Shown here: positions 1 to 64,000 of the stretch, piece after piece
Numbering within the stretch: the first letter of the stretch is position 1
Layout: the number at the start of each line of letters is the position of its first letter
Assembly: GCA_022821965.1 (NCBI GenBank)
Contig: JAJECN010000017.1
Span: 62,001 to 126,000 of the forward strand
Length of the DNA: 64,000 nt
Direction: 5' to 3'
DNA from: Candidatus Poribacteria bacterium
Lineage (GTDB): Bacteria > Poribacteria > WGA-4E > WGA-3G
Notes under the pieces: generated by a model
Told to the model about the DNA's origin: nothing
Seen by the model: the letters and a program-made list of their open reading frames with translations, nothing else
The model's database searches: none
Program-made: the position numbers and the translations under genes

Positions 1-346
1 GTTTAAGCAAGATGTCCCTGAATTACGTGAAGAACTGCTCTCCATCTACGGGGTCGGTCCTGAGACTGCGGATACGATTATCCTCTACGCTGCTGGTAAA
101 CCGAGTTTTGTTGTTGATTCCTATACCTATAGACTCTTCTCGCGACTGGGGTGGGTTACTGGGAACTATAACTATGAGAAACTCCGCGCCCTATTTATGG
201 ACAATCTCCCCCACGATGTCGATCTCTTCAACGAATATCATGCGTTAATCGTTGGGCACGGTGCGAGAATCTGTCATAAGAAAACACCGAACTGTCAAGA
301 GTGTCGTCTACGGGAATCGTGTGCCTATTACGAGGCGTCTGAGTGA
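1..346 (+). CDS. HhH-GPD DNA glycosylase (endonuclease III superfamily), 5' truncated
   Basis: The reading frame enters from the left edge (codons start at base 2) and ends at TGA 344-346, so only the C-terminal 114 residues are present. They show the helix-hairpin-helix IYGVGPETAD, the catalytic-Asp region VVDSYTYRL, and a C-terminal 4Fe-4S loop with spacing C-x6-C-x2-C-x5-C (CHKKTPNCQECRLRESC). This is base-excision repair. The lysine that endonuclease III uses for its lyase step (GVGRKTA in the E. coli enzyme) is replaced here by GVGPETA, as in MagIII-type monofunctional 3-methyladenine glycosylases, so a pure glycosylase is more likely than classical Nth. It converges on ligA, with 33 bases between the stops. 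Confidence 0.88.
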   Translation, partial: FKQDVPELREELLSIYGVGPETADTIILYAAGKPSFVVDSYTYRLFSRLGWVTGNYNYEKLRALFMDNLPHDVDLFNEYHALIVGHGARICHKKTPNCQECRLRESCAYYEASE

Positions 347-379
347 CGAATGAATAAGCCGGTTGCAATCGGCATGCCG

Positions 380-2389
<2,010 letters not shown>

Positions 2390-2460
2390 TTATCCGGTTT
2401 TAGGGGACTTCCTAAAGAGTTTTAGACGACCCAGACCGGTCGCAAATAAATCTATTTGCG

Positions 2461-3888
2461 TCACTGCGTGTGTGCAGATAAATTGCCTGCAAGTGTTAAT
2501 CGTCTCTGGCGTGTAAATGTGCGTGGACGCGTGAAGCCTTCGCCTGTCGGTCCCGCAATGGTCATTGCTAAGAATCCTTCGCCTTCCAACCCACAAGACG
2601 CGTAAGAAGGAGCGTTAATAACAACAACGCTACAGTCCATCGCCTTCGTAAATTGCGTAATCTGTTTAGTGTTGTTCGTATGGAGCACTGCGGTGTGCCC
2701 ACGTCCACCCTCTGCCCTAAGTGCACCTGCTAACGCTTCGTCGAAATCACGGCACCGAATAACAGGTAGGATCGGCATTAGGTATTCGTTGATAACAAAC
2801 CCGTGGTCAGCTGGAACTTCTACGACAATCGCGGTCGTCTGTGCGGGTGCCGTGATACCTGCGGCGTTTAGGATCGTCAACGCATCTTTGCCGATGTATT
2901 CTTTATTTGATTCGTCCTTTTCAGTGACAACAGATTCCAGTGCTTCGCGCTGGCTCGCATCGAGTAGATGTCCGCCACTCTGTGTGAGTGCTTGAATCGT
3001 TTCATTAGCAACAGATTCAATTACGAAGAGTGCTTTTTCACCGATACAGAGCAGGTTATTGTCGAAACTGGTGCCTGCAATGACGTGCTTCGCCGCTTCC
3101 TGAATGTCAGCCGTTTCGTCAATAATTGCCGGTGGGTTACCGGGACCGGCTGCGATTGTCTTTTTCCCACTCGATAACGCTGTCCTGACGACGGAGGCAC
3201 CACCTGTCGCAACCAGCATGGCGATGTCTGGGTGCTCCATGATCTCCTTTGCTGTCCTTAGACTGGCGTTTGCAACGGAGGTGAGCAGATTGGCAGGACC
3301 GCCAGCCTTGACAATCGCTTCGTTGATGACGTGCATCGCCTCTTCGGTGCAGTCACGAGCGTTTGGATGTGGGCTGAAAACAACAGCGTTTCCTGCTGAT
3401 AGCATTATGATCGCGTGGTTGATCACTGTTGATGTCGGATTGGTAGTAGGCGTAATAGAATTAATAACCCCGAATGGGACGTACTCAATCAAGAGCGTTC
3501 CGGTATCCCCCGACACCGCTTCTGACAGCAGATCCTCAACGCCCGGCGAGAGTGTGACCGCCCCCTCATTCTTCATCACCTTGTGTGCGGCGTTTCCCAT
3601 GTTCGTATCTTGGACTGCTAAGTCAGCGAGACGTTTCGCATTGGCAAGCGATACCTCTTTGATCGCTTCAATAATCTCACGTCTTTTGGCGAATCCGAGC
3701 TTAACAAGTGCCTCTTGTGCCGTTTTCGCCGCGGCGATCGCCTCCGCTACTGTCGCAAAAACCCCTGCCCGAGAAGAACTCACACCCGTAACTGCTACAG
3801 GTTGTGCTGTCGCTGGTCGGTCTTGTTGAAGTGTTCTCAAGACTTGGGAAACAATCTCTTCAATCTGTTTTTCGTCAATTTGTGCCAT
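2461..3888 (-). CDS. CoA-acylating aldehyde dehydrogenase of a bacterial microcompartment (EutE/PduP type)
   Basis: A 475-aa aldehyde dehydrogenase of the PduP/EutE family, which oxidises acetaldehyde or propionaldehyde to the acyl-CoA inside a microcompartment. The catalytic Cys lies in NNLLCIGEKALFV, matching the family pattern DNNLPCIAEK. The N-terminus (IDEKQIEEIVSQVLRTL) is an amphipathic helix of the kind that targets enzymes to BMC shells, followed by a flexible Ala/Val/Ser linker. The C-terminal TRPRTFTRQRR is typical. GGAGGG sits just before ATG 3888. The gene lies 154 bases downstream of a BMC shell gene on the same strand, which supports a compartment role. The aldehyde substrate cannot be read from sequence. 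Confidence 0.93.
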   Translation of the reverse strand: MAQIDEKQIEEIVSQVLRTLQQDRPATAQPVAVTGVSSSRAGVFATVAEAIAAAKTAQEALVKLGFAKRREIIEAIKEVSLANAKRLADLAVQDTNMGNAAHKVMKNEGAVTLSPGVEDLLSEAVSGDTGTLLIEYVPFGVINSITPTTNPTSTVINHAIIMLSAGNAVVFSPHPNARDCTEEAMHVINEAIVKAGGPANLLTSVANASLRTAKEIMEHPDIAMLVATGGASVVRTALSSGKKTIAAGPGNPPAIIDETADIQEAAKHVIAGTSFDNNLLCIGEKALFVIESVANETIQALTQSGGHLLDASQREALESVVTEKDESNKEYIGKDALTILNAAGITAPAQTTAIVVEVPADHGFVINEYLMPILPVIRCRDFDEALAGALRAEGGRGHTAVLHTNNTKQITQFTKAMDCSVVVINAPSYASCGLEGEGFLAMTIAGPTGEGFTRPRTFTRQRRLTLAGNLSAHTQ

Positions 3889-4042
3889 TCAACCCTCCAG
3901 TAACTCACTGCGCGGGGCGCGCATACGAGAACACATATTGAAACCACCAAAGGCTGCGCATTCCGTGGTAGTGCAAATGTGTTCCCTGCTAAAGCGGTGT
4001 AGGGCTGAGGTGCGAAAGTCATCCCCCACCCTACAAAGCCAA

Positions 4043-4342
4043 TTATTTAGCCTTACTCTCCGCTGCAGGCTTTCCACCGAGAATAGTTTCCACCTCTGAA
4101 TGTGGACGGGGGATGACGTGTACCGACACCAATTCGCCAACGGTTTTCGCGGCTTCTGCACCGGCATCCGTTGCTGCTTGCACCGCGCCAACATCTCCAC
4201 GAACTAAGACAGTGACAAAACCGCCGCCTACCTGCTCTTTTCCGACTAATTGGACGTTTGCGGCTTTTACCATAGCGTCGGCGGCTTCAATCGCACCGAC
4301 GAGTCCGCGTGTTTCAACCATTCCTAATGCTTCATTGCTCAT
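4043..4342 (-). CDS. BMC-domain hexameric shell protein (PduA/EutM/CcmK-like)
   Basis: A 99-aa single-BMC-domain protein (Pfam Bac_microcomp type). It has the canonical opening [24 protein letters not shown] and the [18 protein letters not shown] segment, followed by VHVIPRPH and a short C-terminal tail. Such proteins assemble as hexamers that tile the facets of microcompartments and form small pores. Start ATG 4342 has AAGGAG nine bases upstream. It is the first gene of the operon running BMC shell, aldehyde dehydrogenase, possibly ligA. No pentameric vertex protein or signature enzyme such as a diol dehydratase or aldolase is in the window, so the rest of the compartment must be encoded elsewhere. 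Confidence 0.95.
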
Positions 4343-4747
4343 GTAATTAAGCTCCTTGTCTTTAGAAAAATAAAATGTGAGGCACTGTGCAGCGCACCAC
4401 CGATATCTGTTTGTAACATTGCCATAGTATGAATGCGTGCATAGTTCCCTTAATCAAATATGCTCATTAATAATGATACTACAAAATCCGCATTTCTGCA
4501 AGTCAAATTTTTCTGTAATCCTGAAAATACTTGAATCTTGTAAATCCTGATTCAGGCAATTACGGTTGCTCTTTCACAAACCTCCTTTTACTGACAATTC
4601 TCACTGCGAAGCAAACCGATAACTGAAAACTATTTTCCAATTTTATCTTGACTTTTAATCAAGATTCTGATAGAATATTTAAGGTGTTGACGACGGTCAG
4701 TCAAAACTTTTTTAAACGGAATCTGAAGCACCTCATCGGCCTATCGT
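4343..4747. other. Divergent intergenic region between the BMC operon and the citrate synthase-like gene
   Basis: This 405-base AT-rich stretch holds no convincing gene. It must carry the promoters of the leftward BMC operon and the rightward citrate synthase-like gene. A good sigma-70 promoter for the latter lies at 4648-4676. A degenerate copy of the AACTGATAAC repeat family (CCGATAACTGAAAAC) lies near 4615-4631. Confidence 0.7.
4648..4676 (+). promoter_or_regulatory. Sigma-70 type promoter for the citrate synthase-like gene
   Basis: TTGACT (4648-4653) and TAGAAT (4671-4676) are separated by 17 bases, close to the consensus. Transcription would begin near 4683 and leave a leader of about 80 bases before the GTG at 4763. 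Confidence 0.7.
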
Positions 4748-4762
4748 GTGAAAGGTGGTTGT

Positions 4763-6391
4763 GTGGATCCGGACGAATTAAATTTCGGAGTAGCTTGCAA
4801 GAAGAAACTTTCTATTAAAGTCAACGAAGGAGAACTCATTTTGAATAAGAATTTGGAGGCGAAACAGGTAGCCGCGGTCCAAAAAATCCTGTCGAGCGTG
4901 CCAGAAGCCTCAGCGTATGCACCAGTAACGGATTCCTTAAGCAGAGCAGCTGAGTTAGGTGAGGATAAAATTGTAGCTGTGCTTAACAGCTTCAGTTCAA
5001 TGCCCCAGTCAACAACTGTTTTCGCGAATCCTGCACTTCACAAGACCGCGGTTGACTGTGCTGGCACGCAGATAACATTGAACATCCGTAGTTTTGCACT
5101 TCGCGGTATTGTGACCGAGAGTGAGATTATCGCAAACCGGCTCAGTCCTGCGTATGTCATCTTTGTAGGGCTTTTCGGTAAGAGACCTGAAACCGATACG
5201 GATGGGGTTGATGAAGAAGCACTGCTATCAGAATTAATAGATAAGAAATTTTATGGGGTCACGACGGATCGCAGAGAGAGTCTCACAGGTAACCAACGTC
5301 TCGTTAATCAGATCGCAGAATTTGTTAAAGCCTTCCCAGAAGCAGGTCCTGACGCTGTCATTCAACATTTCTCAACACTCCGTAAACTCAGCAATCCAGA
5401 TCAAAAAGGAATTAGCGGCACAAGAGATTCCAGTGAACTTCTTGCCGAACTCATTGACACGCACATGGAGAATGTCGCCGTAGGAACGATCTCTTCCTAT
5501 ATGAGGCATCAGCTCCGCGAGAACAACGCACTGCACCCCCAAGTCCTCGCAATGCGAGCGACTGATCTCATCACTGAACACGAAAAAAGTGGAAAAACCG
5601 CCTTCCAGACCGCCTATAGTCTCCTCTTGGGGCGAGAGGCGAGCACCATCGAAGCAGATATTCTCGAGCGAATGGGCATCATACAGACCCACCACGGCTC
5701 CGCAGGTTCCAACGTTGTTGCACGCTATCTCGCGACTTTGCACACCGGCGCGGTCTCCGACTTTTTTGTCGCCTCTCAGATGACTTTAGATGGAAACCGG
5801 CACTTCGGTGCAATTCATGATATGACGGCGTTTATTAACCAAATTGAATCCCTTGATGACGCTGCGCTTGAAGAAGCAATCCAGCAACGAATGCTGACTG
5901 CACTCCCGACCTTTGGACACCCCGAAATCGCTGCCGCTGGACGCTCCGATGAAATCCAGCAGGATCCCAGACCCGCCATCTATTTTAATCCCTTCTTAGA
6001 GGCTATTGACAACGGTGATATTCAACTCAATGATCGGCAGAAAAAGCGTTTAAGTATTGCACAACGTATTTACCAACTCGCTTTCATTGAAGGCTTTGTC
6101 CGACCCGGACGTGAAGACCAGCCACCCCTCCGTCTAACGCCAAACACCGACTTTGGCGGGTGGTCTGTCCAAGAAGGTATGGGCATCTATGAAAATGACA
6201 GAACGCTGTTGACATACATCTTCCGCGGTTTCGGCTGGATGATGGATGCACGTGAACAACTCCAGTTGAAAATTATCCGACCCGTTATCCCACCGCACCC
6301 TGATATTGTTCCGAAACCCACCGACGATATGACGATTCCAAACGAAGTCGTCGCATTACATAACCGGATGGCAGGTGCGAATGCCTTTTAA
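4763..6391 (+). CDS. Divergent citrate synthase family protein with N-terminal extension
   Basis: A 542-aa protein from GTG 4763, chosen because AAAGGTGG lies just upstream; an in-frame GTG at 4748 has no ribosome site. Overall similarity to citrate synthase looks low, but the catalytic landmarks appear in order in the C-terminal half: THHGSAGSN at about 309-317 (substrate region), GNRHFGAI with His347, TFGHPEI with His386 followed by DPRP, NTDFGGW with Asp463, and FRGFGWMMDAREQ, which resembles ARTVGWxAHxxEQ. These correspond to the His-His-Asp triad that condenses acetyl-CoA with oxaloacetate. The first 230 residues or so have no recognised fold. It lies just upstream of icd on the same strand, which fits a TCA-cycle role. 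A methylcitrate synthase or citryl-CoA lyase relative is possible. Confidence 0.72.
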   Translation: MDPDELNFGVACKKKLSIKVNEGELILNKNLEAKQVAAVQKILSSVPEASAYAPVTDSLSRAAELGEDKIVAVLNSFSSMPQSTTVFANPALHKTAVDCAGTQITLNIRSFALRGIVTESEIIANRLSPAYVIFVGLFGKRPETDTDGVDEEALLSELIDKKFYGVTTDRRESLTGNQRLVNQIAEFVKAFPEAGPDAVIQHFSTLRKLSNPDQKGISGTRDSSELLAELIDTHMENVAVGTISSYMRHQLRENNALHPQVLAMRATDLITEHEKSGKTAFQTAYSLLLGREASTIEADILERMGIIQTHHGSAGSNVVARYLATLHTGAVSDFFVASQMTLDGNRHFGAIHDMTAFINQIESLDDAALEEAIQQRMLTALPTFGHPEIAAAGRSDEIQQDPRPAIYFNPFLEAIDNGDIQLNDRQKKRLSIAQRIYQLAFIEGFVRPGREDQPPLRLTPNTDFGGWSVQEGMGIYENDRTLLTYIFRGFGWMMDAREQLQLKIIRPVIPPHPDIVPKPTDDMTIPNEVVALHNRMAGANAF

Positions 6392-6478
6392 GAGTTATCG
6401 GTTTTCAGTTAAAGAGAGAATTCGTTAAATCTATGGTCCCTTTTAACTGATAACTGAGGACTGAAAACTGAAAACCAT
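6392..6478. repeat. Palindromic intergenic repeat, AACTGATAAC family
   Basis: Between the citrate synthase stop and the icd ribosome site. The left arm carries GTTATCGGTTTTCAGTTAAA. The right arm carries TTTTAACTGATAACTGA followed by ACTGAAAACTGAAAACC. The arms are complementary in blocks and related copies recur in the window. Confidence 0.65.
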
Positions 6479-6494
6479 TTAGAGAGGAATACCA

Positions 6495-7739
6495 GTGATT
6501 GAACTTGAGCAATTAGTAGCACCAACAGAGGGTGAAAGAATTGGACTCTCCAACGGGCAACTCGTCGTGCCGAATAAACCGATTATCCCTGTTATTGAAG
6601 GGGACGGCATCGGACGAGACATAATGAAGGTGACGCGCCGTGTTGTTGATGCTGCTGTTCAGACCGCCTACAACGGCGAAAAGCAGATCGTTTGGTTTGA
6701 TGTCTATGCTGGCGAAAACGCCATGGCGAAGTACAATGAGTGGCTACCACAGGATACCTTCGACGCGATCGAATACTTCCGCGTTGCCCTGAAAGGTCCC
6801 CTCACAACACCTGTTGGCGGTGGATTCCGTAGTTTAAATGTGACGCTCCGTCAGGTACTTGAACTCTACGCATGTGTGCGTCCCGTCCGCTATTTCCAAG
6901 GTGTTCCCGCCCCCGTCACGCATCCCGAAAAAATGAATGTCGTTATCTTCCGTGAGAACACCGAAGATGTCTACGCCGGTATTGAGTGGGAACAAGGCAC
7001 ACCGGAAGTAAAAAAGGTTATTGAGCTGCTCCGCACTGAAATGGGTGTAGAGATACGCGAAGATTCCGGTATCGGGGTAAAGCCTATCAGTATTTTCGGC
7101 ACGAAACGCTTGGCACGGATGGCGATCCAATACGCAATTGACCACGGGAGACGCAGTGTCACCTTTGTCCACAAAGGGAACATCATGAAGTTCACCGAAG
7201 GTGCGTTCTGCGCCTGGGGATATGAACTCGCCAAAGAGGAGTTCGCTGAGCAAACCATCACGGAAGACGAACTCTATAGCGATTATGACGGTAAGTGCCC
7301 AGAAGGAAAAATTGTTGTCAATGACCGAATCGCCGACAGCATGTTGCAGCAGATTCTCACACGCACCGATGAGTACGATGTAATTGTCACGCCGAATTTG
7401 AACGGCGACTATCTCTCGGATGCCGCGGCAGCACAGGTCGGCGGGATCGGTATGGCACCCGGCGGTAACCTCAGCGACGAGGTCGCGCTCTTTGAGGCGA
7501 CGCACGGCACCGCACCGAAATACACCGACCAGGATGTTGTCAACCCCGGTTCACTGATTCTCTCTGCAGTCATGATGCTTGAGCATCTCGGCTGGCAGGA
7601 AGCCGCTGACCTGATTATCGGCGGACTCGAAAAAACCATCCTCCAAAAACGCGTGACCTACGATCTGGAACGTCTCATGGAAGGCGCGACAAAAGTCCGT
7701 ACCTCCGAGTTCGGCGCAGCGATTGTCGAAAACTTCTAA
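6495..7739 (+). CDS. icd: Isocitrate dehydrogenase (NADP-dependent type)
   Basis: A 414-aa enzyme of the isocitrate/isopropylmalate dehydrogenase family that oxidatively decarboxylates isocitrate to 2-oxoglutarate. Visible signatures are [18 protein letters not shown], the substrate loop [17 protein letters not shown] with the serine that AceK phosphorylates in E. coli, [27 protein letters not shown], and the metal/cofactor end [13 protein letters not shown] and [13 protein letters not shown]. The length matches E. coli Icd. It starts at GTG 6495 with GAGAGGAA upstream. It is probably cotranscribed with the citrate synthase-like gene, though 103 bases of repeat DNA separate them. Confidence 0.96.
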
Positions 7740-7765
7740 CGCAAGCACTTTCACAGGAGCAGCCC

Positions 7766-7903
7766 ATGTCCTTAAAAACGAAACTTATTCTGGGAGCGGG
7801 TGTGTTGGCTGCCATCGGCATCGGAATAGGTCTCGAATTACATCGCCTTCACAGACGCATCTTAGAAGAATTGGTCGAAATCCGCAAGCAAGGCGAAAGG
7901 TAG
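7766..7903 (+). CDS. Small single-pass membrane protein (45 aa)
   Basis: A short gene 26 bases after icd. AGGAG at 7755-7759 sits six bases before ATG 7766. The product has a short basic N-terminus, a glycine/alanine-rich hydrophobic segment (LILGAGVLAAIGIGIGL, residues about 7-23) and a charged amphipathic helical tail (LHRLHRRILEELVEIRKQ). A single transmembrane helix with a cytoplasmic coiled tail is the likely topology. Function is unknown. The good ribosome site and clean composition argue that it is real. Confidence 0.6.
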   Translation: MSLKTKLILGAGVLAAIGIGIGLELHRLHRRILEELVEIRKQGER

Positions 7904-7905
7904 TA

Positions 7906-8005
7906 GGCACACTCCGTGTGCCGTAACGCCAATCCGTATGGGTGTGGTTTATAACCATACCCTGTTTTCCTCTCCCAATTGGTAGGCGCGGTTTGGAACC
8001 GCACC
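7906..8005. repeat. Cluster of three consecutive short hairpins
   Basis: Three hairpins follow each other: GGCACAC-tcc-GTGTGCC (7906-7922), GGTGTGGTT-tat-AACCATACC (7941-7961) and GGCGCGGTT-tgg-AACCGCACC (7985-8005). The last two share the pattern GGxGxGGTT-3 nt-AACCxxACC and have three-base loops. The first may end the icd transcript. They resemble the hairpins at 31710, 33787 and 39258. Confidence 0.7.
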
Positions 8006-8073
8006 GGTTTGCTTGTACAAGGCACTAAAAATGGGAATACTCTTCTTTCTATGCCCACAGGTGGGTACACATC

Positions 8074-9336
8074 ATGATTACCGAACTCAGCGCGCAAAAT
8101 TTCAAATCTTGGAAGAATACAGGTAAGCTGCAAATAGCACCTTTAACCGGATTCTTCGGCGCGAACAGTTCCGGCAAAACCAGCCTGCTACAAACACTGC
8201 TCATGCTCAAGCAGACCGTAGAACGCCCGCCTAATTGGAATGGCGTGGTTGATTTTGGTGATGACAGTTCCCTCGTTAACTTGGGGAATTTTGATGACCT
8301 CATCCATGGACACAGACGAGACGATCCACTCCAAATCTCTATATCGTGGAAATTTTCCGAAAAATTAAACCTGCCGGACGTGGACGAGGTGGATACGCTC
8401 TCTTTCGATCTCAGCATCAATAATGTGGAGAATTCAGTTTCTGAGCCGAGTTTCAGTTATCAAGTAGGGGAGCAACGCTTTGGAATAGGTAGAGATAATC
8501 AAGGTATCTATCGGGTTTCCGCCCTGGGTGTACAGAATCTTAATGCAACTCTATTTCGGTGTTATGCGATTCGCAATTCATACCCTCATATTCTACAACT
8601 TTTTTCGCCACTTCAAACACATTTTGAGAACCTATTCCATAGCATCCGCTATCTCGGTCCTCTCCGTGAATATCCGCGCAGACATTATGCGTGGCAAGGT
8701 AAGCATTCGCCAGGTGTAGGACAGCACGGTGAAGATATGGTTACCGCGCTCTTTTCTGGACGGATTCAACTGCGCGCTATTGAAGAACAGATCCCCAAAT
8801 GGCTACAGCGGTTGGATTTAATCGACTCCTATCGCCTCAATCCTATCTCCAGTACAGAAAAAGATTACGAATTCCTCGTCCGGAAGTACGAAGGAGGTCC
8901 CGAAGTTCGACTCACAGATGTCGGTTTCGGTGTTTCGCAGGTACTACCGGTCCTGGTGCTCTGTTATTACGTGCCAGAGGGAAGCATCCTCATCCTTGAG
9001 CAGCCTGAAGCGCACCTCTACCCGAAAGTACAGTCGGAATTAGCCGATCTTCTCATTGAAGTCGTAAAAAATCGGCAGCTGCAAATTATCCTTGAAAGCC
9101 ACAGCGAACATCTGATTCTGCGCTTAATGCGACGCATCGCTGAGGAGCAAATTTCAGCAGACGACACCGCTTTCTACTTTTGCGAAATGAACAAAGGCGT
9201 ATCTGAAATTGAGAGGCTCAACGTTGATGACTACGGAAACATCACGAATTGGCCACAGAACTTCTTCGGGGATCAGATGGGCGACTTGGCAGCAAAGACT
9301 AAAGCAGAGATGAAACGTAAGAAAGCCAGCAAATGA
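8074..9336 (+). CDS. AAA family ATPase with C-terminal DUF3696-like domain
   Basis: A 420-aa SMC/OLD-like ATPase. The Walker A motif is GANSSGKTS at 29-37. The segment LTDVGFGVSQVLPVL replaces the usual ABC signature. Walker B is ILILEQPEAHLYPK, followed by the switch region ILESHSEHLILR. The last 40 residues (WPQNFFGDQMGDLAA) match the DUF3696 tail seen in this ATPase class. There is no TOPRIM domain, unlike OLD nucleases. Its stop overlaps the start of a PIN-domain gene (ATGATGA), so the two are translationally coupled and probably act as one module. Defence or abortive infection is the likeliest role by analogy with other ATPase-nuclease pairs; this is inference. Confidence 0.85.
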   Translation: MITELSAQNFKSWKNTGKLQIAPLTGFFGANSSGKTSLLQTLLMLKQTVERPPNWNGVVDFGDDSSLVNLGNFDDLIHGHRRDDPLQISISWKFSEKLNLPDVDEVDTLSFDLSINNVENSVSEPSFSYQVGEQRFGIGRDNQGIYRVSALGVQNLNATLFRCYAIRNSYPHILQLFSPLQTHFENLFHSIRYLGPLREYPRRHYAWQGKHSPGVGQHGEDMVTALFSGRIQLRAIEEQIPKWLQRLDLIDSYRLNPISSTEKDYEFLVRKYEGGPEVRLTDVGFGVSQVLPVLVLCYYVPEGSILILEQPEAHLYPKVQSELADLLIEVVKNRQLQIILESHSEHLILRLMRRIAEEQISADDTAFYFCEMNKGVSEIERLNVDDYGNITNWPQNFFGDQMGDLAAKTKAEMKRKKASK

Positions 9337-9839
9337 TGAAAGTTATTGTAGATACAAATGTCCCGCTGGTTGCTAATGGAAGAGCAGACCAAGCCTCTGA
9401 AGACTGCGTAGAAACCTGTATTGACATACTGATGCAGATCACTGAAGGTAACGTAAAATTAGTGTTAGATGATGATCGGCGAATTATCGAAGAATACCGG
9501 AATAAGTTGAATGCTGGAGGTTTTCCTGGTGTTGGAGACGCTTTCCTCAAATGGGCGGAGATAAATTGGGCAAACCCGCAACGATGCGACTTAGTTTCCA
9601 TTACGCCTATTGATGATTTGGAAACTGATTTTCAGGAGTTCCCAACAGACCCCGCACTAACGGATTTTGATCCGGATGATAGGAAATTTATTGCTGTTGC
9701 ACTCGCTCATTCCGAAAAACCGCCCATCCTACAAGCGGTAGATAGTGGCTGGTGGAATTACCGAGACGCGCTTCGTCAGAATGGTGTCACAGTTGATTTC
9801 ATCTGTGAAGATGATATTCATTCGATGCTAAGTGAGTAA
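9333..9839 (+). CDS. PIN-domain-like nuclease partnered with the AAA ATPase
   Basis: A 168-aa protein starting at ATG 9333, overlapping the ATPase gene by four bases. It has a PIN-fold layout: the N-terminal strand KVIVDTNV with Asp7, acidic residues in DDDRRIIEEY, the central DPDDRKFIAVALAHS, and a last acidic site in LQAVDSGWWN. PIN proteins are Mg-dependent RNases. It is longer than VapC toxins (about 130 aa) and no small antitoxin adjoins it. The ATPase may control the nuclease as in other two-gene defence systems. The substrate is unknown. Confidence 0.78.
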   Translation: MMKVIVDTNVPLVANGRADQASEDCVETCIDILMQITEGNVKLVLDDDRRIIEEYRNKLNAGGFPGVGDAFLKWAEINWANPQRCDLVSITPIDDLETDFQEFPTDPALTDFDPDDRKFIAVALAHSEKPPILQAVDSGWWNYRDALRQNGVTVDFICEDDIHSMLSE

Positions 9840-9864
9840 CGCCTCAGAACATAGGAGAGATAGC

Positions 9865-10485
9865 ATGATCTACGAAATAAGAACCTATAACCTGAAACTC
9901 GGTCAGCTCCAGGAATACTGGGAACGCTTCAGCGAAAAATTACCGGCTCGCCAAGAACTCTCAAAACTCGGTGGACACTGGTACACCGAAGTCGGCCCCT
10001 TGAATCAGATGGTCGCTATTTGGCCCTACGAAAGCCTTGAACAGCGAGCAGAAATCCGACGCGCTGCTGAAGCCGAACCAAATCCGGTATGGCCCCCCGA
10101 TACAAGCGATCTCATTATATCAATGGTCTCCGAAATTTTTCTGCCTGTCCCGTTTATGGAACCGTTGGGCGAAAAAGACCTCGGACCGCTGTATGAAATG
10201 CGTCTGTACACCTATCCTCCTGAAGGCATGCCGCAAGTCCTGGAGGCGTGGAGCGCAGCCATCCCCGAACGCGTGAAGTTCTCACCGTTGGCAGGCTGCT
10301 GGTACTCAGAATACGGCGGTATCAACAATTTCATCCATCTATGGGCATACAGGAGTTTTGAAGAACGCGCCCGGATCCGAGCGGAGACACGAGAGAAAGG
10401 TGTCTGGCCCCCCAAAGGCTCCGTCAGACCCATCACACAGGAGAGCAAGCTTCTATTGCCTGCACCTTTTTCACCGATGCAGTAG
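9865..10485 (+). CDS. NIPSNAP family protein with two tandem domains
   Basis: A 206-aa protein from ATG 9865, with AGGAGAG upstream. It has two dimeric alpha-beta barrel repeats: residues about 1-100 open with MIYEIRTYNLKLGQLQEYW, and residues about 108-206 with LYEMRLYTYPPEGMPQVLEAW. Each contains a WPYES- or WAYRS-like motif followed by (Q/E)RAxIRxE. NIPSNAP proteins occur widely in catabolic and hypothetical clusters, and no reaction is assigned. It is 25 bases downstream of the PIN gene but is probably unrelated to it. Confidence 0.88.
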   Translation: MIYEIRTYNLKLGQLQEYWERFSEKLPARQELSKLGGHWYTEVGPLNQMVAIWPYESLEQRAEIRRAAEAEPNPVWPPDTSDLIISMVSEIFLPVPFMEPLGEKDLGPLYEMRLYTYPPEGMPQVLEAWSAAIPERVKFSPLAGCWYSEYGGINNFIHLWAYRSFEERARIRAETREKGVWPPKGSVRPITQESKLLLPAPFSPMQ

Positions 10486-10514
10486 TTTGACTTCCACAAC
10501 AATAAATCCGTATA

Positions 10515-10596
10515 GCCCCGTAGGGGCGGCATCTGTCCTTCTCAGCTCTGTACCGCTGACGAGGTTTCTTGGACAAACACCCAAGCAAAAACACCT
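10515..10596. repeat. Dispersed repeat element ending in an AAACACCCAAGC block
   Basis: This contains the hairpin GCCCC-gta-GGGGC (10515-10527), then CGCTGACGAGGTTTC, then a 22-base block at 10575-10596 starting AAACACCCAAGC. The block is identical to 14826-14847 upstream of mtaB. A partial inverted copy occurs at about 17928-17943. Confidence 0.65.
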
Positions 10597-10707
10597 TGCC
10601 ATTTTCGCTAAAATACATTTGACATAAACTTCTGAATGTGCTACGCTACTTAAAATTGTCCTTTCGTCCAAAAAACAGCCACCCAAATTATACCGAAGGA
10701 ACACTAT

Positions 10708-13395
10708 ATGGCACGTTCAAAACAGTCCGACCTGTCATTAATGGAGCTTTATAAACACATAAAAAAACAGCACGGAGATGCCATACTACTATGCCGAGTC
10801 GGCGATTTCTATGAAGCCTTCTTTGAAGACGCAGAACTCATTGCCCGCCTGCTTGAGATCGCCTTAACAACGAGAAGTCATAAGAATCAAAAATCCCCGC
10901 CGCCACCGATGGCAGGTATCCCACACCACGCGCTCGACTCCTATCTCTACAAACTGGTCAAAGCCGGACATAAAGTCGCCATTTTGGAGCAGACCGAAGA
11001 CGCACAGCTCGCACGAGACGAGAATCGGCTCGTTAAACGCGATGTCGTCAGGATTGTTACACCGGGCACCGTGACCGACCCGAAGGTGCTTGAGCATAAG
11101 GTAAACAACTACATCATCTCAATTTATCTCGACAGAGGCACCTACGGTGTTGCGGTTGCCGATCTCTCCACAGGCGAATTTCAGGTAACTGAACTCACCG
11201 ATCCCTCACGTCTCTGGGCAGAGATTCACCGATTTTCCCCGAAAGAGTGCCTCTTTGCGGATACCTTTGAAGACAAAGAAATGTTTGACCGCCTCAAGAC
11301 CGAACTCAAAGCGACGCTCAACGACCTACCCGACTGGCGGTTTGAATTGGATACTGCCCGAACAGAACTCCTCCAACATTTCCAAACGATTTCGCTGGAC
11401 GGATTCGGATGCGAACACCTGCCCACTGCTATCTCCGCTGCGGGCGCGCTCATCTATTACCTCAACGAAACACAGAAACAGGAAGTCGAACACATCGTCT
11501 CGCTGCACACCTACATGCTCTCAGACTTTATGGTGCTGGATGCCGATACACAGCGTAACCTTGAATTGACAGCCTCCATTCGCGACGGTTCTACAAAAGG
11601 CACACTCCTTGAAATCCTCGATCAGACGGTAACGGCGATGGGAGGCAGGAAGATGCGTCAGTGCCTCTTGCAACCCTTGCTTGATGAAAAAGAGATTGAG
11701 GAACGCCTCGGTGCGGTTGACGAACTCAAGACCCAAATCAACCTGCAGGAGGAATTGCGAGAGGCTCTTGGGCAGATGTACGATATTGAGCGACTCATTT
11801 CGCGTATCAGTCTCGGTTCTGTAAACGGGCGCGACCTCCATTCACTCAAGGACTCCCTCCGTCTGATCCCCAATGTCAAGACGCAGCTGCAGGACTGTGG
11901 TAGCCCAATGTTGGTATCCCTCAATGACACTTTAAATCCACTTCCAGAGTTAGTCGAGTTGATTGAACGCGGGATTCATCCGAACCCACCCGTAACGATT
12001 CGCGAAGGCGGTGTGATATGTGATGGCTATAACCAAGAACTTGATGAACTTCGGCAAATTGTAGGAGAAGGAAAGGACTGGATCGCCGCAATGGAAGCAG
12101 AGGAACGAAAACGCAGCGGTATCCAATCCTTGAAGATCGGATTCAACCAGGTCTTCGGCTATTACATCGACGTGACAAAACCGAATCTGTCCATGGTGCC
12201 TGACCACTATATCCGTAAGCAGACGCTACGAAATTCGGAACGCTTCATCACACCTGAACTCAAGGAGCAGGAAGCAAAAGTCCTCAACGCCGAGGATCGG
12301 ATACAAACCTTGGAGTATGAACTCTTTTGTCAGATTCGGGATGAGGTGTCGAAATGGACGGAAGCCATCCAGAAAATCGCAGCGGCACTCGCGATGGTTG
12401 ATGTCCTCGCCAATTTCGCATACATCGCATCGAAATACAACTATGTAAAGCCTACTGTGGCAGCTGTGGACGAAATCGTTATCCGAGATGGCAGACACCC
12501 GGTCGTCGAGCAGTTGTTCACACAAGAGGGTTTTGTTCCAAACGATACGCTCTTGAATTGCGATGATGAGCAATTGCATATCATCACGGGACCGAATATG
12601 AGTGGTAAAAGCACCTATTTGCGACAGACCGCACTCATCGTCTTGATGGCACAGGTCGGCTGTTTCGTGCCTGCTGCCGCCGCGAAAATCGGCTTGGTGG
12701 ATCGCATTTTCACACGCGTCGGTGCGTCAGACAACCTCGTGATGGGGCAGAGTACTTTCCTCGTTGAGATGAACGAAACAGCGAATATCCTCAACAATGC
12801 CACCCGCAACAGCCTCGTTATCTTTGATGAAGTCGGACGCGGGACCAGCACGTTTGACGGACTTAGCATCGCATGGGCGGTTTCGGAGTATCTCCTTGAT
12901 GAAAAACGGATGGGCGCAAAAACGCTTTTCGCAACGCACTATCACGAGTTGGTAGAACTCGCCAGCAAATATAAACGCGCCAAAAATTACAACGTCGCTG
13001 TCCATGAAGATGGGCAGAAGGTGACATTTCTCCGAAAAGTTGTCCCCGGTGGCGCAGACCAGAGTTACGGTATCCACGTCGCTCGCCTCGCCGGGCTACC
13101 CCAAGTTGTGATTACACGCGCACAGCAGATACTTGAAGTGCTTGAACAGCATAATCTCAGTGTTGAGGCAGACGGGGCAACCGGACAACAGCCGAAAGCG
13201 CATCCAACAATGCCGAAACCCCGCCGTCGTATCTCACGAAAAACAATGCAGAGTGATTCACTGCAGATGGCACTCTTTACACCGAAGACGCACCCGCTTG
13301 TTGAAGAGATCCGACGCTTGGAACTCACGCAGGTTACACCCTTAGATGCAGTGAATATTCTCTATGATCTGAAAGCGAAGGCGGAAGAATCTTGA
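10708..13395 (+). CDS. mutS: DNA mismatch repair protein MutS
   Basis: An 895-aa MutS that recognises mismatches and small loops. The N-terminal mismatch-binding domain has the Phe-X-Glu motif (CRVGDFYEAFFEDA, about residues 30-43), followed by connector, lever and clamp domains. The C-terminal ATPase has Walker A GPNMSGKSTYL at about 628, Walker B VIFDEVGRGTSTFDG and ATHYHELVEL. An AAGGA ribosome site precedes ATG 10708. The gene is complete and of normal length, with a low-complexity linker before the C-terminal PLVEEIRRLELTQVTPLDA. Its stop is three bases from the mtaB stop, so the two genes converge. Confidence 0.97.
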   Translation: MARSKQSDLSLMELYKHIKKQHGDAILLCRVGDFYEAFFEDAELIARLLEIALTTRSHKNQKSPPPPMAGIPHHALDSYLYKLVKAGHKVAILEQTEDAQLARDENRLVKRDVVRIVTPGTVTDPKVLEHKVNNYIISIYLDRGTYGVAVADLSTGEFQVTELTDPSRLWAEIHRFSPKECLFADTFEDKEMFDRLKTELKATLNDLPDWRFELDTARTELLQHFQTISLDGFGCEHLPTAISAAGALIYYLNETQKQEVEHIVSLHTYMLSDFMVLDADTQRNLELTASIRDGSTKGTLLEILDQTVTAMGGRKMRQCLLQPLLDEKEIEERLGAVDELKTQINLQEELREALGQMYDIERLISRISLGSVNGRDLHSLKDSLRLIPNVKTQLQDCGSPMLVSLNDTLNPLPELVELIERGIHPNPPVTIREGGVICDGYNQELDELRQIVGEGKDWIAAMEAEERKRSGIQSLKIGFNQVFGYYIDVTKPNLSMVPDHYIRKQTLRNSERFITPELKEQEAKVLNAEDRIQTLEYELFCQIRDEVSKWTEAIQKIAAALAMVDVLANFAYIASKYNYVKPTVAAVDEIVIRDGRHPVVEQLFTQEGFVPNDTLLNCDDEQLHIITGPNMSGKSTYLRQTALIVLMAQVGCFVPAAAAKIGLVDRIFTRVGASDNLVMGQSTFLVEMNETANILNNATRNSLVIFDEVGRGTSTFDGLSIAWAVSEYLLDEKRMGAKTLFATHYHELVELASKYKRAKNYNVAVHEDGQKVTFLRKVVPGGADQSYGIHVARLAGLPQVVITRAQQILEVLEQHNLSVEADGATGQQPKAHPTMPKPRRRISRKTMQSDSLQMALFTPKTHPLVEEIRRLELTQVTPLDAVNILYDLKAKAEES

Positions 13396-13398
13396 GGA

Positions 13399-14757
13399 TT
13401 AGGCGGCAGCGATGCAGTCCCCTTCTAACGCACCGAGTGTAACGCGCTGAATCTGATTGATCGCACTCTCTGGCGCATCTACGAGGACGCGAAGATAGTT
13501 GTCCGTAAAACCGGCGAGGTGGTTGTTTTCACCTTCTCTGCTCGCTTCGATGAGCACCTCTTTCTGTTTTCCAAGCATCCGTTGTCGAAACGCGGTATTG
13601 AGACGTTCGCCGAGGGCAATCATCTCTTGGCTGCGTGCCGCGGAGACGTGCGGTGACACTTGATCTGGATAGGTCGCTGCAGGTGTGCCTTTTCGAGGGG
13701 AATAGCGGAATACATGCAGTTGACTGAATCCTATATCTTCAACGAATTGGCATGATTCCTCGAAGTGTTCATCCGTTTCACCGGGAAATCCGACCATAAT
13801 GTCAGTAGTAATCCCGACATCATCGCTAAAGACACGTCGTAAATTCTCAACGAGATGCGCGAATTGTGCTGTGGTATAACGCCGCCGCATTTGTCGCAAT
13901 ACATCATCGGAACCGGCTTGGAGGGGTAGATGGAAATGAGGCATGCATTTTGGGAGTGCTGCCATCCGCTCGCCGAGGGTATCCGGGAAATACATCGGCT
14001 CAATCGAACTGAAACGGATACGTTCAATGCCTTCAATGTCGTGGATGTGTTCTAGAATATCGGCAATATCTCGATCCCTGTCGGTGTCCATACCGTAGGC
14101 ACCCAGATGCACACCCGTGATGACGACCTCTTTGATACCGCTGTCAGCGATACGATGTGCTTCATCTGCAATATCGTTAAGTGGACGGCTTGTCATCCTG
14201 CCTCGCACATAAGGAATAATGCAGTAGGTACAGAATGCACTGCAGCCGTCTTGCACCTTAATGAGCGCGCGCGTGCGTTTACCAGCCTCGCTCACTCCTT
14301 TGCTAAAGCGTGCGTGTTCACGGATCGCATCGTGCTGCACCGGTTCGATATTGAGGAGCGAATTTGGCGTGCGAGTTGTCTCTTCTTCTGTTGAAGGGGA
14401 CATTTCGGTGTGTAGTATATCGAGGTAATCCTGAAAATCAGCCTTTTCCCGATTGCCGAAAACGACTGTCACGCCCGGTATTTTTTCGATCGCCTCGCGG
14501 TCGCTTTCAGCATAACAACCTGTAACGAGCACTTTTGCGTTCGGATGCTGTCGAAGTGCTTTCCGAATAACTTGCCGTGCCTTCTGGTCCGCGGTGTTTG
14601 TTACGGTGCATGTATTGATGAGGTAAAGATCAGTTTGTTGCTGCTGGGTTTCGTCATCAAGGACGGTATACCCATTATGTCGGAGGGTCTCACGCATAGA
14701 TTGCGTATCGTATTGATTGACCTTGCAGCCCATCGTGATTAGTTTTGCGGTTCTCAT
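13399..14757 (-). CDS. mtaB: tRNA t6A37 methylthiotransferase MtaB
   Basis: A 452-aa radical SAM methylthiotransferase that converts t6A37 to ms2t6A37 in tRNA. It has the N-terminal UPF0004 cluster cysteines Cys11 (TMGCKVNQYD), Cys50 (INTCTVT) and Cys81 (TGCYAE), then the radical SAM triad CSAFCTYC at Cys172, Cys176 and Cys179. The C-terminus is a TRAM-like region. The MGCKVNQYD opening distinguishes MtaB from MiaB and RimO. The ATG at 14757 lies just beside a copy of the AAACACCCAAGC repeat, so promoter elements may overlap that repeat. Confidence 0.93.
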   Translation of the reverse strand: MRTAKLITMGCKVNQYDTQSMRETLRHNGYTVLDDETQQQQTDLYLINTCTVTNTADQKARQVIRKALRQHPNAKVLVTGCYAESDREAIEKIPGVTVVFGNREKADFQDYLDILHTEMSPSTEEETTRTPNSLLNIEPVQHDAIREHARFSKGVSEAGKRTRALIKVQDGCSAFCTYCIIPYVRGRMTSRPLNDIADEAHRIADSGIKEVVITGVHLGAYGMDTDRDRDIADILEHIHDIEGIERIRFSSIEPMYFPDTLGERMAALPKCMPHFHLPLQAGSDDVLRQMRRRYTTAQFAHLVENLRRVFSDDVGITTDIMVGFPGETDEHFEESCQFVEDIGFSQLHVFRYSPRKGTPAATYPDQVSPHVSAARSQEMIALGERLNTAFRQRMLGKQKEVLIEASREGENNHLAGFTDNYLRVLVDAPESAINQIQRVTLGALEGDCIAAA

Positions 14758-14825
14758 GAGTTTTAAAAAGGTGTTTTACCGTTGAAGTTTTCAGGGGCGC
14801 GCTTCGCTGGCGAGGTTTCGAGGGG

Positions 14826-14847
14826 AAACACCCAAGCAAAAACACCT
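14826..14847. repeat. Second copy of the AAACACCCAAGC repeat
   Basis: The 22 bases are identical to 10575-10596. In both places they are preceded by a CGCTG(G/A)CGAGGTTTC segment. The copy lies upstream of mtaB. Confidence 0.7.
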
Positions 14848-14929
14848 CACCTATTTTCAAGTAAATATTATACCCAGTTTTCACCTGAATTGCAAATGAG
14901 ATGTAGCCAGTCGCATTCAGTTTTAAACG

Positions 14930-14990
14930 GTTGTCGGTTATCGATAGGGAGTTCCTTATCAAAAGTCTCTCTTAATCGATAACCGACAAC
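14930..14990. repeat. Perfect 16-bp inverted repeat, GGTTATCGAT family
   Basis: GTTGTCGGTTATCGAT at 14930-14945 is exactly complementary to 14975-14990, around a 29-base loop. It belongs to the dispersed AACTGATAAC/AACCGACAAC family. Confidence 0.8.
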
Positions 14991-15046
14991 TTTGACCAAG
15001 AACTCGTCTACAGATAACTTTGCTAAGGCGCGAGTTCTTGGTCAAA
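14991..15046 (-). terminator. Strong hairpin downstream of the Gfo/Idh gene
   Basis: TTTGACCAAGAACTCG (14991-15006) is exactly complementary to 15031-15046, giving a 16-bp stem with a 24-base loop. It begins nine bases beyond the stop of the leftward Gfo/Idh gene and directly abuts another 16-bp inverted repeat. A transcript end or mRNA-stabilising structure is likely. No U tract is obvious. Confidence 0.55.
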
Positions 15047-15054
15047 ACTATCTA

Positions 15055-16026
15055 TTATGACAATTCAACGGTTTTGCCGGTGCGGGCACATTCGTAGATA
15101 GCCATGTTGAGCGCGACAGAGCGTCTGCCCTCATAACCATCGACTGCCGGTGAGCCTCCATCATTGATGACTTGGAGAGCGTCCTCAATTACATTGCCCG
15201 GATAAGACGGGAGTTCAATTGCGGGTTCGTCGTCATCGACGAACTGCCACATCTCCGGTCCAAGACCGACGATCCCTTTTTCACCGTGGATGTGGATCAT
15301 TGAGACGCTACTGCCGGGGAATGTTGTCGTCGTCAGAACGTGTCCCAGCGCACCGTTTTCAAATTCGAGGATTGCCGAGGTCATGTCCTCAGTCTCACAA
15401 TTTTCGTGATCGTAGACATCGAAGTGTGCACCGATGACGCGTTTGACAGGACCCATAAACCAGAGCATTAGATCGATGTAATGTACGCCTTGGTTCATGA
15501 TAGAGCCACCACCGTCGAGTGCCCATGTGCCGTGCCAACCGACGTAGTAACTATCTGGACGCTTCCATTTCATACGGAGTTCACACAGCAACGGTCTACC
15601 GAGACCACCTGTTTCGAGTACCTGCTGGATTCGGCGATTGTGTGTGCCGTAGCGTTCTCCGAAATCAACAAGCAATTTGACATTGTTGTCTTCGCATGTT
15701 TTAATAAGGGAGTTGCAATTTTCAACGCTGACGTCCATCGGTTTTGTGGTGATAACATGTTTGCCGCGGCGTGCCGCTTCTTCTCCAAATTTTCCGTGGA
15801 GACCGCTCGGGGTCATAATCATTCCCACGTCGATATCGTCGCGGTCGAACACCTCAAGCGCATCGTCGTGGCTTTCGCAACCGAAGCGTTCTTCAGCCGT
15901 TTTGCGCCTCTCTTCGACGAGATCCGCTACAGCGACGAGTTCAGCACCGTCCGTTTCGTGAATCACATTGGAGCGGTTCATACCCATACCTAAACCGACA
16001 ACGCCAAAACGTAGATTGTTAGCCAT
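15055..16026 (-). CDS. Gfo/Idh/MocA family NAD(P)-dependent oxidoreductase
   Basis: A 323-aa sugar or inositol dehydrogenase-like enzyme. The Rossmann start is RFGVVGLGMGMNRSNVI. TTKPMDVSVENCNSL matches the family's EKP motif, with TKP here. The C-terminal GFO_IDH_MocA domain includes GWHGTWALDGGGSIMNQGVHYIDLMLWFMG, where the conserved His would contact substrate. AAGGAG precedes ATG 16026. The substrate is unknown. Such enzymes are numerous in bacteria that use sulfated or modified sugars, which fits the sulfatase and sugar isomerase elsewhere in the window. Confidence 0.92.
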   Translation of the reverse strand: MANNLRFGVVGLGMGMNRSNVIHETDGAELVAVADLVEERRKTAEERFGCESHDDALEVFDRDDIDVGMIMTPSGLHGKFGEEAARRGKHVITTKPMDVSVENCNSLIKTCEDNNVKLLVDFGERYGTHNRRIQQVLETGGLGRPLLCELRMKWKRPDSYYVGWHGTWALDGGGSIMNQGVHYIDLMLWFMGPVKRVIGAHFDVYDHENCETEDMTSAILEFENGALGHVLTTTTFPGSSVSMIHIHGEKGIVGLGPEMWQFVDDDEPAIELPSYPGNVIEDALQVINDGGSPAVDGYEGRRSVALNMAIYECARTGKTVELS

Positions 16027-16065
16027 TAGAAATTCTCCTTTTTTGTGAAATAGCCATTAGTCATC

Positions 16066-16160
16066 AGCAATCAGTTAGTATCTTGTGGCAGTTGCCTGTG
16101 TTGTACCCGCCACAGCGTCCCTCTTAACTGAAGGTTTCCGATAGCCGATAACCGATTGCT
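16066..16160. repeat. Palindromic intergenic repeat, AACTGATAAC family
   Basis: AGCAATCAGTTA (16066-16077) pairs with TAACCGATTGCT (16149-16160) with one mismatch. A further block GACAACCGATAACTGATAACC follows up to about 16191, just before the start of the FG-GAP gene. Confidence 0.65.
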
Positions 16161-16211
16161 ATTCTTGCTGACAACCGATAACTGATAACCATTATAGCAT
16201 ATACATAGACC

Positions 16212-17873
16212 ATGCGTTACAAAAAATTAACACTGCCCGCAATCGGCTTTACTTTTTTTCTGTTTGCCCTACACGCCGTGCCACAACCCAGTGATCCACA
16301 AAACGCTCAGTTCCGTTTCACCGATATAACAGCGGAACTCGGTGTTGAATTTCGACATACCAATGGCGAGCGTGGCGAAAAATACTTTATCGAACCGATC
16401 GGAAGTGGTGTGGCACTCTTCGATTTTGACAATGACGGGGATTTGGATCTCTACTGCGTCAACGGCAGCACCTTGCCAAAGGTTGACACGCCAATGCCGC
16501 CAACAAATATCTTATATCGTAATGATGGAGGTGTTTTCACCGATGTAACGAAGAAAGCAGCTGTCAGTGATACAGGTTACGGTCTGGGATGCTGCGTTGG
16601 GGATTACAACAACGACGGTTTCACTGATCTCTACGTGACGAACTACGGCGCGAATGTGCTTTATCGAAACAATGGAGATGGCACTTTTACGGATGTTGCT
16701 GACATTGCCGGGGTTGCTGGCGATCAATTCAGTAGCGGTTGCGCCTTTGTAGATGTTGATGTTGATGGCTATTTGGATCTCTATATCGTCAACTATGTTC
16801 AGTTCGATCCGAATACGAATCCGGAGTGCGCTCGACTGGGGGTTCGGACTTATTGCACACCGGAGGCACTGCCAGGTGCTGCGGATATTCTCTACCGTAA
16901 CAACGGAGATGGCACTTTTACGGATGTCTCAGAGAAGGCAGGAGTGGGGGCGACGAGTGGAAAAGGTTTAGGGGTTGTCTGCGGCGATATAGATAATGAT
17001 GGCGATATCGATATCTTTGTCGCAAACGATACGACCCCGAATTTCCTCTATCGAAATGACACCGACACTGCTATTAAAATGACAGAGGACGCGCTTTTCG
17101 CTGGCGTTGCGCTCAGTGAGGAAGGGCGCGCCTATAGCGGGATGGGAGCGAATCTCGGCGATTTTGACAACGACGGCTATCTCGATATCGTGATTACGAA
17201 TTTTCAGGATCAAACGAATAGTCTCTATCACAATGCGCAGAGCGGATTTTTTAGCGAGGTGAGTTTCGCCAAAGGAATCGGTGAGAGGAGTCTTCCTTAT
17301 TTGGCATGGGGTGTCGATTTCATCGATTTTAACAATGACGGTTGGTTAGATCTGTTTATTGCCAACGGGCATTTAGATGACAATATCGCAGAGATGGATC
17401 CAATCGGCACGTATCCGCAGCCAAATCAACTTTTTTTGAATAACCGAGGCATCAATTTTTCGGAGATTCCTGACGCGACGATAGCACAGCGTCAGGTAAG
17501 TCGAGGCACCGCATTTGGTGATATAGATAACGATGGCGATGTGGATGTTGTTATCTCCAACCTCAAGGATTCGCTGACCGTTCTGCGAAACGACGGTGGT
17601 AATGCCTCTCGGTGGTTGAGGGTCAAACTCATCGGGACACATTGCAATCGAGACGCGATTGGAGCACGAGTAACAGTCGTATCTGGCGGCTTGACCCAGA
17701 TACGTGAGGTCAAAAGCGGTTCAGGTTACATCAGTCAAAACGACCTCCGTTTACACTTCGGGTTGGCAGACGCGACGCGGGTTGATACGCTAACAGTACG
17801 GTGGGGCTGTGGCAAACGCCAAACCTTACAAGACATTGAAACGAATCAAGTGCTTGTTATTTCGGAAGATTAG
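16212..17873 (+). CDS. Secreted FG-GAP/VCBS repeat protein with ASPIC/UnbV C-terminus (CRTAC1-like)
   Basis: A 553-aa exported protein. Residues 1-25 form a signal peptide (basic MRYKK, then a hydrophobic run ending near HAVPQ). Seven calcium-binding repeats follow, each with a DxDxDGxxD loop: DFDNDGDLDLYCVN, DYNNDGFTDLYVTN, DVDVDGYLDLYIVN, DIDNDGDIDIFVAN, DFDNDGYLDIVITN, DFNNDGWLDLFIAN and DIDNDGDVDVVISN. They should form a beta-propeller. The C-terminal 85 residues are an ASPIC/UnbV domain (RWLRVKLIG, GARVTVVSGG, LRLHFGLADA). Homologues act in adhesion or matrix binding, and none has a proven enzyme activity. The start is at a repeat-rich junction with no clear ribosome site. Confidence 0.92.
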   Translation: MRYKKLTLPAIGFTFFLFALHAVPQPSDPQNAQFRFTDITAELGVEFRHTNGERGEKYFIEPIGSGVALFDFDNDGDLDLYCVNGSTLPKVDTPMPPTNILYRNDGGVFTDVTKKAAVSDTGYGLGCCVGDYNNDGFTDLYVTNYGANVLYRNNGDGTFTDVADIAGVAGDQFSSGCAFVDVDVDGYLDLYIVNYVQFDPNTNPECARLGVRTYCTPEALPGAADILYRNNGDGTFTDVSEKAGVGATSGKGLGVVCGDIDNDGDIDIFVANDTTPNFLYRNDTDTAIKMTEDALFAGVALSEEGRAYSGMGANLGDFDNDGYLDIVITNFQDQTNSLYHNAQSGFFSEVSFAKGIGERSLPYLAWGVDFIDFNNDGWLDLFIANGHLDDNIAEMDPIGTYPQPNQLFLNNRGINFSEIPDATIAQRQVSRGTAFGDIDNDGDVDVVISNLKDSLTVLRNDGGNASRWLRVKLIGTHCNRDAIGARVTVVSGGLTQIREVKSGSGYISQNDLRLHFGLADATRVDTLTVRWGCGKRQTLQDIETNQVLVISED

Positions 17874-17904
17874 TACAAAAGGAAACAACCGTCCACCACC
17901 GCTG

Positions 17905-17950
17905 GCGAGCGAGTTTTGCTTGGTGTGTTTGCTTGGGTGTTTTCGCGTAT
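17905..17950. repeat. Partial inverted copy of the CGCTGGCGAG / AAACACCCAAGC element
   Basis: This begins with CGCTGGCGAG and contains GTTTGCTTGGGTGTTTTCG, the complement of the AAACACCCAAGC block, so the two halves are arranged differently from the copies at 10.5 and 14.8 kb. Confidence 0.5.
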
Positions 17951-18042
17951 TTCTGCGTATTTACGCGAGTATCCTTGCCCTTGTGTTGGTGTATAAATAA
18001 TTATAAGCTTTACTATAAAAATCTGTTAGAAGGTGAAAAATA

Positions 18043-18978
18043 ATGCAACAGAAGATGATGCCCTTGGACATTTCTGTAAAAAATTACTTTCTAAACGAAC
18101 TCAAAAGTAAAGGTAAATTTAAATATACGCGCTACAATGGGCTACCCTTGCGTTATGCAGGTGGGAAAAGTTTGGGTGTCGGGCATATCATTGAACATAT
18201 ACCCGATGGACTTGATAAATTTATGTCCCCGTTTATAGGTGGAGGTTCTGTAGAAGTTGCTTGTGCGAAAGCACTCGGTATACAGGTTCGTGCCTATGAC
18301 ATCTTCGATATTCTTGTGAACTATTGGCAAGTACAACTTTCATCGAATCATGAACTCGCGGATAGACTTGGGACATGGCAGCCAACAAAAGAACAGTATG
18401 CAAAGATTAAAACTCGACTCAAGGCACATTGGACCGAGGAGTCCCTCATTTCAGATCCATTGGGGTTGGCTGCACACTATTGGTTTAATCATAATCTTTC
18501 CTATGGTCCCGGTTTTCTCGGTTGGATGTCCAAAATTTACGAATCTCCAGAGAGATACGTTCGTGCTGTAGACAAGGTGCGTTATTTTGAATGTCCTTTA
18601 CTCTCCGTTGAACAAGGAAGTTTTGAAGAGACAATTCCTATGCATCAAGGTGAATTTCTTTATTGTGATCCTCCTTATTATCTTGATGAAGGTAAAATGT
18701 TTCGAGGTATCTATCCACAACGAAATTTCCCCGTGCATCATAAAGGTTTCGATCATGCACTGCTACGCGACCTGCTTCATGCACACAAGGGCGGTTTTGT
18801 GCTTTCCTATAACGATTGTGCAACCATCCGGGAGTGGTACGCCGATTTTCAGGTGATTGAAGTTCGATGGCAGTACACATTGGGGCAAGGCGAAACTCGG
18901 ATCGGTAAAAACCGCATAGAGAATGGCACTGACCATGTCAAACAATCTCATGAACTTTTAATTGTGAAGGATAGATAA
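18043..18978 (+). CDS. Dam-like D12-class adenine-specific DNA methyltransferase
   Basis: A 311-aa N6-adenine methyltransferase. The SAM-binding opening is LPLRYAGGKSLG at 34-45 (FxGxK-like motif X region). The motif I equivalent is PFIGGGSVEVA at 63-73. The catalytic motif IV is CDPPYY at 208-213, which is DPPY of the D12/Dam group. The C-terminal GFVLSYND matches motif VI-like residues. AAGGTG precedes ATG 18043. No restriction endonuclease adjoins it, so it may be an orphan regulatory or protective methylase, or a phage-derived gene. The recognition sequence cannot be inferred, though Dam relatives often target GATC. Confidence 0.9.
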   Translation: MQQKMMPLDISVKNYFLNELKSKGKFKYTRYNGLPLRYAGGKSLGVGHIIEHIPDGLDKFMSPFIGGGSVEVACAKALGIQVRAYDIFDILVNYWQVQLSSNHELADRLGTWQPTKEQYAKIKTRLKAHWTEESLISDPLGLAAHYWFNHNLSYGPGFLGWMSKIYESPERYVRAVDKVRYFECPLLSVEQGSFEETIPMHQGEFLYCDPPYYLDEGKMFRGIYPQRNFPVHHKGFDHALLRDLLHAHKGGFVLSYNDCATIREWYADFQVIEVRWQYTLGQGETRIGKNRIENGTDHVKQSHELLIVKDR

Positions 18979-18990
18979 CATTTGCTCTAC

Positions 18991-19905
18991 CTACGGCACC
19001 GCGTAATCGTCTGGATTATTCTTCCGCCAATTCGGCAGATACCCCTCCGTATGCCCAAACCCATAAGAGGGACCAATTTGGTTCACGCTCGACCAGGGCC
19101 ACGCCTGACCACCGATGAGACGGAATTCATCACCCTTGCCACAGAGCCAATAGAACATGTGTGCGACATATCTCGCCACACCGTGTCCGCCATATTCGGC
19201 AGTCTGCATGTCAAATTCCGGTTCTTCCTTCCAATCCTGTGTCGGTGGCACTGTCCGCCAGTAGCTGTATTTCAGCATGTGACGCAATCCTTCCGCAGTG
19301 GATTCACCGCGCCGATGGAGGATGCTCTGTGAATGGATAACAAAAGAACCGGCGGGTCCTTCGCTTGAAACGCCTTTCTCGGCTATATCGCGACTTGTGG
19401 AGCGGATATGTGAACCGGGGAGGAGTTCCGTTGGTCCCATTTCCAACGGTGTATCCTGTGGGAAGTAGAAGACCTCAACAAAGTTAGTTTCAGGTCCAAA
19501 GACGTGGTCAGCATCGTGGTGCCACCCCTGCGCTGGCATCGGGCATTCAACACGATGGTTGCTCACCAGCACAGGCAACCCGACGTTCTTACCGAGCAAT
19601 GAACGCAATGCGCCAGCAAGTTCCTGATTCAGCAGTACATGCTCAATATACCAGTCCTCAAGCATAATGGAACTCGGTTCATGTGTATCCCGCATGCGTT
19701 CTAAATCGGCGTGCGTTAGACCGGGTGGAATAAAGCACGGATTTATCGGTAAATCGCCGTTGAGATAATCACACGTACGCTGGTTAATCTCATCGGGGAC
19801 AACGCCTTGGAGTTGCAGGTAGCCATCTCGGCAATACTGCAGCACCTGTGTATCGGTGAGCGTCGGTTCACAATCAAACGTGCGGTTTACTTCATCGTAT
19901 TTCAT
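18991..19905 (-). CDS. Phytanoyl-CoA dioxygenase (PhyH) family Fe(II)/2-oxoglutarate oxygenase
   Basis: A 304-aa PhyH protein from ATG 19905 (GAGGGA upstream; a GTG five codons earlier lacks spacing). The iron triad is complete: GWHHDADH gives the HxD pair, and SQSILHRRGES the distal His, with LLPGSHIRS between as in the family. It is the last gene of a leftward set in which PhyH (20347-21156), a GNAT acetyltransferase and this gene lie 13 and 20 bases apart. PhyH proteins hydroxylate diverse small molecules, and the substrate is unknown. Confidence 0.9.
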   Translation of the reverse strand: MKYDEVNRTFDCEPTLTDTQVLQYCRDGYLQLQGVVPDEINQRTCDYLNGDLPINPCFIPPGLTHADLERMRDTHEPSSIMLEDWYIEHVLLNQELAGALRSLLGKNVGLPVLVSNHRVECPMPAQGWHHDADHVFGPETNFVEVFYFPQDTPLEMGPTELLPGSHIRSTSRDIAEKGVSSEGPAGSFVIHSQSILHRRGESTAEGLRHMLKYSYWRTVPPTQDWKEEPEFDMQTAEYGGHGVARYVAHMFYWLCGKGDEFRLIGGQAWPWSSVNQIGPSYGFGHTEGYLPNWRKNNPDDYAVP

Positions 19906-19925
19906 TATTGATTCCCTCACACTTT

Positions 19926-20333
19926 TTATTTTTCCATTCTAAAGACACCGATTCTGAAGCCGTAACGCTTGTAAAAGGCGACGGCATCCTCATTATGAGA
20001 AAGTACATCCAATCTGACTTTCTTATCCGTCCATACGTTTTCGTACAGCCAATTAAGCAACTGCGTAGCGATACCTTTTCGCCGATGCGCTCTGTCCACA
20101 TACAATTGCCGCATATAATAGTGTCCGTCGTTATCTCTGTATAGACAGTAGGCGATGATATGTCCCTTCTCTTTCGCCACGTAGCAGATATAGTCAGTTG
20201 CCAACCATTCTTTCATCCGTTCGGTAAGTTCATCTATGTTCATCGGATTGGGGTGCTGTTCGTCCTCAATAAGATGTTTGTTCAGTTTGGCGATGACATC
20301 GGCATCGGTGAGTTCGGCTCTAACGATTTCCAT
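19926..20333 (-). CDS. GNAT family N-acetyltransferase
   Basis: A 135-aa acetyltransferase. The acetyl-CoA site is MRQLYVDRAHRRKGIATQLL (motif A, R/Q-x-x-G-x-G/A) at about 84-103, and the C-terminal NEDAVAFYKRYGF is typical of the family. AGGGT precedes ATG 20333. It sits between two PhyH genes in one tight leftward operon, which suggests that the acetylated and oxidised substrate is the same small molecule or peptide. The acceptor is unknown. Confidence 0.9.
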   Translation of the reverse strand: MEIVRAELTDADVIAKLNKHLIEDEQHPNPMNIDELTERMKEWLATDYICYVAKEKGHIIAYCLYRDNDGHYYMRQLYVDRAHRRKGIATQLLNWLYENVWTDKKVRLDVLSHNEDAVAFYKRYGFRIGVFRMEK

Positions 20334-20346
20334 TAGATTACCCTGG

Positions 20347-21156
20347 TTACGTCAACGTCACATTTTCCTGTTTCACGAGGTCCTTTATTTTCCATTCCGA
20401 ACCGTAAGCCGCTAATGCTTGCGTCTCAGGAGATAGCCGCTCCATCACTTCTGGCGGAAAGACTTCTCGGATACCGCGCTCGTCCTGAAAAAACTGCGTT
20501 TTATACCGCAGGATTAGAAATCTTCGATCGCGATCTGTCGGTTTCCACACCAACACACCGTGTGTCAACATCTCAGTGATGATTACGACGTCTCCCGCTT
20601 TCGGTGTTACATTGACGATCGCTGGATGGAGCGGCGCATTTGGGTTGTCAGGTTCAGGGGAAAACAGGTTTTCCGGACGCTTGAAATTGCGTTTATGGGA
20701 ACCCGGCAGAACTATCAAACCGCCGTCCCCCGGATAGACATCCGTGAAATAGAAGAAAGCCACGACATCGTTTGTGAAGGTTTGACCGTTTTTGACTTCA
20801 TACCGCCGGGTCCAACGGAAACCTTCACCCGCACAATGCAGCGGTGTCATCTCCTGCCGTTCATGTGTATTGACAACAAGCGACCCACGATTGAAACGCG
20901 GTTTGTTGAAAGTCAATTCTTTGATGATGGGCCAGGTAACAGGATGTAGCGTCAACGCTTCAAGCGATTTGTCCGCTGAAAATCCGTTTGAGAAACCCTC
21001 ACCACCTCTACTAATTCCGGGAGGCAATTCATCTGGAGATGATTGGACAAGCTGCTCTATTGCTGCTTGCGCATTGCTGAGTTCCTTCGGTGTTAAGACT
21101 TTCTCTAAATGCAGGTAGCCGCGTAGGTCAAAGAGGTATTTCTGTTTTGGGGTCAT
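20347..21156 (-). CDS. PhyH family protein with a halogenase-like HXA iron site
   Basis: A 269-aa member of the phytanoyl-CoA dioxygenase fold. ATG 21156 is chosen because GAGG lies seven bases upstream; the ATG at 21162 would be too close. Family landmarks are present: VVAFFYFTD, GGLIVLPGSHKRNF and the distal iron His in EMLTHGVLVW (His199), followed by the Arg-rich end that binds 2-oxoglutarate. The proximal site that should read HxD reads PLHCAGEG, giving His107-Cys-Ala109. Loss of that carboxylate is the hallmark of Fe/2OG halogenases such as SyrB2, where Ala or Gly leaves room for a halide. It could equally be a non-catalytic or differently liganded relative. Confidence 0.82.
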   Translation of the reverse strand: MTPKQKYLFDLRGYLHLEKVLTPKELSNAQAAIEQLVQSSPDELPPGISRGGEGFSNGFSADKSLEALTLHPVTWPIIKELTFNKPRFNRGSLVVNTHERQEMTPLHCAGEGFRWTRRYEVKNGQTFTNDVVAFFYFTDVYPGDGGLIVLPGSHKRNFKRPENLFSPEPDNPNAPLHPAIVNVTPKAGDVVIITEMLTHGVLVWKPTDRDRRFLILRYKTQFFQDERGIREVFPPEVMERLSPETQALAAYGSEWKIKDLVKQENVTLT

Positions 21157-21344
21157 GTCCATTCCTCGGAGAAGATAAGGTTATTTTTTCTTCCTAAACA
21201 TGATATAAAGGTTTGCTTTAAATATCAAGATAATTTACAATATTAAACGTAGGTTGGGTTAAGCGGGATAATGAGTTGATTGACGCGCTGCATAGTGCTA
21301 CTCTTTTAGGCGTTTTAGCAGGTGTCTTAGAGGAGAGATTTAAG

Positions 21345-21656
21345 ATGGAAAATCAAGCAGTTCTTAGCAAGGAGTTTATCAAGCAGACCCTTGTAGACAA
21401 TCGAAAAACCCTGAGGAAATACGGTGTCAAACGAATTGGCTTGTTCGGATCTTACGTGCGAGGGACAGCAACCGCCGCAAGTGACATTGATTTTCTCGTT
21501 GAACTCGAAAGACTGACTTTTGACGATTACATGGGGTTGGCTGTTTTTCTGGAAGATCTATTTAAGAAGGACGTTGACCTGGTGACCCCCACATCCATCA
21601 AACCAGGTTACAAACCTTATATTGAAAAAGAGGTAGAATATGTCACGGAACTATAA
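21345..21656 (+). CDS. MntA-like minimal nucleotidyltransferase antitoxin
   Basis: A 103-aa protein from ATG 21345, with AGGAGAG eight bases upstream (longer upstream frames lack a ribosome site). It has the minimal nucleotidyltransferase motif GLFGSYVRGTATAASDIDF: GSxxRG, then DxD in SDIDFLVEL. A third acidic residue follows in KDVDLVTP. In characterised MntA-HepT systems this enzyme AMPylates and so silences the HepT HEPN RNase. The downstream hepT-like gene overlaps it by 17 bases, as is normal for this pair. Confidence 0.9.
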   Translation: MENQAVLSKEFIKQTLVDNRKTLRKYGVKRIGLFGSYVRGTATAASDIDFLVELERLTFDDYMGLAVFLEDLFKKDVDLVTPTSIKPGYKPYIEKEVEYVTEL

Positions 21657-21984
21657 CCTATACCTCCAAGACATAGTGGAGGCAGCTGACCGTATCGCAT
21701 CATACGTTGAAGGTATGACTCGCAGTGCGTTTGAGGCGGATCAGATGCGGATTGACGCTGTTATCCGAAACCTTGGAATTATTGGTGAGGCTGTCAAGAA
21801 GATACCGGATTCCATCCGAGAGAAGTATCCAAGCGTTCCATGGCATAATATTGCAGGGTTAAGAAACAGAGTGATCCATGTATACTTTAATGTTAACATG
21901 GATGTGGTTTGGGATGCGTTACAGGTCAAGCTTCCGCCGCTGAAAACGCAAATTCAACAAATCCTTGAGGAGAGAAGCGAATGA
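21640..21984 (+). CDS. HepT-like HEPN RNase toxin (DUF86)
   Basis: A 114-aa HEPN protein. The catalytic RNase motif R-x4-H-x-Y reads RNRVIHVY in GLRNRVIHVYFNVNMDVVW. DAVIRNLGIIGEAVKKI is typical of DUF86/HepT. It overlaps the MntA-like gene, forming a HEPN/MNT toxin-antitoxin module whose toxin cleaves RNA when not modified. The motif is intact, so the module is probably active. It converges with the sulfatase gene 21 bases away. Confidence 0.92.
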   Translation: MSRNYNLYLQDIVEAADRIASYVEGMTRSAFEADQMRIDAVIRNLGIIGEAVKKIPDSIREKYPSVPWHNIAGLRNRVIHVYFNVNMDVVWDALQVKLPPLKTQIQQILEERSE

Positions 21985-22005
21985 TACCACTTCACGCAAT
22001 CGCTT

Positions 22006-23400
22006 CTACTCATGATCCTCTAATTCATCTCTCAACCGTTCCAATTCCGCCTTCAATTCGCTAACAACAGCCGCATACGCCGGATCAGCATAAACATTCT
22101 GCATCTCGTATGGATCTTTCTCTAAGTCAAATAGTTCCCATTCCGGTGGTGTCGAGCGATCAATCGCTCCACCTGACCCCAATGCTTCACCATAATAGTA
22201 GATGAGTTTATAACGTTCTGTCCGCACACCGTAATGTGCCGGGATGTTGAAATGCGCCAGGTGCATCCAATACCGATAATACATAGATGTCCGCCAATCC
22301 GCTGGCGTTTCATCCGCCAACGACGTTCGGAGACTATGTCCCTGCATGTCATCTGGAATCGGTATACGTGCGTAATCGAGCAGTGTCGGTGCGAAATCGA
22401 CGTTTAAGGCAATCTGTTCGCTAACGCCTGCCGCTGGAATCTCGCGTGGATACCGGACAAGCAAAGGAATCCGCATCGATTCCTCATACATGAATCTTTT
22501 GTCATACCAACCGTGGTCGCCCAGAAAGAACCCATGATCCGCCGAATAAATGACAATGGTGTCCTCCGCTAAATCTTCAGCATCCAGATAATCGAGCAGT
22601 CGTCCGACGTTCTCATCAATAGCATGTGCGCAACGTAAATAGTTCCGCATGTAGCACTGATAGTTCCACCGCTTCAAGTCGTCGCCTTTGAGACCTTCAG
22701 GTGTCGGCTCCGGTAGATGATTCTTCCGTTGCATGATATCCACCTTCGCTGTGTTCATTGCAGCACCCGCTGCTCGGTTTTTGTAGTCATCATTGAAGGT
22801 CGACGGTTCAGGAATTTCGTCCGTATAGAGGTGTAGGTGCTTGGGATTCGGAAAAAACGGATCGTGTGTTGCTTTATAGGTCGTCATCAGGAAAAACGGT
22901 TGATCTGTCTCCCTATTTTGTAGCCAGTTCAATGAACTATCCGTCACGAGGTCTGCGGAATATCCATTGAATCTTTTCCGTTCTCCCATCTCAATCATTT
23001 CAGGGTTGATGTGTGCACCTTGCACAGGGAACACGTTCCAGTAATCGAAACCGTGCGGATCGCTGACACCACCGTGTCCGAGATGCCACTTCCCGACAAT
23101 CGCCGTCTGATATCCGTCTTCATGCAGCATCTGTGCGACCGTCCGTTCCTTCGTGTGATCAATTGTATCCGCAAGGGTTTTGATGCCGGTCTTATGGCTG
23201 TATTTTCCCGTCAGAATGGAACCGCGTGCCGGTGTACAGATTGCGTTCGTACAGAAGCAGTTATTAAATCGCATCCCACCGTCACCAATGCGGTCAATGT
23301 TGGGAGTGTGGTTCATCTCGCTACCGTAGCAGCTAATCGCTGGTGCCGCATGGTCATCGGACACGATGAGAAGGACATTTGGTCTGTGTGTTGTTGACAT
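22006..23400 (-). CDS. Sulfatase (type I, formylglycine-dependent)
   Basis: A 464-aa arylsulfatase-family hydrolase. The N-terminal metal site is NVLLIVSDDHAAP. The formylglycine signature CTPAR starts at Cys55 (NAICTPARGSILTGKY), which a sulfatase-modifying enzyme would oxidise. Later metal and active-site residues appear in VGKWHLGH and YSADHGFFLGDHGWYDKRFMYEESMRIPLLVRYP. No signal peptide is visible. It starts three bases after the upstream zinc dehydrogenase stop, so the two form an operon. Likely substrates are sulfated glycans; the exact linkage is unknown. Homologous enzymes are abundant in bacteria that feed on marine polysaccharides. Confidence 0.95.
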   Translation of the reverse strand: MSTTHRPNVLLIVSDDHAAPAISCYGSEMNHTPNIDRIGDGGMRFNNCFCTNAICTPARGSILTGKYSHKTGIKTLADTIDHTKERTVAQMLHEDGYQTAIVGKWHLGHGGVSDPHGFDYWNVFPVQGAHINPEMIEMGERKRFNGYSADLVTDSSLNWLQNRETDQPFFLMTTYKATHDPFFPNPKHLHLYTDEIPEPSTFNDDYKNRAAGAAMNTAKVDIMQRKNHLPEPTPEGLKGDDLKRWNYQCYMRNYLRCAHAIDENVGRLLDYLDAEDLAEDTIVIYSADHGFFLGDHGWYDKRFMYEESMRIPLLVRYPREIPAAGVSEQIALNVDFAPTLLDYARIPIPDDMQGHSLRTSLADETPADWRTSMYYRYWMHLAHFNIPAHYGVRTERYKLIYYYGEALGSGGAIDRSTPPEWELFDLEKDPYEMQNVYADPAYAAVVSELKAELERLRDELEDHE

Positions 23401-23403
23401 AAC

Positions 23404-24426
23404 TTATTCCCAAGGTTTCAGGATAATCTTTGAGCTTTCATGAGAGGCAGAGGTTTCAAATGCCTGTTGGATCTCGCTCATCGGGTAGATGTTGCTGATG
23501 AGCAGATCAAGGAGGGGCGATCCTTCGATGACCTTCATCAATCCGGGAAATTGGTTGAGGTTATAGTGCCATGCCCCGACGAGACGTAATCCTTTACCGA
23601 TGAGATCCGGACTGACATGGATAACAGTATCGTTTCTGCCGCTCTGACCGACGAACGCGATCGTGCCGCGCCGACGTGTCACATCGATGCAAAGTCGATG
23701 TGCTTGGACGTTTCCAGAACAATCAAGCGCGAAGTCAACGCCGCGACCATCCGGCGTGAGATCACGGATCTGGTCTACTGCATCTTCATCCGTTGGATTG
23801 ATAACCGCTTCAACGCCCATCTGTTTTGCGCGTTCAACCCGCCACGGAATTAGTTCCGCTGCAATGACTTTCGCACCACGGAAACGCGCGTTAGTAATCG
23901 CACCGAAACCCACGGGACCGATGCCGGTGATGAGCACGGTATGCGTCGCATTAACGCCCATCTCATCGAACGCACGGTAGGAAGGTCCCAATGCACAACA
24001 CGCAAGCGAAGCATGTTCGTAGGAAACGTTGTCCGGTATTTTCGGAAGCAACCAAGATGGTTTCAGTATATACTGCGCCATTGTCGCACTTCCATAACCG
24101 GATCCGACGAATTCCTCAAAGTTGTAATTGTTTTCGCAGTGGATATAATCGCCGTCGGTGCAAAGCGCGCATTTGCCACATGGGTATTGCGGCATCACGA
24201 CGACGCGATCGCCGATTTCCACTTTTCCGGGTTGTGCGATGTCAACAACCTCGCCTGCTGCTTCGTGCCCCATCCGATCAGTTTTGCTTCCGTGCTCAAA
24301 AGCGTGATATTCGTTACACATCGGTGAGGCATGGATTTTCACAACGACCCAGTCCTCTTTCGGAGTTGGATCTGGCACTTCGACGAGTCCGGCTTGATGT
24401 TCGCCTAAAATTGCTGCGACTTTCAT
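23404..24426 (-). CDS. Zinc-dependent medium-chain dehydrogenase
   Basis: A 340-aa alcohol/sorbitol dehydrogenase-type enzyme. Catalytic zinc ligands are Cys37 (SPMCNEYHAF) and the GHEAAGEV His/Glu. The structural zinc loop is CGKCALCTDGDYIHC. The cofactor site is LITGIGPVGFGAITNARFRGAKVIAAE. AAGGAG precedes ATG 24426. It is the first gene of a two-gene operon with the sulfatase, which suggests oxidation of a sugar alcohol or other polyol released during glycan breakdown. The substrate is not determinable. Confidence 0.93.
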   Translation of the reverse strand: MKVAAILGEHQAGLVEVPDPTPKEDWVVVKIHASPMCNEYHAFEHGSKTDRMGHEAAGEVVDIAQPGKVEIGDRVVVMPQYPCGKCALCTDGDYIHCENNYNFEEFVGSGYGSATMAQYILKPSWLLPKIPDNVSYEHASLACCALGPSYRAFDEMGVNATHTVLITGIGPVGFGAITNARFRGAKVIAAELIPWRVERAKQMGVEAVINPTDEDAVDQIRDLTPDGRGVDFALDCSGNVQAHRLCIDVTRRRGTIAFVGQSGRNDTVIHVSPDLIGKGLRLVGAWHYNLNQFPGLMKVIEGSPLLDLLISNIYPMSEIQQAFETSASHESSKIILKPWE

Positions 24427-24556
24427 AGTTGCTCCTTGCGTTTTTTTACTAAAGATGTAGCGGTATTTTGTTTAAACCTTCGTGTATTTTAGCATAACTC
24501 CATTTGTGAAGCAAATTGTTAGGGGCTTGATGGTGCGTCTGTACCGAAAAGTTTGC

Positions 24557-24585
24557 TTGACAAAATTGGTAAAAATCTGTTTAAT
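24557..24585 (+). promoter_or_regulatory. Sigma-70 type promoter for the RidA gene
   Basis: TTGACA (24557-24562) and TTTAAT (24580-24585) are 17 bases apart, about 110 bases before the RidA start. Confidence 0.6.
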
Positions 24586-24695
24586 AGTAGAGGCAGTATC
24601 AAATAATCATCGCAAGTTTTGACCTGCCAGTTACGCCAAAAACGCTGTGTTTACGGCATATTAGAATCTAATCTATTTTACAAAAGGATAGTCAA

Positions 24696-25157
24696 ATGAC
24701 AATAGAACAACGACTTGAAGAATTAGGTGTTGAGTTACCGGAACCGGCGGTTCCCGTAGCGAATTACGTCACAACCGTACAGACTGGGAATCTCGTATTT
24801 ACGTCAGGGCACGGACCCGGAACAGGCGAAGGTCCGATCTACAAAAGCCAACTCGGCACCGATGCAACGATCGAAGAAGGTTATGCATCGGCGCGTCAGG
24901 TGGCAATTTGTTTATTGAGCACCCTCAAACACGCACTCGGTGATCTGGATAGAATCAAGCGCGTCGTCAAGGTACTTGGGTTCGTCAATTCGGCACCCGA
25001 CTTTATTGACCAACCCGCGGTTGTCAACGGTGCGTCCGACTTTTTGGTTGAGGTCTTCGGTGATAAGGGGAGACATGCTCGCTCTGCTGTCGGTATGGTC
25101 CAATTACCTGGTGGAATCCCTGTTGAAGTCGAAATGGTCGTCGAAATTGAGGATTAA
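24696..25157 (+). CDS. RidA/YjgF-YER057c-UK114 family protein
   Basis: A 153-aa RidA-like protein. It has the family pattern NYVTTVQTGNLVFTSGHGP near residues 24-42 and a central ARQVAICLLSTLKHALGDLDRIKRVVKVLGFV, ending PGGIPVEVEMVVEIED. Classical RidA deaminates reactive enamines and imines, using an Arg near the C-terminus. Here the equivalent region reads KGRHARSAVGMVQLP, which retains Arg. AAAGGATAG precedes ATG 24696. This longer subgroup often has unknown substrates. Confidence 0.92.
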   Translation: MTIEQRLEELGVELPEPAVPVANYVTTVQTGNLVFTSGHGPGTGEGPIYKSQLGTDATIEEGYASARQVAICLLSTLKHALGDLDRIKRVVKVLGFVNSAPDFIDQPAVVNGASDFLVEVFGDKGRHARSAVGMVQLPGGIPVEVEMVVEIED

Positions 25158-25288
25158 TCTCTTGAGGAAACTTGAAATTGGTATTATGAGTCACGAAAGC
25201 ACAGCCCGAAACGAAGTGCAGGGCGACTCGGGAGAAGAATACTCCAAGCATGAAACCACGCTTATTACGCCGCAAGGAAAGTTAAAAA

Positions 25289-26482
25289 ATGGCAGTTCAA
25301 ATTGTTAAACCTCGGATACGCGGGTTCATCTGTACGAATGCCCATCCCGTTGGGTGTCAGGCAAATATCCTGAGCCAGATCGATGAGATTAAGGAGGGCA
25401 TTCCTTACAAAGAAACGGGTATGAATGCCCTTGTTATCGGGGCATCGACGGGGTACGGACTCGCCTCTCGCCTCGCTTTGACTTATGCTTACGGTGCTAA
25501 AACGCTTGGGCTCCTCTATGAACGACCCCCTGATGGCAGACGCACCGCGTCAGCTGGTTACTATAACACCGCTGCTTTCCATCAACAAGCGACAGCGGAC
25601 GGCTTTTTTGCCCAAAGTCTCAACGGAGATGCATTTTCCGATGAGATGAAGACAGAAGTTATTGACCAACTCAAAACAGACTTCGGCAAAATAAATATCC
25701 TCGTCTATAGTATCGCTGCACCGCGCCGAGTTCATCCGAATACGGGTGTCTCACATGAATCTGTCCTCAAACCGATCGGTGCACCCTATACAGGAAAGAC
25801 GATTGACCTAAGTCGTGAAGTTATCGCACCTGTAACGATTGAACCCGCGAGTGAACACGAGATCACCGATACCATCGCTGTGATGGGGGGTGAAGACTTA
25901 GAGATGTGGGTTGACGCTTTGGCAGACGCGGAGTTGATCGCGCCAGAAGTGACGGTCGTTGCATATACCTATATTGGGAGTCCCTTGACTTGGTCCATTT
26001 ACCGAGATGGGACTATCGGCAGGGCGAAGGACGATCTAAAAGCACGTGTGGACGTACTTGACCAAAGACTTGCGGATCAACTCGGTGGCAACGCCTATAT
26101 TTCGGTGAACAAAGCCGTTGTTACGCAAGCGTCTGCAGCGATTCCTGTCGTGCCACTTTATATTAGCATCCTCTATGATATTATGAACGCGAAGGGGATC
26201 AATGAGGCACCGATTGGGCAGATGCGACGACTCTTCTCGGAGCATCTCGGCCCCGGTTTACAACCCCAGCTTGATTCTGAACGCTATATCCGACTCGATG
26301 ATCGCGAGTTGCAGTCTGAGGTGACCAACGCCGTAACCGAGCGTTGGGGACAAATTGATACCGACAACTTCCATGAACTCTCCGATTACGCAGGCTACAG
26401 ACAACGCTTCCGAAATCTCTTTGGATTTGAAGTTGGAGATGTAGACTACGATGAAGCGGTAGAGACGGAATTAACATTTTAG
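25289..26482 (+). CDS. fabV: trans-2-enoyl-CoA/ACP reductase FabV
   Basis: A 397-aa NADH-dependent enoyl reductase of the FabV/TER type, closing the fatty-acid elongation cycle or making butyryl-CoA from crotonyl-CoA. Signatures are the N-terminal KPRIRGFICTNAHPVGC, the NADH motif ALVIGASTGYGLASRLAL, IYSIAAPRR-like VYSIAAPRRVHPNTG, and the active site VAYTYIGSPLTWSIYRDGTIGRAK with the long Tyr-x8-Lys spacing. AAGGAAAG precedes ATG 25289. Length is as expected. It is probably the sole enoyl reductase read in this region. Confidence 0.95.
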   Translation: MAVQIVKPRIRGFICTNAHPVGCQANILSQIDEIKEGIPYKETGMNALVIGASTGYGLASRLALTYAYGAKTLGLLYERPPDGRRTASAGYYNTAAFHQQATADGFFAQSLNGDAFSDEMKTEVIDQLKTDFGKINILVYSIAAPRRVHPNTGVSHESVLKPIGAPYTGKTIDLSREVIAPVTIEPASEHEITDTIAVMGGEDLEMWVDALADAELIAPEVTVVAYTYIGSPLTWSIYRDGTIGRAKDDLKARVDVLDQRLADQLGGNAYISVNKAVVTQASAAIPVVPLYISILYDIMNAKGINEAPIGQMRRLFSEHLGPGLQPQLDSERYIRLDDRELQSEVTNAVTERWGQIDTDNFHELSDYAGYRQRFRNLFGFEVGDVDYDEAVETELTF

Positions 26483-26514
26483 GAATAGTGGGCATAGAAA
26501 TCAAACAAACCTGA

Positions 26515-26853
26515 ATGCGGAACATACGACCGAGAAGACTACAGGTCTACCGAACTTCAAGAGGACGAGAGCCTTTTACCGAGTGGCTTATATCCATTCA
26601 CGATAGAAATACGCGAAACAGAATTGAAAGGCGACTTGACCGGATCAGATCTGGCAATTTTGGAGATTACCGCTCTGTTGGTGCTGGAGTGTTTGAATTG
26701 CGGTTTTCTTTCGGTACGGGTTATCGCATCTATTTTGGTGAAGTGGATGACACGATCGTTCTGCTGCTCTGTGGGGGTGACAAGTCATCCCAGGCGCGGG
26801 ATATTGAACGCGCAAAGAGGTATTGGTTGGAATATAAGGAGATACAAGAATGA
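26515..26853 (+). CDS. HigB/RelE-family toxin (phage-derived Gp49-like)
   Basis: A 112-aa RelE-superfamily mRNA interferase. It shows FTEWLISIHDRNTRNRIERRLDRI, the GDYRSVGAGVFELRF core and GYRIYFGEVDDTIVLLLCGGDKSSQARDIERA, the pattern of the Gp49/HigB-like toxins that cut mRNA on the ribosome. Catalytic-type Arg and Lys residues are retained. It overlaps the antitoxin by four bases (ATGA), with the toxin first, as in higBA. Confidence 0.92.
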   Translation: MRNIRPRRLQVYRTSRGREPFTEWLISIHDRNTRNRIERRLDRIRSGNFGDYRSVGAGVFELRFSFGTGYRIYFGEVDDTIVLLLCGGDKSSQARDIERAKRYWLEYKEIQE

Positions 26854-27254
26854 GAGAGTATCGAACATGGGAAGAAATTCTAATGGAACGGTTTACTTCC
26901 GACTGGGAGGAGGCAATTGGTTATCTTGACGTAGCACTTGAGGAATACCAAGAGGATGGTGACACTCCCTTCTTTCTCCTTGGGTTAGAGAATGTGATTG
27001 AAGCACAGGGAGGGATTACGGGACTTGCGAAGCAGACAGGGATAGAGCCCGAAGTCCTCTCAGAGATGCTCTCAAGCGAAAAGGCACCGCGTCTGGATAC
27101 GCTCAATACAATTCTTCAGGGGCTGGGGTGTCGGTTGTCAATCCAACCGCTAAAGGATACGAATTCCAGTGCTGACAAGAATTACTCGGTTGCACCAAGA
27201 GAAAGTGCAGATCCGCACCTTGAAACCACTACCGAGCGTGGTGATTTGCGCTAA
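26850..27254 (+). CDS. HigA-like antitoxin with a C-terminal extension
   Basis: A 134-aa antitoxin. The region LLGLENVIEAQGGITGLAKQTG to LDTLNTILQGLGCRLSIQPL is a probable helix-turn-helix of the addiction-module antidote family, which binds its own promoter and the toxin. The N-terminal 45 residues hold a helical toxin-contact segment (WEEAIGYLDVALEEYQ). The last 30 residues are polar and disordered, an extension not usual for HigA. It overlaps the toxin gene by four bases. Confidence 0.88.
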   Translation: MREYRTWEEILMERFTSDWEEAIGYLDVALEEYQEDGDTPFFLLGLENVIEAQGGITGLAKQTGIEPEVLSEMLSSEKAPRLDTLNTILQGLGCRLSIQPLKDTNSSADKNYSVAPRESADPHLETTTERGDLR

Positions 27255-27355
27255 CTGTTTATACCTATTACCGATCAATACGATGATTTGATAAACTAAA
27301 AACCCGAAATCGGTTTTTGAAACCTGATTTTGTGAATTTTTAACAAACAAAGGTG

Positions 27356-27470
27356 TTCAGTTATCAGTTAAGAGTCTCCTTTTAAAACCTTCCCTAACTT
27401 GGCGTACGCCAGGAAAAGGTGAATTGGTACATAGAGACCTCTTAACCGACAACTGAAGACTGATAACTAT
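27356..27470. repeat. Palindromic intergenic repeat, AACTGATAAC family, with a 12-bp central palindrome
   Basis: The outer arms AGTTATCAG and CTGATAACT and the inner arms GTTAAGAG and CTCTTAAC are each perfectly complementary. TGGCGTACGCCA at 27400-27411 is a perfect 12-base palindrome in the middle. The right arm ends just before the ThuA-like ribosome site. Confidence 0.7.
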
Positions 27471-27485
27471 TCTAAGGAGAAACGT

Positions 27486-28214
27486 ATGGCACAACCAATT
27501 CAGGTTACGGTCTGGAATGAATTTAGGCACGAGAAAACAAACGAGACCATTCGCGGTATCTATCCGAAAGGTATCCACGCCGCAATTGCCGATGGGCTGG
27601 ACGGCTCAGGCGGTTTTAAAGTCCGGAGCGCGACGTTAGATGAACCCGAACACGGCTTAACCGACGATGTCCTCTCAAGCACGGATGTTTTAATCTGGTG
27701 GGGACACGCTGCACACGGGGCAGTTGAAGACGCTATTGCTGACAAAGTTCGCGCACGTGTATTAGATGGCATGGGACTTATTGTCCTGCACTCCGCACAC
27801 TATTCTAAACCCTTTACCCGTTTGATGGGCACGTCGTGTAGCCTCAAGTGGCGGGAAGCAGGCGAAAAGGAACGCCTCTGGGTCATTGAGCACGGACATC
27901 CGATTGTCGAAGGCTTAGGCGAATACTTTGAAATTGAGCACGCCGAAATGTATGGTGAGCCGTTTGATATTCCCGAACCCGACACACTTATTTTCGTCAG
28001 TTGGTTCCCGGGTGGTGAAGTCTTCCGAAGTGGCTGCTGCTATTATCGCGGCAGAGGCAAAATCTTCTATTTCCGTCCCGGTCATGAGACATACCCGATC
28101 TATTACGACGAAAACGTTCGACACGTGATCGCGAATGCTGCACGATGGGCAGCACCGGGCAATGCCCCGACACCTGTCTTTGGGAATGCACAACCCTTAG
28201 AGCTATTAGAATAA
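27486..28214 (+). CDS. ThuA-like domain protein
   Basis: A 242-aa protein of the ThuA/trehalose-utilisation group, a class I glutamine amidotransferase-like fold. Features are [13 protein letters not shown] near the start, [14 protein letters not shown] at about 72-85, [21 protein letters not shown] with HSxH at the nucleophile-elbow region, and [13 protein letters not shown]. No Cys occupies the nucleophile site, as is usual for ThuA proteins. AAGGAG precedes ATG 27486. It probably acts on a sugar derivative. Its own terminator hairpin follows. Confidence 0.93.
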
Positions 28215-28232
28215 AGCATATTGTATAGCGAT

Positions 28233-28267
28233 GAGTGGGCTTCTCCCGAAGCCCGCTCGTTGTTATT
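28233..28267 (+). terminator. Intrinsic terminator after the ThuA-like gene
   Basis: GAGTGGGCTTC-tccc-GAAGCCCGCTC (28233-28258) forms an 11-bp stem with one G-T pair, followed by GTTGTTATT. It ends 13 bases before the next start. Confidence 0.8.
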
Positions 28268-28279
28268 AGGAAATCTTTT

Positions 28280-29767
28280 ATGCAAACAGAAGAGACACAA
28301 ACGACTGAACCTGTTGATATTCCACCCGTTACCGGCCCTTATACCGAACCGTGGTCGCTGAAAAAAATCATCGCGCTTGCCTCGGTGTTTGGACCCGCGG
28401 CGATTGTTGCGTCCGTGAGTATCGGGGCAGGTGAAACGATTGTCGTCGTCCGAGCAGGATCGTGGGCAGGATATAACTTGCTTTGGCTTGTGCTCCTTAG
28501 CTGCGTCGTCAAAGGTGTTTTTGTTACCTATCTACTCGGACGCTATACAGCCGTCAGCGGTGAATATATCGGAAATCGGCTCGCGAAGCTGCCCGGCCCG
28601 CGAGGTTGGCTCCTCATTGCGATTGTCATCTTTGAGATGGTAGGCGCACCTTTAGCATGGGTACCGATCGCCAAACCGTGCGGTGCCCTGCTCCATTTTC
28701 TATTCAGAGACACGTTGTCTTCAGGTATCGCGCAACCTGTTTGGGAAAATCTAATCACGTCCTGTTTCATCACCCTCGCACTCCTTTTCGGTTTACGTAT
28801 CTCCTTTGAAAGACTCGAAAAGCAGCAACTCATTATCTGCCTGATTCTTGTTGTTGGAACAATTATTGGCACGTTGATAGTGCGTCCAGACTTTGGTAAG
28901 GCACTCGTAGGGAGTCTCCGTTTTGGGTATCTACCTGAATTTCCTGAATGGGCACCGAAGGACGCAGTTGAGAACCCTTTGTTGACAATGGCGACGGCGT
29001 TCGGTTATGTCGGCGGGTCTGTGATGGGATACGTCGTCTACGCGAATTGGGTGAGCATGCATCGCTGGGGCATGACATCGCATCAGAACATAGGGGCTAT
29101 CCGCCAGCGCGCCGCAACTCGTGATAAAATTGATTATCTGCCTGAGCAACCTGAACGGGTGAGCCAGCTGCGACAAATCCTCGCGCCACTGCGATGGGAT
29201 GTCGGAATGGGCGCGATCGTGCTATTCATTGTGACAGGCGCGTTCATGATTTCGGGTGCTGCTGTTCTATATGGGATGCAAAGCACTTTTGAAGGATGGA
29301 GCCTCCTTACCGATCAAGCGAGCGTCTGGAAAAATATTCATGCGTCTCTCGTATGGGTTTACTATATCTGTATCATTGTCGCGTTGTGGGGAACACTACA
29401 GGCACTCCCAGAGATTTACGCACGGGTGATACAAGAGTTCTTTCAAGCGGTCTGGCCCCAACGCGAATGGAGCTACGATACACTTCGCAGATGGATCTGT
29501 CTCTATATTTTCCTTACGACGATGGTGCTCATCTGGTTGAATATTCCGTTCGATATATTGACCCAAATTGCTGGTTTTATTTTGGCGAATTTTTCAATCG
29601 CATTGATGATGCTTGCGGCACTGTATCTGAACGCGAAGCTGCCCGCTGCTTATCGGACACGTCCGTTCATGTTCGTCGGTGCCCTGATTTCTGCAGCTGT
29701 GCTTATTATCTTTGCAGGAATTAGTGGCTGGGGTTTGTGCGTCAAAATCGCCAAACTTTTCGCCTAA
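28280..29767 (+). CDS. Nramp-like membrane transporter lacking the canonical metal motifs
   Basis: A 495-aa protein from ATG 28280, preceded by AGGAAA; an upstream in-frame start at 28235 lies inside the terminator and is rejected. It has about eleven hydrophobic segments and an Nramp-like layout. The first helix reads FGPAAIVASVSIGAGETIVVV where Nramp metal transporters have DPGN. The sixth helix reads GGSVMGYVVYANWV, without the AxMPH metal site. Metal coordination like MntH is therefore unlikely, and the true substrate is unknown. It lies between a ThuA-like and a PhyH gene, perhaps within a small-molecule uptake and oxidation set. Confidence 0.83.
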   Translation: MQTEETQTTEPVDIPPVTGPYTEPWSLKKIIALASVFGPAAIVASVSIGAGETIVVVRAGSWAGYNLLWLVLLSCVVKGVFVTYLLGRYTAVSGEYIGNRLAKLPGPRGWLLIAIVIFEMVGAPLAWVPIAKPCGALLHFLFRDTLSSGIAQPVWENLITSCFITLALLFGLRISFERLEKQQLIICLILVVGTIIGTLIVRPDFGKALVGSLRFGYLPEFPEWAPKDAVENPLLTMATAFGYVGGSVMGYVVYANWVSMHRWGMTSHQNIGAIRQRAATRDKIDYLPEQPERVSQLRQILAPLRWDVGMGAIVLFIVTGAFMISGAAVLYGMQSTFEGWSLLTDQASVWKNIHASLVWVYYICIIVALWGTLQALPEIYARVIQEFFQAVWPQREWSYDTLRRWICLYIFLTTMVLIWLNIPFDILTQIAGFILANFSIALMMLAALYLNAKLPAAYRTRPFMFVGALISAAVLIIFAGISGWGLCVKIAKLFA

Positions 29768-29849
29768 TGATTCTGATTAAGGTTGACACCTTACCCTTAA
29801 AACTATAGAATACCATCAACAACTTTGAATCTTCAGAAGGAGCGTAACA

Positions 29850-30572
29850 ATGGCAGATATGAAAGATAAACTTGCGCAACTACAACAGGAAGGTTTCGTT
29901 TTAATAGAGGGTGCCTTGTCACCTGAGGAGACGGAAAATATCCGTCAGCGCATCAACTACGCACGGGAACAGGGTTGGGAGGAAGGCTTAAACGCTGTCG
30001 GAAATATGTGGTTTGATACCTTGCTCGACCGCGAGCCGGATACTTATGAATCGCTTGTCGGGCATTCGAGTGTCCGCCCCTACCTTGAAGGATTGATGGG
30101 TAAACAGTGTCAACTGCGGAGCCTACGGGCGCACATCAACCCCGGTCCCTATCTCCAAGAGTGGCACATGGATTTTTACGGCTATTGGCAGGAACAGCGG
30201 TATGTCGAGGAACATCCGTTTGCGATGGCACCCGTCGGGATTAACACGACATACTATTTTCAGGATAATGCCCCAGGTGAGGGACACCTCAAGTTTATCA
30301 AAGGCGGACATCTCTCCGAACCACCGCATCTCTATCCGTTGGATCGTCCTAAATTTGAGGCGTGGTGTGAAGCGCAGGAACACGTTATCCTGTATCCAAA
30401 GGCGGGCGATTGTGTCGTATTTATCAATCACATCCCGCATCAAGGTGCGAAAGAACGTGACGATATGGAACGGAGCAATGTCGTATGTCATTATCAGGTA
30501 ACCCCGATGTATGAAGGCGTTTGGCACGTCTCTCGACCGCGTGGCTATCAAGGCACATTTCCGTTTGCTTAG
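29850..30572 (+). CDS. Phytanoyl-CoA dioxygenase (PhyH) family protein
   Basis: A 240-aa Fe(II)/2-oxoglutarate oxygenase. The iron triad is complete: LQEWHMDFYGYW gives HxD, and NHIPHQGAKERDD the distal His. The core strand GINTTYYFQDNAPGEGHLKFIKGGHL replaces the usual PGSH with KGGH. AGAAGGAG precedes ATG 29850. It stands 82 bases after the Nramp-like gene on the same strand, with a strong hairpin after its stop. Substrate unknown. Confidence 0.9.
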   Translation: MADMKDKLAQLQQEGFVLIEGALSPEETENIRQRINYAREQGWEEGLNAVGNMWFDTLLDREPDTYESLVGHSSVRPYLEGLMGKQCQLRSLRAHINPGPYLQEWHMDFYGYWQEQRYVEEHPFAMAPVGINTTYYFQDNAPGEGHLKFIKGGHLSEPPHLYPLDRPKFEAWCEAQEHVILYPKAGDCVVFINHIPHQGAKERDDMERSNVVCHYQVTPMYEGVWHVSRPRGYQGTFPFA

Positions 30573-30591
30573 AGATATATGTAAGTGTTTC

Positions 30592-30620
30592 ACGGGCGGG
30601 TGTTTTTCACATCCGCCCGT
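30592..30620 (+). terminator. Hairpin terminator after the PhyH gene
   Basis: ACGGGCGGGTG-tttttca-CATCCGCCCGT forms an 11-bp stem with one G-T pair, 19 bases after the PhyH stop. The following ATTGCTT is only weakly U-rich. Confidence 0.6.
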
Positions 30621-30662
30621 ATTGCTTAACAAACCGCCCCCTATACGAATTGGAGGACACTC

Positions 30663-31469
30663 ATGCGTAAATTTGTAATTTGCCTGTGTGCTGTGTATCT
30701 GGTAGGGAGTTTCCAAAGTGTTAGCACAGCCGAAGAATTGGAAGGTTTAGTCGTTTATTTCGCTTTTGAGGAGGGGACGGGTAAGACCGTCAAAGATCTC
30801 TCTGGGAACGAACAAGACGGAAAATTAGAGGGCGATACGTCGTGGACCGATGGTAAATTCGGGAAAGCGGTTAATTTCGGGGGCAAAGATGGGATTGTTC
30901 GGGTAGAACATTCCGACGCGTTTGAATTTACCGATGGAATTACGATTGCCGCTTGGATTAAACCTACTTTGAAGGCGGGACCCGGTGTATGGCAACTCAT
31001 AGCGGCGAAGGGACCCGATGTACAAGAATTTTTCGAGGTACTGCTCCATCCGGACGGTTTTATATGGATGGGATGGAAGTTGACAGGTGGACGTAATGTG
31101 CCAGCACAAAGCCCGCGTGATGTCGTCAAGGACGAATGGCAGCATGTTGCTGTTTCATTTCAGAGTGGAAAGTGGTGGACGACCTATCTTGATGGTGAAG
31201 TATTGATAGATTACCCTAAAACCGGCGATAAACTGGTACCGATTGACGCGCCACTTATGGTCGGCATGGAGGAACCACCGGCTCTCAATCGCTACTATAA
31301 CGGTATTATTGATGAGTTTGCCCTCTTTAACCGCGGGCTTTCACAAGATGAGATTAAAGAAATTCAGGGCAATATCCAAGAGATTTTGGCGGTTAATCCG
31401 GAAGCAAAATTGTCAACGACATGGGGACTTCTCAAGCAGAGATATGCCGGACGTAATAAGTCAAATTGA
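30663..31469 (+). CDS. Secreted LamG/concanavalin-like domain protein
   Basis: A 268-aa exported protein. Residues 1-23 are a signal peptide (MRKFVICLCAVYLVG, cleavage near VSTAEE). The rest is one LamG-type jelly roll: LVVYFAFEEGTGKTVKDLSGNEQDG, GGKDGIVRVEHSDAFEF, ITIAAWIKPT, WQHVAVSFQSGKWWTTYLDGE and YNGIIDEFALFNRGLSQDEI. Such domains bind glycans or proteins outside the cell, and no catalytic site is present. GGAGG precedes ATG 30663. Planctomycete-like and poribacterial genomes carry many of these. Confidence 0.92.
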   Translation: MRKFVICLCAVYLVGSFQSVSTAEELEGLVVYFAFEEGTGKTVKDLSGNEQDGKLEGDTSWTDGKFGKAVNFGGKDGIVRVEHSDAFEFTDGITIAAWIKPTLKAGPGVWQLIAAKGPDVQEFFEVLLHPDGFIWMGWKLTGGRNVPAQSPRDVVKDEWQHVAVSFQSGKWWTTYLDGEVLIDYPKTGDKLVPIDAPLMVGMEEPPALNRYYNGIIDEFALFNRGLSQDEIKEIQGNIQEILAVNPEAKLSTTWGLLKQRYAGRNKSN

Positions 31470-31551
31470 CAGATAAAATCTTGCCTCTTGCATGACTATG
31501 CCAATTTGGCAGACCTTCAGTGGGAATTTCCTCTATTTCAAGCGATTACCA

Positions 31552-31569
31552 TTGGCATAAATATTGCAT
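31552..31569 (+). promoter_or_regulatory. Sigma-54 (-24/-12) type promoter candidate upstream of dnaK
   Basis: TTGGCATAAATATTGCAT has GG (31554-31555) and GC (31566-31567) with exactly 10 bases between, close to the TTGGCAC-N5-TTGCA consensus. A start near 31579 would give a leader of roughly 255 bases. A 13-base palindrome about 40 bases upstream could bind an activator. No sigma-54 gene is in the window to support it. Confidence 0.45.
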
Positions 31570-31709
31570 ACTATTTGGTAAGTTGAGAGAAATTGCTGGG
31601 TACTTTCTGACGCGTGGATGTGCTGGAGGCGATGTCCTCAAAGAATCTTTTTATCGTAAAACCCGAAAATGCGTGGACACTTGAGAAAACAAAACGTCTC
31701 TCCTTCGCT

Positions 31710-31730
31710 GGCGAGGTTTGTAACCTCGCC
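31710..31730. repeat. REP-like hairpin GGCGAGGTT/AACCTCGCC
   Basis: A perfect 9-bp stem with a three-base loop, preceded by CTTCGCT and followed by CTTTC, within the dnaK leader. The same design occurs at 33787-33813. Confidence 0.7.
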
Positions 31731-31835
31731 CTTTCATGATGTCCAAATAATTAGAGGCTTTATTATATAATCAATAGGCGCATTGTTAAAGCGATGTGTC
31801 TACCTTAAACTATTCATACAGAGGAGAAATTGGAA

Positions 31836-33764
31836 ATGAGTAAAGTCATTGGAATTGATTTAGGTACAACAAATTCATGCGTAGCCGTTTTAGAGAGCGG
31901 TGATGCCAAGGTAATTGAGAACGCCGAGGGAAACCGGACAACCCCTTCGATTGTCGGTTTTACCAGCGACGGGGAACGTCCCGTTGGACAAGTTGCCAAA
32001 AGACAAGCTATCACGAATCCACAAAATACAATCTTTTCGATTAAAAGGTTCATGGGACGAAAATATAACGAGATTGGTGATGATGCCTCGCGCGTCCCTT
32101 ATGAATTAAAAGCCGGTAAAGATGGCGATGTCGCTGTAAATATTGAGGGCAAGGATTATTCGCCTCCCGAAATCTCCGCGATGGTTTTGCGAAAAATGAA
32201 GGAGACCGCCGAGGCGTATCTCGGTGAGGAAGTCACGCAGGCGGTTGTCACCGTACCTGCCTACTTTAACGATTCCCAACGTCAGGCCACAGCAGATGCA
32301 GGCAAAATCGCCGGATTAGAAGTTGAACGGATTATCAACGAACCTACGGCTGCATCCCTCGCCTATGGGCTACAAAGTGAGGGAGATAAGAAAATTGCTG
32401 TTTATGACCTCGGAGGTGGCACATTCGACATCTCTATTCTCGAAATCGGGGATGGGGTCTTTGAGGTGAAAAGTACCAACGGCGATACCCATCTCGGTGG
32501 GGACGATTTCGACCAAGCCATTATTGACTGGATGGCACAGGAATTCCTCAGTAGCCAGGGCATTGATCTCCGCAATGATCAGATGGCGCTGCAACGCTTA
32601 AAGGAAGCCGCAGAAACCGCAAAATGTGAACTCTCCAGCACGCTACAAACAGAAATCAACCTACCGTTTATCACTGTTGATGCCGCTGGTCCGAAACACC
32701 TTAACTTGACGCTCACCCGCGCGAAACTGGAACAGATTACAGATAACCTCGTCCAACGTTCGCTGGAACCGTGTCGCCAAGCTCTCGCTGATGCTGAAAT
32801 GCAAGCCTCCGACATTGATGAAGTTATCCTTGTAGGCGGACAGACACGCATGCCAAAAGTCCAAGAAGCCGTGCAGCAACTCTTTGACAAAGAGCCGCAC
32901 AAAGGTGTCAATCCGGATGAAGTCGTCGCCATCGGTGCCGCGATTCAAGGGGGTGTTCTTGCAGGCGATGAGGAAGTCAAAGACATTCTCTTATTAGATG
33001 TCACACCTCTCTCACTGGGGATTGAGACACTTGGTGGAATGTTCACACGGTTGATTGATCGGAACACAACCATTCCGACCAAGAAATCGAATATATTCAC
33101 GACACCTGAGAACAATCAGACCTCGGTTGATGTGCATGTCCTTCAAGGTGAACGGGAGCAGGCAGTTTACAACAAAACTATCGGACGTTTCCGCTTGAGC
33201 GAATTGCCCCCCGCACCGAGAGGTGTACCGCAAATCGAAGTAGCGTTTGATATTGACGCAAACGGTATCCTCAATGTATCTGCCAAAGATACCGCGACCG
33301 GCAAAGAGCAGAAGATTACCATTACCGCATCCTCTGGACTCTCCGATGCTGAGATTGACCAGATGGTGAAAGATGCCGAAACGCATGCGGAAGAAGACAA
33401 GCAGAAACGGGAAGAAGTTGAGGCTCGTAACCGTGCTGATTCGCTGGTTTACGAAACAGAGAAAAACCTGGGCGAGTTCGGCGACAAGGTAGATGATGCC
33501 TCCAAGGAGAAAGTGACCGCTGCTGTTGCGCGTGTCAAACAGGCGTTAGAGGCGGACAATCATGCCGAGATCCAATCCTCAACGGAGGAATTAACACAGG
33601 TCTGGCATGAAGTCTCCGCACAGATGTATCAGCAGGCAGCCGATGCTGATCCTGGTGCTGCTACAGAAGATCCATCCGCTGCAGGCACAGCAACTGACGC
33701 TCCTGAAAGTGATGTCGTTGACGCTGAATACGAAGTCGTTGACGAGGATGAGAAGAAAGAGTAA
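31836..33764 (+). CDS. dnaK: Molecular chaperone DnaK (Hsp70)
   Basis: A 642-aa Hsp70 from ATG 31836, with GAGGAG ten bases upstream; a TTG two codons earlier is not needed. Motifs are [14 protein letters not shown] (phosphate 1), [29 protein letters not shown] (phosphate 2) and [13 protein letters not shown], then the peptide-binding domain and helical lid, ending in an acidic tail ([17 protein letters not shown]). It folds and protects cytoplasmic proteins with DnaJ and GrpE, neither of which is adjacent here. Length is normal. A MITE-like element starts two bases after the stop. Confidence 0.97.
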
Positions 33765-33766
33765 CA

Positions 33767-33855
33767 GGATTTACGCAAACCCCTTCGCAGGCGAGGTTGC
33801 TAACCCCGCCTGCAGCACGTGATACGTTGTATCCCATGGAAAATTGCGTAAGTCC
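33767..33855. mobile_element. MITE-like element with 12-bp terminal inverted repeats
   Basis: GGATTTACGCAA (33767-33778) and TTGCGTAAGTCC (33844-33855) are complementary with one mismatch and bound an 89-base element. Inside is the hairpin GCAGGCGAGGTT-gct-AACCCCGCCTGC (33787-33813), one A-C mismatch, which probably also terminates dnaK. Single copies of the terminal GGACTTACGCA occur at 37938-37949 and 48796-48806. Confidence 0.6.
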
Positions 33856-33900
33856 TAAGTAAGTTGGCAATGACTTGCTGCCATACGAGAGGTTCAATCG

Positions 33901-34506
33901 ATGGCGTATAGCGACTTCACCTTAGAATCGGTAGTGCCAATGTTTCAACTTGAAAAGGTTGACATAGCAGGGCTCTTTTCTGAAATAGAGTCAGTGCCCC
34001 CGAGTGAGTATCTCACTACCGGATTAGCTAAGAAAGCACCATTAGCCACTGCTATCGGCACAGAGAAAGCACGGTCAGAAATGATTGTCGCTGATGTGCT
34101 CGTTGAACTCCTTGAACACTTGGATCGCGGCATCAGTTTGTTTTCTGGAATTGACTTCAGCGTTGATGTTGAAAACGGCTTGACTGGTGTGTGTGATTTT
34201 TTAGTAAGTCTATCGCCAAACCAATTTTATTTAGAGGCACCTGTCATTATTCTTGTTGAAGCAAAAAATACTGATGTGAAATTGGGACTCGGGCAATGTG
34301 TGGCTGAGATGCTTGCCGCCCAACGCTTTAATGCCGAAAAAGGGAATGATATCCCTTATATTTATGGTGCCTCCACAACAGGGATAGATTGGGTGTTTCT
34401 CAAATTGGAAGAAAAACGCCTGCACATTGATATGGCAACCTACCAAATCGCGCAATGCGACAAAATCCTCGGCATCCTCGCCAGCATGGTCGCACAGAAA
34501 GCGTGA
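33901..34506 (+). CDS. PD-(D/E)XK nuclease-like protein, copy 1
   Basis: A 201-aa protein of unknown role. The central part has an arrangement typical of the PD-(D/E)XK fold: GLTGVCDFLVSLS with Asp in CDF, then VIILVEAKNTDVKLGLGQC, which supplies E-x-K followed by Gln. This suggests a Mg-dependent nuclease-like core, although no nuclease activity is known for the group. GAGAGG precedes ATG 33901. A paralogue of identical length follows 15 bases downstream, so the pair arose by tandem duplication. Similar proteins are common in cyanobacteria, as I recall the family. Confidence 0.7.
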   Translation: MAYSDFTLESVVPMFQLEKVDIAGLFSEIESVPPSEYLTTGLAKKAPLATAIGTEKARSEMIVADVLVELLEHLDRGISLFSGIDFSVDVENGLTGVCDFLVSLSPNQFYLEAPVIILVEAKNTDVKLGLGQCVAEMLAAQRFNAEKGNDIPYIYGASTTGIDWVFLKLEEKRLHIDMATYQIAQCDKILGILASMVAQKA

Positions 34507-34521
34507 AGCGAGGGGCACATA

Positions 34522-35127
34522 ATGGCTTATAGCAGTTTTACATTGCAAACAGTGGAAAAAGAATTTGAACTTGAATTTGTTGAACACGCCGGTATCTTTG
34601 CCAAAATAGAATCGGTGGAACTCAGTGCAGAACTCACAAATACATTGGCGAGAAATGTGCCGTTAGCCACTACTATAAACACTGAAAAAGCACGATCAGA
34701 AATGATTGTTGCTGTCGTTCTCGTTGAGCTGCGTGAGCAATTTGATCGTAAAATTAGTCTGTTTTCTGGGATTGACTTCAACGTTGATGCTGACAGCGGA
34801 TTGACGGGTGTGTGCGATTTTTTAGTGAGTTTGTCGCCTCGGCAATCTTATGTAGAAGCACCTATCATCGCGCTTGTTGAGGCAAAAAATCTTGACTTGA
34901 AACTTGGGCTCGGGCAGTGTGTCGCAGAAATGCTCGCCGCACAACGTTTTAATGCGGAAATGGGGAATGACATTCCTTACGTTTATGGTGCCTCCACAAC
35001 AGGCGTAGAGTGGCAGTTCCTCAAGTTAGCAGGAAAATGTTTGCATGTTGATATAGCAACCTACCAAATCGCGCAATGCGACAAAATCCTCGGCATCCTT
35101 TCCAGCATGGTCGCACAGAAAGCATGA
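34522..35127 (+). CDS. PD-(D/E)XK nuclease-like protein, copy 2
   Basis: The 201-aa tandem paralogue of the preceding gene, retaining GLTGVCDFLVSLS and IIALVEAKNLDLKLGLGQC. The two copies are most alike in the central and C-terminal thirds (YQIAQCDKILGIL then SMVAQKA in both) and have diverged near the N-terminus (VEKEFELEFVEHAGIF against VVPMFQLEKVDIAGLF). GAGGGG precedes ATG 34522. Cotranscription is likely. Retention of the putative metal-binding Asp and Glu-x-Lys in both copies suggests both are still under selection. Confidence 0.7.
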   Translation: MAYSSFTLQTVEKEFELEFVEHAGIFAKIESVELSAELTNTLARNVPLATTINTEKARSEMIVAVVLVELREQFDRKISLFSGIDFNVDADSGLTGVCDFLVSLSPRQSYVEAPIIALVEAKNLDLKLGLGQCVAEMLAAQRFNAEMGNDIPYVYGASTTGVEWQFLKLAGKCLHVDIATYQIAQCDKILGILSSMVAQKA

Positions 35128-35220
35128 TATAACGTTTGACTGGGTCTTCAACATCAGAGAAATAATGTTTTTGTTCCCAAACCCTCAATGCACATTAAAT
35201 AATTACAAAGGAGAATTATA

Positions 35221-35283
35221 ATGGCTACTAAACATGACAAAACAGCCAAACAAAGTAACCTCCTCTATCTTTTAATATGTTGA
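35221..35283 (+). pseudogene. 20-codon frame with a strong ribosome site, possibly the truncated start of a lost gene
   Basis: AAAGGAG seven bases before ATG 35221 is as good a ribosome site as any nearby, but the frame (MATKHDKTAKQSNLLYLLIC) stops after 20 codons. The basic, Lys-rich start looks like the beginning of a normal soluble protein that then breaks off. It could be a gene remnant or a real microprotein; nothing else supports function. Confidence 0.3.
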
Positions 35284-35297
35284 CGATTTACAATGTT

Positions 35298-35534
35298 TCA
35301 ATCTGACGCTTCAGGGTTGGTAGATTTCGAGATTTTTGGAACTTCATTCGGTAGGTCAGCGAACCTATATTTGCCGGATTGCCGCATCTGTTCTTGTAGC
35401 TCTTGATAGTGCGCGACCAGCCGACCAATATCATGGTCAAATTGAGCAGAAATTTTATGTCGAATTTCGCGAACTTCCTTCACTATTTCGCATTCGGCAT
35501 GCTTTTCGTTTTCTATAATTTCTCTGTCTTCCAT
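35298..35534 (-). CDS. Orphan antitoxin-like small protein
   Basis: A 78-aa protein from ATG 35534, with GAGG five bases upstream. The core EIVKEVREIRHKISAQF followed by DIGRLVAHYQELQEQ and SGKYRFADLP matches the pattern of small helical antitoxins encoded beside PIN toxins, including the N-terminus of the protein at 37958-38602 (ILEECYRIKEEYSAQF). No toxin gene adjoins it. The intact reading frame suggests that it is retained, perhaps to neutralise a toxin elsewhere. Function is inferred from resemblance only. Confidence 0.6.
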   Translation of the reverse strand: MEDREIIENEKHAECEIVKEVREIRHKISAQFDHDIGRLVAHYQELQEQMRQSGKYRFADLPNEVPKISKSTNPEASD

Positions 35535-35640
35535 CATGCCTCGGAATCGCAAAAACGCTCATAGCGCAAACTGAAAGTTTACGCTACAAGCACCGACGAA
35601 ATGTTTAAGGTGAACTCACGTTCAAAAATAGTAAATTCGC

Positions 35641-36567
35641 TTAGTACCCCAACAACGCAATACCTTCCCGATAAGTTTGTGCCGAGTGCTGTAAGGACCC
35701 CAGTTCATCATCGGTGAGCTCGATTTCGAGAATCTCTTCTACGCCGTTTCCACCGAGTTTAATAGGAACACCGATATAGAGATCATCAATACCGTATTGT
35801 CCAGTGAGGTGTGCAGAGCAGGGCAGCAGTCGTTTCTTGTCCAGAATGATCGCTTCCGCCATCTGTGCAAGCGAGGCACCCGCGGCATAATATCCGCTCG
35901 TTTTCAGGAGGTTGACAATTTCAGCACCACCGTCGCGCGTCCGTTGTGCCATCGCTTCAATACGATCTTCCGGTATGAGCTGCGGAATAGGAATGCCGTT
36001 GACGGTCGTATAGCGTGGGAGCGGAACCATCGTATCGCCGTGTCCGCCGAGGACGAGGGCGTGGATGTCTTCTACAGATACACCGAGTTCGAGCGAGATG
36101 AAATAACGGAACCGTGCCGAATCCAACACACCTGCCTGTCCGACGACGCGGTGTGATGGGAACCCTGAAACCTTCCACGCATGGTAGGTCATGATGTCCA
36201 AAGGGTTGGTGAGCATCATGATAATACAGTCTGGCGACTGTTTCACGACGTTTTCTGTGACGCTTCCAACGATATTGGCGTTCGTTTGCAACAGATCTTC
36301 GCGCGTCATCCCCGGTTTACGTGGGGAACCTGATGTAATAATTACCAAGTCGGAGCTTGCGGTCGCAGTATAATCCAAATCTCCGTCGATTGCGGCATCA
36401 AACAGCTCTACGGGACCCATTTGTGCCATATCTAATGCTTTGCCTTGTGGGACACCATCCACGATGTCTATCATGACGACATCCCCAAGTTGTTTCTGTG
36501 CGATCAGAAACGCCGCTGTTGCCCCGACGTTCCCCGCACCAATAACACTGATTTTTTTTCTTGCCAC
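35641..36567 (-). CDS. mdh: Malate dehydrogenase
   Basis: A 308-aa LDH-like malate dehydrogenase that interconverts malate and oxaloacetate. The start is placed at GTG 36567, because GGAGGAAGAA lies directly before it and the product then begins VARKKISVIGAGNVGAT, as in other Mdh proteins; ATG 36579 has no ribosome site. Features are the NAD-binding glycine motif, VIITSGSPRKPGMTREDLL, MLTNPLDIMTYHAWKVSG with the substrate-binding residues, and the catalytic His in VLGGHGDTMVPL. With citrate synthase and icd at 5-8 kb it completes part of the TCA cycle. Confidence 0.95.
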   Translation of the reverse strand: MARKKISVIGAGNVGATAAFLIAQKQLGDVVMIDIVDGVPQGKALDMAQMGPVELFDAAIDGDLDYTATASSDLVIITSGSPRKPGMTREDLLQTNANIVGSVTENVVKQSPDCIIMMLTNPLDIMTYHAWKVSGFPSHRVVGQAGVLDSARFRYFISLELGVSVEDIHALVLGGHGDTMVPLPRYTTVNGIPIPQLIPEDRIEAMAQRTRDGGAEIVNLLKTSGYYAAGASLAQMAEAIILDKKRLLPCSAHLTGQYGIDDLYIGVPIKLGGNGVEEILEIELTDDELGSLQHSAQTYREGIALLGY

Positions 36568-36737
36568 TTCTTCCTCCATTATGAAAATGTATGGTTTTTA
36601 TCCTTAGATTGACAGTACTAATTATACCCAGAAAATTGAAAATAATCAAGGACGAGCGTCATTTGGTAATTCAGCACTAATGTTGAGTGGTCTCAGTCTG
36701 CTAAGTAAATATCAAGATTTCAGATTACAGTTATACG

Positions 36738-37523
36738 CTAATCCCCTAACTTGATTTCACCCCACCGTGAAGCCAACTTTCCACGTGCTTCTACAGGGTA
36801 AGGAAGGCTCTCCGATTTTACAAAAACGTCGTCAACAGCGACCTCAACCTCTTGATCGGCTGTCAGATAGATGCTCCACCATGGGAATTCGCCTAAGTCG
36901 GCGTTAGAGGGGATATCGTCCTTTTTCCATTCCGTCTTTTCACCCGGATCGACGGTGACCGCCATTTCATGCTTCGCATCGTTCCATTCCAAACGGAGCG
37001 TTCGGAGCATGTTCGTATTTTCAGGGATGTCTTCGTAGGAGAATGCCTCCCAGCCACCGAGTTGTCCGACAGACCCAGAACCGAATACACCCTTGGGGCC
37101 CCAACCGTGTTGGTGGCTCGGTGACATACCGAAAACCCAATTCGGATTTTTCCAGTTCGGTTCCTCGTTGGTACACAGCACCCCGAACCATCCACCGGCT
37201 TCAGAGAGTTCAGCAACTTTCACGGTGAACTGGATGCCGAGGATGTCGCGCGGATCCCATCCAAAAACGAGTTTGAATCCCGGATCGCGTCCACCGGGAC
37301 TTTTGACTTTCATCCGAAATACGCCATCCTCAACGCCCATTTCTAAACGTTTTTCTGGGATAAAACGGACCCATTTCGTGCCAAGGTCCGGTATCTGTCC
37401 GGGGGTTTCATCAATAGCGTCTAAATCGCCCTCAAAATCGTCGTAAGGTTTCCATTCGGGTGCAGCAAACGCATTGGGTAGTGTCAGTGCTGCCAAAATG
37501 CAAATCAACAATGTAGTTTTCAT
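36738..37523 (-). CDS. Secreted beta-rich protein of unknown function
   Basis: A 261-aa protein from ATG 37523, where a signal peptide begins (MKTTLLICILAALTLPNAFA). The mature part is rich in Trp, Gly and Asp and reads like a single concanavalin-like or carbohydrate-binding jelly roll (WKPYDDFEGDLDAID at the start, VEVAVDDVFVKSESL near the end). I recognise no named family. ATG overlaps the stop of the upstream small membrane protein by four bases, so the two are coupled. Confidence 0.78.
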   Translation of the reverse strand: MKTTLLICILAALTLPNAFAAPEWKPYDDFEGDLDAIDETPGQIPDLGTKWVRFIPEKRLEMGVEDGVFRMKVKSPGGRDPGFKLVFGWDPRDILGIQFTVKVAELSEAGGWFGVLCTNEEPNWKNPNWVFGMSPSHQHGWGPKGVFGSGSVGQLGGWEAFSYEDIPENTNMLRTLRLEWNDAKHEMAVTVDPGEKTEWKKDDIPSNADLGEFPWWSIYLTADQEVEVAVDDVFVKSESLPYPVEARGKLASRWGEIKLGD

Positions 37524-37834
37524 AGGTATTTTACCAACAATATTGTGTGGATGACGCTCATTAGCAGAACGAGACGAAGAATCCACCGGATAACACGCGA
37601 GTTCGGAAACTCTAATTTAAGAACGAACAGCCGTGCTGCTGCCATCCAGGCACAAGGCGTTACAAGACATTGGTTTAGAAAATTATAGGTGTCACCAAGA
37701 AAAAGCGTGATAAAGGTACCGAGTGCAAGGGATAAGATAATCAGAGTGAAAATGGCACTAAATTTACCTGATCGGCTGGCGACAATAAGCCTTTTTCTTA
37801 AAAACTCCTTCTTCAGTTCACGGTCGTCGCTCAT
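37520..37834 (-). CDS. Small integral membrane protein
   Basis: A 104-aa protein with a charged N-terminus (MSDDRELKKEFLRKRL) and about three hydrophobic segments: SAIFTLIILSLALGTFITLFLG, a short amphipathic NQCLVTPCAWMAAARLF and a C-terminal IRWILRLVLLMSVIHTILLV. GAGGAG precedes ATG 37834. Its stop overlaps the start of the secreted protein by four bases (ATGA), so the two are translationally coupled and may work together at the envelope. The family is unknown. Confidence 0.72.
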   Translation of the reverse strand: MSDDRELKKEFLRKRLIVASRSGKFSAIFTLIILSLALGTFITLFLGDTYNFLNQCLVTPCAWMAAARLFVLKLEFPNSRVIRWILRLVLLMSVIHTILLVKYL

Positions 37835-37957
37835 CTGAAACTCCTCGCGGAATTTGAAAGTTGGGGACAGTCTGAAACTCCCATCCTTCCACCGAAATTC
37901 CTTCCATTTCCCAATTGTGCTCGCGAAAAAAGAGGTTTTGCGTAAGTCCTAAAGTTG

Positions 37958-38602
37958 TTAGACCTTAAAACGATTCAAAATTTGCGTTAATCCCTCTGGT
38001 ATCTCACCGCGCTTCATTCTTATTTCAAGGTGCGCGCTCGCGAGGTACTCCTCTTCTTTCCGTGTGTCGGCACCGACGATTGGCAGCGCGACGATTTGCA
38101 TATCTTCAGAGAGTTCTAACGTGAAATTCAGGACGACAAAATCTGACAGCCATGCTGTGAGAATCTGGTGGACTTCTTGAGCAATAGGTGATGTTTCGGA
38201 TTCCAGATCGGTGTCTTCTTTAAGGATGAACCGGATTGCTGCAATCGCCCAATCTTGCATGAGGACACGAGCGGTTTCGGTTTGTAGGGACACCCCAAAA
38301 TCGTCCACAGGGTCGAGGTTTGCTGCGTCGCAAGCTATCAGTCCAGTTTTGAGCCGTTTGAGCAACGCGACGATTTGCATGTCCTTGCGCGCCTTTTTCG
38401 CGCGACCTATTACAAATTCGAGGTGTTCGGCTGTGACCCTAAATTCGAGGTATTGTGGTGGTGGGGCGTACTTCCAGCCTTCCTTTTTCCGCTTTTTCTC
38501 TTGAGTCTTCAAATGTTCAAAGAAAGACTGCACGTCCTTGAATTGGGCACTATATTCTTCCTTGATACGGTAGCATTCTTCGAGGATAGGATCAGGTTTC
38601 AT
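37958..38602 (-). CDS. Antitoxin-like N-terminus fused to an unknown C-terminal domain
   Basis: A 214-aa protein. Residues 1-50 (PDPILEECYRIKEEYSAQF, then EHLKTQEKKRKKEGW) match the small helical antitoxins that accompany PIN toxins of the adjacent type. Those usually end at about 70-90 residues. Here an extra 160 residues follow, with two similar DMQIVAL segments (about 74-80 and 172-178), which may mark an internal duplication. ATG 38602 overlaps the stop of the PIN gene (ATGA), the normal order for this toxin-antitoxin type. The role of the extension is unknown. Confidence 0.68.
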   Translation of the reverse strand: MKPDPILEECYRIKEEYSAQFKDVQSFFEHLKTQEKKRKKEGWKYAPPPQYLEFRVTAEHLEFVIGRAKKARKDMQIVALLKRLKTGLIACDAANLDPVDDFGVSLQTETARVLMQDWAIAAIRFILKEDTDLESETSPIAQEVHQILTAWLSDFVVLNFTLELSEDMQIVALPIVGADTRKEEEYLASAHLEIRMKRGEIPEGLTQILNRFKV

Positions 38603-39092
38603 AAGTTTACCTCAATTAGCACTGCAGGTGTGCAAATAATCGCGGATCGAAAACCGTTGTCTCTACAAACTTGTTCGATATGTTGCCGCTGATGCACATT
38701 GATAATGTGTTTATAGTTCCATGTAGCAAGGTATTCAATATTGTATACGGCTGCAATGGCAATATGCTTTGCGTCGGTCTGTGAACTCCGAGGCACTGCT
38801 CCTGAATTAAGTAATGCCTGAGTGAGTTGGGAAGCTGCAGGTATTGTTTCAAACACAGTTAAAGGGCGCAACAAACGATTCGACGTTGGGCTAAAGTTTT
38901 ATCACCTTCTTCAATCTCGTCCAAAACTGCGTCTGAAGTAATAAAATCAAATCTGTCAGCGTGTTCATGCCAAAACTGTCGAGTCGTTTGTTGCCGAGCA
39001 GCTATCGTGGCATTTCGGCTGAGGCGTGCGGCTAAATAACTAACGACTGTGGTTTCAATATAGACCTTCGGTTTTCTGTCCGTAAATAGCAT
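38599..39092 (-). pseudogene. PIN-domain toxin, split by a single-base frameshift
   Basis: Two frames together make one PIN protein of about 160 aa. The first (39092 down to 38859) gives PKVYIETTVVSYLAARLSRN and SDAVLDEIEEGD. The second (up to 38874, ending 38599) gives SQTDAKHIAIAAVYNIEYLATWNYK, the C-terminal PIN half with its last acidic residue. The break lies near 38875-38890 and is a -1 shift. A sequencing error, a pseudogene or programmed slippage are all possible. Intact homologues have both halves in one frame. The downstream antitoxin-like gene is still open. Confidence 0.72.
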
Positions 39093-39140
39093 CTTAAAGT
39101 TGGTTTTTCTGTTAATCTCCGGTAAATAAAAGATATAGAT

Positions 39141-39170
39141 ATGTTACCCTAACTATGGGAAAAATGTCAA
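39141..39170 (-). promoter_or_regulatory. Sigma-70 type promoter for the PIN toxin operon
   Basis: On the minus strand TTGACA (39165-39170) and TAACAT (39141-39146) are 18 bases apart, some 45 bases before the start codon at 39092. Confidence 0.55.
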
Positions 39171-39257
39171 ATTTTACTAAGAAATTGTGTAGTGAGAAAG
39201 GTAAAAGGTGTGATGTTAAGGCACGAAGTTTGCCTTGTTGATTGAGAAGATATGGTT

Positions 39258-39280
39258 GGGCGAGGCACGCGACCTCGCCC
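39258..39280. terminator. Hairpin downstream of a PhyH gene
   Basis: GGGCGAGG-cacgcga-CCTCGCCC, an 8-bp perfect stem, lies 14 bases past the PhyH stop at 39295 on the minus strand. It may terminate that gene and is related to the GGCGAGG hairpin family. Confidence 0.5.
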
Positions 39281-39294
39281 TAAAAGATTATAGC

Positions 39295-40224
39295 TTAAGC
39301 GTGCCGGGGTCCCATGGCATAAGCAGGATTTTCACCGAGGTTTTCGACAAGCCAACCGCGCAGCGGCACGTCATCTTCGGAAGGGACGTAGCGTCCATTA
39401 TTTCTGGTAGCTGCGCCGAGCAGCTGCCGACGAATCGCATCACAGCGATCATAAAGCGGTTCAACCGTCATCTCGTCTTTGGGACGTATCCAGCGGTAGC
39501 CGTAGCCGTAGAAAAGTGCCTTCCTTGTAATTTCGGAGTGATTTGGACTGCGTGAGTGCCAGAGGCGTCTATCGAACAGCACAGCGGTTCCGGGTTCTAC
39601 ACAGACCGGCATTGCATCGTCGGGTACATCGTCTGCGGTCGCTTCGCGCGGGTCGCGGCTGATCTCATATTCCGGAACGGTCATATCTGACTTTAGATGG
39701 CTACCCGGGCGAATATAGAAATTCCCTCGTCCCGGTTCAGAAACGTCTGTGAGGAAATATCCCACTTTCATGGACAAGCGCGGGCGTGGATGGGTTTCCA
39801 ATTCAATGTTAACGCGTCCGCTGTCTTGATGCCATTCCAGCCACCCTTCACCCTCTTCAGCATCTGCAGGTGCTGGCGGTTTGACGTGCATGTGCGCGTG
39901 GTAGAGGTAGATGTTCCATCCCAAGATGCCCCAGACTTTGGGCAGCGTCGTCGGCAGATCGACGAGGTTTAAGAGTGCGTCGTCGGCACCTAAGAAATCC
40001 GACCAACCCCAGTGAGAGCCGGGCGTTGCTCTACCGTTCGCGAGTGCTTTGGTATGCAAGGTGTCTACAGCGTGTATCAGCTGTTCACGCATCTCTGTGG
40101 AGAGCGCGTTCGGGATGTATAAGTAACCTTGTTCTTCAAAATGGGTGCGTTCTTCTTCTGTGATGAGGTGGGCAAGGTACTTCTCAGGTGAGGCTTCCAT
40201 GCCCATATTAAGAAGTTCTTTCAT
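39295..40224 (-). CDS. Phytanoyl-CoA dioxygenase (PhyH) family protein
   Basis: A 309-aa PhyH protein from ATG 40224, with AGGAG directly upstream; the frame is open further but unsupported. The iron triad is complete: WLEWHQDSGRVN gives HxD, and DRRLWHSRSPNHSE the distal His, with FYIRPGSHLKSD between. The N-terminal helix LITEEERTHFEEQGYLYIPNAL is typical of the family. The next upstream gene on the same strand, 85 bases away, is a sugar isomerase-like enzyme. Substrate unknown. Confidence 0.9.
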   Translation of the reverse strand: MKELLNMGMEASPEKYLAHLITEEERTHFEEQGYLYIPNALSTEMREQLIHAVDTLHTKALANGRATPGSHWGWSDFLGADDALLNLVDLPTTLPKVWGILGWNIYLYHAHMHVKPPAPADAEEGEGWLEWHQDSGRVNIELETHPRPRLSMKVGYFLTDVSEPGRGNFYIRPGSHLKSDMTVPEYEISRDPREATADDVPDDAMPVCVEPGTAVLFDRRLWHSRSPNHSEITRKALFYGYGYRWIRPKDEMTVEPLYDRCDAIRRQLLGAATRNNGRYVPSEDDVPLRGWLVENLGENPAYAMGPRHA

Positions 40225-40309
40225 AGTAGTTCTCCTTAGTTGCGCTGTTGCCTTTTCTGGATAGTCAGACGCGAATATCAGGGTTGAATGAAAACTCCTC
40301 CCACAAGGG

Positions 40310-41173
40310 TTACCGGACGAACTCATCAAGGAATTCACGTGAACGGCGCAGACCGTCCGATTCTGATTCCCATGTTCGCCAATAACGGTAATCTTCAAGT
40401 TCCACGCTGACGATGCCATCGAAACCTTCGTCTTCTAAGCGTTGGACGACTCTCAGCCAGTCCACGATGCCGTCGCCGGGAATCGTATAACGCCACCAAT
40501 CTTCACCGAAGCCTTTTGCATTTTGGAAACTCGGTCCCAAATTACCGTGTAGGTAGAGTGCCTCTTCGTCAAAGGCGGTGTCTTTGCCGTGGACATGTTT
40601 GACATACGGTGCGAATTCGTTCAGCGCACGTAGGTAGTCAATCCCTATTCTGACGAGGTGCGATGGATCGTAGTTGAGTCCAAGTCCGGGCGAGTCGCAT
40701 TCAGCAAACATCGCGCGCCACATCTCTGGTGTGCAACCGAGGGCGGGATAAGCGGGACCCGGACCGGGCCATCCCTCTACCGCGATCGTCACACCTTTGG
40801 AGGCGGCGAATTCGGCTATGGGTGGGATGGTAGCCTTCCAAATATCAAAGTTTTTTGCTCTACCGAGGCTCGCATCTTCTGGCACAAAGACACAGAACAT
40901 GATGTGAACGTCGTTGTCAGCAGCGGCTTCAATAGCGGTTTTTGCTGCGGAAGCACCGGCTTTCTGTTTAGATTTTTTGGCACTGAGTAGATCGCCAGTA
41001 CCGGGGAGATCCGCACTGCCAATCGCAAGACCGGCATCCCTCGCGGTTTGAACTATTTCGGGGGTGACTTCTCCAATGTCAACGGCATCAAACCCGTTGT
41101 CTGCACACCACTTGCAAAAGTCTGCGAAGGGCAACTGACGGGCTGTACCGGGAATACGTAAACCAATCTTCAT
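40310..41173 (-). CDS. Sugar phosphate isomerase/epimerase (xylose isomerase-like TIM barrel)
   Basis: A 287-aa AP-endonuclease-2/xylose isomerase-like protein. The barrel starts KIGLRIPGTARQLPFADFCKW. Metal-site residues appear in GVTIAVEGWPGPG, LGLNYDPSHLVRIG, KHVHGKDTAFDEEAL and GIVSVELEDYRYWR. AAAGGAAC precedes ATG 41173. Such enzymes epimerise or isomerise free keto sugars and inositols. The neighbouring PhyH gene and the Gfo/Idh gene elsewhere suggest sugar or cyclitol catabolism, which is inference. Confidence 0.9.
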   Translation of the reverse strand: MKIGLRIPGTARQLPFADFCKWCADNGFDAVDIGEVTPEIVQTARDAGLAIGSADLPGTGDLLSAKKSKQKAGASAAKTAIEAAADNDVHIMFCVFVPEDASLGRAKNFDIWKATIPPIAEFAASKGVTIAVEGWPGPGPAYPALGCTPEMWRAMFAECDSPGLGLNYDPSHLVRIGIDYLRALNEFAPYVKHVHGKDTAFDEEALYLHGNLGPSFQNAKGFGEDWWRYTIPGDGIVDWLRVVQRLEDEGFDGIVSVELEDYRYWRTWESESDGLRRSREFLDEFVR

Positions 41174-41298
41174 AGTGTTCCTTTGATATTATGTTATCGG
41201 GAAAAGATTTCTGAAAAAAGCATTTCTACTGATGTACACCCAACGCGGGTAAATTGTTACTGAAACTCTCCTAACAGACAACTGACAACCGACAACCA

Positions 41299-42519
41299 TT
41301 AAAACCCCATCAAACCGCAGCATCGTCGGCAAACCGGCATGGGACCCTCATTGCTTACGGACTGTCGGAATTTCATCGCCTTCTGATTGTTCCACATATC
41401 AACGACCTTGTCCGTTTTAATATTCCCGATGATGTAATCGTGGTAATCGCGGCAGAGGCTAACATCGCCGTTGCTATCAATTTCCATCGTCATGTAAATG
41501 CTAACACACTGGTTATATCCAAAGGTTTGCTCATGATCTGTATAATAGCGTTGGATTTCGCCTTTTGTATTGAGTCTCGGCATCATGATCGGCGGGCAGC
41601 GTCGCTGCTCGTCAGAGAGGTTTTCCATTTCCTCAAAGCGATCTAAGATGACACCGTGATCAAAGTCTTTCCATGTGCCTATCCAGCCGTAGTGGGTTTG
41701 CGGTTTGAATCCGAAACGTTTCTCAAAGTCTTCTGTGTGTTCCTGCGCGGATTGAGAATCTATCCACCATGTCAGGTAGAAGATTTGCGCGTCTGCATAT
41801 TGGCTGGTGAACTTATAGAGGTCTACAACAACATCAATGTTATACATTGTGACGCAGCTGAGCGGAATAATATAGGGGAAAGCGACTTTACGCTTCTCTT
41901 TCTCGGCACTCAGTGTCTCTAATGCGGCTTTGACATCCTTAAAGTTGTCGTAGTTTTCAGATACACCAGGACGCTGCGTGTTGTGAATTTCCTCGCTCGG
42001 ACCATCGACGCTCAGGTAGATGATTTTGCAGGTTTCTAAGATGTCGTCTGCGCGTCTCGCGATGTTAGTGGCGTTGCTAACCAGTGATATCGGCATGTCC
42101 CGCTCTTTGATGTAGTGCATCAATTCGATAATCCCAGGGTAAAGCATCGGTTCACCACCCCAGATATACCAAACCGGTGACCATCCTTCGTCAACAATCT
42201 GATCGACAAGGTTCTTATAGATTTCGACAGGGACTTCTCGTTGTTTGAGGTCTTTGAGGGATTGACCAAGAAGGTAGCCGTTATCACCCCATTGCCCACA
42301 GGAGTGGCAACGAAGATTACACATGTCGGTAATGCGGAGGCTTACCAATTGAATCGCGTCGCCTTTGCCATGCTTCGCACCGAGTGGGTGTCGCCAGTTG
42401 AAGCTCTCCTTGGCAAGTTGATAACGCATAAACTTGCGCGAAGTCCCCCAATCCTCCGATATAGCGGTGGCGAGTTCGTTGACGAGAAATCTTGATGAGA
42501 TTCGACTTCGTAGTGTCAT
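41299..42519 (-). CDS. Radical SAM/SPASM domain protein
   Basis: A 406-aa radical SAM enzyme. The 4Fe-4S triad is in TDMCNLRCHSCGQWGDNG (CxxxCxxC), followed by WGGEPMLYPGIIELMHYI. The C-terminal SPASM-like region has Cys in YNQCVSIYMT, VSLCRDYHDYIIGN and MPVCRRCCGLMGF, which should hold extra clusters. An AAAGGAGG ribosome site precedes ATG 42519. SPASM enzymes modify peptides or carry out other difficult radical chemistry. No precursor peptide gene is visible within several hundred bases. Substrate unknown. Confidence 0.92.
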   Translation of the reverse strand: MTLRSRISSRFLVNELATAISEDWGTSRKFMRYQLAKESFNWRHPLGAKHGKGDAIQLVSLRITDMCNLRCHSCGQWGDNGYLLGQSLKDLKQREVPVEIYKNLVDQIVDEGWSPVWYIWGGEPMLYPGIIELMHYIKERDMPISLVSNATNIARRADDILETCKIIYLSVDGPSEEIHNTQRPGVSENYDNFKDVKAALETLSAEKEKRKVAFPYIIPLSCVTMYNIDVVVDLYKFTSQYADAQIFYLTWWIDSQSAQEHTEDFEKRFGFKPQTHYGWIGTWKDFDHGVILDRFEEMENLSDEQRRCPPIMMPRLNTKGEIQRYYTDHEQTFGYNQCVSIYMTMEIDSNGDVSLCRDYHDYIIGNIKTDKVVDMWNNQKAMKFRQSVSNEGPMPVCRRCCGLMGF

Positions 42520-42535
42520 AATCCTCCTTTATGAG

Positions 42536-42652
42536 TTGTCAGTTATCAGTGTTAGCAGGTGAAGAAAGTTTCAAAGTGTGCTAAATCAACTTTACGGACT
42601 TCTCAACTTTAACTACACTTTACGAGATTTTATGGACTTCTTTAACTGACAA
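42536..42652. repeat. Inverted repeat of the AACTGATAAC family
   Basis: TTGTCAGTTA (42536-42545) is exactly complementary to TAACTGACAA (42643-42652). CCGATAACTGAC follows at about 42667. It fills the gap between the radical SAM start and the msrB stop. Confidence 0.6.
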
Positions 42653-42679
42653 TTATTCCTCTGGCTACCGATAACTGAC

Positions 42680-43096
42680 TTAGGATTCGTCTTCTGGTTG
42701 TACCAATGTAAGTGCCGCGGAATTCATGCAGTAACGCTTGCCTGTCGGCGGTGGCCCATCATCGAAAACGTGTCCGAGGTGCGCGTCACATCGACTACAG
42801 ACGACCTCAGTGCGTGGCATGAAAAAAATGCTGCGATCCGATTTCATCTCAATGGATTCAGAAGAGACAGCGTCCCAAAAACTGGGCCACCCTGTTCCTG
42901 AGTCGTACTTGGTTTCAGAACTAAAGAGCGGGCTTCCACAACAGATGCAGTGATAAGTCCCTTGCTCTTTGCAATCATGGTATTGCCCCGTAAAAGCGCG
43001 TTCTGTCCCTTTCTTCCGAGTTACTTTAAATTCTTCCGGTGTCAGTTGTTCTTGCCATTCTTTGTCCGATTTAGTAACTTTTTCTGCTTCCATTTT
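42680..43096 (-). CDS. msrB: Peptide-methionine (R)-S-oxide reductase MsrB
   Basis: A 138-aa MsrB from ATG 43096, which follows AAAGGAG; upstream in-frame ATGs lack spacing. It repairs oxidised methionine. The zinc site is CICCGSPLF and [10 protein letters not shown]. The catalytic Cys is in [20 protein letters not shown] and [15 protein letters not shown] are hallmarks of the family. No signal peptide, so it is cytoplasmic. No msrA gene or fusion is present nearby. Confidence 0.95.
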
Positions 43097-43196
43097 CGCT
43101 CCTTTCATGGCCATAGTGGATTTTCCTATGAATACTATACCACATTGTGGAAAAAAAGCAAAATAGTATTTCCTTTACCACGAAATGTAGTCCGGT

Positions 43197-43250
43197 AGGT
43201 TGGGGTAAACGGAATGGAAAATCACACCGCTACCCCAGAAAACCCAACCT
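43197..43250. repeat. AGGTTGGG hairpin element
   Basis: AGGTTGGG (43197-43204) pairs with CCCAACCT (43243-43250). GGGGTA (43202-43207) can alternatively pair with TACCCC (43231-43236). It lies downstream of the leftward glycosyltransferase gene. A related TAGGTTGGGTTAAGCG is seen near 21250. Confidence 0.5.
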
Positions 43251-43309
43251 TCTTAAGCATCTTGAAACCACTGAAAATCAGTGAAACCCAACATCTTAGA
43301 TAGAACACC

Positions 43310-44524
43310 TTAATCAATGTTTTTCTGCTTCGGCTTTACTGCTCCTAAAACTCGACATTTTGTCGCGGACAGAATTTCGTAACGCACACCCCCCCATGTA
43401 ATTTTGCGTTGGAATACGGCATATAGGGCGTTGATACCTCCGAGGAACATCGAAGCTGAAGTGACATAAGAAGTTACGCCAATTGTCTCCCGCATCTTGG
43501 GCATTTCGCGGAGCCATTTCGGCAGATTTTTGGCGTAGAGCCTGTAGCTAAATGCCTCCAGAAAAGGGATGAAGACGATCGGTAGCAGCCCCTCGCGATA
43601 AAATAGGAGCGGAATCATCCCAAACACGCAAACGCCTTTCGGTAGACACACAATGAGACTCGCAAGCCACTGCCGCCAAAGCCCCATGTGGAGCGTCATA
43701 ATCATCTGGCGGTTCGTGAATTCAACGATTTGGTGCCATGTGCGATTGGCAGTCCGAGTAACCGCTACGCAGTCCGGTACGAAATGCACCTTGTGTTTAA
43801 CATCTCTCATCGCAAGTGTGGTATTGAGGTCTTCGATGGTTGCCTCTTCCCAGCGTTGAAGGATGTGTGCCTTCTCGAGCATCTCGCGTCGGAACGCGTT
43901 AGAACCGCCCCATACCATTGAGAACCGATGATCGCCTTGGAAGCTCATCTGGAAGTTTACCCAGATCGCTTCCACAAGGGATGGGACATTCCATGTCTGC
44001 GGAAAATAGAACCGTCCACCGACGGTTGTCCCTATCTCTTGTTCTTGGAGTGGGTTAACAAGAAGTGTTAACCAATCCTCTCGGACAGCGACATCCGCAT
44101 CTACAAATGCGATGACTTCAGTATCGTCTGGAAGTTTTTCTATTACGGTAAGAAGGTTCTGTACCTTTTGCGAACGCGGGAGGTTGTTTTCAACGATGTT
44201 GGGTGCGAGCAGCACGTGAACGTGCGGATGGGTCTCAGCAATTTCACACAGATGTGGATAAGAGACATCATGTCCTACATCCACTTTTTGGTGTGTGACG
44301 AAGAAGATTTCATACTCACCCGCATAATCTTGATGCAAAAGTCCTTTTGCGTGTTCCGCTGTATCACCATCCCATCCATAATGAGGCGCGATGATTGCAA
44401 CTTTTGGTGTATAAGCAGGTCGTTCTGCCCCGCGTTCGCGCCGCGCGTACCGAAAGGATCGGCTGATAATGAACAGTTCAATAATAAAGAAAAAGTAAGC
44501 GGTTGCGATGATATACGTCTGCAT
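43310..44524 (-). CDS. Membrane glycosyltransferase, ceramide glucosyltransferase-like (GT2/GT21)
   Basis: A 404-aa protein with an N-terminal membrane helix (YIIATAYFFFIIELFII) and C-terminal membrane helices (LASLIVCLPKGVCVFGMIPLLF). The catalytic domain has IAPHYGWDGD, the DxD-like VIAFVDADVAV, TIEDLNTTLAMRD and TNRQMIM in place of the QxxRW motif, as in GT21 enzymes. It transfers a nucleotide sugar to a lipid or polymer at the inner membrane. ATG 44524 has a weak ribosome site. It lies 31 bases after the DUF4340 gene of the ABC-2 operon and may share its transcript. Confidence 0.85.
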   Translation of the reverse strand: MQTYIIATAYFFFIIELFIISRSFRYARRERGAERPAYTPKVAIIAPHYGWDGDTAEHAKGLLHQDYAGEYEIFFVTHQKVDVGHDVSYPHLCEIAETHPHVHVLLAPNIVENNLPRSQKVQNLLTVIEKLPDDTEVIAFVDADVAVREDWLTLLVNPLQEQEIGTTVGGRFYFPQTWNVPSLVEAIWVNFQMSFQGDHRFSMVWGGSNAFRREMLEKAHILQRWEEATIEDLNTTLAMRDVKHKVHFVPDCVAVTRTANRTWHQIVEFTNRQMIMTLHMGLWRQWLASLIVCLPKGVCVFGMIPLLFYREGLLPIVFIPFLEAFSYRLYAKNLPKWLREMPKMRETIGVTSYVTSASMFLGGINALYAVFQRKITWGGVRYEILSATKCRVLGAVKPKQKNID

Positions 44525-44555
44525 AGTGTTCAATCGTTACTTCGCACGCTGTTCG

Positions 44556-46394
44556 CTACGGAGATCCCTGTTCCGACGTACGAAGCAGTGCGAGCGTTGT
44601 TTTCAATTTTGGAACGAGTTCTGCATTGAGCAGAAAAATTAAGTTCGGTTCATGTTGGAGCCGCGCGTAAAAATGTCCGGACGCGTCTGTCCTACCGACT
44701 TGCAAAGTATACACTTTCTGGTTTCTTAATTCAATAGTAAGTTGGACCTGCGGCGAGTTGAAACCTGTAGCGGTATCAGTGAGTATAGGTTCATTCCCTA
44801 CATAAGCGTCTGCCCTCAAATCGTCAAGTTCATAGATGATAGCATTAACTTCTGCATTATTCGCATTTTCCTTCACTGGCGCGGTGAGTCGCCAGTTGGT
44901 GCCAAGACGTTGACATGTCAGCGATTCTTCCCCGTGCAACAACGTGAGTCGGATCACATCGTCGATATGGAAGTTGAGCACCTGTTTATCCCGCAGCCAC
45001 GCTGTCCCTAACGCTATCTTGTCAATAAGCGAACGTTTGACACGAGCAACTTGGACAGAGTCTTCGGCTTTAACGTAGACAGTGCCGTCCTCCACAGGGT
45101 CTCCGATGAGCAGCACCGCAGGCTTTTCTTCACCACGTTGCGTGAATGCAACTTTAATTGATGGCAGTGCTAACCCGTAGGATGCAAGGCTATTGACAGG
45201 TTTGTCAACAAATGCGGTGGCTTCAAGGGAATCTACACCGAAAAGCAGATCGTCTACTGCTGCCGCGTCTGCCTTTATTTTTCCTGTTGAAGTTTCTAAT
45301 TCCCATGTATTGTCATAGTTTTTAGTGCCAACAGTTTTTTCCTCATCCTGTTGCCTTCTGGTGGAAATTGCAAAGCGGACTGTATCCGTCCGTTGAAAAT
45401 CAATAACTCGTTTATCACGCAGATCAAAAGCAGATTTATTGAGCAGTTTATAGATGTCATCGCTAACGGTGTAGATAGCATCCTGGTGAACGGATTTGAC
45501 ATAAACGCGTTCCTGTGTTCCGCCCTCTGATGGGACCGCCGAACCGATGTGAAGTGCGTATGTTTTATCTCCATCTATAAGTTCTATCTGGAGGCGCGGC
45601 GTATCTAAACCGGAGTTTTCTAACCGGACCGGAACGTTAGGCTCTACTGTGTCTACTTCAAAGGTTGACACTTGCAACGCCCGCAATTCTGAAAGAAGGG
45701 TCTCAATTTCTTCGGCATCTGCCTTTGCTTCAATCGGATGCGTGACGAGCCACGTGTCCCCTCGCTTCTCACAATTAACAGTGCTGGGTTGAGAGGTCAA
45801 TCCTTTGTCTCTGTGTTGAATCTGAATGTTAGACACCGTTTCTGTGCTGAACTTAATAACCGAACGGCTGCGAAGATCAGTGGGAGATTTTGTCAGGTCA
45901 TCAAGCGCACTGGATTCGATCAGAAAGATATGTGCTTCAGACTTCTCTTTCACATAGACAGAAAAGTTAATCGCTTTCTTACCGATAAGAAATGTTGCTG
46001 CGGGTGATGTTCCTGCTGTCCAAAGCGTGAGCGTTATGCTCGGTGTATCCAACCCATACTGTGTGAGTCCTGTTATTTCAAGGTGCTGCTTGACACGTTT
46101 GTTGAGAATATCATCTAACATTTGGTTCACTTTTTCGCCGTCTGCATCCGCATGAAACGGGTTTTCTAATTGCCAATTACCTGTTGTCCCTTTTACCACT
46201 TTCAGGTCTTGATATGCCGCATCCGCAAACGAGATTTCCGCCTGTTGAACATTTTCTTTCGCTATGCCGTAGACCTGATGGATCCGCTGTTTTTCATTCG
46301 GCGTTTCATCTGCCGATTCCTGAAAAAACAGGAAGTACGCACCACCAATGCCTGCCAGGAGCACAATAATGATGAGGGTCGTGCGGAAGTTCAC
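44556..46394 (-). CDS. DUF4340 domain protein (ABC-2/GldG-associated)
   Basis: A 612-aa protein starting at GTG 46394, whose GTGA overlaps the GldG stop. It has one N-terminal membrane helix (LIIIVLLAGIGGAYFLFF) and then a large extracytoplasmic part with repeated DUF4340 modules. The recurrent pattern is a variant of LENPxxxxADxxxVNxLLxxLxxL followed by YGLDxPxxxLTxxxG and LxIGxxxxxxxxVYVKxxxSxxVxxVxxxL, seen about three to four times. It is normally found with ABC-2 permeases and GldG-type proteins. Role unknown, perhaps assembly or regulation of the exporter. Confidence 0.87.
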   Translation of the reverse strand: MNFRTTLIIIVLLAGIGGAYFLFFQESADETPNEKQRIHQVYGIAKENVQQAEISFADAAYQDLKVVKGTTGNWQLENPFHADADGEKVNQMLDDILNKRVKQHLEITGLTQYGLDTPSITLTLWTAGTSPAATFLIGKKAINFSVYVKEKSEAHIFLIESSALDDLTKSPTDLRSRSVIKFSTETVSNIQIQHRDKGLTSQPSTVNCEKRGDTWLVTHPIEAKADAEEIETLLSELRALQVSTFEVDTVEPNVPVRLENSGLDTPRLQIELIDGDKTYALHIGSAVPSEGGTQERVYVKSVHQDAIYTVSDDIYKLLNKSAFDLRDKRVIDFQRTDTVRFAISTRRQQDEEKTVGTKNYDNTWELETSTGKIKADAAAVDDLLFGVDSLEATAFVDKPVNSLASYGLALPSIKVAFTQRGEEKPAVLLIGDPVEDGTVYVKAEDSVQVARVKRSLIDKIALGTAWLRDKQVLNFHIDDVIRLTLLHGEESLTCQRLGTNWRLTAPVKENANNAEVNAIIYELDDLRADAYVGNEPILTDTATGFNSPQVQLTIELRNQKVYTLQVGRTDASGHFYARLQHEPNLIFLLNAELVPKLKTTLALLRTSEQGSP

Positions 46395-47983
46395 GCATTC
46401 TCTCCTTTGCGGCGCTGCCACCAGACAATTAGTCCCGCAATAAAGACAATTGAAGGCATCATGAAAACTGATGTTATTTGAACCAAACGTCCGTCTTGCA
46501 CGTGCATCTGGCGCAGCGTTTGCCCTTGTAGGTCGATAGGACGGATCCCAATGAGGTCCTCCTCCAACGTGAGCCAATTAATTATAGATAGAAATAGGTC
46601 TCTGGCTGGTGCTCGGAAAAAACCGTTTGCTGCGAAATCTGAGTCCCCAAAAACGACAATGCGGGTGAGACCACCTACGGTTTTGTCTTCGTTGTTTTTG
46701 TCAGTTTTCTGCTCAGCAGCGACAGCAATCGACACAGGAGGCGGTGTGTCTACACCGGTTGTATAGGTGGAGTCTTCGCCGAATGTACCGTCACTGATAC
46801 GTTGTGTTTCTCCCCAACTGTCTTGGGGCCCGCCGACAGTCTTCATCAGGGATTTAACACTGAGACTTGCAGGTCTGTCTTCTATGGGTGTCACAGAACG
46901 CGTATACGGAAACGCTACGGGTTCTCGCATGGGACGTGTGATCTCGTGCAATGCGGGTCCCGGAACGGGTGCCTTCGGTCCGAACAACGGAAAAAATTGA
47001 GTCTCGTCGATGACAAGGTCGTTTCCTATAGCGATACTCCATCTCCTCATGAGTCGGACAAGTCCTCTATTGACATCTTCTGCGGAGGTTACCGATGGGT
47101 CGAGCATCAGGAATAGTTTTCCGTCGCGCCGCAAATATTTCGATACTATGTTGATTTCATGGGCGGTCAAGGCAGTTCTTGGACCCGCAATGACAAGTGC
47201 TTCGCAATCCGCTGGGATATCCGGTTCTGTCAAGAGCGAGAGCGGGAGCGCAGCGTAATTCTGGTTCTCTAACTCTGTCTGCACGGCACTATATCCGTTT
47301 TTATAAAAATCATCAAGTCCGTGTTCTTCGTGACCGACAAGGAAGTAAATCTTTTTGGTTTCGTCGCGGATGAGTTTGAGAATTGCACTCGTGAATTTCT
47401 GTTCCTCAACGCTGGTTACTTTCTCTTGCCGCTCGCCACTCTCAAAAATTGTTGTACCGTCCCACAGGATATTATACTTATTGCTGAGTTGAATGTCAAT
47501 TTCAGGATCTTTGAATGAGACAGTGAGGTATTCGGTTTCACGCTGATACAATTCCAACATATTTTTGACGCGCGCTGCTTGTGAGTTGCTATCTTTAAAA
47601 AACGCTATTACATGGATTTCTTTCTCAAGATTTTTGAGAACGGTTTGCGTTTGTTCCGAGAGCGTGTAAAGTTGTAACTTCGTTAAGTCCACTTTTTTAT
47701 CGAACCGGTTTATAACAATAGCGTTGACGAAAACCGCGATGCCGATAACGCCAACGATACTCAGGGCAACGTTCGCTCCGTAACGCGCTTGGCGACTTAT
47801 GAAGAAATTCGTGAAGTCTGAAAATCGCAGACGTGCGAAGATAGCCAGCGAAACAAGGGCAAGAAGCAGGCAAATCCAGAAAATGGGGAATGCTTGGAAA
47901 ATCCAACTGGCGATGGCGATAAAACTGAAAATTAATGTGAGAAAACCGAAGAGCGGACCTGTAATCCCTTTGTTGGTGTCCAT
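46391..47983 (-). CDS. GldG-like ABC transporter auxiliary protein
   Basis: A 530-aa protein with N-terminal membrane helices (FLTLIFSFIAIASWIF, FWICLLLALVSLAIF and ALSIVGVIGIAVFVNAIVI), an extracytoplasmic GldG/ABC_transp_aux domain (DLTKLQLYTLSEQTQTVLKNL, then VIAFFKDSNSQAARVKNMLELY), and a C-terminal helix before WWQRRKGENA. GGAGG precedes ATG 47983. It lies three bases after the permease gene. In Bacteroidetes GldG works with GldA and GldF in gliding; elsewhere the family serves unknown export. Confidence 0.9.
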   Translation of the reverse strand: MDTNKGITGPLFGFLTLIFSFIAIASWIFQAFPIFWICLLLALVSLAIFARLRFSDFTNFFISRQARYGANVALSIVGVIGIAVFVNAIVINRFDKKVDLTKLQLYTLSEQTQTVLKNLEKEIHVIAFFKDSNSQAARVKNMLELYQRETEYLTVSFKDPEIDIQLSNKYNILWDGTTIFESGERQEKVTSVEEQKFTSAILKLIRDETKKIYFLVGHEEHGLDDFYKNGYSAVQTELENQNYAALPLSLLTEPDIPADCEALVIAGPRTALTAHEINIVSKYLRRDGKLFLMLDPSVTSAEDVNRGLVRLMRRWSIAIGNDLVIDETQFFPLFGPKAPVPGPALHEITRPMREPVAFPYTRSVTPIEDRPASLSVKSLMKTVGGPQDSWGETQRISDGTFGEDSTYTTGVDTPPPVSIAVAAEQKTDKNNEDKTVGGLTRIVVFGDSDFAANGFFRAPARDLFLSIINWLTLEEDLIGIRPIDLQGQTLRQMHVQDGRLVQITSVFMMPSIVFIAGLIVWWQRRKGENA

Positions 47984-47986
47984 GTT

Positions 47987-48712
47987 CTACCTCCATTTTG
48001 ATGATTCGATGGACTTGAACGTCGCAAACAGGCAGACACCTGTGAAACTGAGGTAGTAGACAACATCTTTCAAAAGGATGACACCACGCGCAAAGTCGTG
48101 GTAGTGTTCACGGAGCGACAGGTAGCTCAGGAATTGGGTTATCGGTCCACCACGGGTTGAGAGCGAACCGATCATCCATAGCGTTATGAGGATGCCGAAA
48201 CTCGTCAATGCTGCGACGAGTTGATTCTTGCACATTGAGGACATCAACATCCCTAATGCCAGAAGCGAAGAACCGATGAGGATGATACCGAGATAACCGC
48301 TCAGCAGCAGCCCCTTGTCCAAGTAACCGAAACGTTGCGTCAGTAGTGGGAACAAGAGCGTCAAACTGAGCATAATAAGTACCAGTGTACAACTCGCGAA
48401 AAATTTGCCGAGAACGACTTGCCCATCTGTGATTGGAGAGGTGAGGAGAAGTTCAATTGTTCCCGATTTCCGTTCTTCCGCAAAGAGTCTCATCGTCAAC
48501 ACCGGTGTAAAAAAGATTAAGATGATAGCCATATTGCCGAAGAGCGTCTCCATCACAAACCCACCTGTACTGCCTCTGTTGCTTGCGGTGATGATTAGAA
48601 GAGAGAAAAGGAAACCCGAAATCGCTGTGAAGACAAAGCAGACGAAATAGGCGATCGGTGAGACGAAATATGTGTAAAGTTCTTTTGTGCAAACGGCAAG
48701 AACATTTCTCAT
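47987..48712 (-). CDS. ABC-2 type transporter permease (GldF-like)
   Basis: A 241-aa membrane protein with about six helices. LAVCTKELYTYFVSPIAYFV is the typical GldF opening, and RLFAEERKSGTIELLLTSPI is the conserved ABC-2 cytoplasmic loop. CAAGGAAAA precedes ATG 48712. It is first in the operon permease-GldG-DUF4340. The ATPase subunit that should precede it is absent, and the space upstream holds a duplicated leader block. Export substrate unknown. Confidence 0.9.
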   Translation of the reverse strand: MRNVLAVCTKELYTYFVSPIAYFVCFVFTAISGFLFSLLIITASNRGSTGGFVMETLFGNMAIILIFFTPVLTMRLFAEERKSGTIELLLTSPITDGQVVLGKFFASCTLVLIMLSLTLLFPLLTQRFGYLDKGLLLSGYLGIILIGSSLLALGMLMSSMCKNQLVAALTSFGILITLWMIGSLSTRGGPITQFLSYLSLREHYHDFARGVILLKDVVYYLSFTGVCLFATFKSIESSKWR

Positions 48713-48713
48713 A

Positions 48714-48853
48714 TTTTTAATTTTCCTTGCGGTTCAGTTAGGCAGGTCTATGCAAATCGTTCCCTTACGTATATCCGGTTTCCCGCCCGTTGGTTGGACT
48801 TACGCACCTTTGTAAATCTTAAATGTTTCTTATTTTTTAATTTTCCTTGCGGT
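48714..48853. repeat. Direct repeat flanking a partial GGACTTACGCA element
   Basis: TTTTTAATTTTCCTTGCGGT occurs at 48714-48733 and again at 48834-48853, 120 bases apart. The first copy is the ribosome site and leader of the permease gene. Between them, GGACTTACGCA (48796-48806) matches one end of the MITE-like element at 33.8 kb. Confidence 0.7.
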
Positions 48854-48879
48854 ATGGTACAAATCTCTTTTCGTCACGC

Positions 48880-49623
48880 TTAGTGTCTCATTGAAAATTG
48901 CTTCCGAACCTTCCCAACGAAAAAGGGACCGAGCGATTCAATGTATTTGGTCGTCTGTTCTGTTTGCCGCATATCCTGTATCAAACGCGAGAGTGGGTAT
49001 AGTTCAGGACCGACTAAGCCAATAACGAATTCGTTGTCGTTTGTATCCAATCCGAAGCAGGCAAGTCGGATGTCGCTTGCGTGTCCACCCGCCGCATAAC
49101 TGCGACCGAGCATAGCATGTTCGCCTAAAACTCGGCCCCGCTCACGGTGTTCAAGACGATAGAACTCAGATTTTCGGCGCAACGGATACCAAATCGCCCA
49201 CGGAAAATCGGGATTGAGCACATTTTGGCGCGGTTTGTTGAGCAGCCACTCTTCCAGATTGGGTTCTCTGCCGCTCGCATAGGTTCGACCGGTCATAGTC
49301 ATCTCCGAACGATACAAAAGGTCAGGAACCTCCTGTGCTTTTAAAAGTAAGGTTCGCGACGCTGTCATCAGTGCCGCCGGGTCTTCTGCAATGAAAAGCA
49401 CACCGTTCCCTGTTGGATGGTTCAAATCATCGTATACGACTGCGTCTAAACTTCCTTTTTCAATCGGTTCAATGATGAGTCTGGAATCTAAGCATCCCTC
49501 AAAGACATGAAGTTGGAGGAATAAACGCCGGTCACTAATCTGCGGTTCGCCATCAATCGGTGCACCGATTTCTCGTAGGTCTACCGGTTCTGATCGTGGT
49601 GGTCTTTTTCGTTCAGTGTTCAT
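48880..49623 (-). CDS. Chlorite dismutase/HemQ-like family protein
   Basis: A 247-aa protein. The C-terminal two thirds match the Cld fold: AIWYPLRRKSEFYRLEH, RGRVLGEHAMLGRSYAAGG, RLACFGLDTNDNEFVIGLVG and PLSRLIQDMRQTEQTTKY. The family includes chlorite dismutase and the coproheme decarboxylase HemQ. I cannot tell which applies, and the N-terminal region (EPVDLREIGAPIDGEPQIS) is unusual. No ribosome site is visible before ATG 49623. No haem biosynthesis gene is nearby. Confidence 0.8.
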   Translation of the reverse strand: MNTERKRPPRSEPVDLREIGAPIDGEPQISDRRLFLQLHVFEGCLDSRLIIEPIEKGSLDAVVYDDLNHPTGNGVLFIAEDPAALMTASRTLLLKAQEVPDLLYRSEMTMTGRTYASGREPNLEEWLLNKPRQNVLNPDFPWAIWYPLRRKSEFYRLEHRERGRVLGEHAMLGRSYAAGGHASDIRLACFGLDTNDNEFVIGLVGPELYPLSRLIQDMRQTEQTTKYIESLGPFFVGKVRKQFSMRH

Positions 49624-49696
49624 AATTTTTTCTATTGGCTTTCCGATTTATGGTCGACGGTTATTTCTGCCGACGGCTGATGGCTGACTGCTATTC

Positions 49697-51268
49697 TCAA
49701 CCTTTTGTAGTGTACGATTCCCGGATCCACTCTTCAAGTACCTGATCTGGGTTTTCCAGAACCGACTTTGGAAAGGTGAATGTGGATTGCCCCGTGTTCT
49801 GTTTGATGAGGTTCAATCCGTGCTGGTAACTTTCTAACAGCTGGTCACAGACCTGTTGGACTGTTTGTCCGTCTGCAATCGAGCGTTCACAGATGAGTGC
49901 CGTTGCTTCGTCATCAAACTGGATGAACAATTGATGTTCGGCGTGGAACTGGGTCTCATATCGGCGAATTTGCTCGCACTTCACGGAATTGCGGTTGTAA
50001 TCGGTATCTTCGATTATCCGTTTTAGTTCGGCATCCGGATCGTCAACGACATCAGCCGTCACGACGAATTCCTCAACACCCGTAGAGGGAAGCTCAAATT
50101 TATAATTGCGCAGAACCTTTTCACAAACCGTCATTAAGGCGCGTGCCCCGGTCTTTTGCTCAATCGCTTTTTCGGCGATTCGCTGTAAACCGCTGTCCGA
50201 AAACAGTGCCGTGATGCCATAAGCACGAAAAGCGTTCTCATATTGGCAGATGATGGAGCCTTCAGAGTGTTTCAGAATGTGGAACAGGTCATCTACCCCA
50301 AGTTCCGTACAGACGACATGCACCGGGAGTCGTCCGATGAACTCAGGTTCAAAACCGAAGTCGATGAAGTCTTTCGGGGTAACGTCCTCAAAATACTGTG
50401 CTGTCTCATCGGTTTGGCTGGTAATCTCGGCATTGAAACCGATTTTGCTTTGATGCATACGTTTCTTGATAATATCCGCCATACCGGTGAACGCACCGCT
50501 GATAATAAAAAGGATGTGCCGTGTATTGATGACCTCTTTATCGACCTTACCGCTTTTCTGGAATTCCATGGCGGCACGCATCTGTGAGGCGACATCGTTT
50601 CCTGCGCGTAGGTCAACTTCGGTTTCCTCCATCAATTTGAGAAGCCCGATCTGCACGCCGCGACCGCTTACATCGCGTCCGATGATATTTGGGGGTGTCG
50701 CGATTTTGTCGGCTTCGTCGAGATAGATGATGCCGTACTGTGCCAATTCGAGGTTGTCTTCGGCTTGTGTTACCAATTCACGGATTAAGTCGTCCACATT
50801 CGCACCGACGTAACCCGTCTCGCTGAATCGGGTCGCATCCGCTTTGACGAACGGCACACCGATGAGTTTGGCAATGTGTCGGATGAGATATGTTTTACCG
50901 ACACCGGTGGGTCCCAACATAACAATGTTCTGCTTTGAGTAGTCAGCATCGGCGGCGGTTGGGTCTTCGTGGCACTCTCGAACGTGGTTGTAGTGGTCAC
51001 AGACGGCGATAGCGAGTGCCTTCTTTGCATCGTCCTGTTTAATCACGTATCGGTCGAGGTATTGCTTAATCTCCTTCGGTTTGAGATCAAACTTCAGATC
51101 GAAAGTCTTTTTTGGCTCAGGTCCTTCGTCCTCTTCTTGTGCTTCAGGTGTGGCTTCACTGGCGGTCGCGTTAATCAAGCGGACACTACCGCCGTACTTC
51201 TGTTGCACAAATTCTTGGAATTCCTTTTCGATTTCTTCAGGTGTAGGTATCTTCTTATTCGTATTCAC
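49697..51268 (-). CDS. ClpX-like AAA+ unfoldase without an N-terminal zinc domain
   Basis: A 523-aa ATPase of the ClpX group. Walker A is GPTGVGKTYLIRH, Walker B IIYLDEADKIA, and the sensor/arginine region DFIDFGFEPEFIGRLPV is ClpX-like. The loop SKIGFNAEI retains IGF, the contact with ClpP, so it could feed a ClpP protease. The zinc-binding domain of true ClpX is replaced by an N-terminal EEIEKEFQEFVQQKYGGS region and a charged linker. The start is GTG 51268, with GAGG 12 bases upstream. No clpP is adjacent. It is better read as a second, specialised Clp unfoldase than as the housekeeping ClpX. Confidence 0.85.
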   Translation of the reverse strand: MNTNKKIPTPEEIEKEFQEFVQQKYGGSVRLINATASEATPEAQEEDEGPEPKKTFDLKFDLKPKEIKQYLDRYVIKQDDAKKALAIAVCDHYNHVRECHEDPTAADADYSKQNIVMLGPTGVGKTYLIRHIAKLIGVPFVKADATRFSETGYVGANVDDLIRELVTQAEDNLELAQYGIIYLDEADKIATPPNIIGRDVSGRGVQIGLLKLMEETEVDLRAGNDVASQMRAAMEFQKSGKVDKEVINTRHILFIISGAFTGMADIIKKRMHQSKIGFNAEITSQTDETAQYFEDVTPKDFIDFGFEPEFIGRLPVHVVCTELGVDDLFHILKHSEGSIICQYENAFRAYGITALFSDSGLQRIAEKAIEQKTGARALMTVCEKVLRNYKFELPSTGVEEFVVTADVVDDPDAELKRIIEDTDYNRNSVKCEQIRRYETQFHAEHQLFIQFDDEATALICERSIADGQTVQQVCDQLLESYQHGLNLIKQNTGQSTFTFPKSVLENPDQVLEEWIRESYTTKG

Positions 51269-51299
51269 GGTTGTGTATTACCTCTATCAAGATGTTGTT

Positions 51300-51368
51300 T
51301 CTGTAGGAGGGAACTCCGATTCCCGATGTTCGTTTCGTTCTTCTGTAGGAGGGAACTCCGATTCCCGA
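51300..51368. repeat. 27-base direct repeat, two copies
   Basis: A 27-base block beginning TCTGTAGGAGGGAACTCC occurs at 51300-51326 and 51342-51368, 42 bases apart. Each contains GGGAA-ctccga-TTCCC, a small hairpin. It lies between the MetE-like stop and the ClpX-like start. Confidence 0.8.
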
Positions 51369-51377
51369 CTCTTTTCA

Positions 51378-52442
51378 CTAAGTCGTTTTACCTGTGAGTT
51401 CACGACGGACAATTTCAGTACCGGCTACCATCGATTTCAGTTTGGCGGCGGCTGCCCATCGTGCTGTCTGGCTGAAACCGCAATCCGGTGTAATCGCAAG
51501 CTTTTCGGGACGCACATGCTTGAGTGCTTCGCGGAGTAACGCTGCAACGTCCTCTGGTGTCTCCACGTAGTAATTTTTGACATCGATAAGCCCCGCTGCG
51601 AGTTCTTTATCGTTCGGGAATTCGCTCCACAATGCGATTTCTGCCATTTCCCGGTTCGCAAACTCTAATGCCAATTCGTCAAAAGCTGCATCTAAAATAT
51701 GGGGGAAGAGCGGACGATACGAACGCTTACCGACGGCTCTACCGCGGTAGTTGCCGAAACAGATATGCAGTCCAATCTTTGCGGACTGTTCAATATGGGC
51801 TTGCGAGCTACGCCCTAAACCTTCAACGGTGTGATTGAAAAGTTTGACAAACTCTTCAGGACGGTCGGGATAAACAGCGTAAGAGGGTTCGTCTAACTGA
51901 ATGAATTCCGCACCTGCCGCAACAAGCTGCCGGAGTTCTGTGTTGATAATCTCCGCACAAGCGTAAGCAACTTCGAGTCGCTCTTTATAGATACCACCTG
52001 TCTGAATTCGTCCGGAGAGGGTGAACGGACCGGGGCATGTTACCTTGAGCGGTTTCGTCGTTTCGTTTTTCGCAAATTCAAATTCTGCAAGGATACCGAG
52101 TCCATCGGGTGCTGCGAGTGGAACAGAGGGCAGCCATTTGCCCCGCTGATCATGTCCGTCCGGTCCCTGTGTTCTGGGAGCCGGAAGTTCTTCTAATCCG
52201 GTGAGCTGTTCATAGAAACCGAGCACAAAGTCCTGCCGCCGCATCTCACCCTCTGTGATGATGTCAACGCCAGCGCGCTCCTGATCGGCGATGGCGGTGC
52301 GGACAGCATCGTCAAAAGTTTCGTTGATGTCGGTTTCGCCGAGTTCTCCGCGTCCGATTGCCTCCAGGGTCACACACAGCCAACTCGGTGGTGCGTAACT
52401 TCCGATCGTACTTGTAGGTATCAAAATGTCCGTATCTTTCAT
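51378..52442 (-). CDS. Cobalamin-independent methionine synthase C-terminal-type methyltransferase
   Basis: A 354-aa protein corresponding to the catalytic C-terminal barrel of MetE; full MetE has about 750 aa. Zinc ligands are visible: His and Cys in IGLHICFGN, a Glu in ALEFANREMAEIALW, and Cys in AITPDCGFSQTARWAAA. FIQLDEPSYAVYP and DIITEGEMRRQDFVLGFYEQ are characteristic. It uses a zinc thiolate to methylate a thiol. Core-MetE-type proteins may use a methyl donor other than folate, so homocysteine methylation is likely but unproven. It is upstream of the ClpX-like gene on the same strand, with repeats between. Confidence 0.88.
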   Translation of the reverse strand: MKDTDILIPTSTIGSYAPPSWLCVTLEAIGRGELGETDINETFDDAVRTAIADQERAGVDIITEGEMRRQDFVLGFYEQLTGLEELPAPRTQGPDGHDQRGKWLPSVPLAAPDGLGILAEFEFAKNETTKPLKVTCPGPFTLSGRIQTGGIYKERLEVAYACAEIINTELRQLVAAGAEFIQLDEPSYAVYPDRPEEFVKLFNHTVEGLGRSSQAHIEQSAKIGLHICFGNYRGRAVGKRSYRPLFPHILDAAFDELALEFANREMAEIALWSEFPNDKELAAGLIDVKNYYVETPEDVAALLREALKHVRPEKLAITPDCGFSQTARWAAAAKLKSMVAGTEIVRRELTGKTT

Positions 52443-52490
52443 TTGTTTGCCTATTTACCATTGCCATCATTTGATGGAACTATATTGAAA

Positions 52491-52784
52491 CTATGAGAAA
52501 AACGCCTTTATCGCACCTCCGACACCGACCGCGGCGGCAATTCGGAAGAGCCAATCCATGAGCGTTTTTTGAAAAGTTGTCACCGCTTTTTTGCCAGCGA
52601 CGGCTTCCTCCACTTTTCGTAATCGATCCTCCAAAGCGTGTATGTCCGACAAAAGGCGTGCCTCTGAAGATTTTATATCTTCCCTAATCTTTTGTGTATC
52701 TGCCAAGAGACGTGCCTCTGAAGATTTTATATCTTCCCGCAGCAACTGAAACATATCCAGCGTCGTGATTTTTTCGTCGTTCAT
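52491..52784 (-). CDS. Small coiled-coil membrane protein
   Basis: A 97-aa protein. Residues about 15-62 are an amphipathic coiled coil containing two copies of an 18-residue unit (REDIKSSEARLLADTQKI, then REDIKSSEARLLSDIHAL), matched in DNA by a 28-base identity at 52657-52684 and 52711-52738. The C-terminal WLFRIAAAVGVGGAIKAFF is hydrophobic and may insert into the membrane. Its ATG overlaps the LarA-like stop by four bases, so translation is coupled. Phage-holin-associated and DUF-type proteins share this layout. Function unknown. Confidence 0.7.
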   Translation of the reverse strand: MNDEKITTLDMFQLLREDIKSSEARLLADTQKIREDIKSSEARLLSDIHALEDRLRKVEEAVAGKKAVTTFQKTLMDWLFRIAAAVGVGGAIKAFFS

Positions 52785-54337
52785 TGTGAGTCTCCAACAT
52801 TTGCATAGAAAAACGGCGGCATTGTCAAGGCAACCACATCGTCATCGCCGGAGATTTCGCGTGCCATTGCGAGCGCATCGTCTAAATTTTTCGCCCAATC
52901 AACACCCAACCGCTGCGCCACTCTCGGCTCCTTCGGACCGACAAGAATCACCTTCGCCAGATATTTCAACGGGTACGTCGCCCAATACCAGACAGTGAAC
53001 GGATGAAAACCGTGGTGTGCGAACTTGTTCCGATAACAATCAATAAGATACTCGTCCTTCGCGTATTTTTCCTGAAACTTCTGCTGCATCTCAAAGGGTT
53101 CCGTCGTTTCGGCGAGGACTTCATCGTAAAACTGCTTGTAGGCGACGTGATACTCTTCGTGGAAAATTTCGTATGTTGGGTTCATGATGATAACAACGCC
53201 GTCTTTTTTGATGATGGGTTTGTTGTAGAACCAGTTGAAGACGTAGCCTAAGATGTCGCTCACCACTAAAACGGGATTAATACGCGCATCGACAGCGTAG
53301 GGACTCATATCGGGAAGTCCGAAAACCAACGTGCTGAACTGACGCGGGATGTCTATTGCCAACTGATCCTTCATTGATTCCAACGTTCTTGCATGGACGG
53401 CATCGATATCGCCTGCGTTGATCTGTATCGGTTCATAGTCCGTCCGCACACTCTTGAGAATCGCGTAGCGCAGTGATTCGGGCAGGAGTGATAAAGTCGC
53501 CGGTGTAAAGGCTTTTATGACGCGCTCTGCCACGTTACAGTCGCTGTTTGGTTTCCCGACATAGCGAAGATGAAATGGATAGATCGCACCGTTCATTGCT
53601 GCTTCGAGTACCAAGATGGGGGTCTCTTTCTGAATGAGACGACTCATCCGCTCAATACAGGCATGCATGTGCGAACCTTCCGGCTGCATCACGTGTGGAC
53701 TTTCCGATGTCATGTGTGGTGAGTGGTGCGGTGCGATGGAGTTATACGTCCCAAGACCCACAGCGACAGATTTATGCCCACCGTTGAGTGGGATCTGTAT
53801 CGTATCCACATAAATCACCAGATCAGCTTCAAGCACGGCTTTATCTGTCTCAACGATTTCGTCTTTTTCTGTGTGCCCTACATGAACAATCTGCTCTGCG
53901 TCCTCCGCATCGAAGTTTCGGAGTTGGTGTGGATAGAACTCGTCCATAATGTTTTTGCCGAGCATATAGGCGAGTTCGTGTTCCTTCATCTTGCGGTGTA
54001 GCGCAACGGCACATATCAGTTGAATATTCTTTTTCTCCACACCGTACCCGTAGAGCATCCGTAGGAGCGTCTCAATCATAATCTGCCGCATATCCGGCTT
54101 TTTCGTGGCTGGAAAGGGTTGGCAGTTGTCGTCAAACAAAATAAGCACTTTTGCGTTGCCGTTGACGAGTTCGCGCAGCGGTGGCATCTCAAGTGGGTTT
54201 TCAAAGGCGTGTTGCGTGTGTTCGCTCAGTGCGTCGCGCTTGATTCCCGGTAGCGGAGGTTTCGCGTAGTAGACCTCAGAATTGTCCGGTAGTTTCGCGT
54301 TGATGAGATGGTTTCCAAAGTAAGTAAAATATTTCAT
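52781..54337 (-). CDS. LarA-like protein (nickel-dependent lactate racemase family, DUF2088)
   Basis: A 518-aa member of the LarA superfamily, longer than lactate racemase (about 425 aa). Family marks are AKVLILFDDNCQPFP near the cofactor site, ICAVALHRKMKEHEL (GxHR-like), and DLVIYVDTIQIPLNGGHKSVAVGLGTYNSI. Most LarA relatives act as racemases or epimerases on 2-hydroxy acids using a nickel-pincer nucleotide. The larB, larC and larE genes needed to make that cofactor are not in the window. No ribosome site precedes ATG 54337. Specificity unknown. Confidence 0.85.
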   Translation of the reverse strand: MKYFTYFGNHLINAKLPDNSEVYYAKPPLPGIKRDALSEHTQHAFENPLEMPPLRELVNGNAKVLILFDDNCQPFPATKKPDMRQIMIETLLRMLYGYGVEKKNIQLICAVALHRKMKEHELAYMLGKNIMDEFYPHQLRNFDAEDAEQIVHVGHTEKDEIVETDKAVLEADLVIYVDTIQIPLNGGHKSVAVGLGTYNSIAPHHSPHMTSESPHVMQPEGSHMHACIERMSRLIQKETPILVLEAAMNGAIYPFHLRYVGKPNSDCNVAERVIKAFTPATLSLLPESLRYAILKSVRTDYEPIQINAGDIDAVHARTLESMKDQLAIDIPRQFSTLVFGLPDMSPYAVDARINPVLVVSDILGYVFNWFYNKPIIKKDGVVIIMNPTYEIFHEEYHVAYKQFYDEVLAETTEPFEMQQKFQEKYAKDEYLIDCYRNKFAHHGFHPFTVWYWATYPLKYLAKVILVGPKEPRVAQRLGVDWAKNLDDALAMAREISGDDDVVALTMPPFFYANVGDSQ

Positions 54338-54683
54338 TTAAACCGAGTAACTCGCTTCATGATACAGTTTCAATCGTTTTGCAATCACCTATCTATTTTA
54401 GCATACTTTATGTGAATGTGCAAATTTTTTATCAGATTTAGGGAACTCATATTGTAGTTGTTATGAGCAAGTTTTGTGCCAACCTAAACTGCATCAAGAC
54501 TGATATTTTTGGCAAAAATTGCACAGAATAGGGCAAGGTTCATACTGGGTTGCACAGAATGGTGCAGTTTCGGGGCTTTCGTTGTTTGACGAGGTTTTTG
54601 GGTTATTTATTACGCTATAAGTCGTTTTGGGATTGGTTAAATTAGTTTTTACAATAAATTATTTGAATTTGTAAATTTTTGAT

Positions 54684-54712
54684 TTGACAAGAAAATATCA
54701 TACAATTATAAT
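54684..54712 (+). promoter_or_regulatory. Consensus sigma-70 promoter of the restriction-modification operon
   Basis: TTGACA (54684-54689) and TATAAT (54707-54712) are separated by exactly 17 bases, a perfect consensus match and the strongest promoter seen in the window. Transcription would start near 54719 and leave a leader of about 160 bases. Confidence 0.85.
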
Positions 54713-54728
54713 AGTCAGAACGTCACTT

Positions 54729-54819
54729 GGTTGGGAATTTCGGTTGTCACGCTTGGGGCAATTCCAACCATTACTAACCGAAAAATGCCATCACTGAAGA
54801 ATGCGAGGTTTATCTCGCA
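54729..54819 (+). promoter_or_regulatory. Structured 5' leader of the restriction-modification operon
   Basis: GGTTGGGAATT (54729-54739) can pair with AATTCCAACC (54760-54769) with one bulge. TTTCGGTT (54738-54745) can pair exactly with AACCGAAA (54776-54783). The two stems overlap at the left arm, so they are alternatives. A further hairpin TGCGAG/CTCGCA spans 54802-54819. The leader could control early endonuclease expression. Confidence 0.5.
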
Positions 54820-54878
54820 ATCCGTAAAAATGGTATCTACACAGCACCTTACAATAGGGAATTATAGGCAGACATATT

Positions 54879-55862
54879 ATGGCGGGAAATAGGTCTCTGC
54901 AAGCTGCGAATAAAGCAAAGCAGGATGAATTTTACACACAACTCCCAGACATCGAGAAAGAGCTAAAGCATTACAGGACGCATTTTCGCGGCAAGACTAT
55001 TTACTGCAATTGCGACGATCCCACCATCAGCAATTTCTTTCGCTACTTTCACCTGAATTTCGCGAAACTTGGACTCAAAAGACTGATCACAACCTGCTAC
55101 AAAAATCGGCAGACAGACCTATTTAGTAAACACGACATGGAAACCGCTGCCAGAGTTGAGTATGTCGGCAATGGAACACAACCCGCCGTATTTCAACTCA
55201 AGGAAGATGGCGATTTCAGAAGCCGCGAATGTATTGAGTTTCTTAAACAGGCAGACATTGTGGTTACAAATCCGCCATTTTCATTGTTCAGGGAGTATAT
55301 CGCGCAACTGGTCGAATACGACAAAAAATTTGTCATCATTGGGAGCATGAACGCGATAACGTACAAGGAGATATTTCCGCTTATCAGGGATGCCAAGCTT
55401 TGGCTTGGTCACGGTCCGGCTGGCAAAGATATGCTTTTTGATGTGCCAGAAGACTATGCGAGAGAATTGGTTAGAAACAAGAAGGAGGGCAGTGCCTACC
55501 GACGGGTGGATGGTGTCATCAAGGGCAGATTGGGGAACGCTGTTTGGTTTACCAATCTCGACCATAGGAAGCGGCACGAAGACCTAATCCTTTACAAGAA
55601 ATACTCTCCTGATGAATATCCGAAGTACGATAATTACGATGCTATCAACGTGAATAAAACTGCTGATATTCCAGTGGATTATGCTGGAGAAATGGGCGTC
55701 CCGATTAGTTTTTTTGACAAACATAGTCCCAATCAGTTTGAAATTATCGGTATGGATCGACCTCTCATAACCCAGCTAACAGGCAAGCAGAGTAGATTTA
55801 AAATCAAAGGCAAAGAGATTTTTGCACGCATCGTTATCCGCAACAAGAGGATACAGCAATGA
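54879..55862 (+). CDS. EcoRI-type adenine-specific DNA methyltransferase
   Basis: A 327-aa enzyme of the EcoRI methylase family. LQAANKAKQDEFYTQLPDIEKEL is the family's N-terminal pattern, IYCNCDDPTISNF the SAM-region equivalent (residues 41-53), and VVTNPPFSLF at 128-137 the catalytic motif IV (NPPF). The C-terminal target-recognition part includes GVPISFFDKHSPNQFEIIG. The stop overlaps the start of the DUF262-HNH gene by four bases. The pair is a probable restriction-modification system in which this methylase protects host DNA. The target sequence cannot be read from the protein. Confidence 0.93.
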   Translation: MAGNRSLQAANKAKQDEFYTQLPDIEKELKHYRTHFRGKTIYCNCDDPTISNFFRYFHLNFAKLGLKRLITTCYKNRQTDLFSKHDMETAARVEYVGNGTQPAVFQLKEDGDFRSRECIEFLKQADIVVTNPPFSLFREYIAQLVEYDKKFVIIGSMNAITYKEIFPLIRDAKLWLGHGPAGKDMLFDVPEDYARELVRNKKEGSAYRRVDGVIKGRLGNAVWFTNLDHRKRHEDLILYKKYSPDEYPKYDNYDAINVNKTADIPVDYAGEMGVPISFFDKHSPNQFEIIGMDRPLITQLTGKQSRFKIKGKEIFARIVIRNKRIQQ

Positions 55863-56944
55863 AAATCGAGTTGTTAGACCTCACAGTGCGAGAGCTTGTC
55901 GAGGATTACAGCGACGATGGCGAAGGCGGCGTGACCGGGTACGGCGGCAAATTGGATATACGACCACCATTTCAGCGGGAGTTTATCTACAAAGACAAGG
56001 AACGTAATGCCGTCATTGATTCCATCCTGAAAGGATTTCCATTGAACGTGATGTACTGGTCAGATCGGGAAAACGGAGAATACGAAATCATTGACGGACA
56101 GCAGCGTACAATCTCCATTGCGCAGTATGTGGATGGAGATTTTTCGTTCAATAATCAATACTTCCACAACCTCCCATCAGACAAACAAGAATTGATATTG
56201 GATTACAAGTTGATGGTCTACGTGTGTACCGGGACCGACAGCGAGAAGTTGGAGTGGTTCAAGACGATCAACATTGCGGGGAAGGAGTTGACCACCCAAG
56301 AACTGCGTAATGCTGTTTACGCCGGAACCTGGTTGTCAGATGCCAAGCGATATTTTAGTCGGAACGGTTGCGCTGCATACCAAATCGGCAATGACTATGT
56401 CAAGGGCTCGCCAATCCGACAAGACTATTTGGAGACAGTAATTAAGTGGATCAGCGGAGACTCGATTGAAGACTACATGGGGAAGCATCAGCACGACGAA
56501 AACGCGTTACCCCTATGGGAGTATTTTCAATCGGTGATCGATTGGGTTGAATCCACTTTCACGAACACAAGACCAAAAATGATGAGGAGCGTAGATTGGG
56601 GTTCGCTGCACAACGACTTTGGAGATGCCGACCTTGACGCTGATGAGATTGAGCAGGAAACTGCCCGCCTTCTATTTGACGATGATGTCCAACGGAAGCC
56701 GGGGATATACCCGTACATTCTGACTCGCGAGGAGAAGCACCTGAACATACGCGCCTTTTCAGACAGCATGAAGCAAAAGGTCTACGAAAAACAGTCCGGC
56801 TTTTGTGTTATCTGTGATGATAAATTCACAATCAAAGAGATGGAAGCAGACCATATCACACCCTGGTCCGAGGGCGGCAAGACCAACGAGGATAATTGCC
56901 AGATGCTTTGTAAAAAGTGTAACAGGGAAAAGTCCGCACGATAA
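55859..56944 (+). CDS. DUF262-HNH endonuclease partner of the methyltransferase
   Basis: A 361-aa protein with an N-terminal DUF262 domain: IRPPFQREFIYKD at 35-47 and EIIDGQQRTISIAQY with DGQQR at 79-83, the nucleotide-handling motif of GmrSD-like and DNA-sulfur-linked systems. A C-terminal HNH nuclease at 316-361 has zinc Cys pairs CVIC and CKKC around ADHITPWSEGG with catalytic His332, and Asn residues further on. ATGA overlaps the methylase stop. It is the predicted restriction component. DUF262 domains often couple nucleotide binding to cleavage of modified DNA, so the methylated state could be either protected or targeted. Confidence 0.9.
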   Translation: MKIELLDLTVRELVEDYSDDGEGGVTGYGGKLDIRPPFQREFIYKDKERNAVIDSILKGFPLNVMYWSDRENGEYEIIDGQQRTISIAQYVDGDFSFNNQYFHNLPSDKQELILDYKLMVYVCTGTDSEKLEWFKTINIAGKELTTQELRNAVYAGTWLSDAKRYFSRNGCAAYQIGNDYVKGSPIRQDYLETVIKWISGDSIEDYMGKHQHDENALPLWEYFQSVIDWVESTFTNTRPKMMRSVDWGSLHNDFGDADLDADEIEQETARLLFDDDVQRKPGIYPYILTREEKHLNIRAFSDSMKQKVYEKQSGFCVICDDKFTIKEMEADHITPWSEGGKTNEDNCQMLCKKCNREKSAR

Positions 56945-57049
56945 TCAGAAATAGGATTGCAATGCTCGCCCATATAGGTCGTATAGACACCATGTCCTAC
57001 ACCAGTCATGCGTAGAAACTGTGTTCTTGTTGGCGTAGTCCTTTAAGGC

Positions 57050-57385
57050 TTATTCTTTCTCGTGGATATCTACTTTAACTTCAAGCCATGAATCCCACCC
57101 GTAACTTGTAGCCACCTCTAAAACAACGTCCTTTGTCCTATTAATCCATTTATCGACGAGTCTTTTATCAACAGCAGCAGAATGGCTGACGACTACGCAG
57201 ATACTCTTTCCATCATTTCCAGTTGTAAAATAGAGGCGGAATGGATGTTCAATTTGAAAGCGAGCATTCAACAGAACTAAGAGCCAATCCAAGCGGGTTG
57301 GTGTATATCTTTCCAATCCTGGGGCATTCTCTAACATTACTATTCTCCCTTGCTTACTATAATCCAAGTTGCCACCTGATACCAA
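57050..57385 (-). CDS. Hypothetical protein in the defence island
   Basis: A 111-aa protein with no recognised family. It contains a hydrophobic strand-helix pattern (RLDWLLVLLNARFQIEHPF, YFTTGNDGKSICVVVSHSA) and a charged C-terminus (VKVDIHEKE), and looks like a small soluble alpha/beta protein. It is flanked by the DUF262-HNH gene, which converges on it, and by the OLD/PARIS-like gene upstream on the same strand 190 bases away. Its position suggests a defence role, but nothing in the sequence shows one. No clear ribosome site. Confidence 0.55.
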   Translation of the reverse strand: MVSGGNLDYSKQGRIVMLENAPGLERYTPTRLDWLLVLLNARFQIEHPFRLYFTTGNDGKSICVVVSHSAAVDKRLVDKWINRTKDVVLEVATSYGWDSWLEVKVDIHEKE

Positions 57386-57575
57386 ATACGCAGAAATTGC
57401 AGGTTCAGGACACCGTAGAATATCAAAATTCGGGAAAATTCCTTGTATTTTGAGTTAAAAACGGTGTTTTTACGCCTAAAATTTTGTAAGTAGCAACTTT
57501 GGTTATTATATCACAATCTTGGTTTAGAAAGTGGCCCGAATTTCCGATGGCAGTACAACATAAATTACCAATGAG

Positions 57576-59162
57576 TCACTCGCCGAAGATGTCTTCGTGT
57601 AGTTCCTCATAAATAGCCATATCAGGTTGAATGCACGGGGCAAGCATGTTCTTCATAAAACTCCTGCTTTTATTCCCAATTTTACGCGGTCGCATAGCAT
57701 TTCTGATAAAAATATGAATTGTTTGAGCAGTATCTTTCAGATCATCAGGAGCTTTACCGTTCGCTACACTTGTTGTGAGAGCATCTCGTTTCGCATCAAG
57801 TAACTCTTGAATCTTATCAGGTATGTTGTGATTTATGCAAAACTTAGTTAGCACTTCGTCATCAAGAAGATAACTTTCAATGTTTCGGAGCGACAAAGTG
57901 CGGATCCTTTCTTTAGCATTCTCTTCAATTTCTTGATCGTCTGCCTCATCTCTGTCTCGGAGTCTAAGGACTTTTGCTCCCCCTATAATTGCCTCAATAA
58001 CGGGGATCAGATATGTGTTAGCCCTTTCTATATCTTCGCAATTACCAATAGAGACAAACCGCGTGTCAGGGTAATGAATCCTAAAAATTGCATTATAGCA
58101 GTCAGCATCAAAATTTGTGCCCTCGCAAAGAATGATCCGCTCGGGTGCTATCAATTTAGCAAGATCACCAAGAGCAATCTCATAGGTTCGTGCCCAGAAA
58201 TTTGGATTGGGCAGAGTAGGTGCGATTGTCGCTTCGTCATCAAAATCGAGATCTTCTCCACCGAAGTCAAGGAATACCACTGAATTTGGATTTTTGCGCC
58301 AGAGGTCTTGTGCCTTGCGGACCATACCTACAGAGTGTGTAGCAATCCAAATTTGAGAATTTTCAGGTATAAGTTTGTAAAGCTGTTCAAGAAGTGGTCC
58401 CTGAAGCTTTGTATGTATATGTGCTTCCGGCTCGTCAAGGCAGAACACTGTATCGTTGAATTCTGACTTGGCAACTATTATGTCCAGAATCAAATCTAAG
58501 GCTGCTTTTTCTCCACTGGATAGATTTAGGTACGAAAATCCATGACTTGTCCCTTTGTTAAATTGAAAAACCTTGTCCCTTGTCAAAGAACCTAAACTGG
58601 TAAGAACCAATTCTGGATCCCTAAATAATACTGAGATTGCGTCTCTTAATTCCCCAAAAATTTCATCTTGAAGGTCACCAATATTTTCTTCGCGTCGACC
58701 TGTTGCTGAACTACGTTCTATCCATTGGTTTAATATTCGACCAAAGTTTAGGGCAACAGCTTGATCGTTGTCCGCCAATAGACTAAATCTGTATTCCGAT
58801 ACTATTGAATTGGTTCGGGTGGCATAACTGCCCACATCTTCTACTAAATCGTTCCTATAGGAGGTACGTATATGTATGCTTCTGTCCCAGTCTTCATCGG
58901 CTTGTGGGTATTCTGTATGGAACTCTACCTGAATTATGGCTTCAGACTGCCCAGATGAGTCAATTTTGTTAAAATAAGAATCACCTGCAATAGATGGACG
59001 ACCTTTTGAATTTTTATACTGGTGTAAGGCATCAAATACGGAGGACTTTCCACTCCCATTTGGACCTATCATCACTACGAGACGTGCTGCCTCAGGTATA
59101 TCTTTTATTGTTAGATTTTTGAAGCGTCTAAAATCTTTCAGACCAATCGATTTTATTTTCAT
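57576..59162 (-). CDS. OLD/PARIS-like ATPase fused to a TOPRIM nuclease domain
   Basis: A 528-aa single-chain defence protein. The ABC-type ATPase has Walker A MIGPNGSGKSS (31-41), signature LNLSSGEKAAL (212-221), Walker B FCLDEPEAH (240-248) and switch ATHSVGM (274-280). After it comes a TOPRIM-like domain: ILCEGTN with Glu347, LRDRDEADD with Asp403 and Asp405, and RNIESYLLDDEVL (426-438), the last typical of DUF4435/AriB-type nucleases. PARIS uses an AriA ATPase and AriB nuclease as separate or fused proteins that sense phage anti-restriction proteins, and OLD nucleases have the same order. It is next to a restriction system, which suits that role. Class assignment is by motif only. Confidence 0.85.
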   Translation of the reverse strand: MKIKSIGLKDFRRFKNLTIKDIPEAARLVVMIGPNGSGKSSVFDALHQYKNSKGRPSIAGDSYFNKIDSSGQSEAIIQVEFHTEYPQADEDWDRSIHIRTSYRNDLVEDVGSYATRTNSIVSEYRFSLLADNDQAVALNFGRILNQWIERSSATGRREENIGDLQDEIFGELRDAISVLFRDPELVLTSLGSLTRDKVFQFNKGTSHGFSYLNLSSGEKAALDLILDIIVAKSEFNDTVFCLDEPEAHIHTKLQGPLLEQLYKLIPENSQIWIATHSVGMVRKAQDLWRKNPNSVVFLDFGGEDLDFDDEATIAPTLPNPNFWARTYEIALGDLAKLIAPERIILCEGTNFDADCYNAIFRIHYPDTRFVSIGNCEDIERANTYLIPVIEAIIGGAKVLRLRDRDEADDQEIEENAKERIRTLSLRNIESYLLDDEVLTKFCINHNIPDKIQELLDAKRDALTTSVANGKAPDDLKDTAQTIHIFIRNAMRPRKIGNKSRSFMKNMLAPCIQPDMAIYEELHEDIFGE

Positions 59163-59326
59163 ATATTACATTCCTGTATTTCGACTCAAAAGATTGGATC
59201 AACATGTAGGCATGTCTTGAACTTCATTCAGTGATCGGATGGACAGAATACTTTCACATCAATGCTAAAGCTGCCCTATGTGATTGGATATAGATGTGTT
59301 CATCAAGAAGTGGGATAGCAACACGT

Positions 59327-60772
59327 TCAAGAATCGGTGCTTTCTCGATTACCAGACAAGCCCAAGGAGCGTTTCTGTTGAAGTTTAGGGCACTTATCCG
59401 CTATGGCTTGAATCTGTTCCGCACTGAAGCCCATTAGATTGAGAAAATGGAGCTCAAATAGCAACTCCATTTTTAGACAGAGAATATATAAATCCTCCCC
59501 TTTAGCAGCATCCGATTCTGAATCTGAATCAGGGTGTGTCAGATGATTTCTCGTATCCACAATAAGTTTTATGAGTAGAGATTTTTCCTCTTCGCCAAAA
59601 AAGTTGTTAAATGCCTCAACCATTCTTCGAATCCGGTCTCTTAATGTCAATTCATTAGCATAATTTAATCTTGCTCCGAACCAATTCCTATCCTTCTTAG
59701 GGAATTCCTTAATAACCCTTCGCCTTATCGTTTTAAACTCATCGTCTGCCATATACTTATCATCACAACTCTCCCGATGGTATGCTTCTAAACCCTGTGC
59801 TAGACTTAGAAATCTTACTTCCAAAGATGGTTGTGGTCTTAATTGTGCCTGAAAGTATAGATTAAAAGCGTGTTCATACTGCTCATAACTCTCAATCCAT
59901 TTATTAATCATTCTCTCGGCACCGTCCTGTATGTCCGAGAATCCAAACAACATCTGATTCCGATCAATCTTAGGCTGATCTTTAGAGTAGTAAAATACAC
60001 TTGGATCATAAATATTGATCTCAGCCAGCGGAGTTATACCAGCCGCAATATTTTGGCGTATCTCCTCTGAAGTTGCTGACATACTATCCAAAGAAACTGT
60101 TTGATTTATGGTAAAACAGAACAAATCAACAATTTTATGCGCGATAGAAAGAAACTGTTTTAACTCCTGAGCATCCTCTGAAATCAATCTGAAATATACC
60201 TTTTGAGTTATTCCTGCCTCCCTAGGACCTAGAGTATCTGGGCGTCCTGCGATGAAAACAATTTCCAACTGCATATCGTCGGCAAGATTAAATGAAATAG
60301 TTTCTGGTAGTTTGTATGATATGGTTGTGGTACCTACTACCTGTCTGTACCGAGCGTTAATAGTGCTAATACCGCTTATCCCAACCCAATCGTCAATTCC
60401 TTCTATAGAAAATTTGAAAGTAGTAAAAAGGGGAATCTCGTTTTGAGGTCGCGGAAAACCAGTAAAAACCTGATTTGCCCAGATTGTTTGGGATGTTTGT
60501 ATTTGCCCAAAATTAAAATTAAATCCACCTGTTGGAGTTTGACAACCATCAAGTATCACAAATCCATATTCTTGAATATGTCCAATTACTCGGTAAAAAT
60601 TATCAAAATTATTCAATAGGGCTGCTATACTTGCCGGATCATTTACAAAGGATCGAGCGACTTCCAGTTCAATCCCCCGTTCATTTGATATTGAGAGTAT
60701 TCCTGGCACAGGTTCAGGGGATTGGGGAATCCAAAAGGTCCCAGACTTCTTGATCTCTTCCTTAATTTTCAC
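59327..60772 (-). CDS. ApeA-like HEPN domain anti-phage protein
   Basis: A 481-aa protein. The N-terminal 200 residues or so are a beta-rich domain of the ApeA N-terminal type (SGTFWIPQSPEPVPGILSIS, GFVILDGCQTP). The C-terminal part is helical with LSLAQGLEAYHRESC at 322-336, the family landmark, and ends in a HEPN RNase motif R408-NHLT-H413 (R-x4-H) in VDTRNHLTHPD. ApeA proteins are single-gene abortive-infection systems. It lies 164 bases upstream of the OLD/PARIS-like gene on the same strand, so cotranscription is possible. Confidence 0.82.
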   Translation of the reverse strand: MKIKEEIKKSGTFWIPQSPEPVPGILSISNERGIELEVARSFVNDPASIAALLNNFDNFYRVIGHIQEYGFVILDGCQTPTGGFNFNFGQIQTSQTIWANQVFTGFPRPQNEIPLFTTFKFSIEGIDDWVGISGISTINARYRQVVGTTTISYKLPETISFNLADDMQLEIVFIAGRPDTLGPREAGITQKVYFRLISEDAQELKQFLSIAHKIVDLFCFTINQTVSLDSMSATSEEIRQNIAAGITPLAEINIYDPSVFYYSKDQPKIDRNQMLFGFSDIQDGAERMINKWIESYEQYEHAFNLYFQAQLRPQPSLEVRFLSLAQGLEAYHRESCDDKYMADDEFKTIRRRVIKEFPKKDRNWFGARLNYANELTLRDRIRRMVEAFNNFFGEEEKSLLIKLIVDTRNHLTHPDSDSESDAAKGEDLYILCLKMELLFELHFLNLMGFSAEQIQAIADKCPKLQQKRSLGLSGNRESTDS

Positions 60773-60986
60773 TGTAGATTTCCTTATTCCAATCTATTTT
60801 ATCTCTAGCTGCAGTGGGATGGGGGCAGGAACAGAGTGAGGGTTCCGTTTTGTAGTAGTGCCACCCGAAACTGATTAATGAAATTATACCACTAAAAACA
60901 TATAAAGTCAATTATGTTTTTGAAACTATAAGGATTCGATGAGGTATGTATGCACTTCCAGAAGAGTAGGAAGGTGAGTGTCTTAA

Positions 60987-62963
60987 TCAGCCGGGCAGTA
61001 GACGATACCCAATGCCAGTCATCAGTCCAACGATGATCCAGATCCCGCCGATGAAACACTCACCTAACACAACCCCTAAAACAAGCGGGCGAAGTTTGCG
61101 ATATTGAGCAACACCACCAAACTTCAGGACGGTGTATTTGAGAAGCCAACCGATGAAGAATGAACCCCAAAAGCAGTAGGTTGCATAACTCGTCATCAGT
61201 AGTGAGCCGATGGGGTGCAGTTTCCACCAGAGATAGTGGTGCCGCATCCAGAGCATCCCGAACATCGTGGCACCCCCGAAGATGAACGAACCGATTCGTT
61301 CCAATTCAATACCGGTCGGGTTTTGGAGAATACTTGTGAGGCGATTGAATGGGCTGGTTGTGGAGATCATGTAGGTCCAGTGTTGTAGATTCACCGCGCC
61401 GTGTGTGTAGGCGAGGTCTAAAGAGGAATAGTAGGAGACTCCCATTGCCAAGACGATTGCAATGCCCATGGCGAGTAGAAACGGACGTTGTCTCAGACGC
61501 AACGGTTCCGCGAGTTTGAAGTTGTTCATCACGCCCGGCATCAGGATTTCCCGCATGTCGAACATCAAGACCCGTTCATAAGCGACCAGAGTCCAGCTTG
61601 AGGCGTTCACGCGGGAACTGCCGAACAACGTAATCAGGAATTCGCCGGGCAGGAAGGAGTAGATGATGAACAGCAAACCGCCATTCGCGACCATCCACGT
61701 CCCGACCGTCGTTATGCCGAGGAAAATTCCGAGCATCACGAGTGCCACCCATATACTCATACCCGCCATACTACATATCAGAGTAAGCAATAGGGTGCCG
61801 ATGATTAAACCACCTACTGCCCAAATGTAAGGGAGAGGTTCGTTGGTATCACCCCTTGCCTGTTTTCCAAAAAGGGTCGCGAATGCCCTCCCGAAATGAC
61901 GTTTGCCGATAAAGAGAATGAATCCGATAAAGACGAGCAGCGCACCCATCTGTTGATTTTGGTGGAAGGTCCACTGATTCACTTTTGAACCTGTTGCATA
62001 GATAAGCACTGTCTCCATCTTTCCGAGCATGAAAAAGAACCAAAAGCTAAACGAAATTTCGAGGGTGAGCAGATAGACAATGGCGATAATCGAAGGATAG
62101 ATAAACAGATGCACGGTCGGCCACCACCCCAAAGCGGACAGCGGTTTTTCCGTGAAGTATCGGGCAATCGCAAAATCGAGAGGCGGGTTCGGGATGGCTG
62201 GGAAGTAGAGGTGCAATCCTTTCAAGCCGTGCAGTACCACAGGGATCGCAAAACCGCACCACATCAACGGCGATTTGAAGAACCTATTCAGCAGCGCGCC
62301 CCCGGACGGAGATTGAAACATCTCCTGCGGCAGTTGAACGATTGGGAAAGTGAAGCGTTCGTGTTCTATCCACTGCTTTCGGAGGAGGACTGTCCAGCAG
62401 ATCGTAACGAAATAGAAGATTAGGACAAACGCGCTCCAGCCGACAATCGGCTTCAGCCATGCCCGCCACGGGATCGAATCACCGTCTGGTAGTTTTTCAT
62501 AGAAATAAAAAACGGCTTTCGGGTCTTTCACGACCATCCAATCTGGAAGGTGCTGATGAAAAAGGGTAACCCATTCGTTTTCCGGGGTCGCGAAATAGTG
62601 TGGGCTGACAGCGAGTGGAACGAGGTATCGCATCAATCCTGAAGAGGGGATGCCCGATGCAACCAACATCATGCCCCAGATGATGAGAAGTTCCCCACCT
62701 TGCAATTCTGTGCCGGGTTTCAATCGCTTGAGGAGCACATTGACACTGACGACGAAAACCAGCATGACGAAGACAATAGCGATGGGCAGATGATTTCCTG
62801 CGAGGTAAGTGCCGCCGACGTGGAAATCGTTGTAAGGCGTGACGAGGCATTGGCATATCACTGCGCCCATGCCGATAAGGACACTCCGCGCCGTGAGTCC
62901 AGTGTGAGCAGGATGGGTAGTTTGAAGCGGATTCTGAGAGTGAGACGCGGCAGGAGGTGTCAT
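60987..62963 (-). CDS. Large polytopic membrane protein of the DUF6785/DUF6784 type
   Basis: A 658-aa protein with a dozen or more hydrophobic segments and two halves. The opening (LTARSVLIGMGAVICQCLVTPYNDFHVGGTYLAG, about 24-57) and IEHERFTFPIVQLPQEMF near 207 fit the DUF6785 family of planctomycete-type bacteria, related in layout to oligopeptide transporters. The final helix WIIVGLMTGIGYRLLPG is typical. No function is known. It is isolated: no partner genes lie on the same strand within 200 bases. Confidence 0.85.
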   Translation of the reverse strand: MTPPAASHSQNPLQTTHPAHTGLTARSVLIGMGAVICQCLVTPYNDFHVGGTYLAGNHLPIAIVFVMLVFVVSVNVLLKRLKPGTELQGGELLIIWGMMLVASGIPSSGLMRYLVPLAVSPHYFATPENEWVTLFHQHLPDWMVVKDPKAVFYFYEKLPDGDSIPWRAWLKPIVGWSAFVLIFYFVTICWTVLLRKQWIEHERFTFPIVQLPQEMFQSPSGGALLNRFFKSPLMWCGFAIPVVLHGLKGLHLYFPAIPNPPLDFAIARYFTEKPLSALGWWPTVHLFIYPSIIAIVYLLTLEISFSFWFFFMLGKMETVLIYATGSKVNQWTFHQNQQMGALLVFIGFILFIGKRHFGRAFATLFGKQARGDTNEPLPYIWAVGGLIIGTLLLTLICSMAGMSIWVALVMLGIFLGITTVGTWMVANGGLLFIIYSFLPGEFLITLFGSSRVNASSWTLVAYERVLMFDMREILMPGVMNNFKLAEPLRLRQRPFLLAMGIAIVLAMGVSYYSSLDLAYTHGAVNLQHWTYMISTTSPFNRLTSILQNPTGIELERIGSFIFGGATMFGMLWMRHHYLWWKLHPIGSLLMTSYATYCFWGSFFIGWLLKYTVLKFGGVAQYRKLRPLVLGVVLGECFIGGIWIIVGLMTGIGYRLLPG

Positions 62964-63132
62964 AGGAGGCGTGTGTCAGTCAGTTGCTTAGGGGGACTAT
63001 GTCAAAGTAGAAAATTAACAATAAAAATTTTGTTTCCCTACATATTGACATCTTTTCGCACATAGAGTATCATAAAATAAATCTACCCATAATATAATCC
63101 AAGGCTTCAAACAAACAACGATTTGATATATT

Positions 63133-63540
63133 ATGAACAACGATAAAACAATAATGCATGATGAACTTCGTCCAGAGTATGATCTGAAAAACTTGCGAGT
63201 GCGGAAGTTTGGTCCTGGGCGTAAGCAGTTCGGTAACTTTGTCAAATTAGAACCTGATGTTGCCGCGGTGTTTCCAGATGATGTTACTGTTAACAAAGCC
63301 CTGCGATGTCTAATCCAAGACTCCAAAGAAAACAGAAATACGCATTCTTGCTGCTTACCAACGGAGATTTTAGACTCAGGGTCTAAACAGCATGGTACTT
63401 CTATCGTCAAATTAGAACCCGACATTGTTGCGGTGTTTCCAGACGCGGCATCTGTTAACAAAGCCCTGCGATATCTGATCCGAGACTCCAAAGAAAACAG
63501 TGAAGGATTTTTCCCTATCCAGCAGCCGAAAACTAAATAG
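63133..63540 (+). CDS. Antitoxin-like protein with an internally duplicated domain
   Basis: A 135-aa protein. The first 70 residues (LRPEYDLKNLRVRKFGPG, then FVKLEPDVAAVFPDDVTVNK) resemble small BrnA-like antitoxins that end (L/E)xPDVAxxFPDxxxVNxALR. The segment is repeated 56 residues later (IVKLEPDIVAVFPDAASVNK), including ALRxLIxDSKEN, with strong DNA similarity between 63239-63333 and 63407-63501. No toxin gene adjoins it. It could be an orphan antitoxin that gained a second binding module by duplication. Ribosome site is weak. Confidence 0.65.
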   Translation: MNNDKTIMHDELRPEYDLKNLRVRKFGPGRKQFGNFVKLEPDVAAVFPDDVTVNKALRCLIQDSKENRNTHSCCLPTEILDSGSKQHGTSIVKLEPDIVAVFPDAASVNKALRYLIRDSKENSEGFFPIQQPKTK

Positions 63541-63647
63541 CCTTATCAACATACCTCTCAACACTGCCAAAAAATTTACACACTGCCTCAGAGATTATAG
63601 TCCCTTCTTGATTGAAGGCTGTCTCTTATGAGATTACCCTAATATTT

Positions 63648-64000
63648 TCAGCACCTTAAGTCAAATGCCGTTTTCACCGTGGCGGTTTTTCCGGTGTTCA
63701 GGGCGGTCTGGATGGCACGTTTATAGTCTTTCAGTGGAAAGAGCGTACTCACCAACGGACGCAGATGGGTTTCCATCTTTTGAAGGAGACGCATACCGAG
63801 CGTGAAGGTATGAATCTGTTCATCGTTATGTGTTTCGAGTCCGTACGTATAGGCACCTTCCACTCGCAGTTGCTTATACCAGATTGAGGTCCAGTCAACA
63901 TTTTTGGGTATTCCCGGCATACCGACTAAGACGACCTCCCCGCCTGCGCGTGTAAAACGGAGTGCGTCATCTATTGTGACGCTGGAGCCGATGCAGTCAA
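63648..64000 (-). CDS. Medium-chain dehydrogenase, C-terminal part, truncated by the window edge
   Basis: The frame enters from the right edge and ends at TGA 63648-63650. The visible 117 residues are the end of a zinc-type alcohol or sorbitol dehydrogenase: ALRFTRAGGEVVLVGMPG is the end of the NAD-binding fold, and MRLLQKMETHLRPLVSTLFPLKDYKRAIQTALNTG is the C-terminal domain typical of the family. The start lies outside the window. Substrate unknown. Confidence 0.88.
   Translation of the reverse strand, partial: DCIGSSVTIDDALRFTRAGGEVVLVGMPGIPKNVDWTSIWYKQLRVEGAYTYGLETHNDEQIHTFTLGMRLLQKMETHLRPLVSTLFPLKDYKRAIQTALNTGKTATVKTAFDLRC

Follow-up and report, generated by a model that had tools for sequence, protein, structure and literature searches.

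The combination of restriction with a back-up effector is an already known theme: OLD/TOPRIM and HEPN proteins have been described as suicidal effectors that back up BREX-type systems (PMC12839542), and HEPN proteins, ApeA among those named, were reported in 2013 to be embedded in restriction-modification (R-M) operons (PMC3710099). PARIS joins an OLD-type ABC ATPase (AriA) to a TOPRIM protein (AriB), including as a fused AriAB; the thresholds set for it are AAA_15 or AAA_21 above 32/27 bits and DUF4435 (AriB) above 27 bits (PMC9122126), and AriB is a tRNA nuclease (PMC12409363). Class 1 OLD nucleases carry ATPase and TOPRIM in a single chain, and GmrSD, BrxU and SspE have in common a DUF262 NTPase domain with a DGQQR motif.

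We analyzed a window of 64,000 nucleotides from a Candidatus Poribacteria genome, in which four intact open reading frames at 54879-60772 encode a DNA methyltransferase (MT), a nuclease (RE), an ATPase-TOPRIM protein and an ApeA-type HEPN protein. The four-gene cluster described in the initial annotation is real, with family matches far above chance, and the genes on both sides are as ordinary as it held them to be: LarA and cobalamin-independent methionine-synthase homologues on the left and a DUF6785/DUF6784 membrane protein gene on the right. Its start coordinate, 54684, falls exactly on the start of a perfect TTGACA-N17-TATAAT promoter. MT and RE lie on the plus strand, and the ATPase-TOPRIM and ApeA-type genes lie on the minus strand, convergent with MT-RE and sharing no operon with them. 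At a probability of roughly 0.65, we interpret the locus as a composite island built stepwise at a variable chromosomal slot, with R-M as a first layer and a TOPRIM/HEPN growth-arrest back-up as a second. Its features are:

52781-54337, minus strand: LarA (lactate-racemase) homologue, left anchor of the slot
54604-56949, plus strand: MT-RE mobile cassette (promoter, leader, MT, RE), about 2.35 kb, 89% DNA identity to the Poribacteria locus L005/L197
54684-54712, plus strand: MT promoter, consensus sigma-70, 12/12, TTGACA-N17-TATAAT
54879-55862, plus strand: EcoRI-type adenine-N6 DNA methyltransferase (MT), 327 aa, PF13651
55859-56944, plus strand: GmrSD_N(DUF262)-HNH nuclease (RE), 361 aa, predicted cognate restriction enzyme
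57502-57557, no strand assigned: repeat remnant between the island halves, probable insertion-sequence end
57576-59162, minus strand: AriAB/OLD-like ABC ATPase-TOPRIM protein, 528 aa
59327-60772, minus strand: ApeA-type HEPN protein, 481 aa
60883-60911, minus strand: promoter-like site upstream of the ApeA-like gene, TTGACT-17-TATAAT, 11/12, TG-extended
60987-62963, minus strand: DUF6785/DUF6784 membrane protein gene, right anchor of the slot

The MT promoter recurs in L005 with identical spacing (11/12, the single mismatch being TTGAAA). A structured regulatory leader ahead of MT was considered and rejected, as its fold z-score of -1.2 resembles that of shuffled sequences; an Rfam search of 50-64 kb gave no match, and no tRNA that might account for integration was found in the window. 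GC content is 0.44-0.48 in MT-RE, 0.39-0.41 in the other island genes and 0.49-0.52 in the flanks, differences that fit separate origins for the parts of the island.

The methyltransferase and the DUF262-HNH nuclease form a true pair, as the initial annotation had proposed. MT matches PF13651 (EcoRI_methylase) at E 3.4e-126, and its catalytic motif NPPF (residues 131-134) is invariant in the alignment; no solved structure related to it by sequence was found. The start of RE overlaps the end of MT by 4 bases, and this overlap recurs among relatives. Among 80 RE relatives drawn from many phyla, MT lies at most 400 bp upstream of RE in 67. Of the 76 assessable loci (those not cut by a contig end), 73 have MT no further than about 1 kb upstream, and in the remaining loci it is just downstream (n=1), far away (n=1) or absent (n=1). 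The closest RE matches are in Candidatus Poribacteria MAGs, and RE relatives in other phyla, including on plasmids, are 60-69% identical; plasmid records annotate MT and RE as neighbors, with the same order and overlap as in the window. Cassette copies L006, L007, L009 and L195 end at 56949, L010/L196 at 56950 and L008 at 56944, the RE stop itself. Because seven distinct copies end no more than 6 bases from the RE stop codon, and because host flank homology to the closest relatives (G001/G008) breaks off at 54611, we regard MT-RE as a discrete mobile cassette. We found no experimentally characterized cassette of an EcoRI-type methyltransferase with a DUF262 protein in the literature searched. 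GAATTC is not avoided in the window (24 observed versus 26 expected), a count that says nothing about the specificity of the cassette. Across the whole window, TTCGAA is rare (1 observed versus 15.9 expected) and CATATG is absent (7.6 expected).

RE matches GmrSD_N (E 4e-21) and HNH PF01844 (E 2e-14), with no Pfam match to the DUF1524 GmrD nuclease domain, and aligns full length to the PADLOC Type II REase model (REase_II; E 1.5e-129, 430 bits). Its DGQQR motif (residues 79-83) and HNH residues D331/H332/N346/N355 are invariant in the alignment. In a structure model with pLDDT 88, the DUF262 part (residues 3-144) matches the BrxU fold (Z 9.0, 3.3 A) and the C-terminus matches the HNH nuclease/nickase 4h9d (Z 8.1). 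By analogy to GmrSD (PMC4619093), RE likely uses NTP. Although the DUF262 NTPase domain is common to RE, GmrSD, BrxU and SspE, RE differs from these in its PF01844-type HNH in place of DUF1524, its shorter length and its methyltransferase partner. That shared domain with its DGQQR motif, together with best folds (BrxU and SspE) that both belong to modification-dependent enzymes, would fit a Type IV, modification-dependent mode of action for RE, in which case the methyltransferase would serve some other role. We consider this very improbable given the near-invariant pairing of RE with an EcoRI-type methyltransferase, the PF01844 rather than DUF1524 nuclease domain and the full-length match to a Type II model.

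The interval between LarA and DUF6785 is a variable defence-gene slot of the hotspot kind, which agrees with the view of the locus as a defence island: in relatives, the same position holds other defence genes or nearly nothing. Both anchors are present in 17 relatives, where the interval spans 152-7808 bp; the slot is near-empty in several and measures 1094 bp in the two nearest relatives. Its contents elsewhere include N6/N4 methyltransferases with Mrr-like ends, an IS605 TnpB, three PADLOC PDC-S35 TIR-type genes and a DitA homologue, a name linked to Aditi, so that we take this slot gene to be Aditi-like. The proteins matching the PDC-S35 TIR models are three in tandem at L154:5500-8255 (plus strand). 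Outside the island, the window also contains an overlapping ATPase (DUF3696, PADLOC HEC-03B, 389 bits) and small partner (HEC-03A, 119 bits) at 8074-9839 (plus strand) that form a candidate defence pair, a D12-class adenine methyltransferase at 18043-18978 (plus strand; PADLOC Type II model, 386 bits) and a nucleotidyltransferase-domain protein at 21276-21656 (plus strand; PADLOC PDC-S09) that is possibly half of a toxin-antitoxin pair.

An open reading frame at 57050-57385 had been counted as an uncharacterized member of the cluster, an assignment that we do not retain. The frame is present, its TTG start is doubtful and an in-frame ATG begins at 57337. We rejected it as a defence gene: it has no family match, 22 of 60 genomes contain relatives and every one of these belongs to the genus, and in G035 an 84%-identical relative is separated from LarA by about 600 bp, in a slot where no defence genes were recognized as far as the contig extends. 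Most probably, the frame is either an earlier occupant of the slot or one that arrived independently. Between this frame and the ATPase gene lies the 56-base repeat at 57502-57557, which has over a dozen other copies in the genome, several at contig ends, and is probably insertion-sequence debris.

The ATPase-TOPRIM protein matches AAA_15/AAA_21 at about 1e-19 (71.2 and 71.7 bits), above the ATPase threshold for PARIS, and its best PADLOC match is AriAB (110 bits). It carries Walker A (GPNGSGKSS) and CLDEPE motifs and TOPRIM residues E347, D403 and D405, of which the first two are invariant and the third nearly invariant in 11 homologues. The structure model is of moderate confidence (mean pLDDT 62, the C-terminal part being better): its N-terminal part is similar to the heads of SMC/Rad50 and AriA, and its C-terminal part (340-528) best matches AriB 8ux9_A (Z 11.1, 4.3 A, 172 residues) in an alignment that starts at 340=19 and, if ungapped, puts E347 at AriB E26. 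The description of this protein as OLD/PARIS-like therefore stands for its fold and catalytic residues, but not for the Pfam family, as DUF4435 has no match at E up to 10 (a second copy in the same genome reaches 22 bits). Because this match is missing, we call the protein AriAB-like and do not file it as PARIS, from which its linkage to methyltransferases in its phylum also sets it apart. It resembles Class 1 OLD nucleases in its similar-size single-chain architecture and in having relatives that stand alone in proviruses, and differs from them in a C-terminal fold nearest AriB and in near-constant R-M linkage in Poribacteria. No GajB helicase of Gabija adjoins it, its island neighbors being MT, RE, ApeA and the 57050-57385 frame. 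In a phylogenetic tree, it falls in a set of 13 (support 99/97), mainly with Eco57I-linked members. Because relatives encoded in proviruses and on a Zymomonas plasmid lack a neighboring methyltransferase, the protein can probably act alone.

The ApeA-type protein matches ApeA_NTD1 (E 6e-43), HEPN_Apea (E 6e-33) and PADLOC PDC-S58 (239 bits), and its ribonuclease motif R408-x4-H413, of the R-x4-6-H form, is invariant in 11 relatives; no solved structure related by sequence was found. Both domains and the R-x4-H motif are common to known ApeA, from which the window gene differs by adjoining an ATPase-TOPRIM gene. Across the Poribacteria phylum, a Type ISP R-M gene is the neighbor in 10 of 14 ApeA relatives; elsewhere the neighbor is an N6/N4 methyltransferase, a Type III Res gene or an Hma-type DUF499 gene, and in one case a methyltransferase lies a few kb off. 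Pairs of ApeA and Type ISP R-M genes (L175, L177-L179, L218, L219, L221) lie beside a gene of 640-650 aa that looks like a second DUF6785 paralogue, and a DUF6785 gene also neighbors ApeA in the window.

We compared the ATPase-TOPRIM gene to 24 other loci in the phylum, 22 of them assessable. A methyltransferase is its upstream partner in 15 of the 22, comprising 6 Eco57I-type enzymes directly upstream, 8 Mod-like enzymes whose frames overlap it by 4 bases and 1 single-ORF fusion (L182:6871-10548, minus strand), a 1225-aa Mod-like N6_N4 methyltransferase and AriAB-like ATPase-TOPRIM found in one assembly only. In 4 further loci a methyltransferase lies within two genes, and the others have an HSDR_N gene beside it (1) or neither (2). 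L166, L167 and L168 hold a conserved run of an Eco57I-type methyltransferase, an AriAB-like gene, a membrane protein, an HD-domain protein and a protein of about 195 aa. Overall, a methyltransferase is nearby in 19 of 22 ATPase-TOPRIM loci and ApeA adjoins R-M genes in 13 of 14, counts that are not independent trials because of the common ancestry of the relatives and the abundance of methyltransferases in the host (24 PF01555 matches). These comparisons bear out the suggested link of the OLD/PARIS-like family to restriction and show that both this family and the ApeA-like one are strongly tied to R-M genes in the phylum, so that chance alone is an unlikely reason for their position near an R-M pair here. 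They do not extend to the four genes as one co-inherited unit, as MT-RE moves alone and other Poribacteria copies of it lack both effectors. A single four-gene system was likewise rejected, since no other locus among those examined combines ATPase-TOPRIM with ApeA.

In a two-layered island, the EcoRI-type methyltransferase would mark self DNA, and DNA left unmarked would be cut by the co-translated DUF262-HNH protein, a putative NTPase-nuclease of GmrSD fold. The AriAB-like ATPase-TOPRIM nuclease and the ApeA-type HEPN ribonuclease are likely growth-arrest effectors that would fire once a phage defeats or bypasses restriction, presumably through RNA or tRNA cleavage and perhaps upon sensing anti-restriction proteins. 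We model these activities, targets and trigger on PARIS (PMC9122126, PMC12409363), GmrSD and the HEPN families. As in the BREX-related systems (PMC12839542), OLD-TOPRIM and HEPN proteins would accompany a modification-based first layer, although in this island a small Type II-like cassette takes the place of BREX. The R-M linkage of both effector families supports this arrangement. It is weakened by the convergent orientation of the effectors to MT-RE, by MT-RE copies elsewhere in Poribacteria that lack them, by ATPase-TOPRIM relatives with no adjacent methyltransferase and by the non-independence of the linkage counts.

Alternatively, a Type II R-M pair, a Class 1 OLD-like protein and a solitary ApeA could be three unrelated stand-alone systems that only happen to occupy one integration hotspot and are not functionally linked. 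Consistent with this reading are the independent movement of MT-RE, the ATPase-TOPRIM relatives in proviruses and on a plasmid that have no methyltransferase next to them, the differing base composition, the insertion-sequence debris separating the island halves and a gene combination unique among the loci examined. We consider it somewhat unlikely, since both effector families are R-M-linked at nearly every assessable locus in the phylum, often with overlapping frames and once within a single ORF. The 4-base overlaps with Mod-like genes in 8 loci and the L182 fusion could instead indicate that the ATPase-TOPRIM protein serves a modification system as its nuclease and not as a guard, standing in, among relatives, for a Res subunit that the Mod-like methyltransferase lacks; the window copy, whose clade is otherwise mainly Eco57I-linked, would have lost its own methyltransferase partner or would use the EcoRI-type one. 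This is unlikely given that relatives with no methyltransferase exist, that AriB, whose fold the C-terminal part resembles, is a tRNA nuclease (PMC12409363), and that the Eco57I-type partners match Type IIG models. Type IIG enzymes carry their own cleavage activity. It is about equally improbable that Poribacteria AriAB-like proteins and their Mod-like or Eco57I-type methyltransferases form two-part immune systems in which the ATPase-TOPRIM protein monitors or executes modification-dependent restriction, with the window copy re-coupled to a mobile EcoRI-type cassette.

As a proposed composite of restriction and back-up effectors, the island is a natural, compact test case for TOPRIM/OLD and HEPN effectors backing up restriction systems. 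The systematic and sometimes fused pairing of methyltransferases with AriAB-like proteins in relatives is possibly the new part. Within one phylum, these effector families are found repeatedly next to at least four kinds of R-M genes, in one case as a single-ORF methyltransferase-ATPase-TOPRIM fusion. The EcoRI-methyltransferase/DUF262-HNH cassette is widespread and uncharacterized in the literature searched, and the locus defines a defence-gene exchange site in sponge symbionts.
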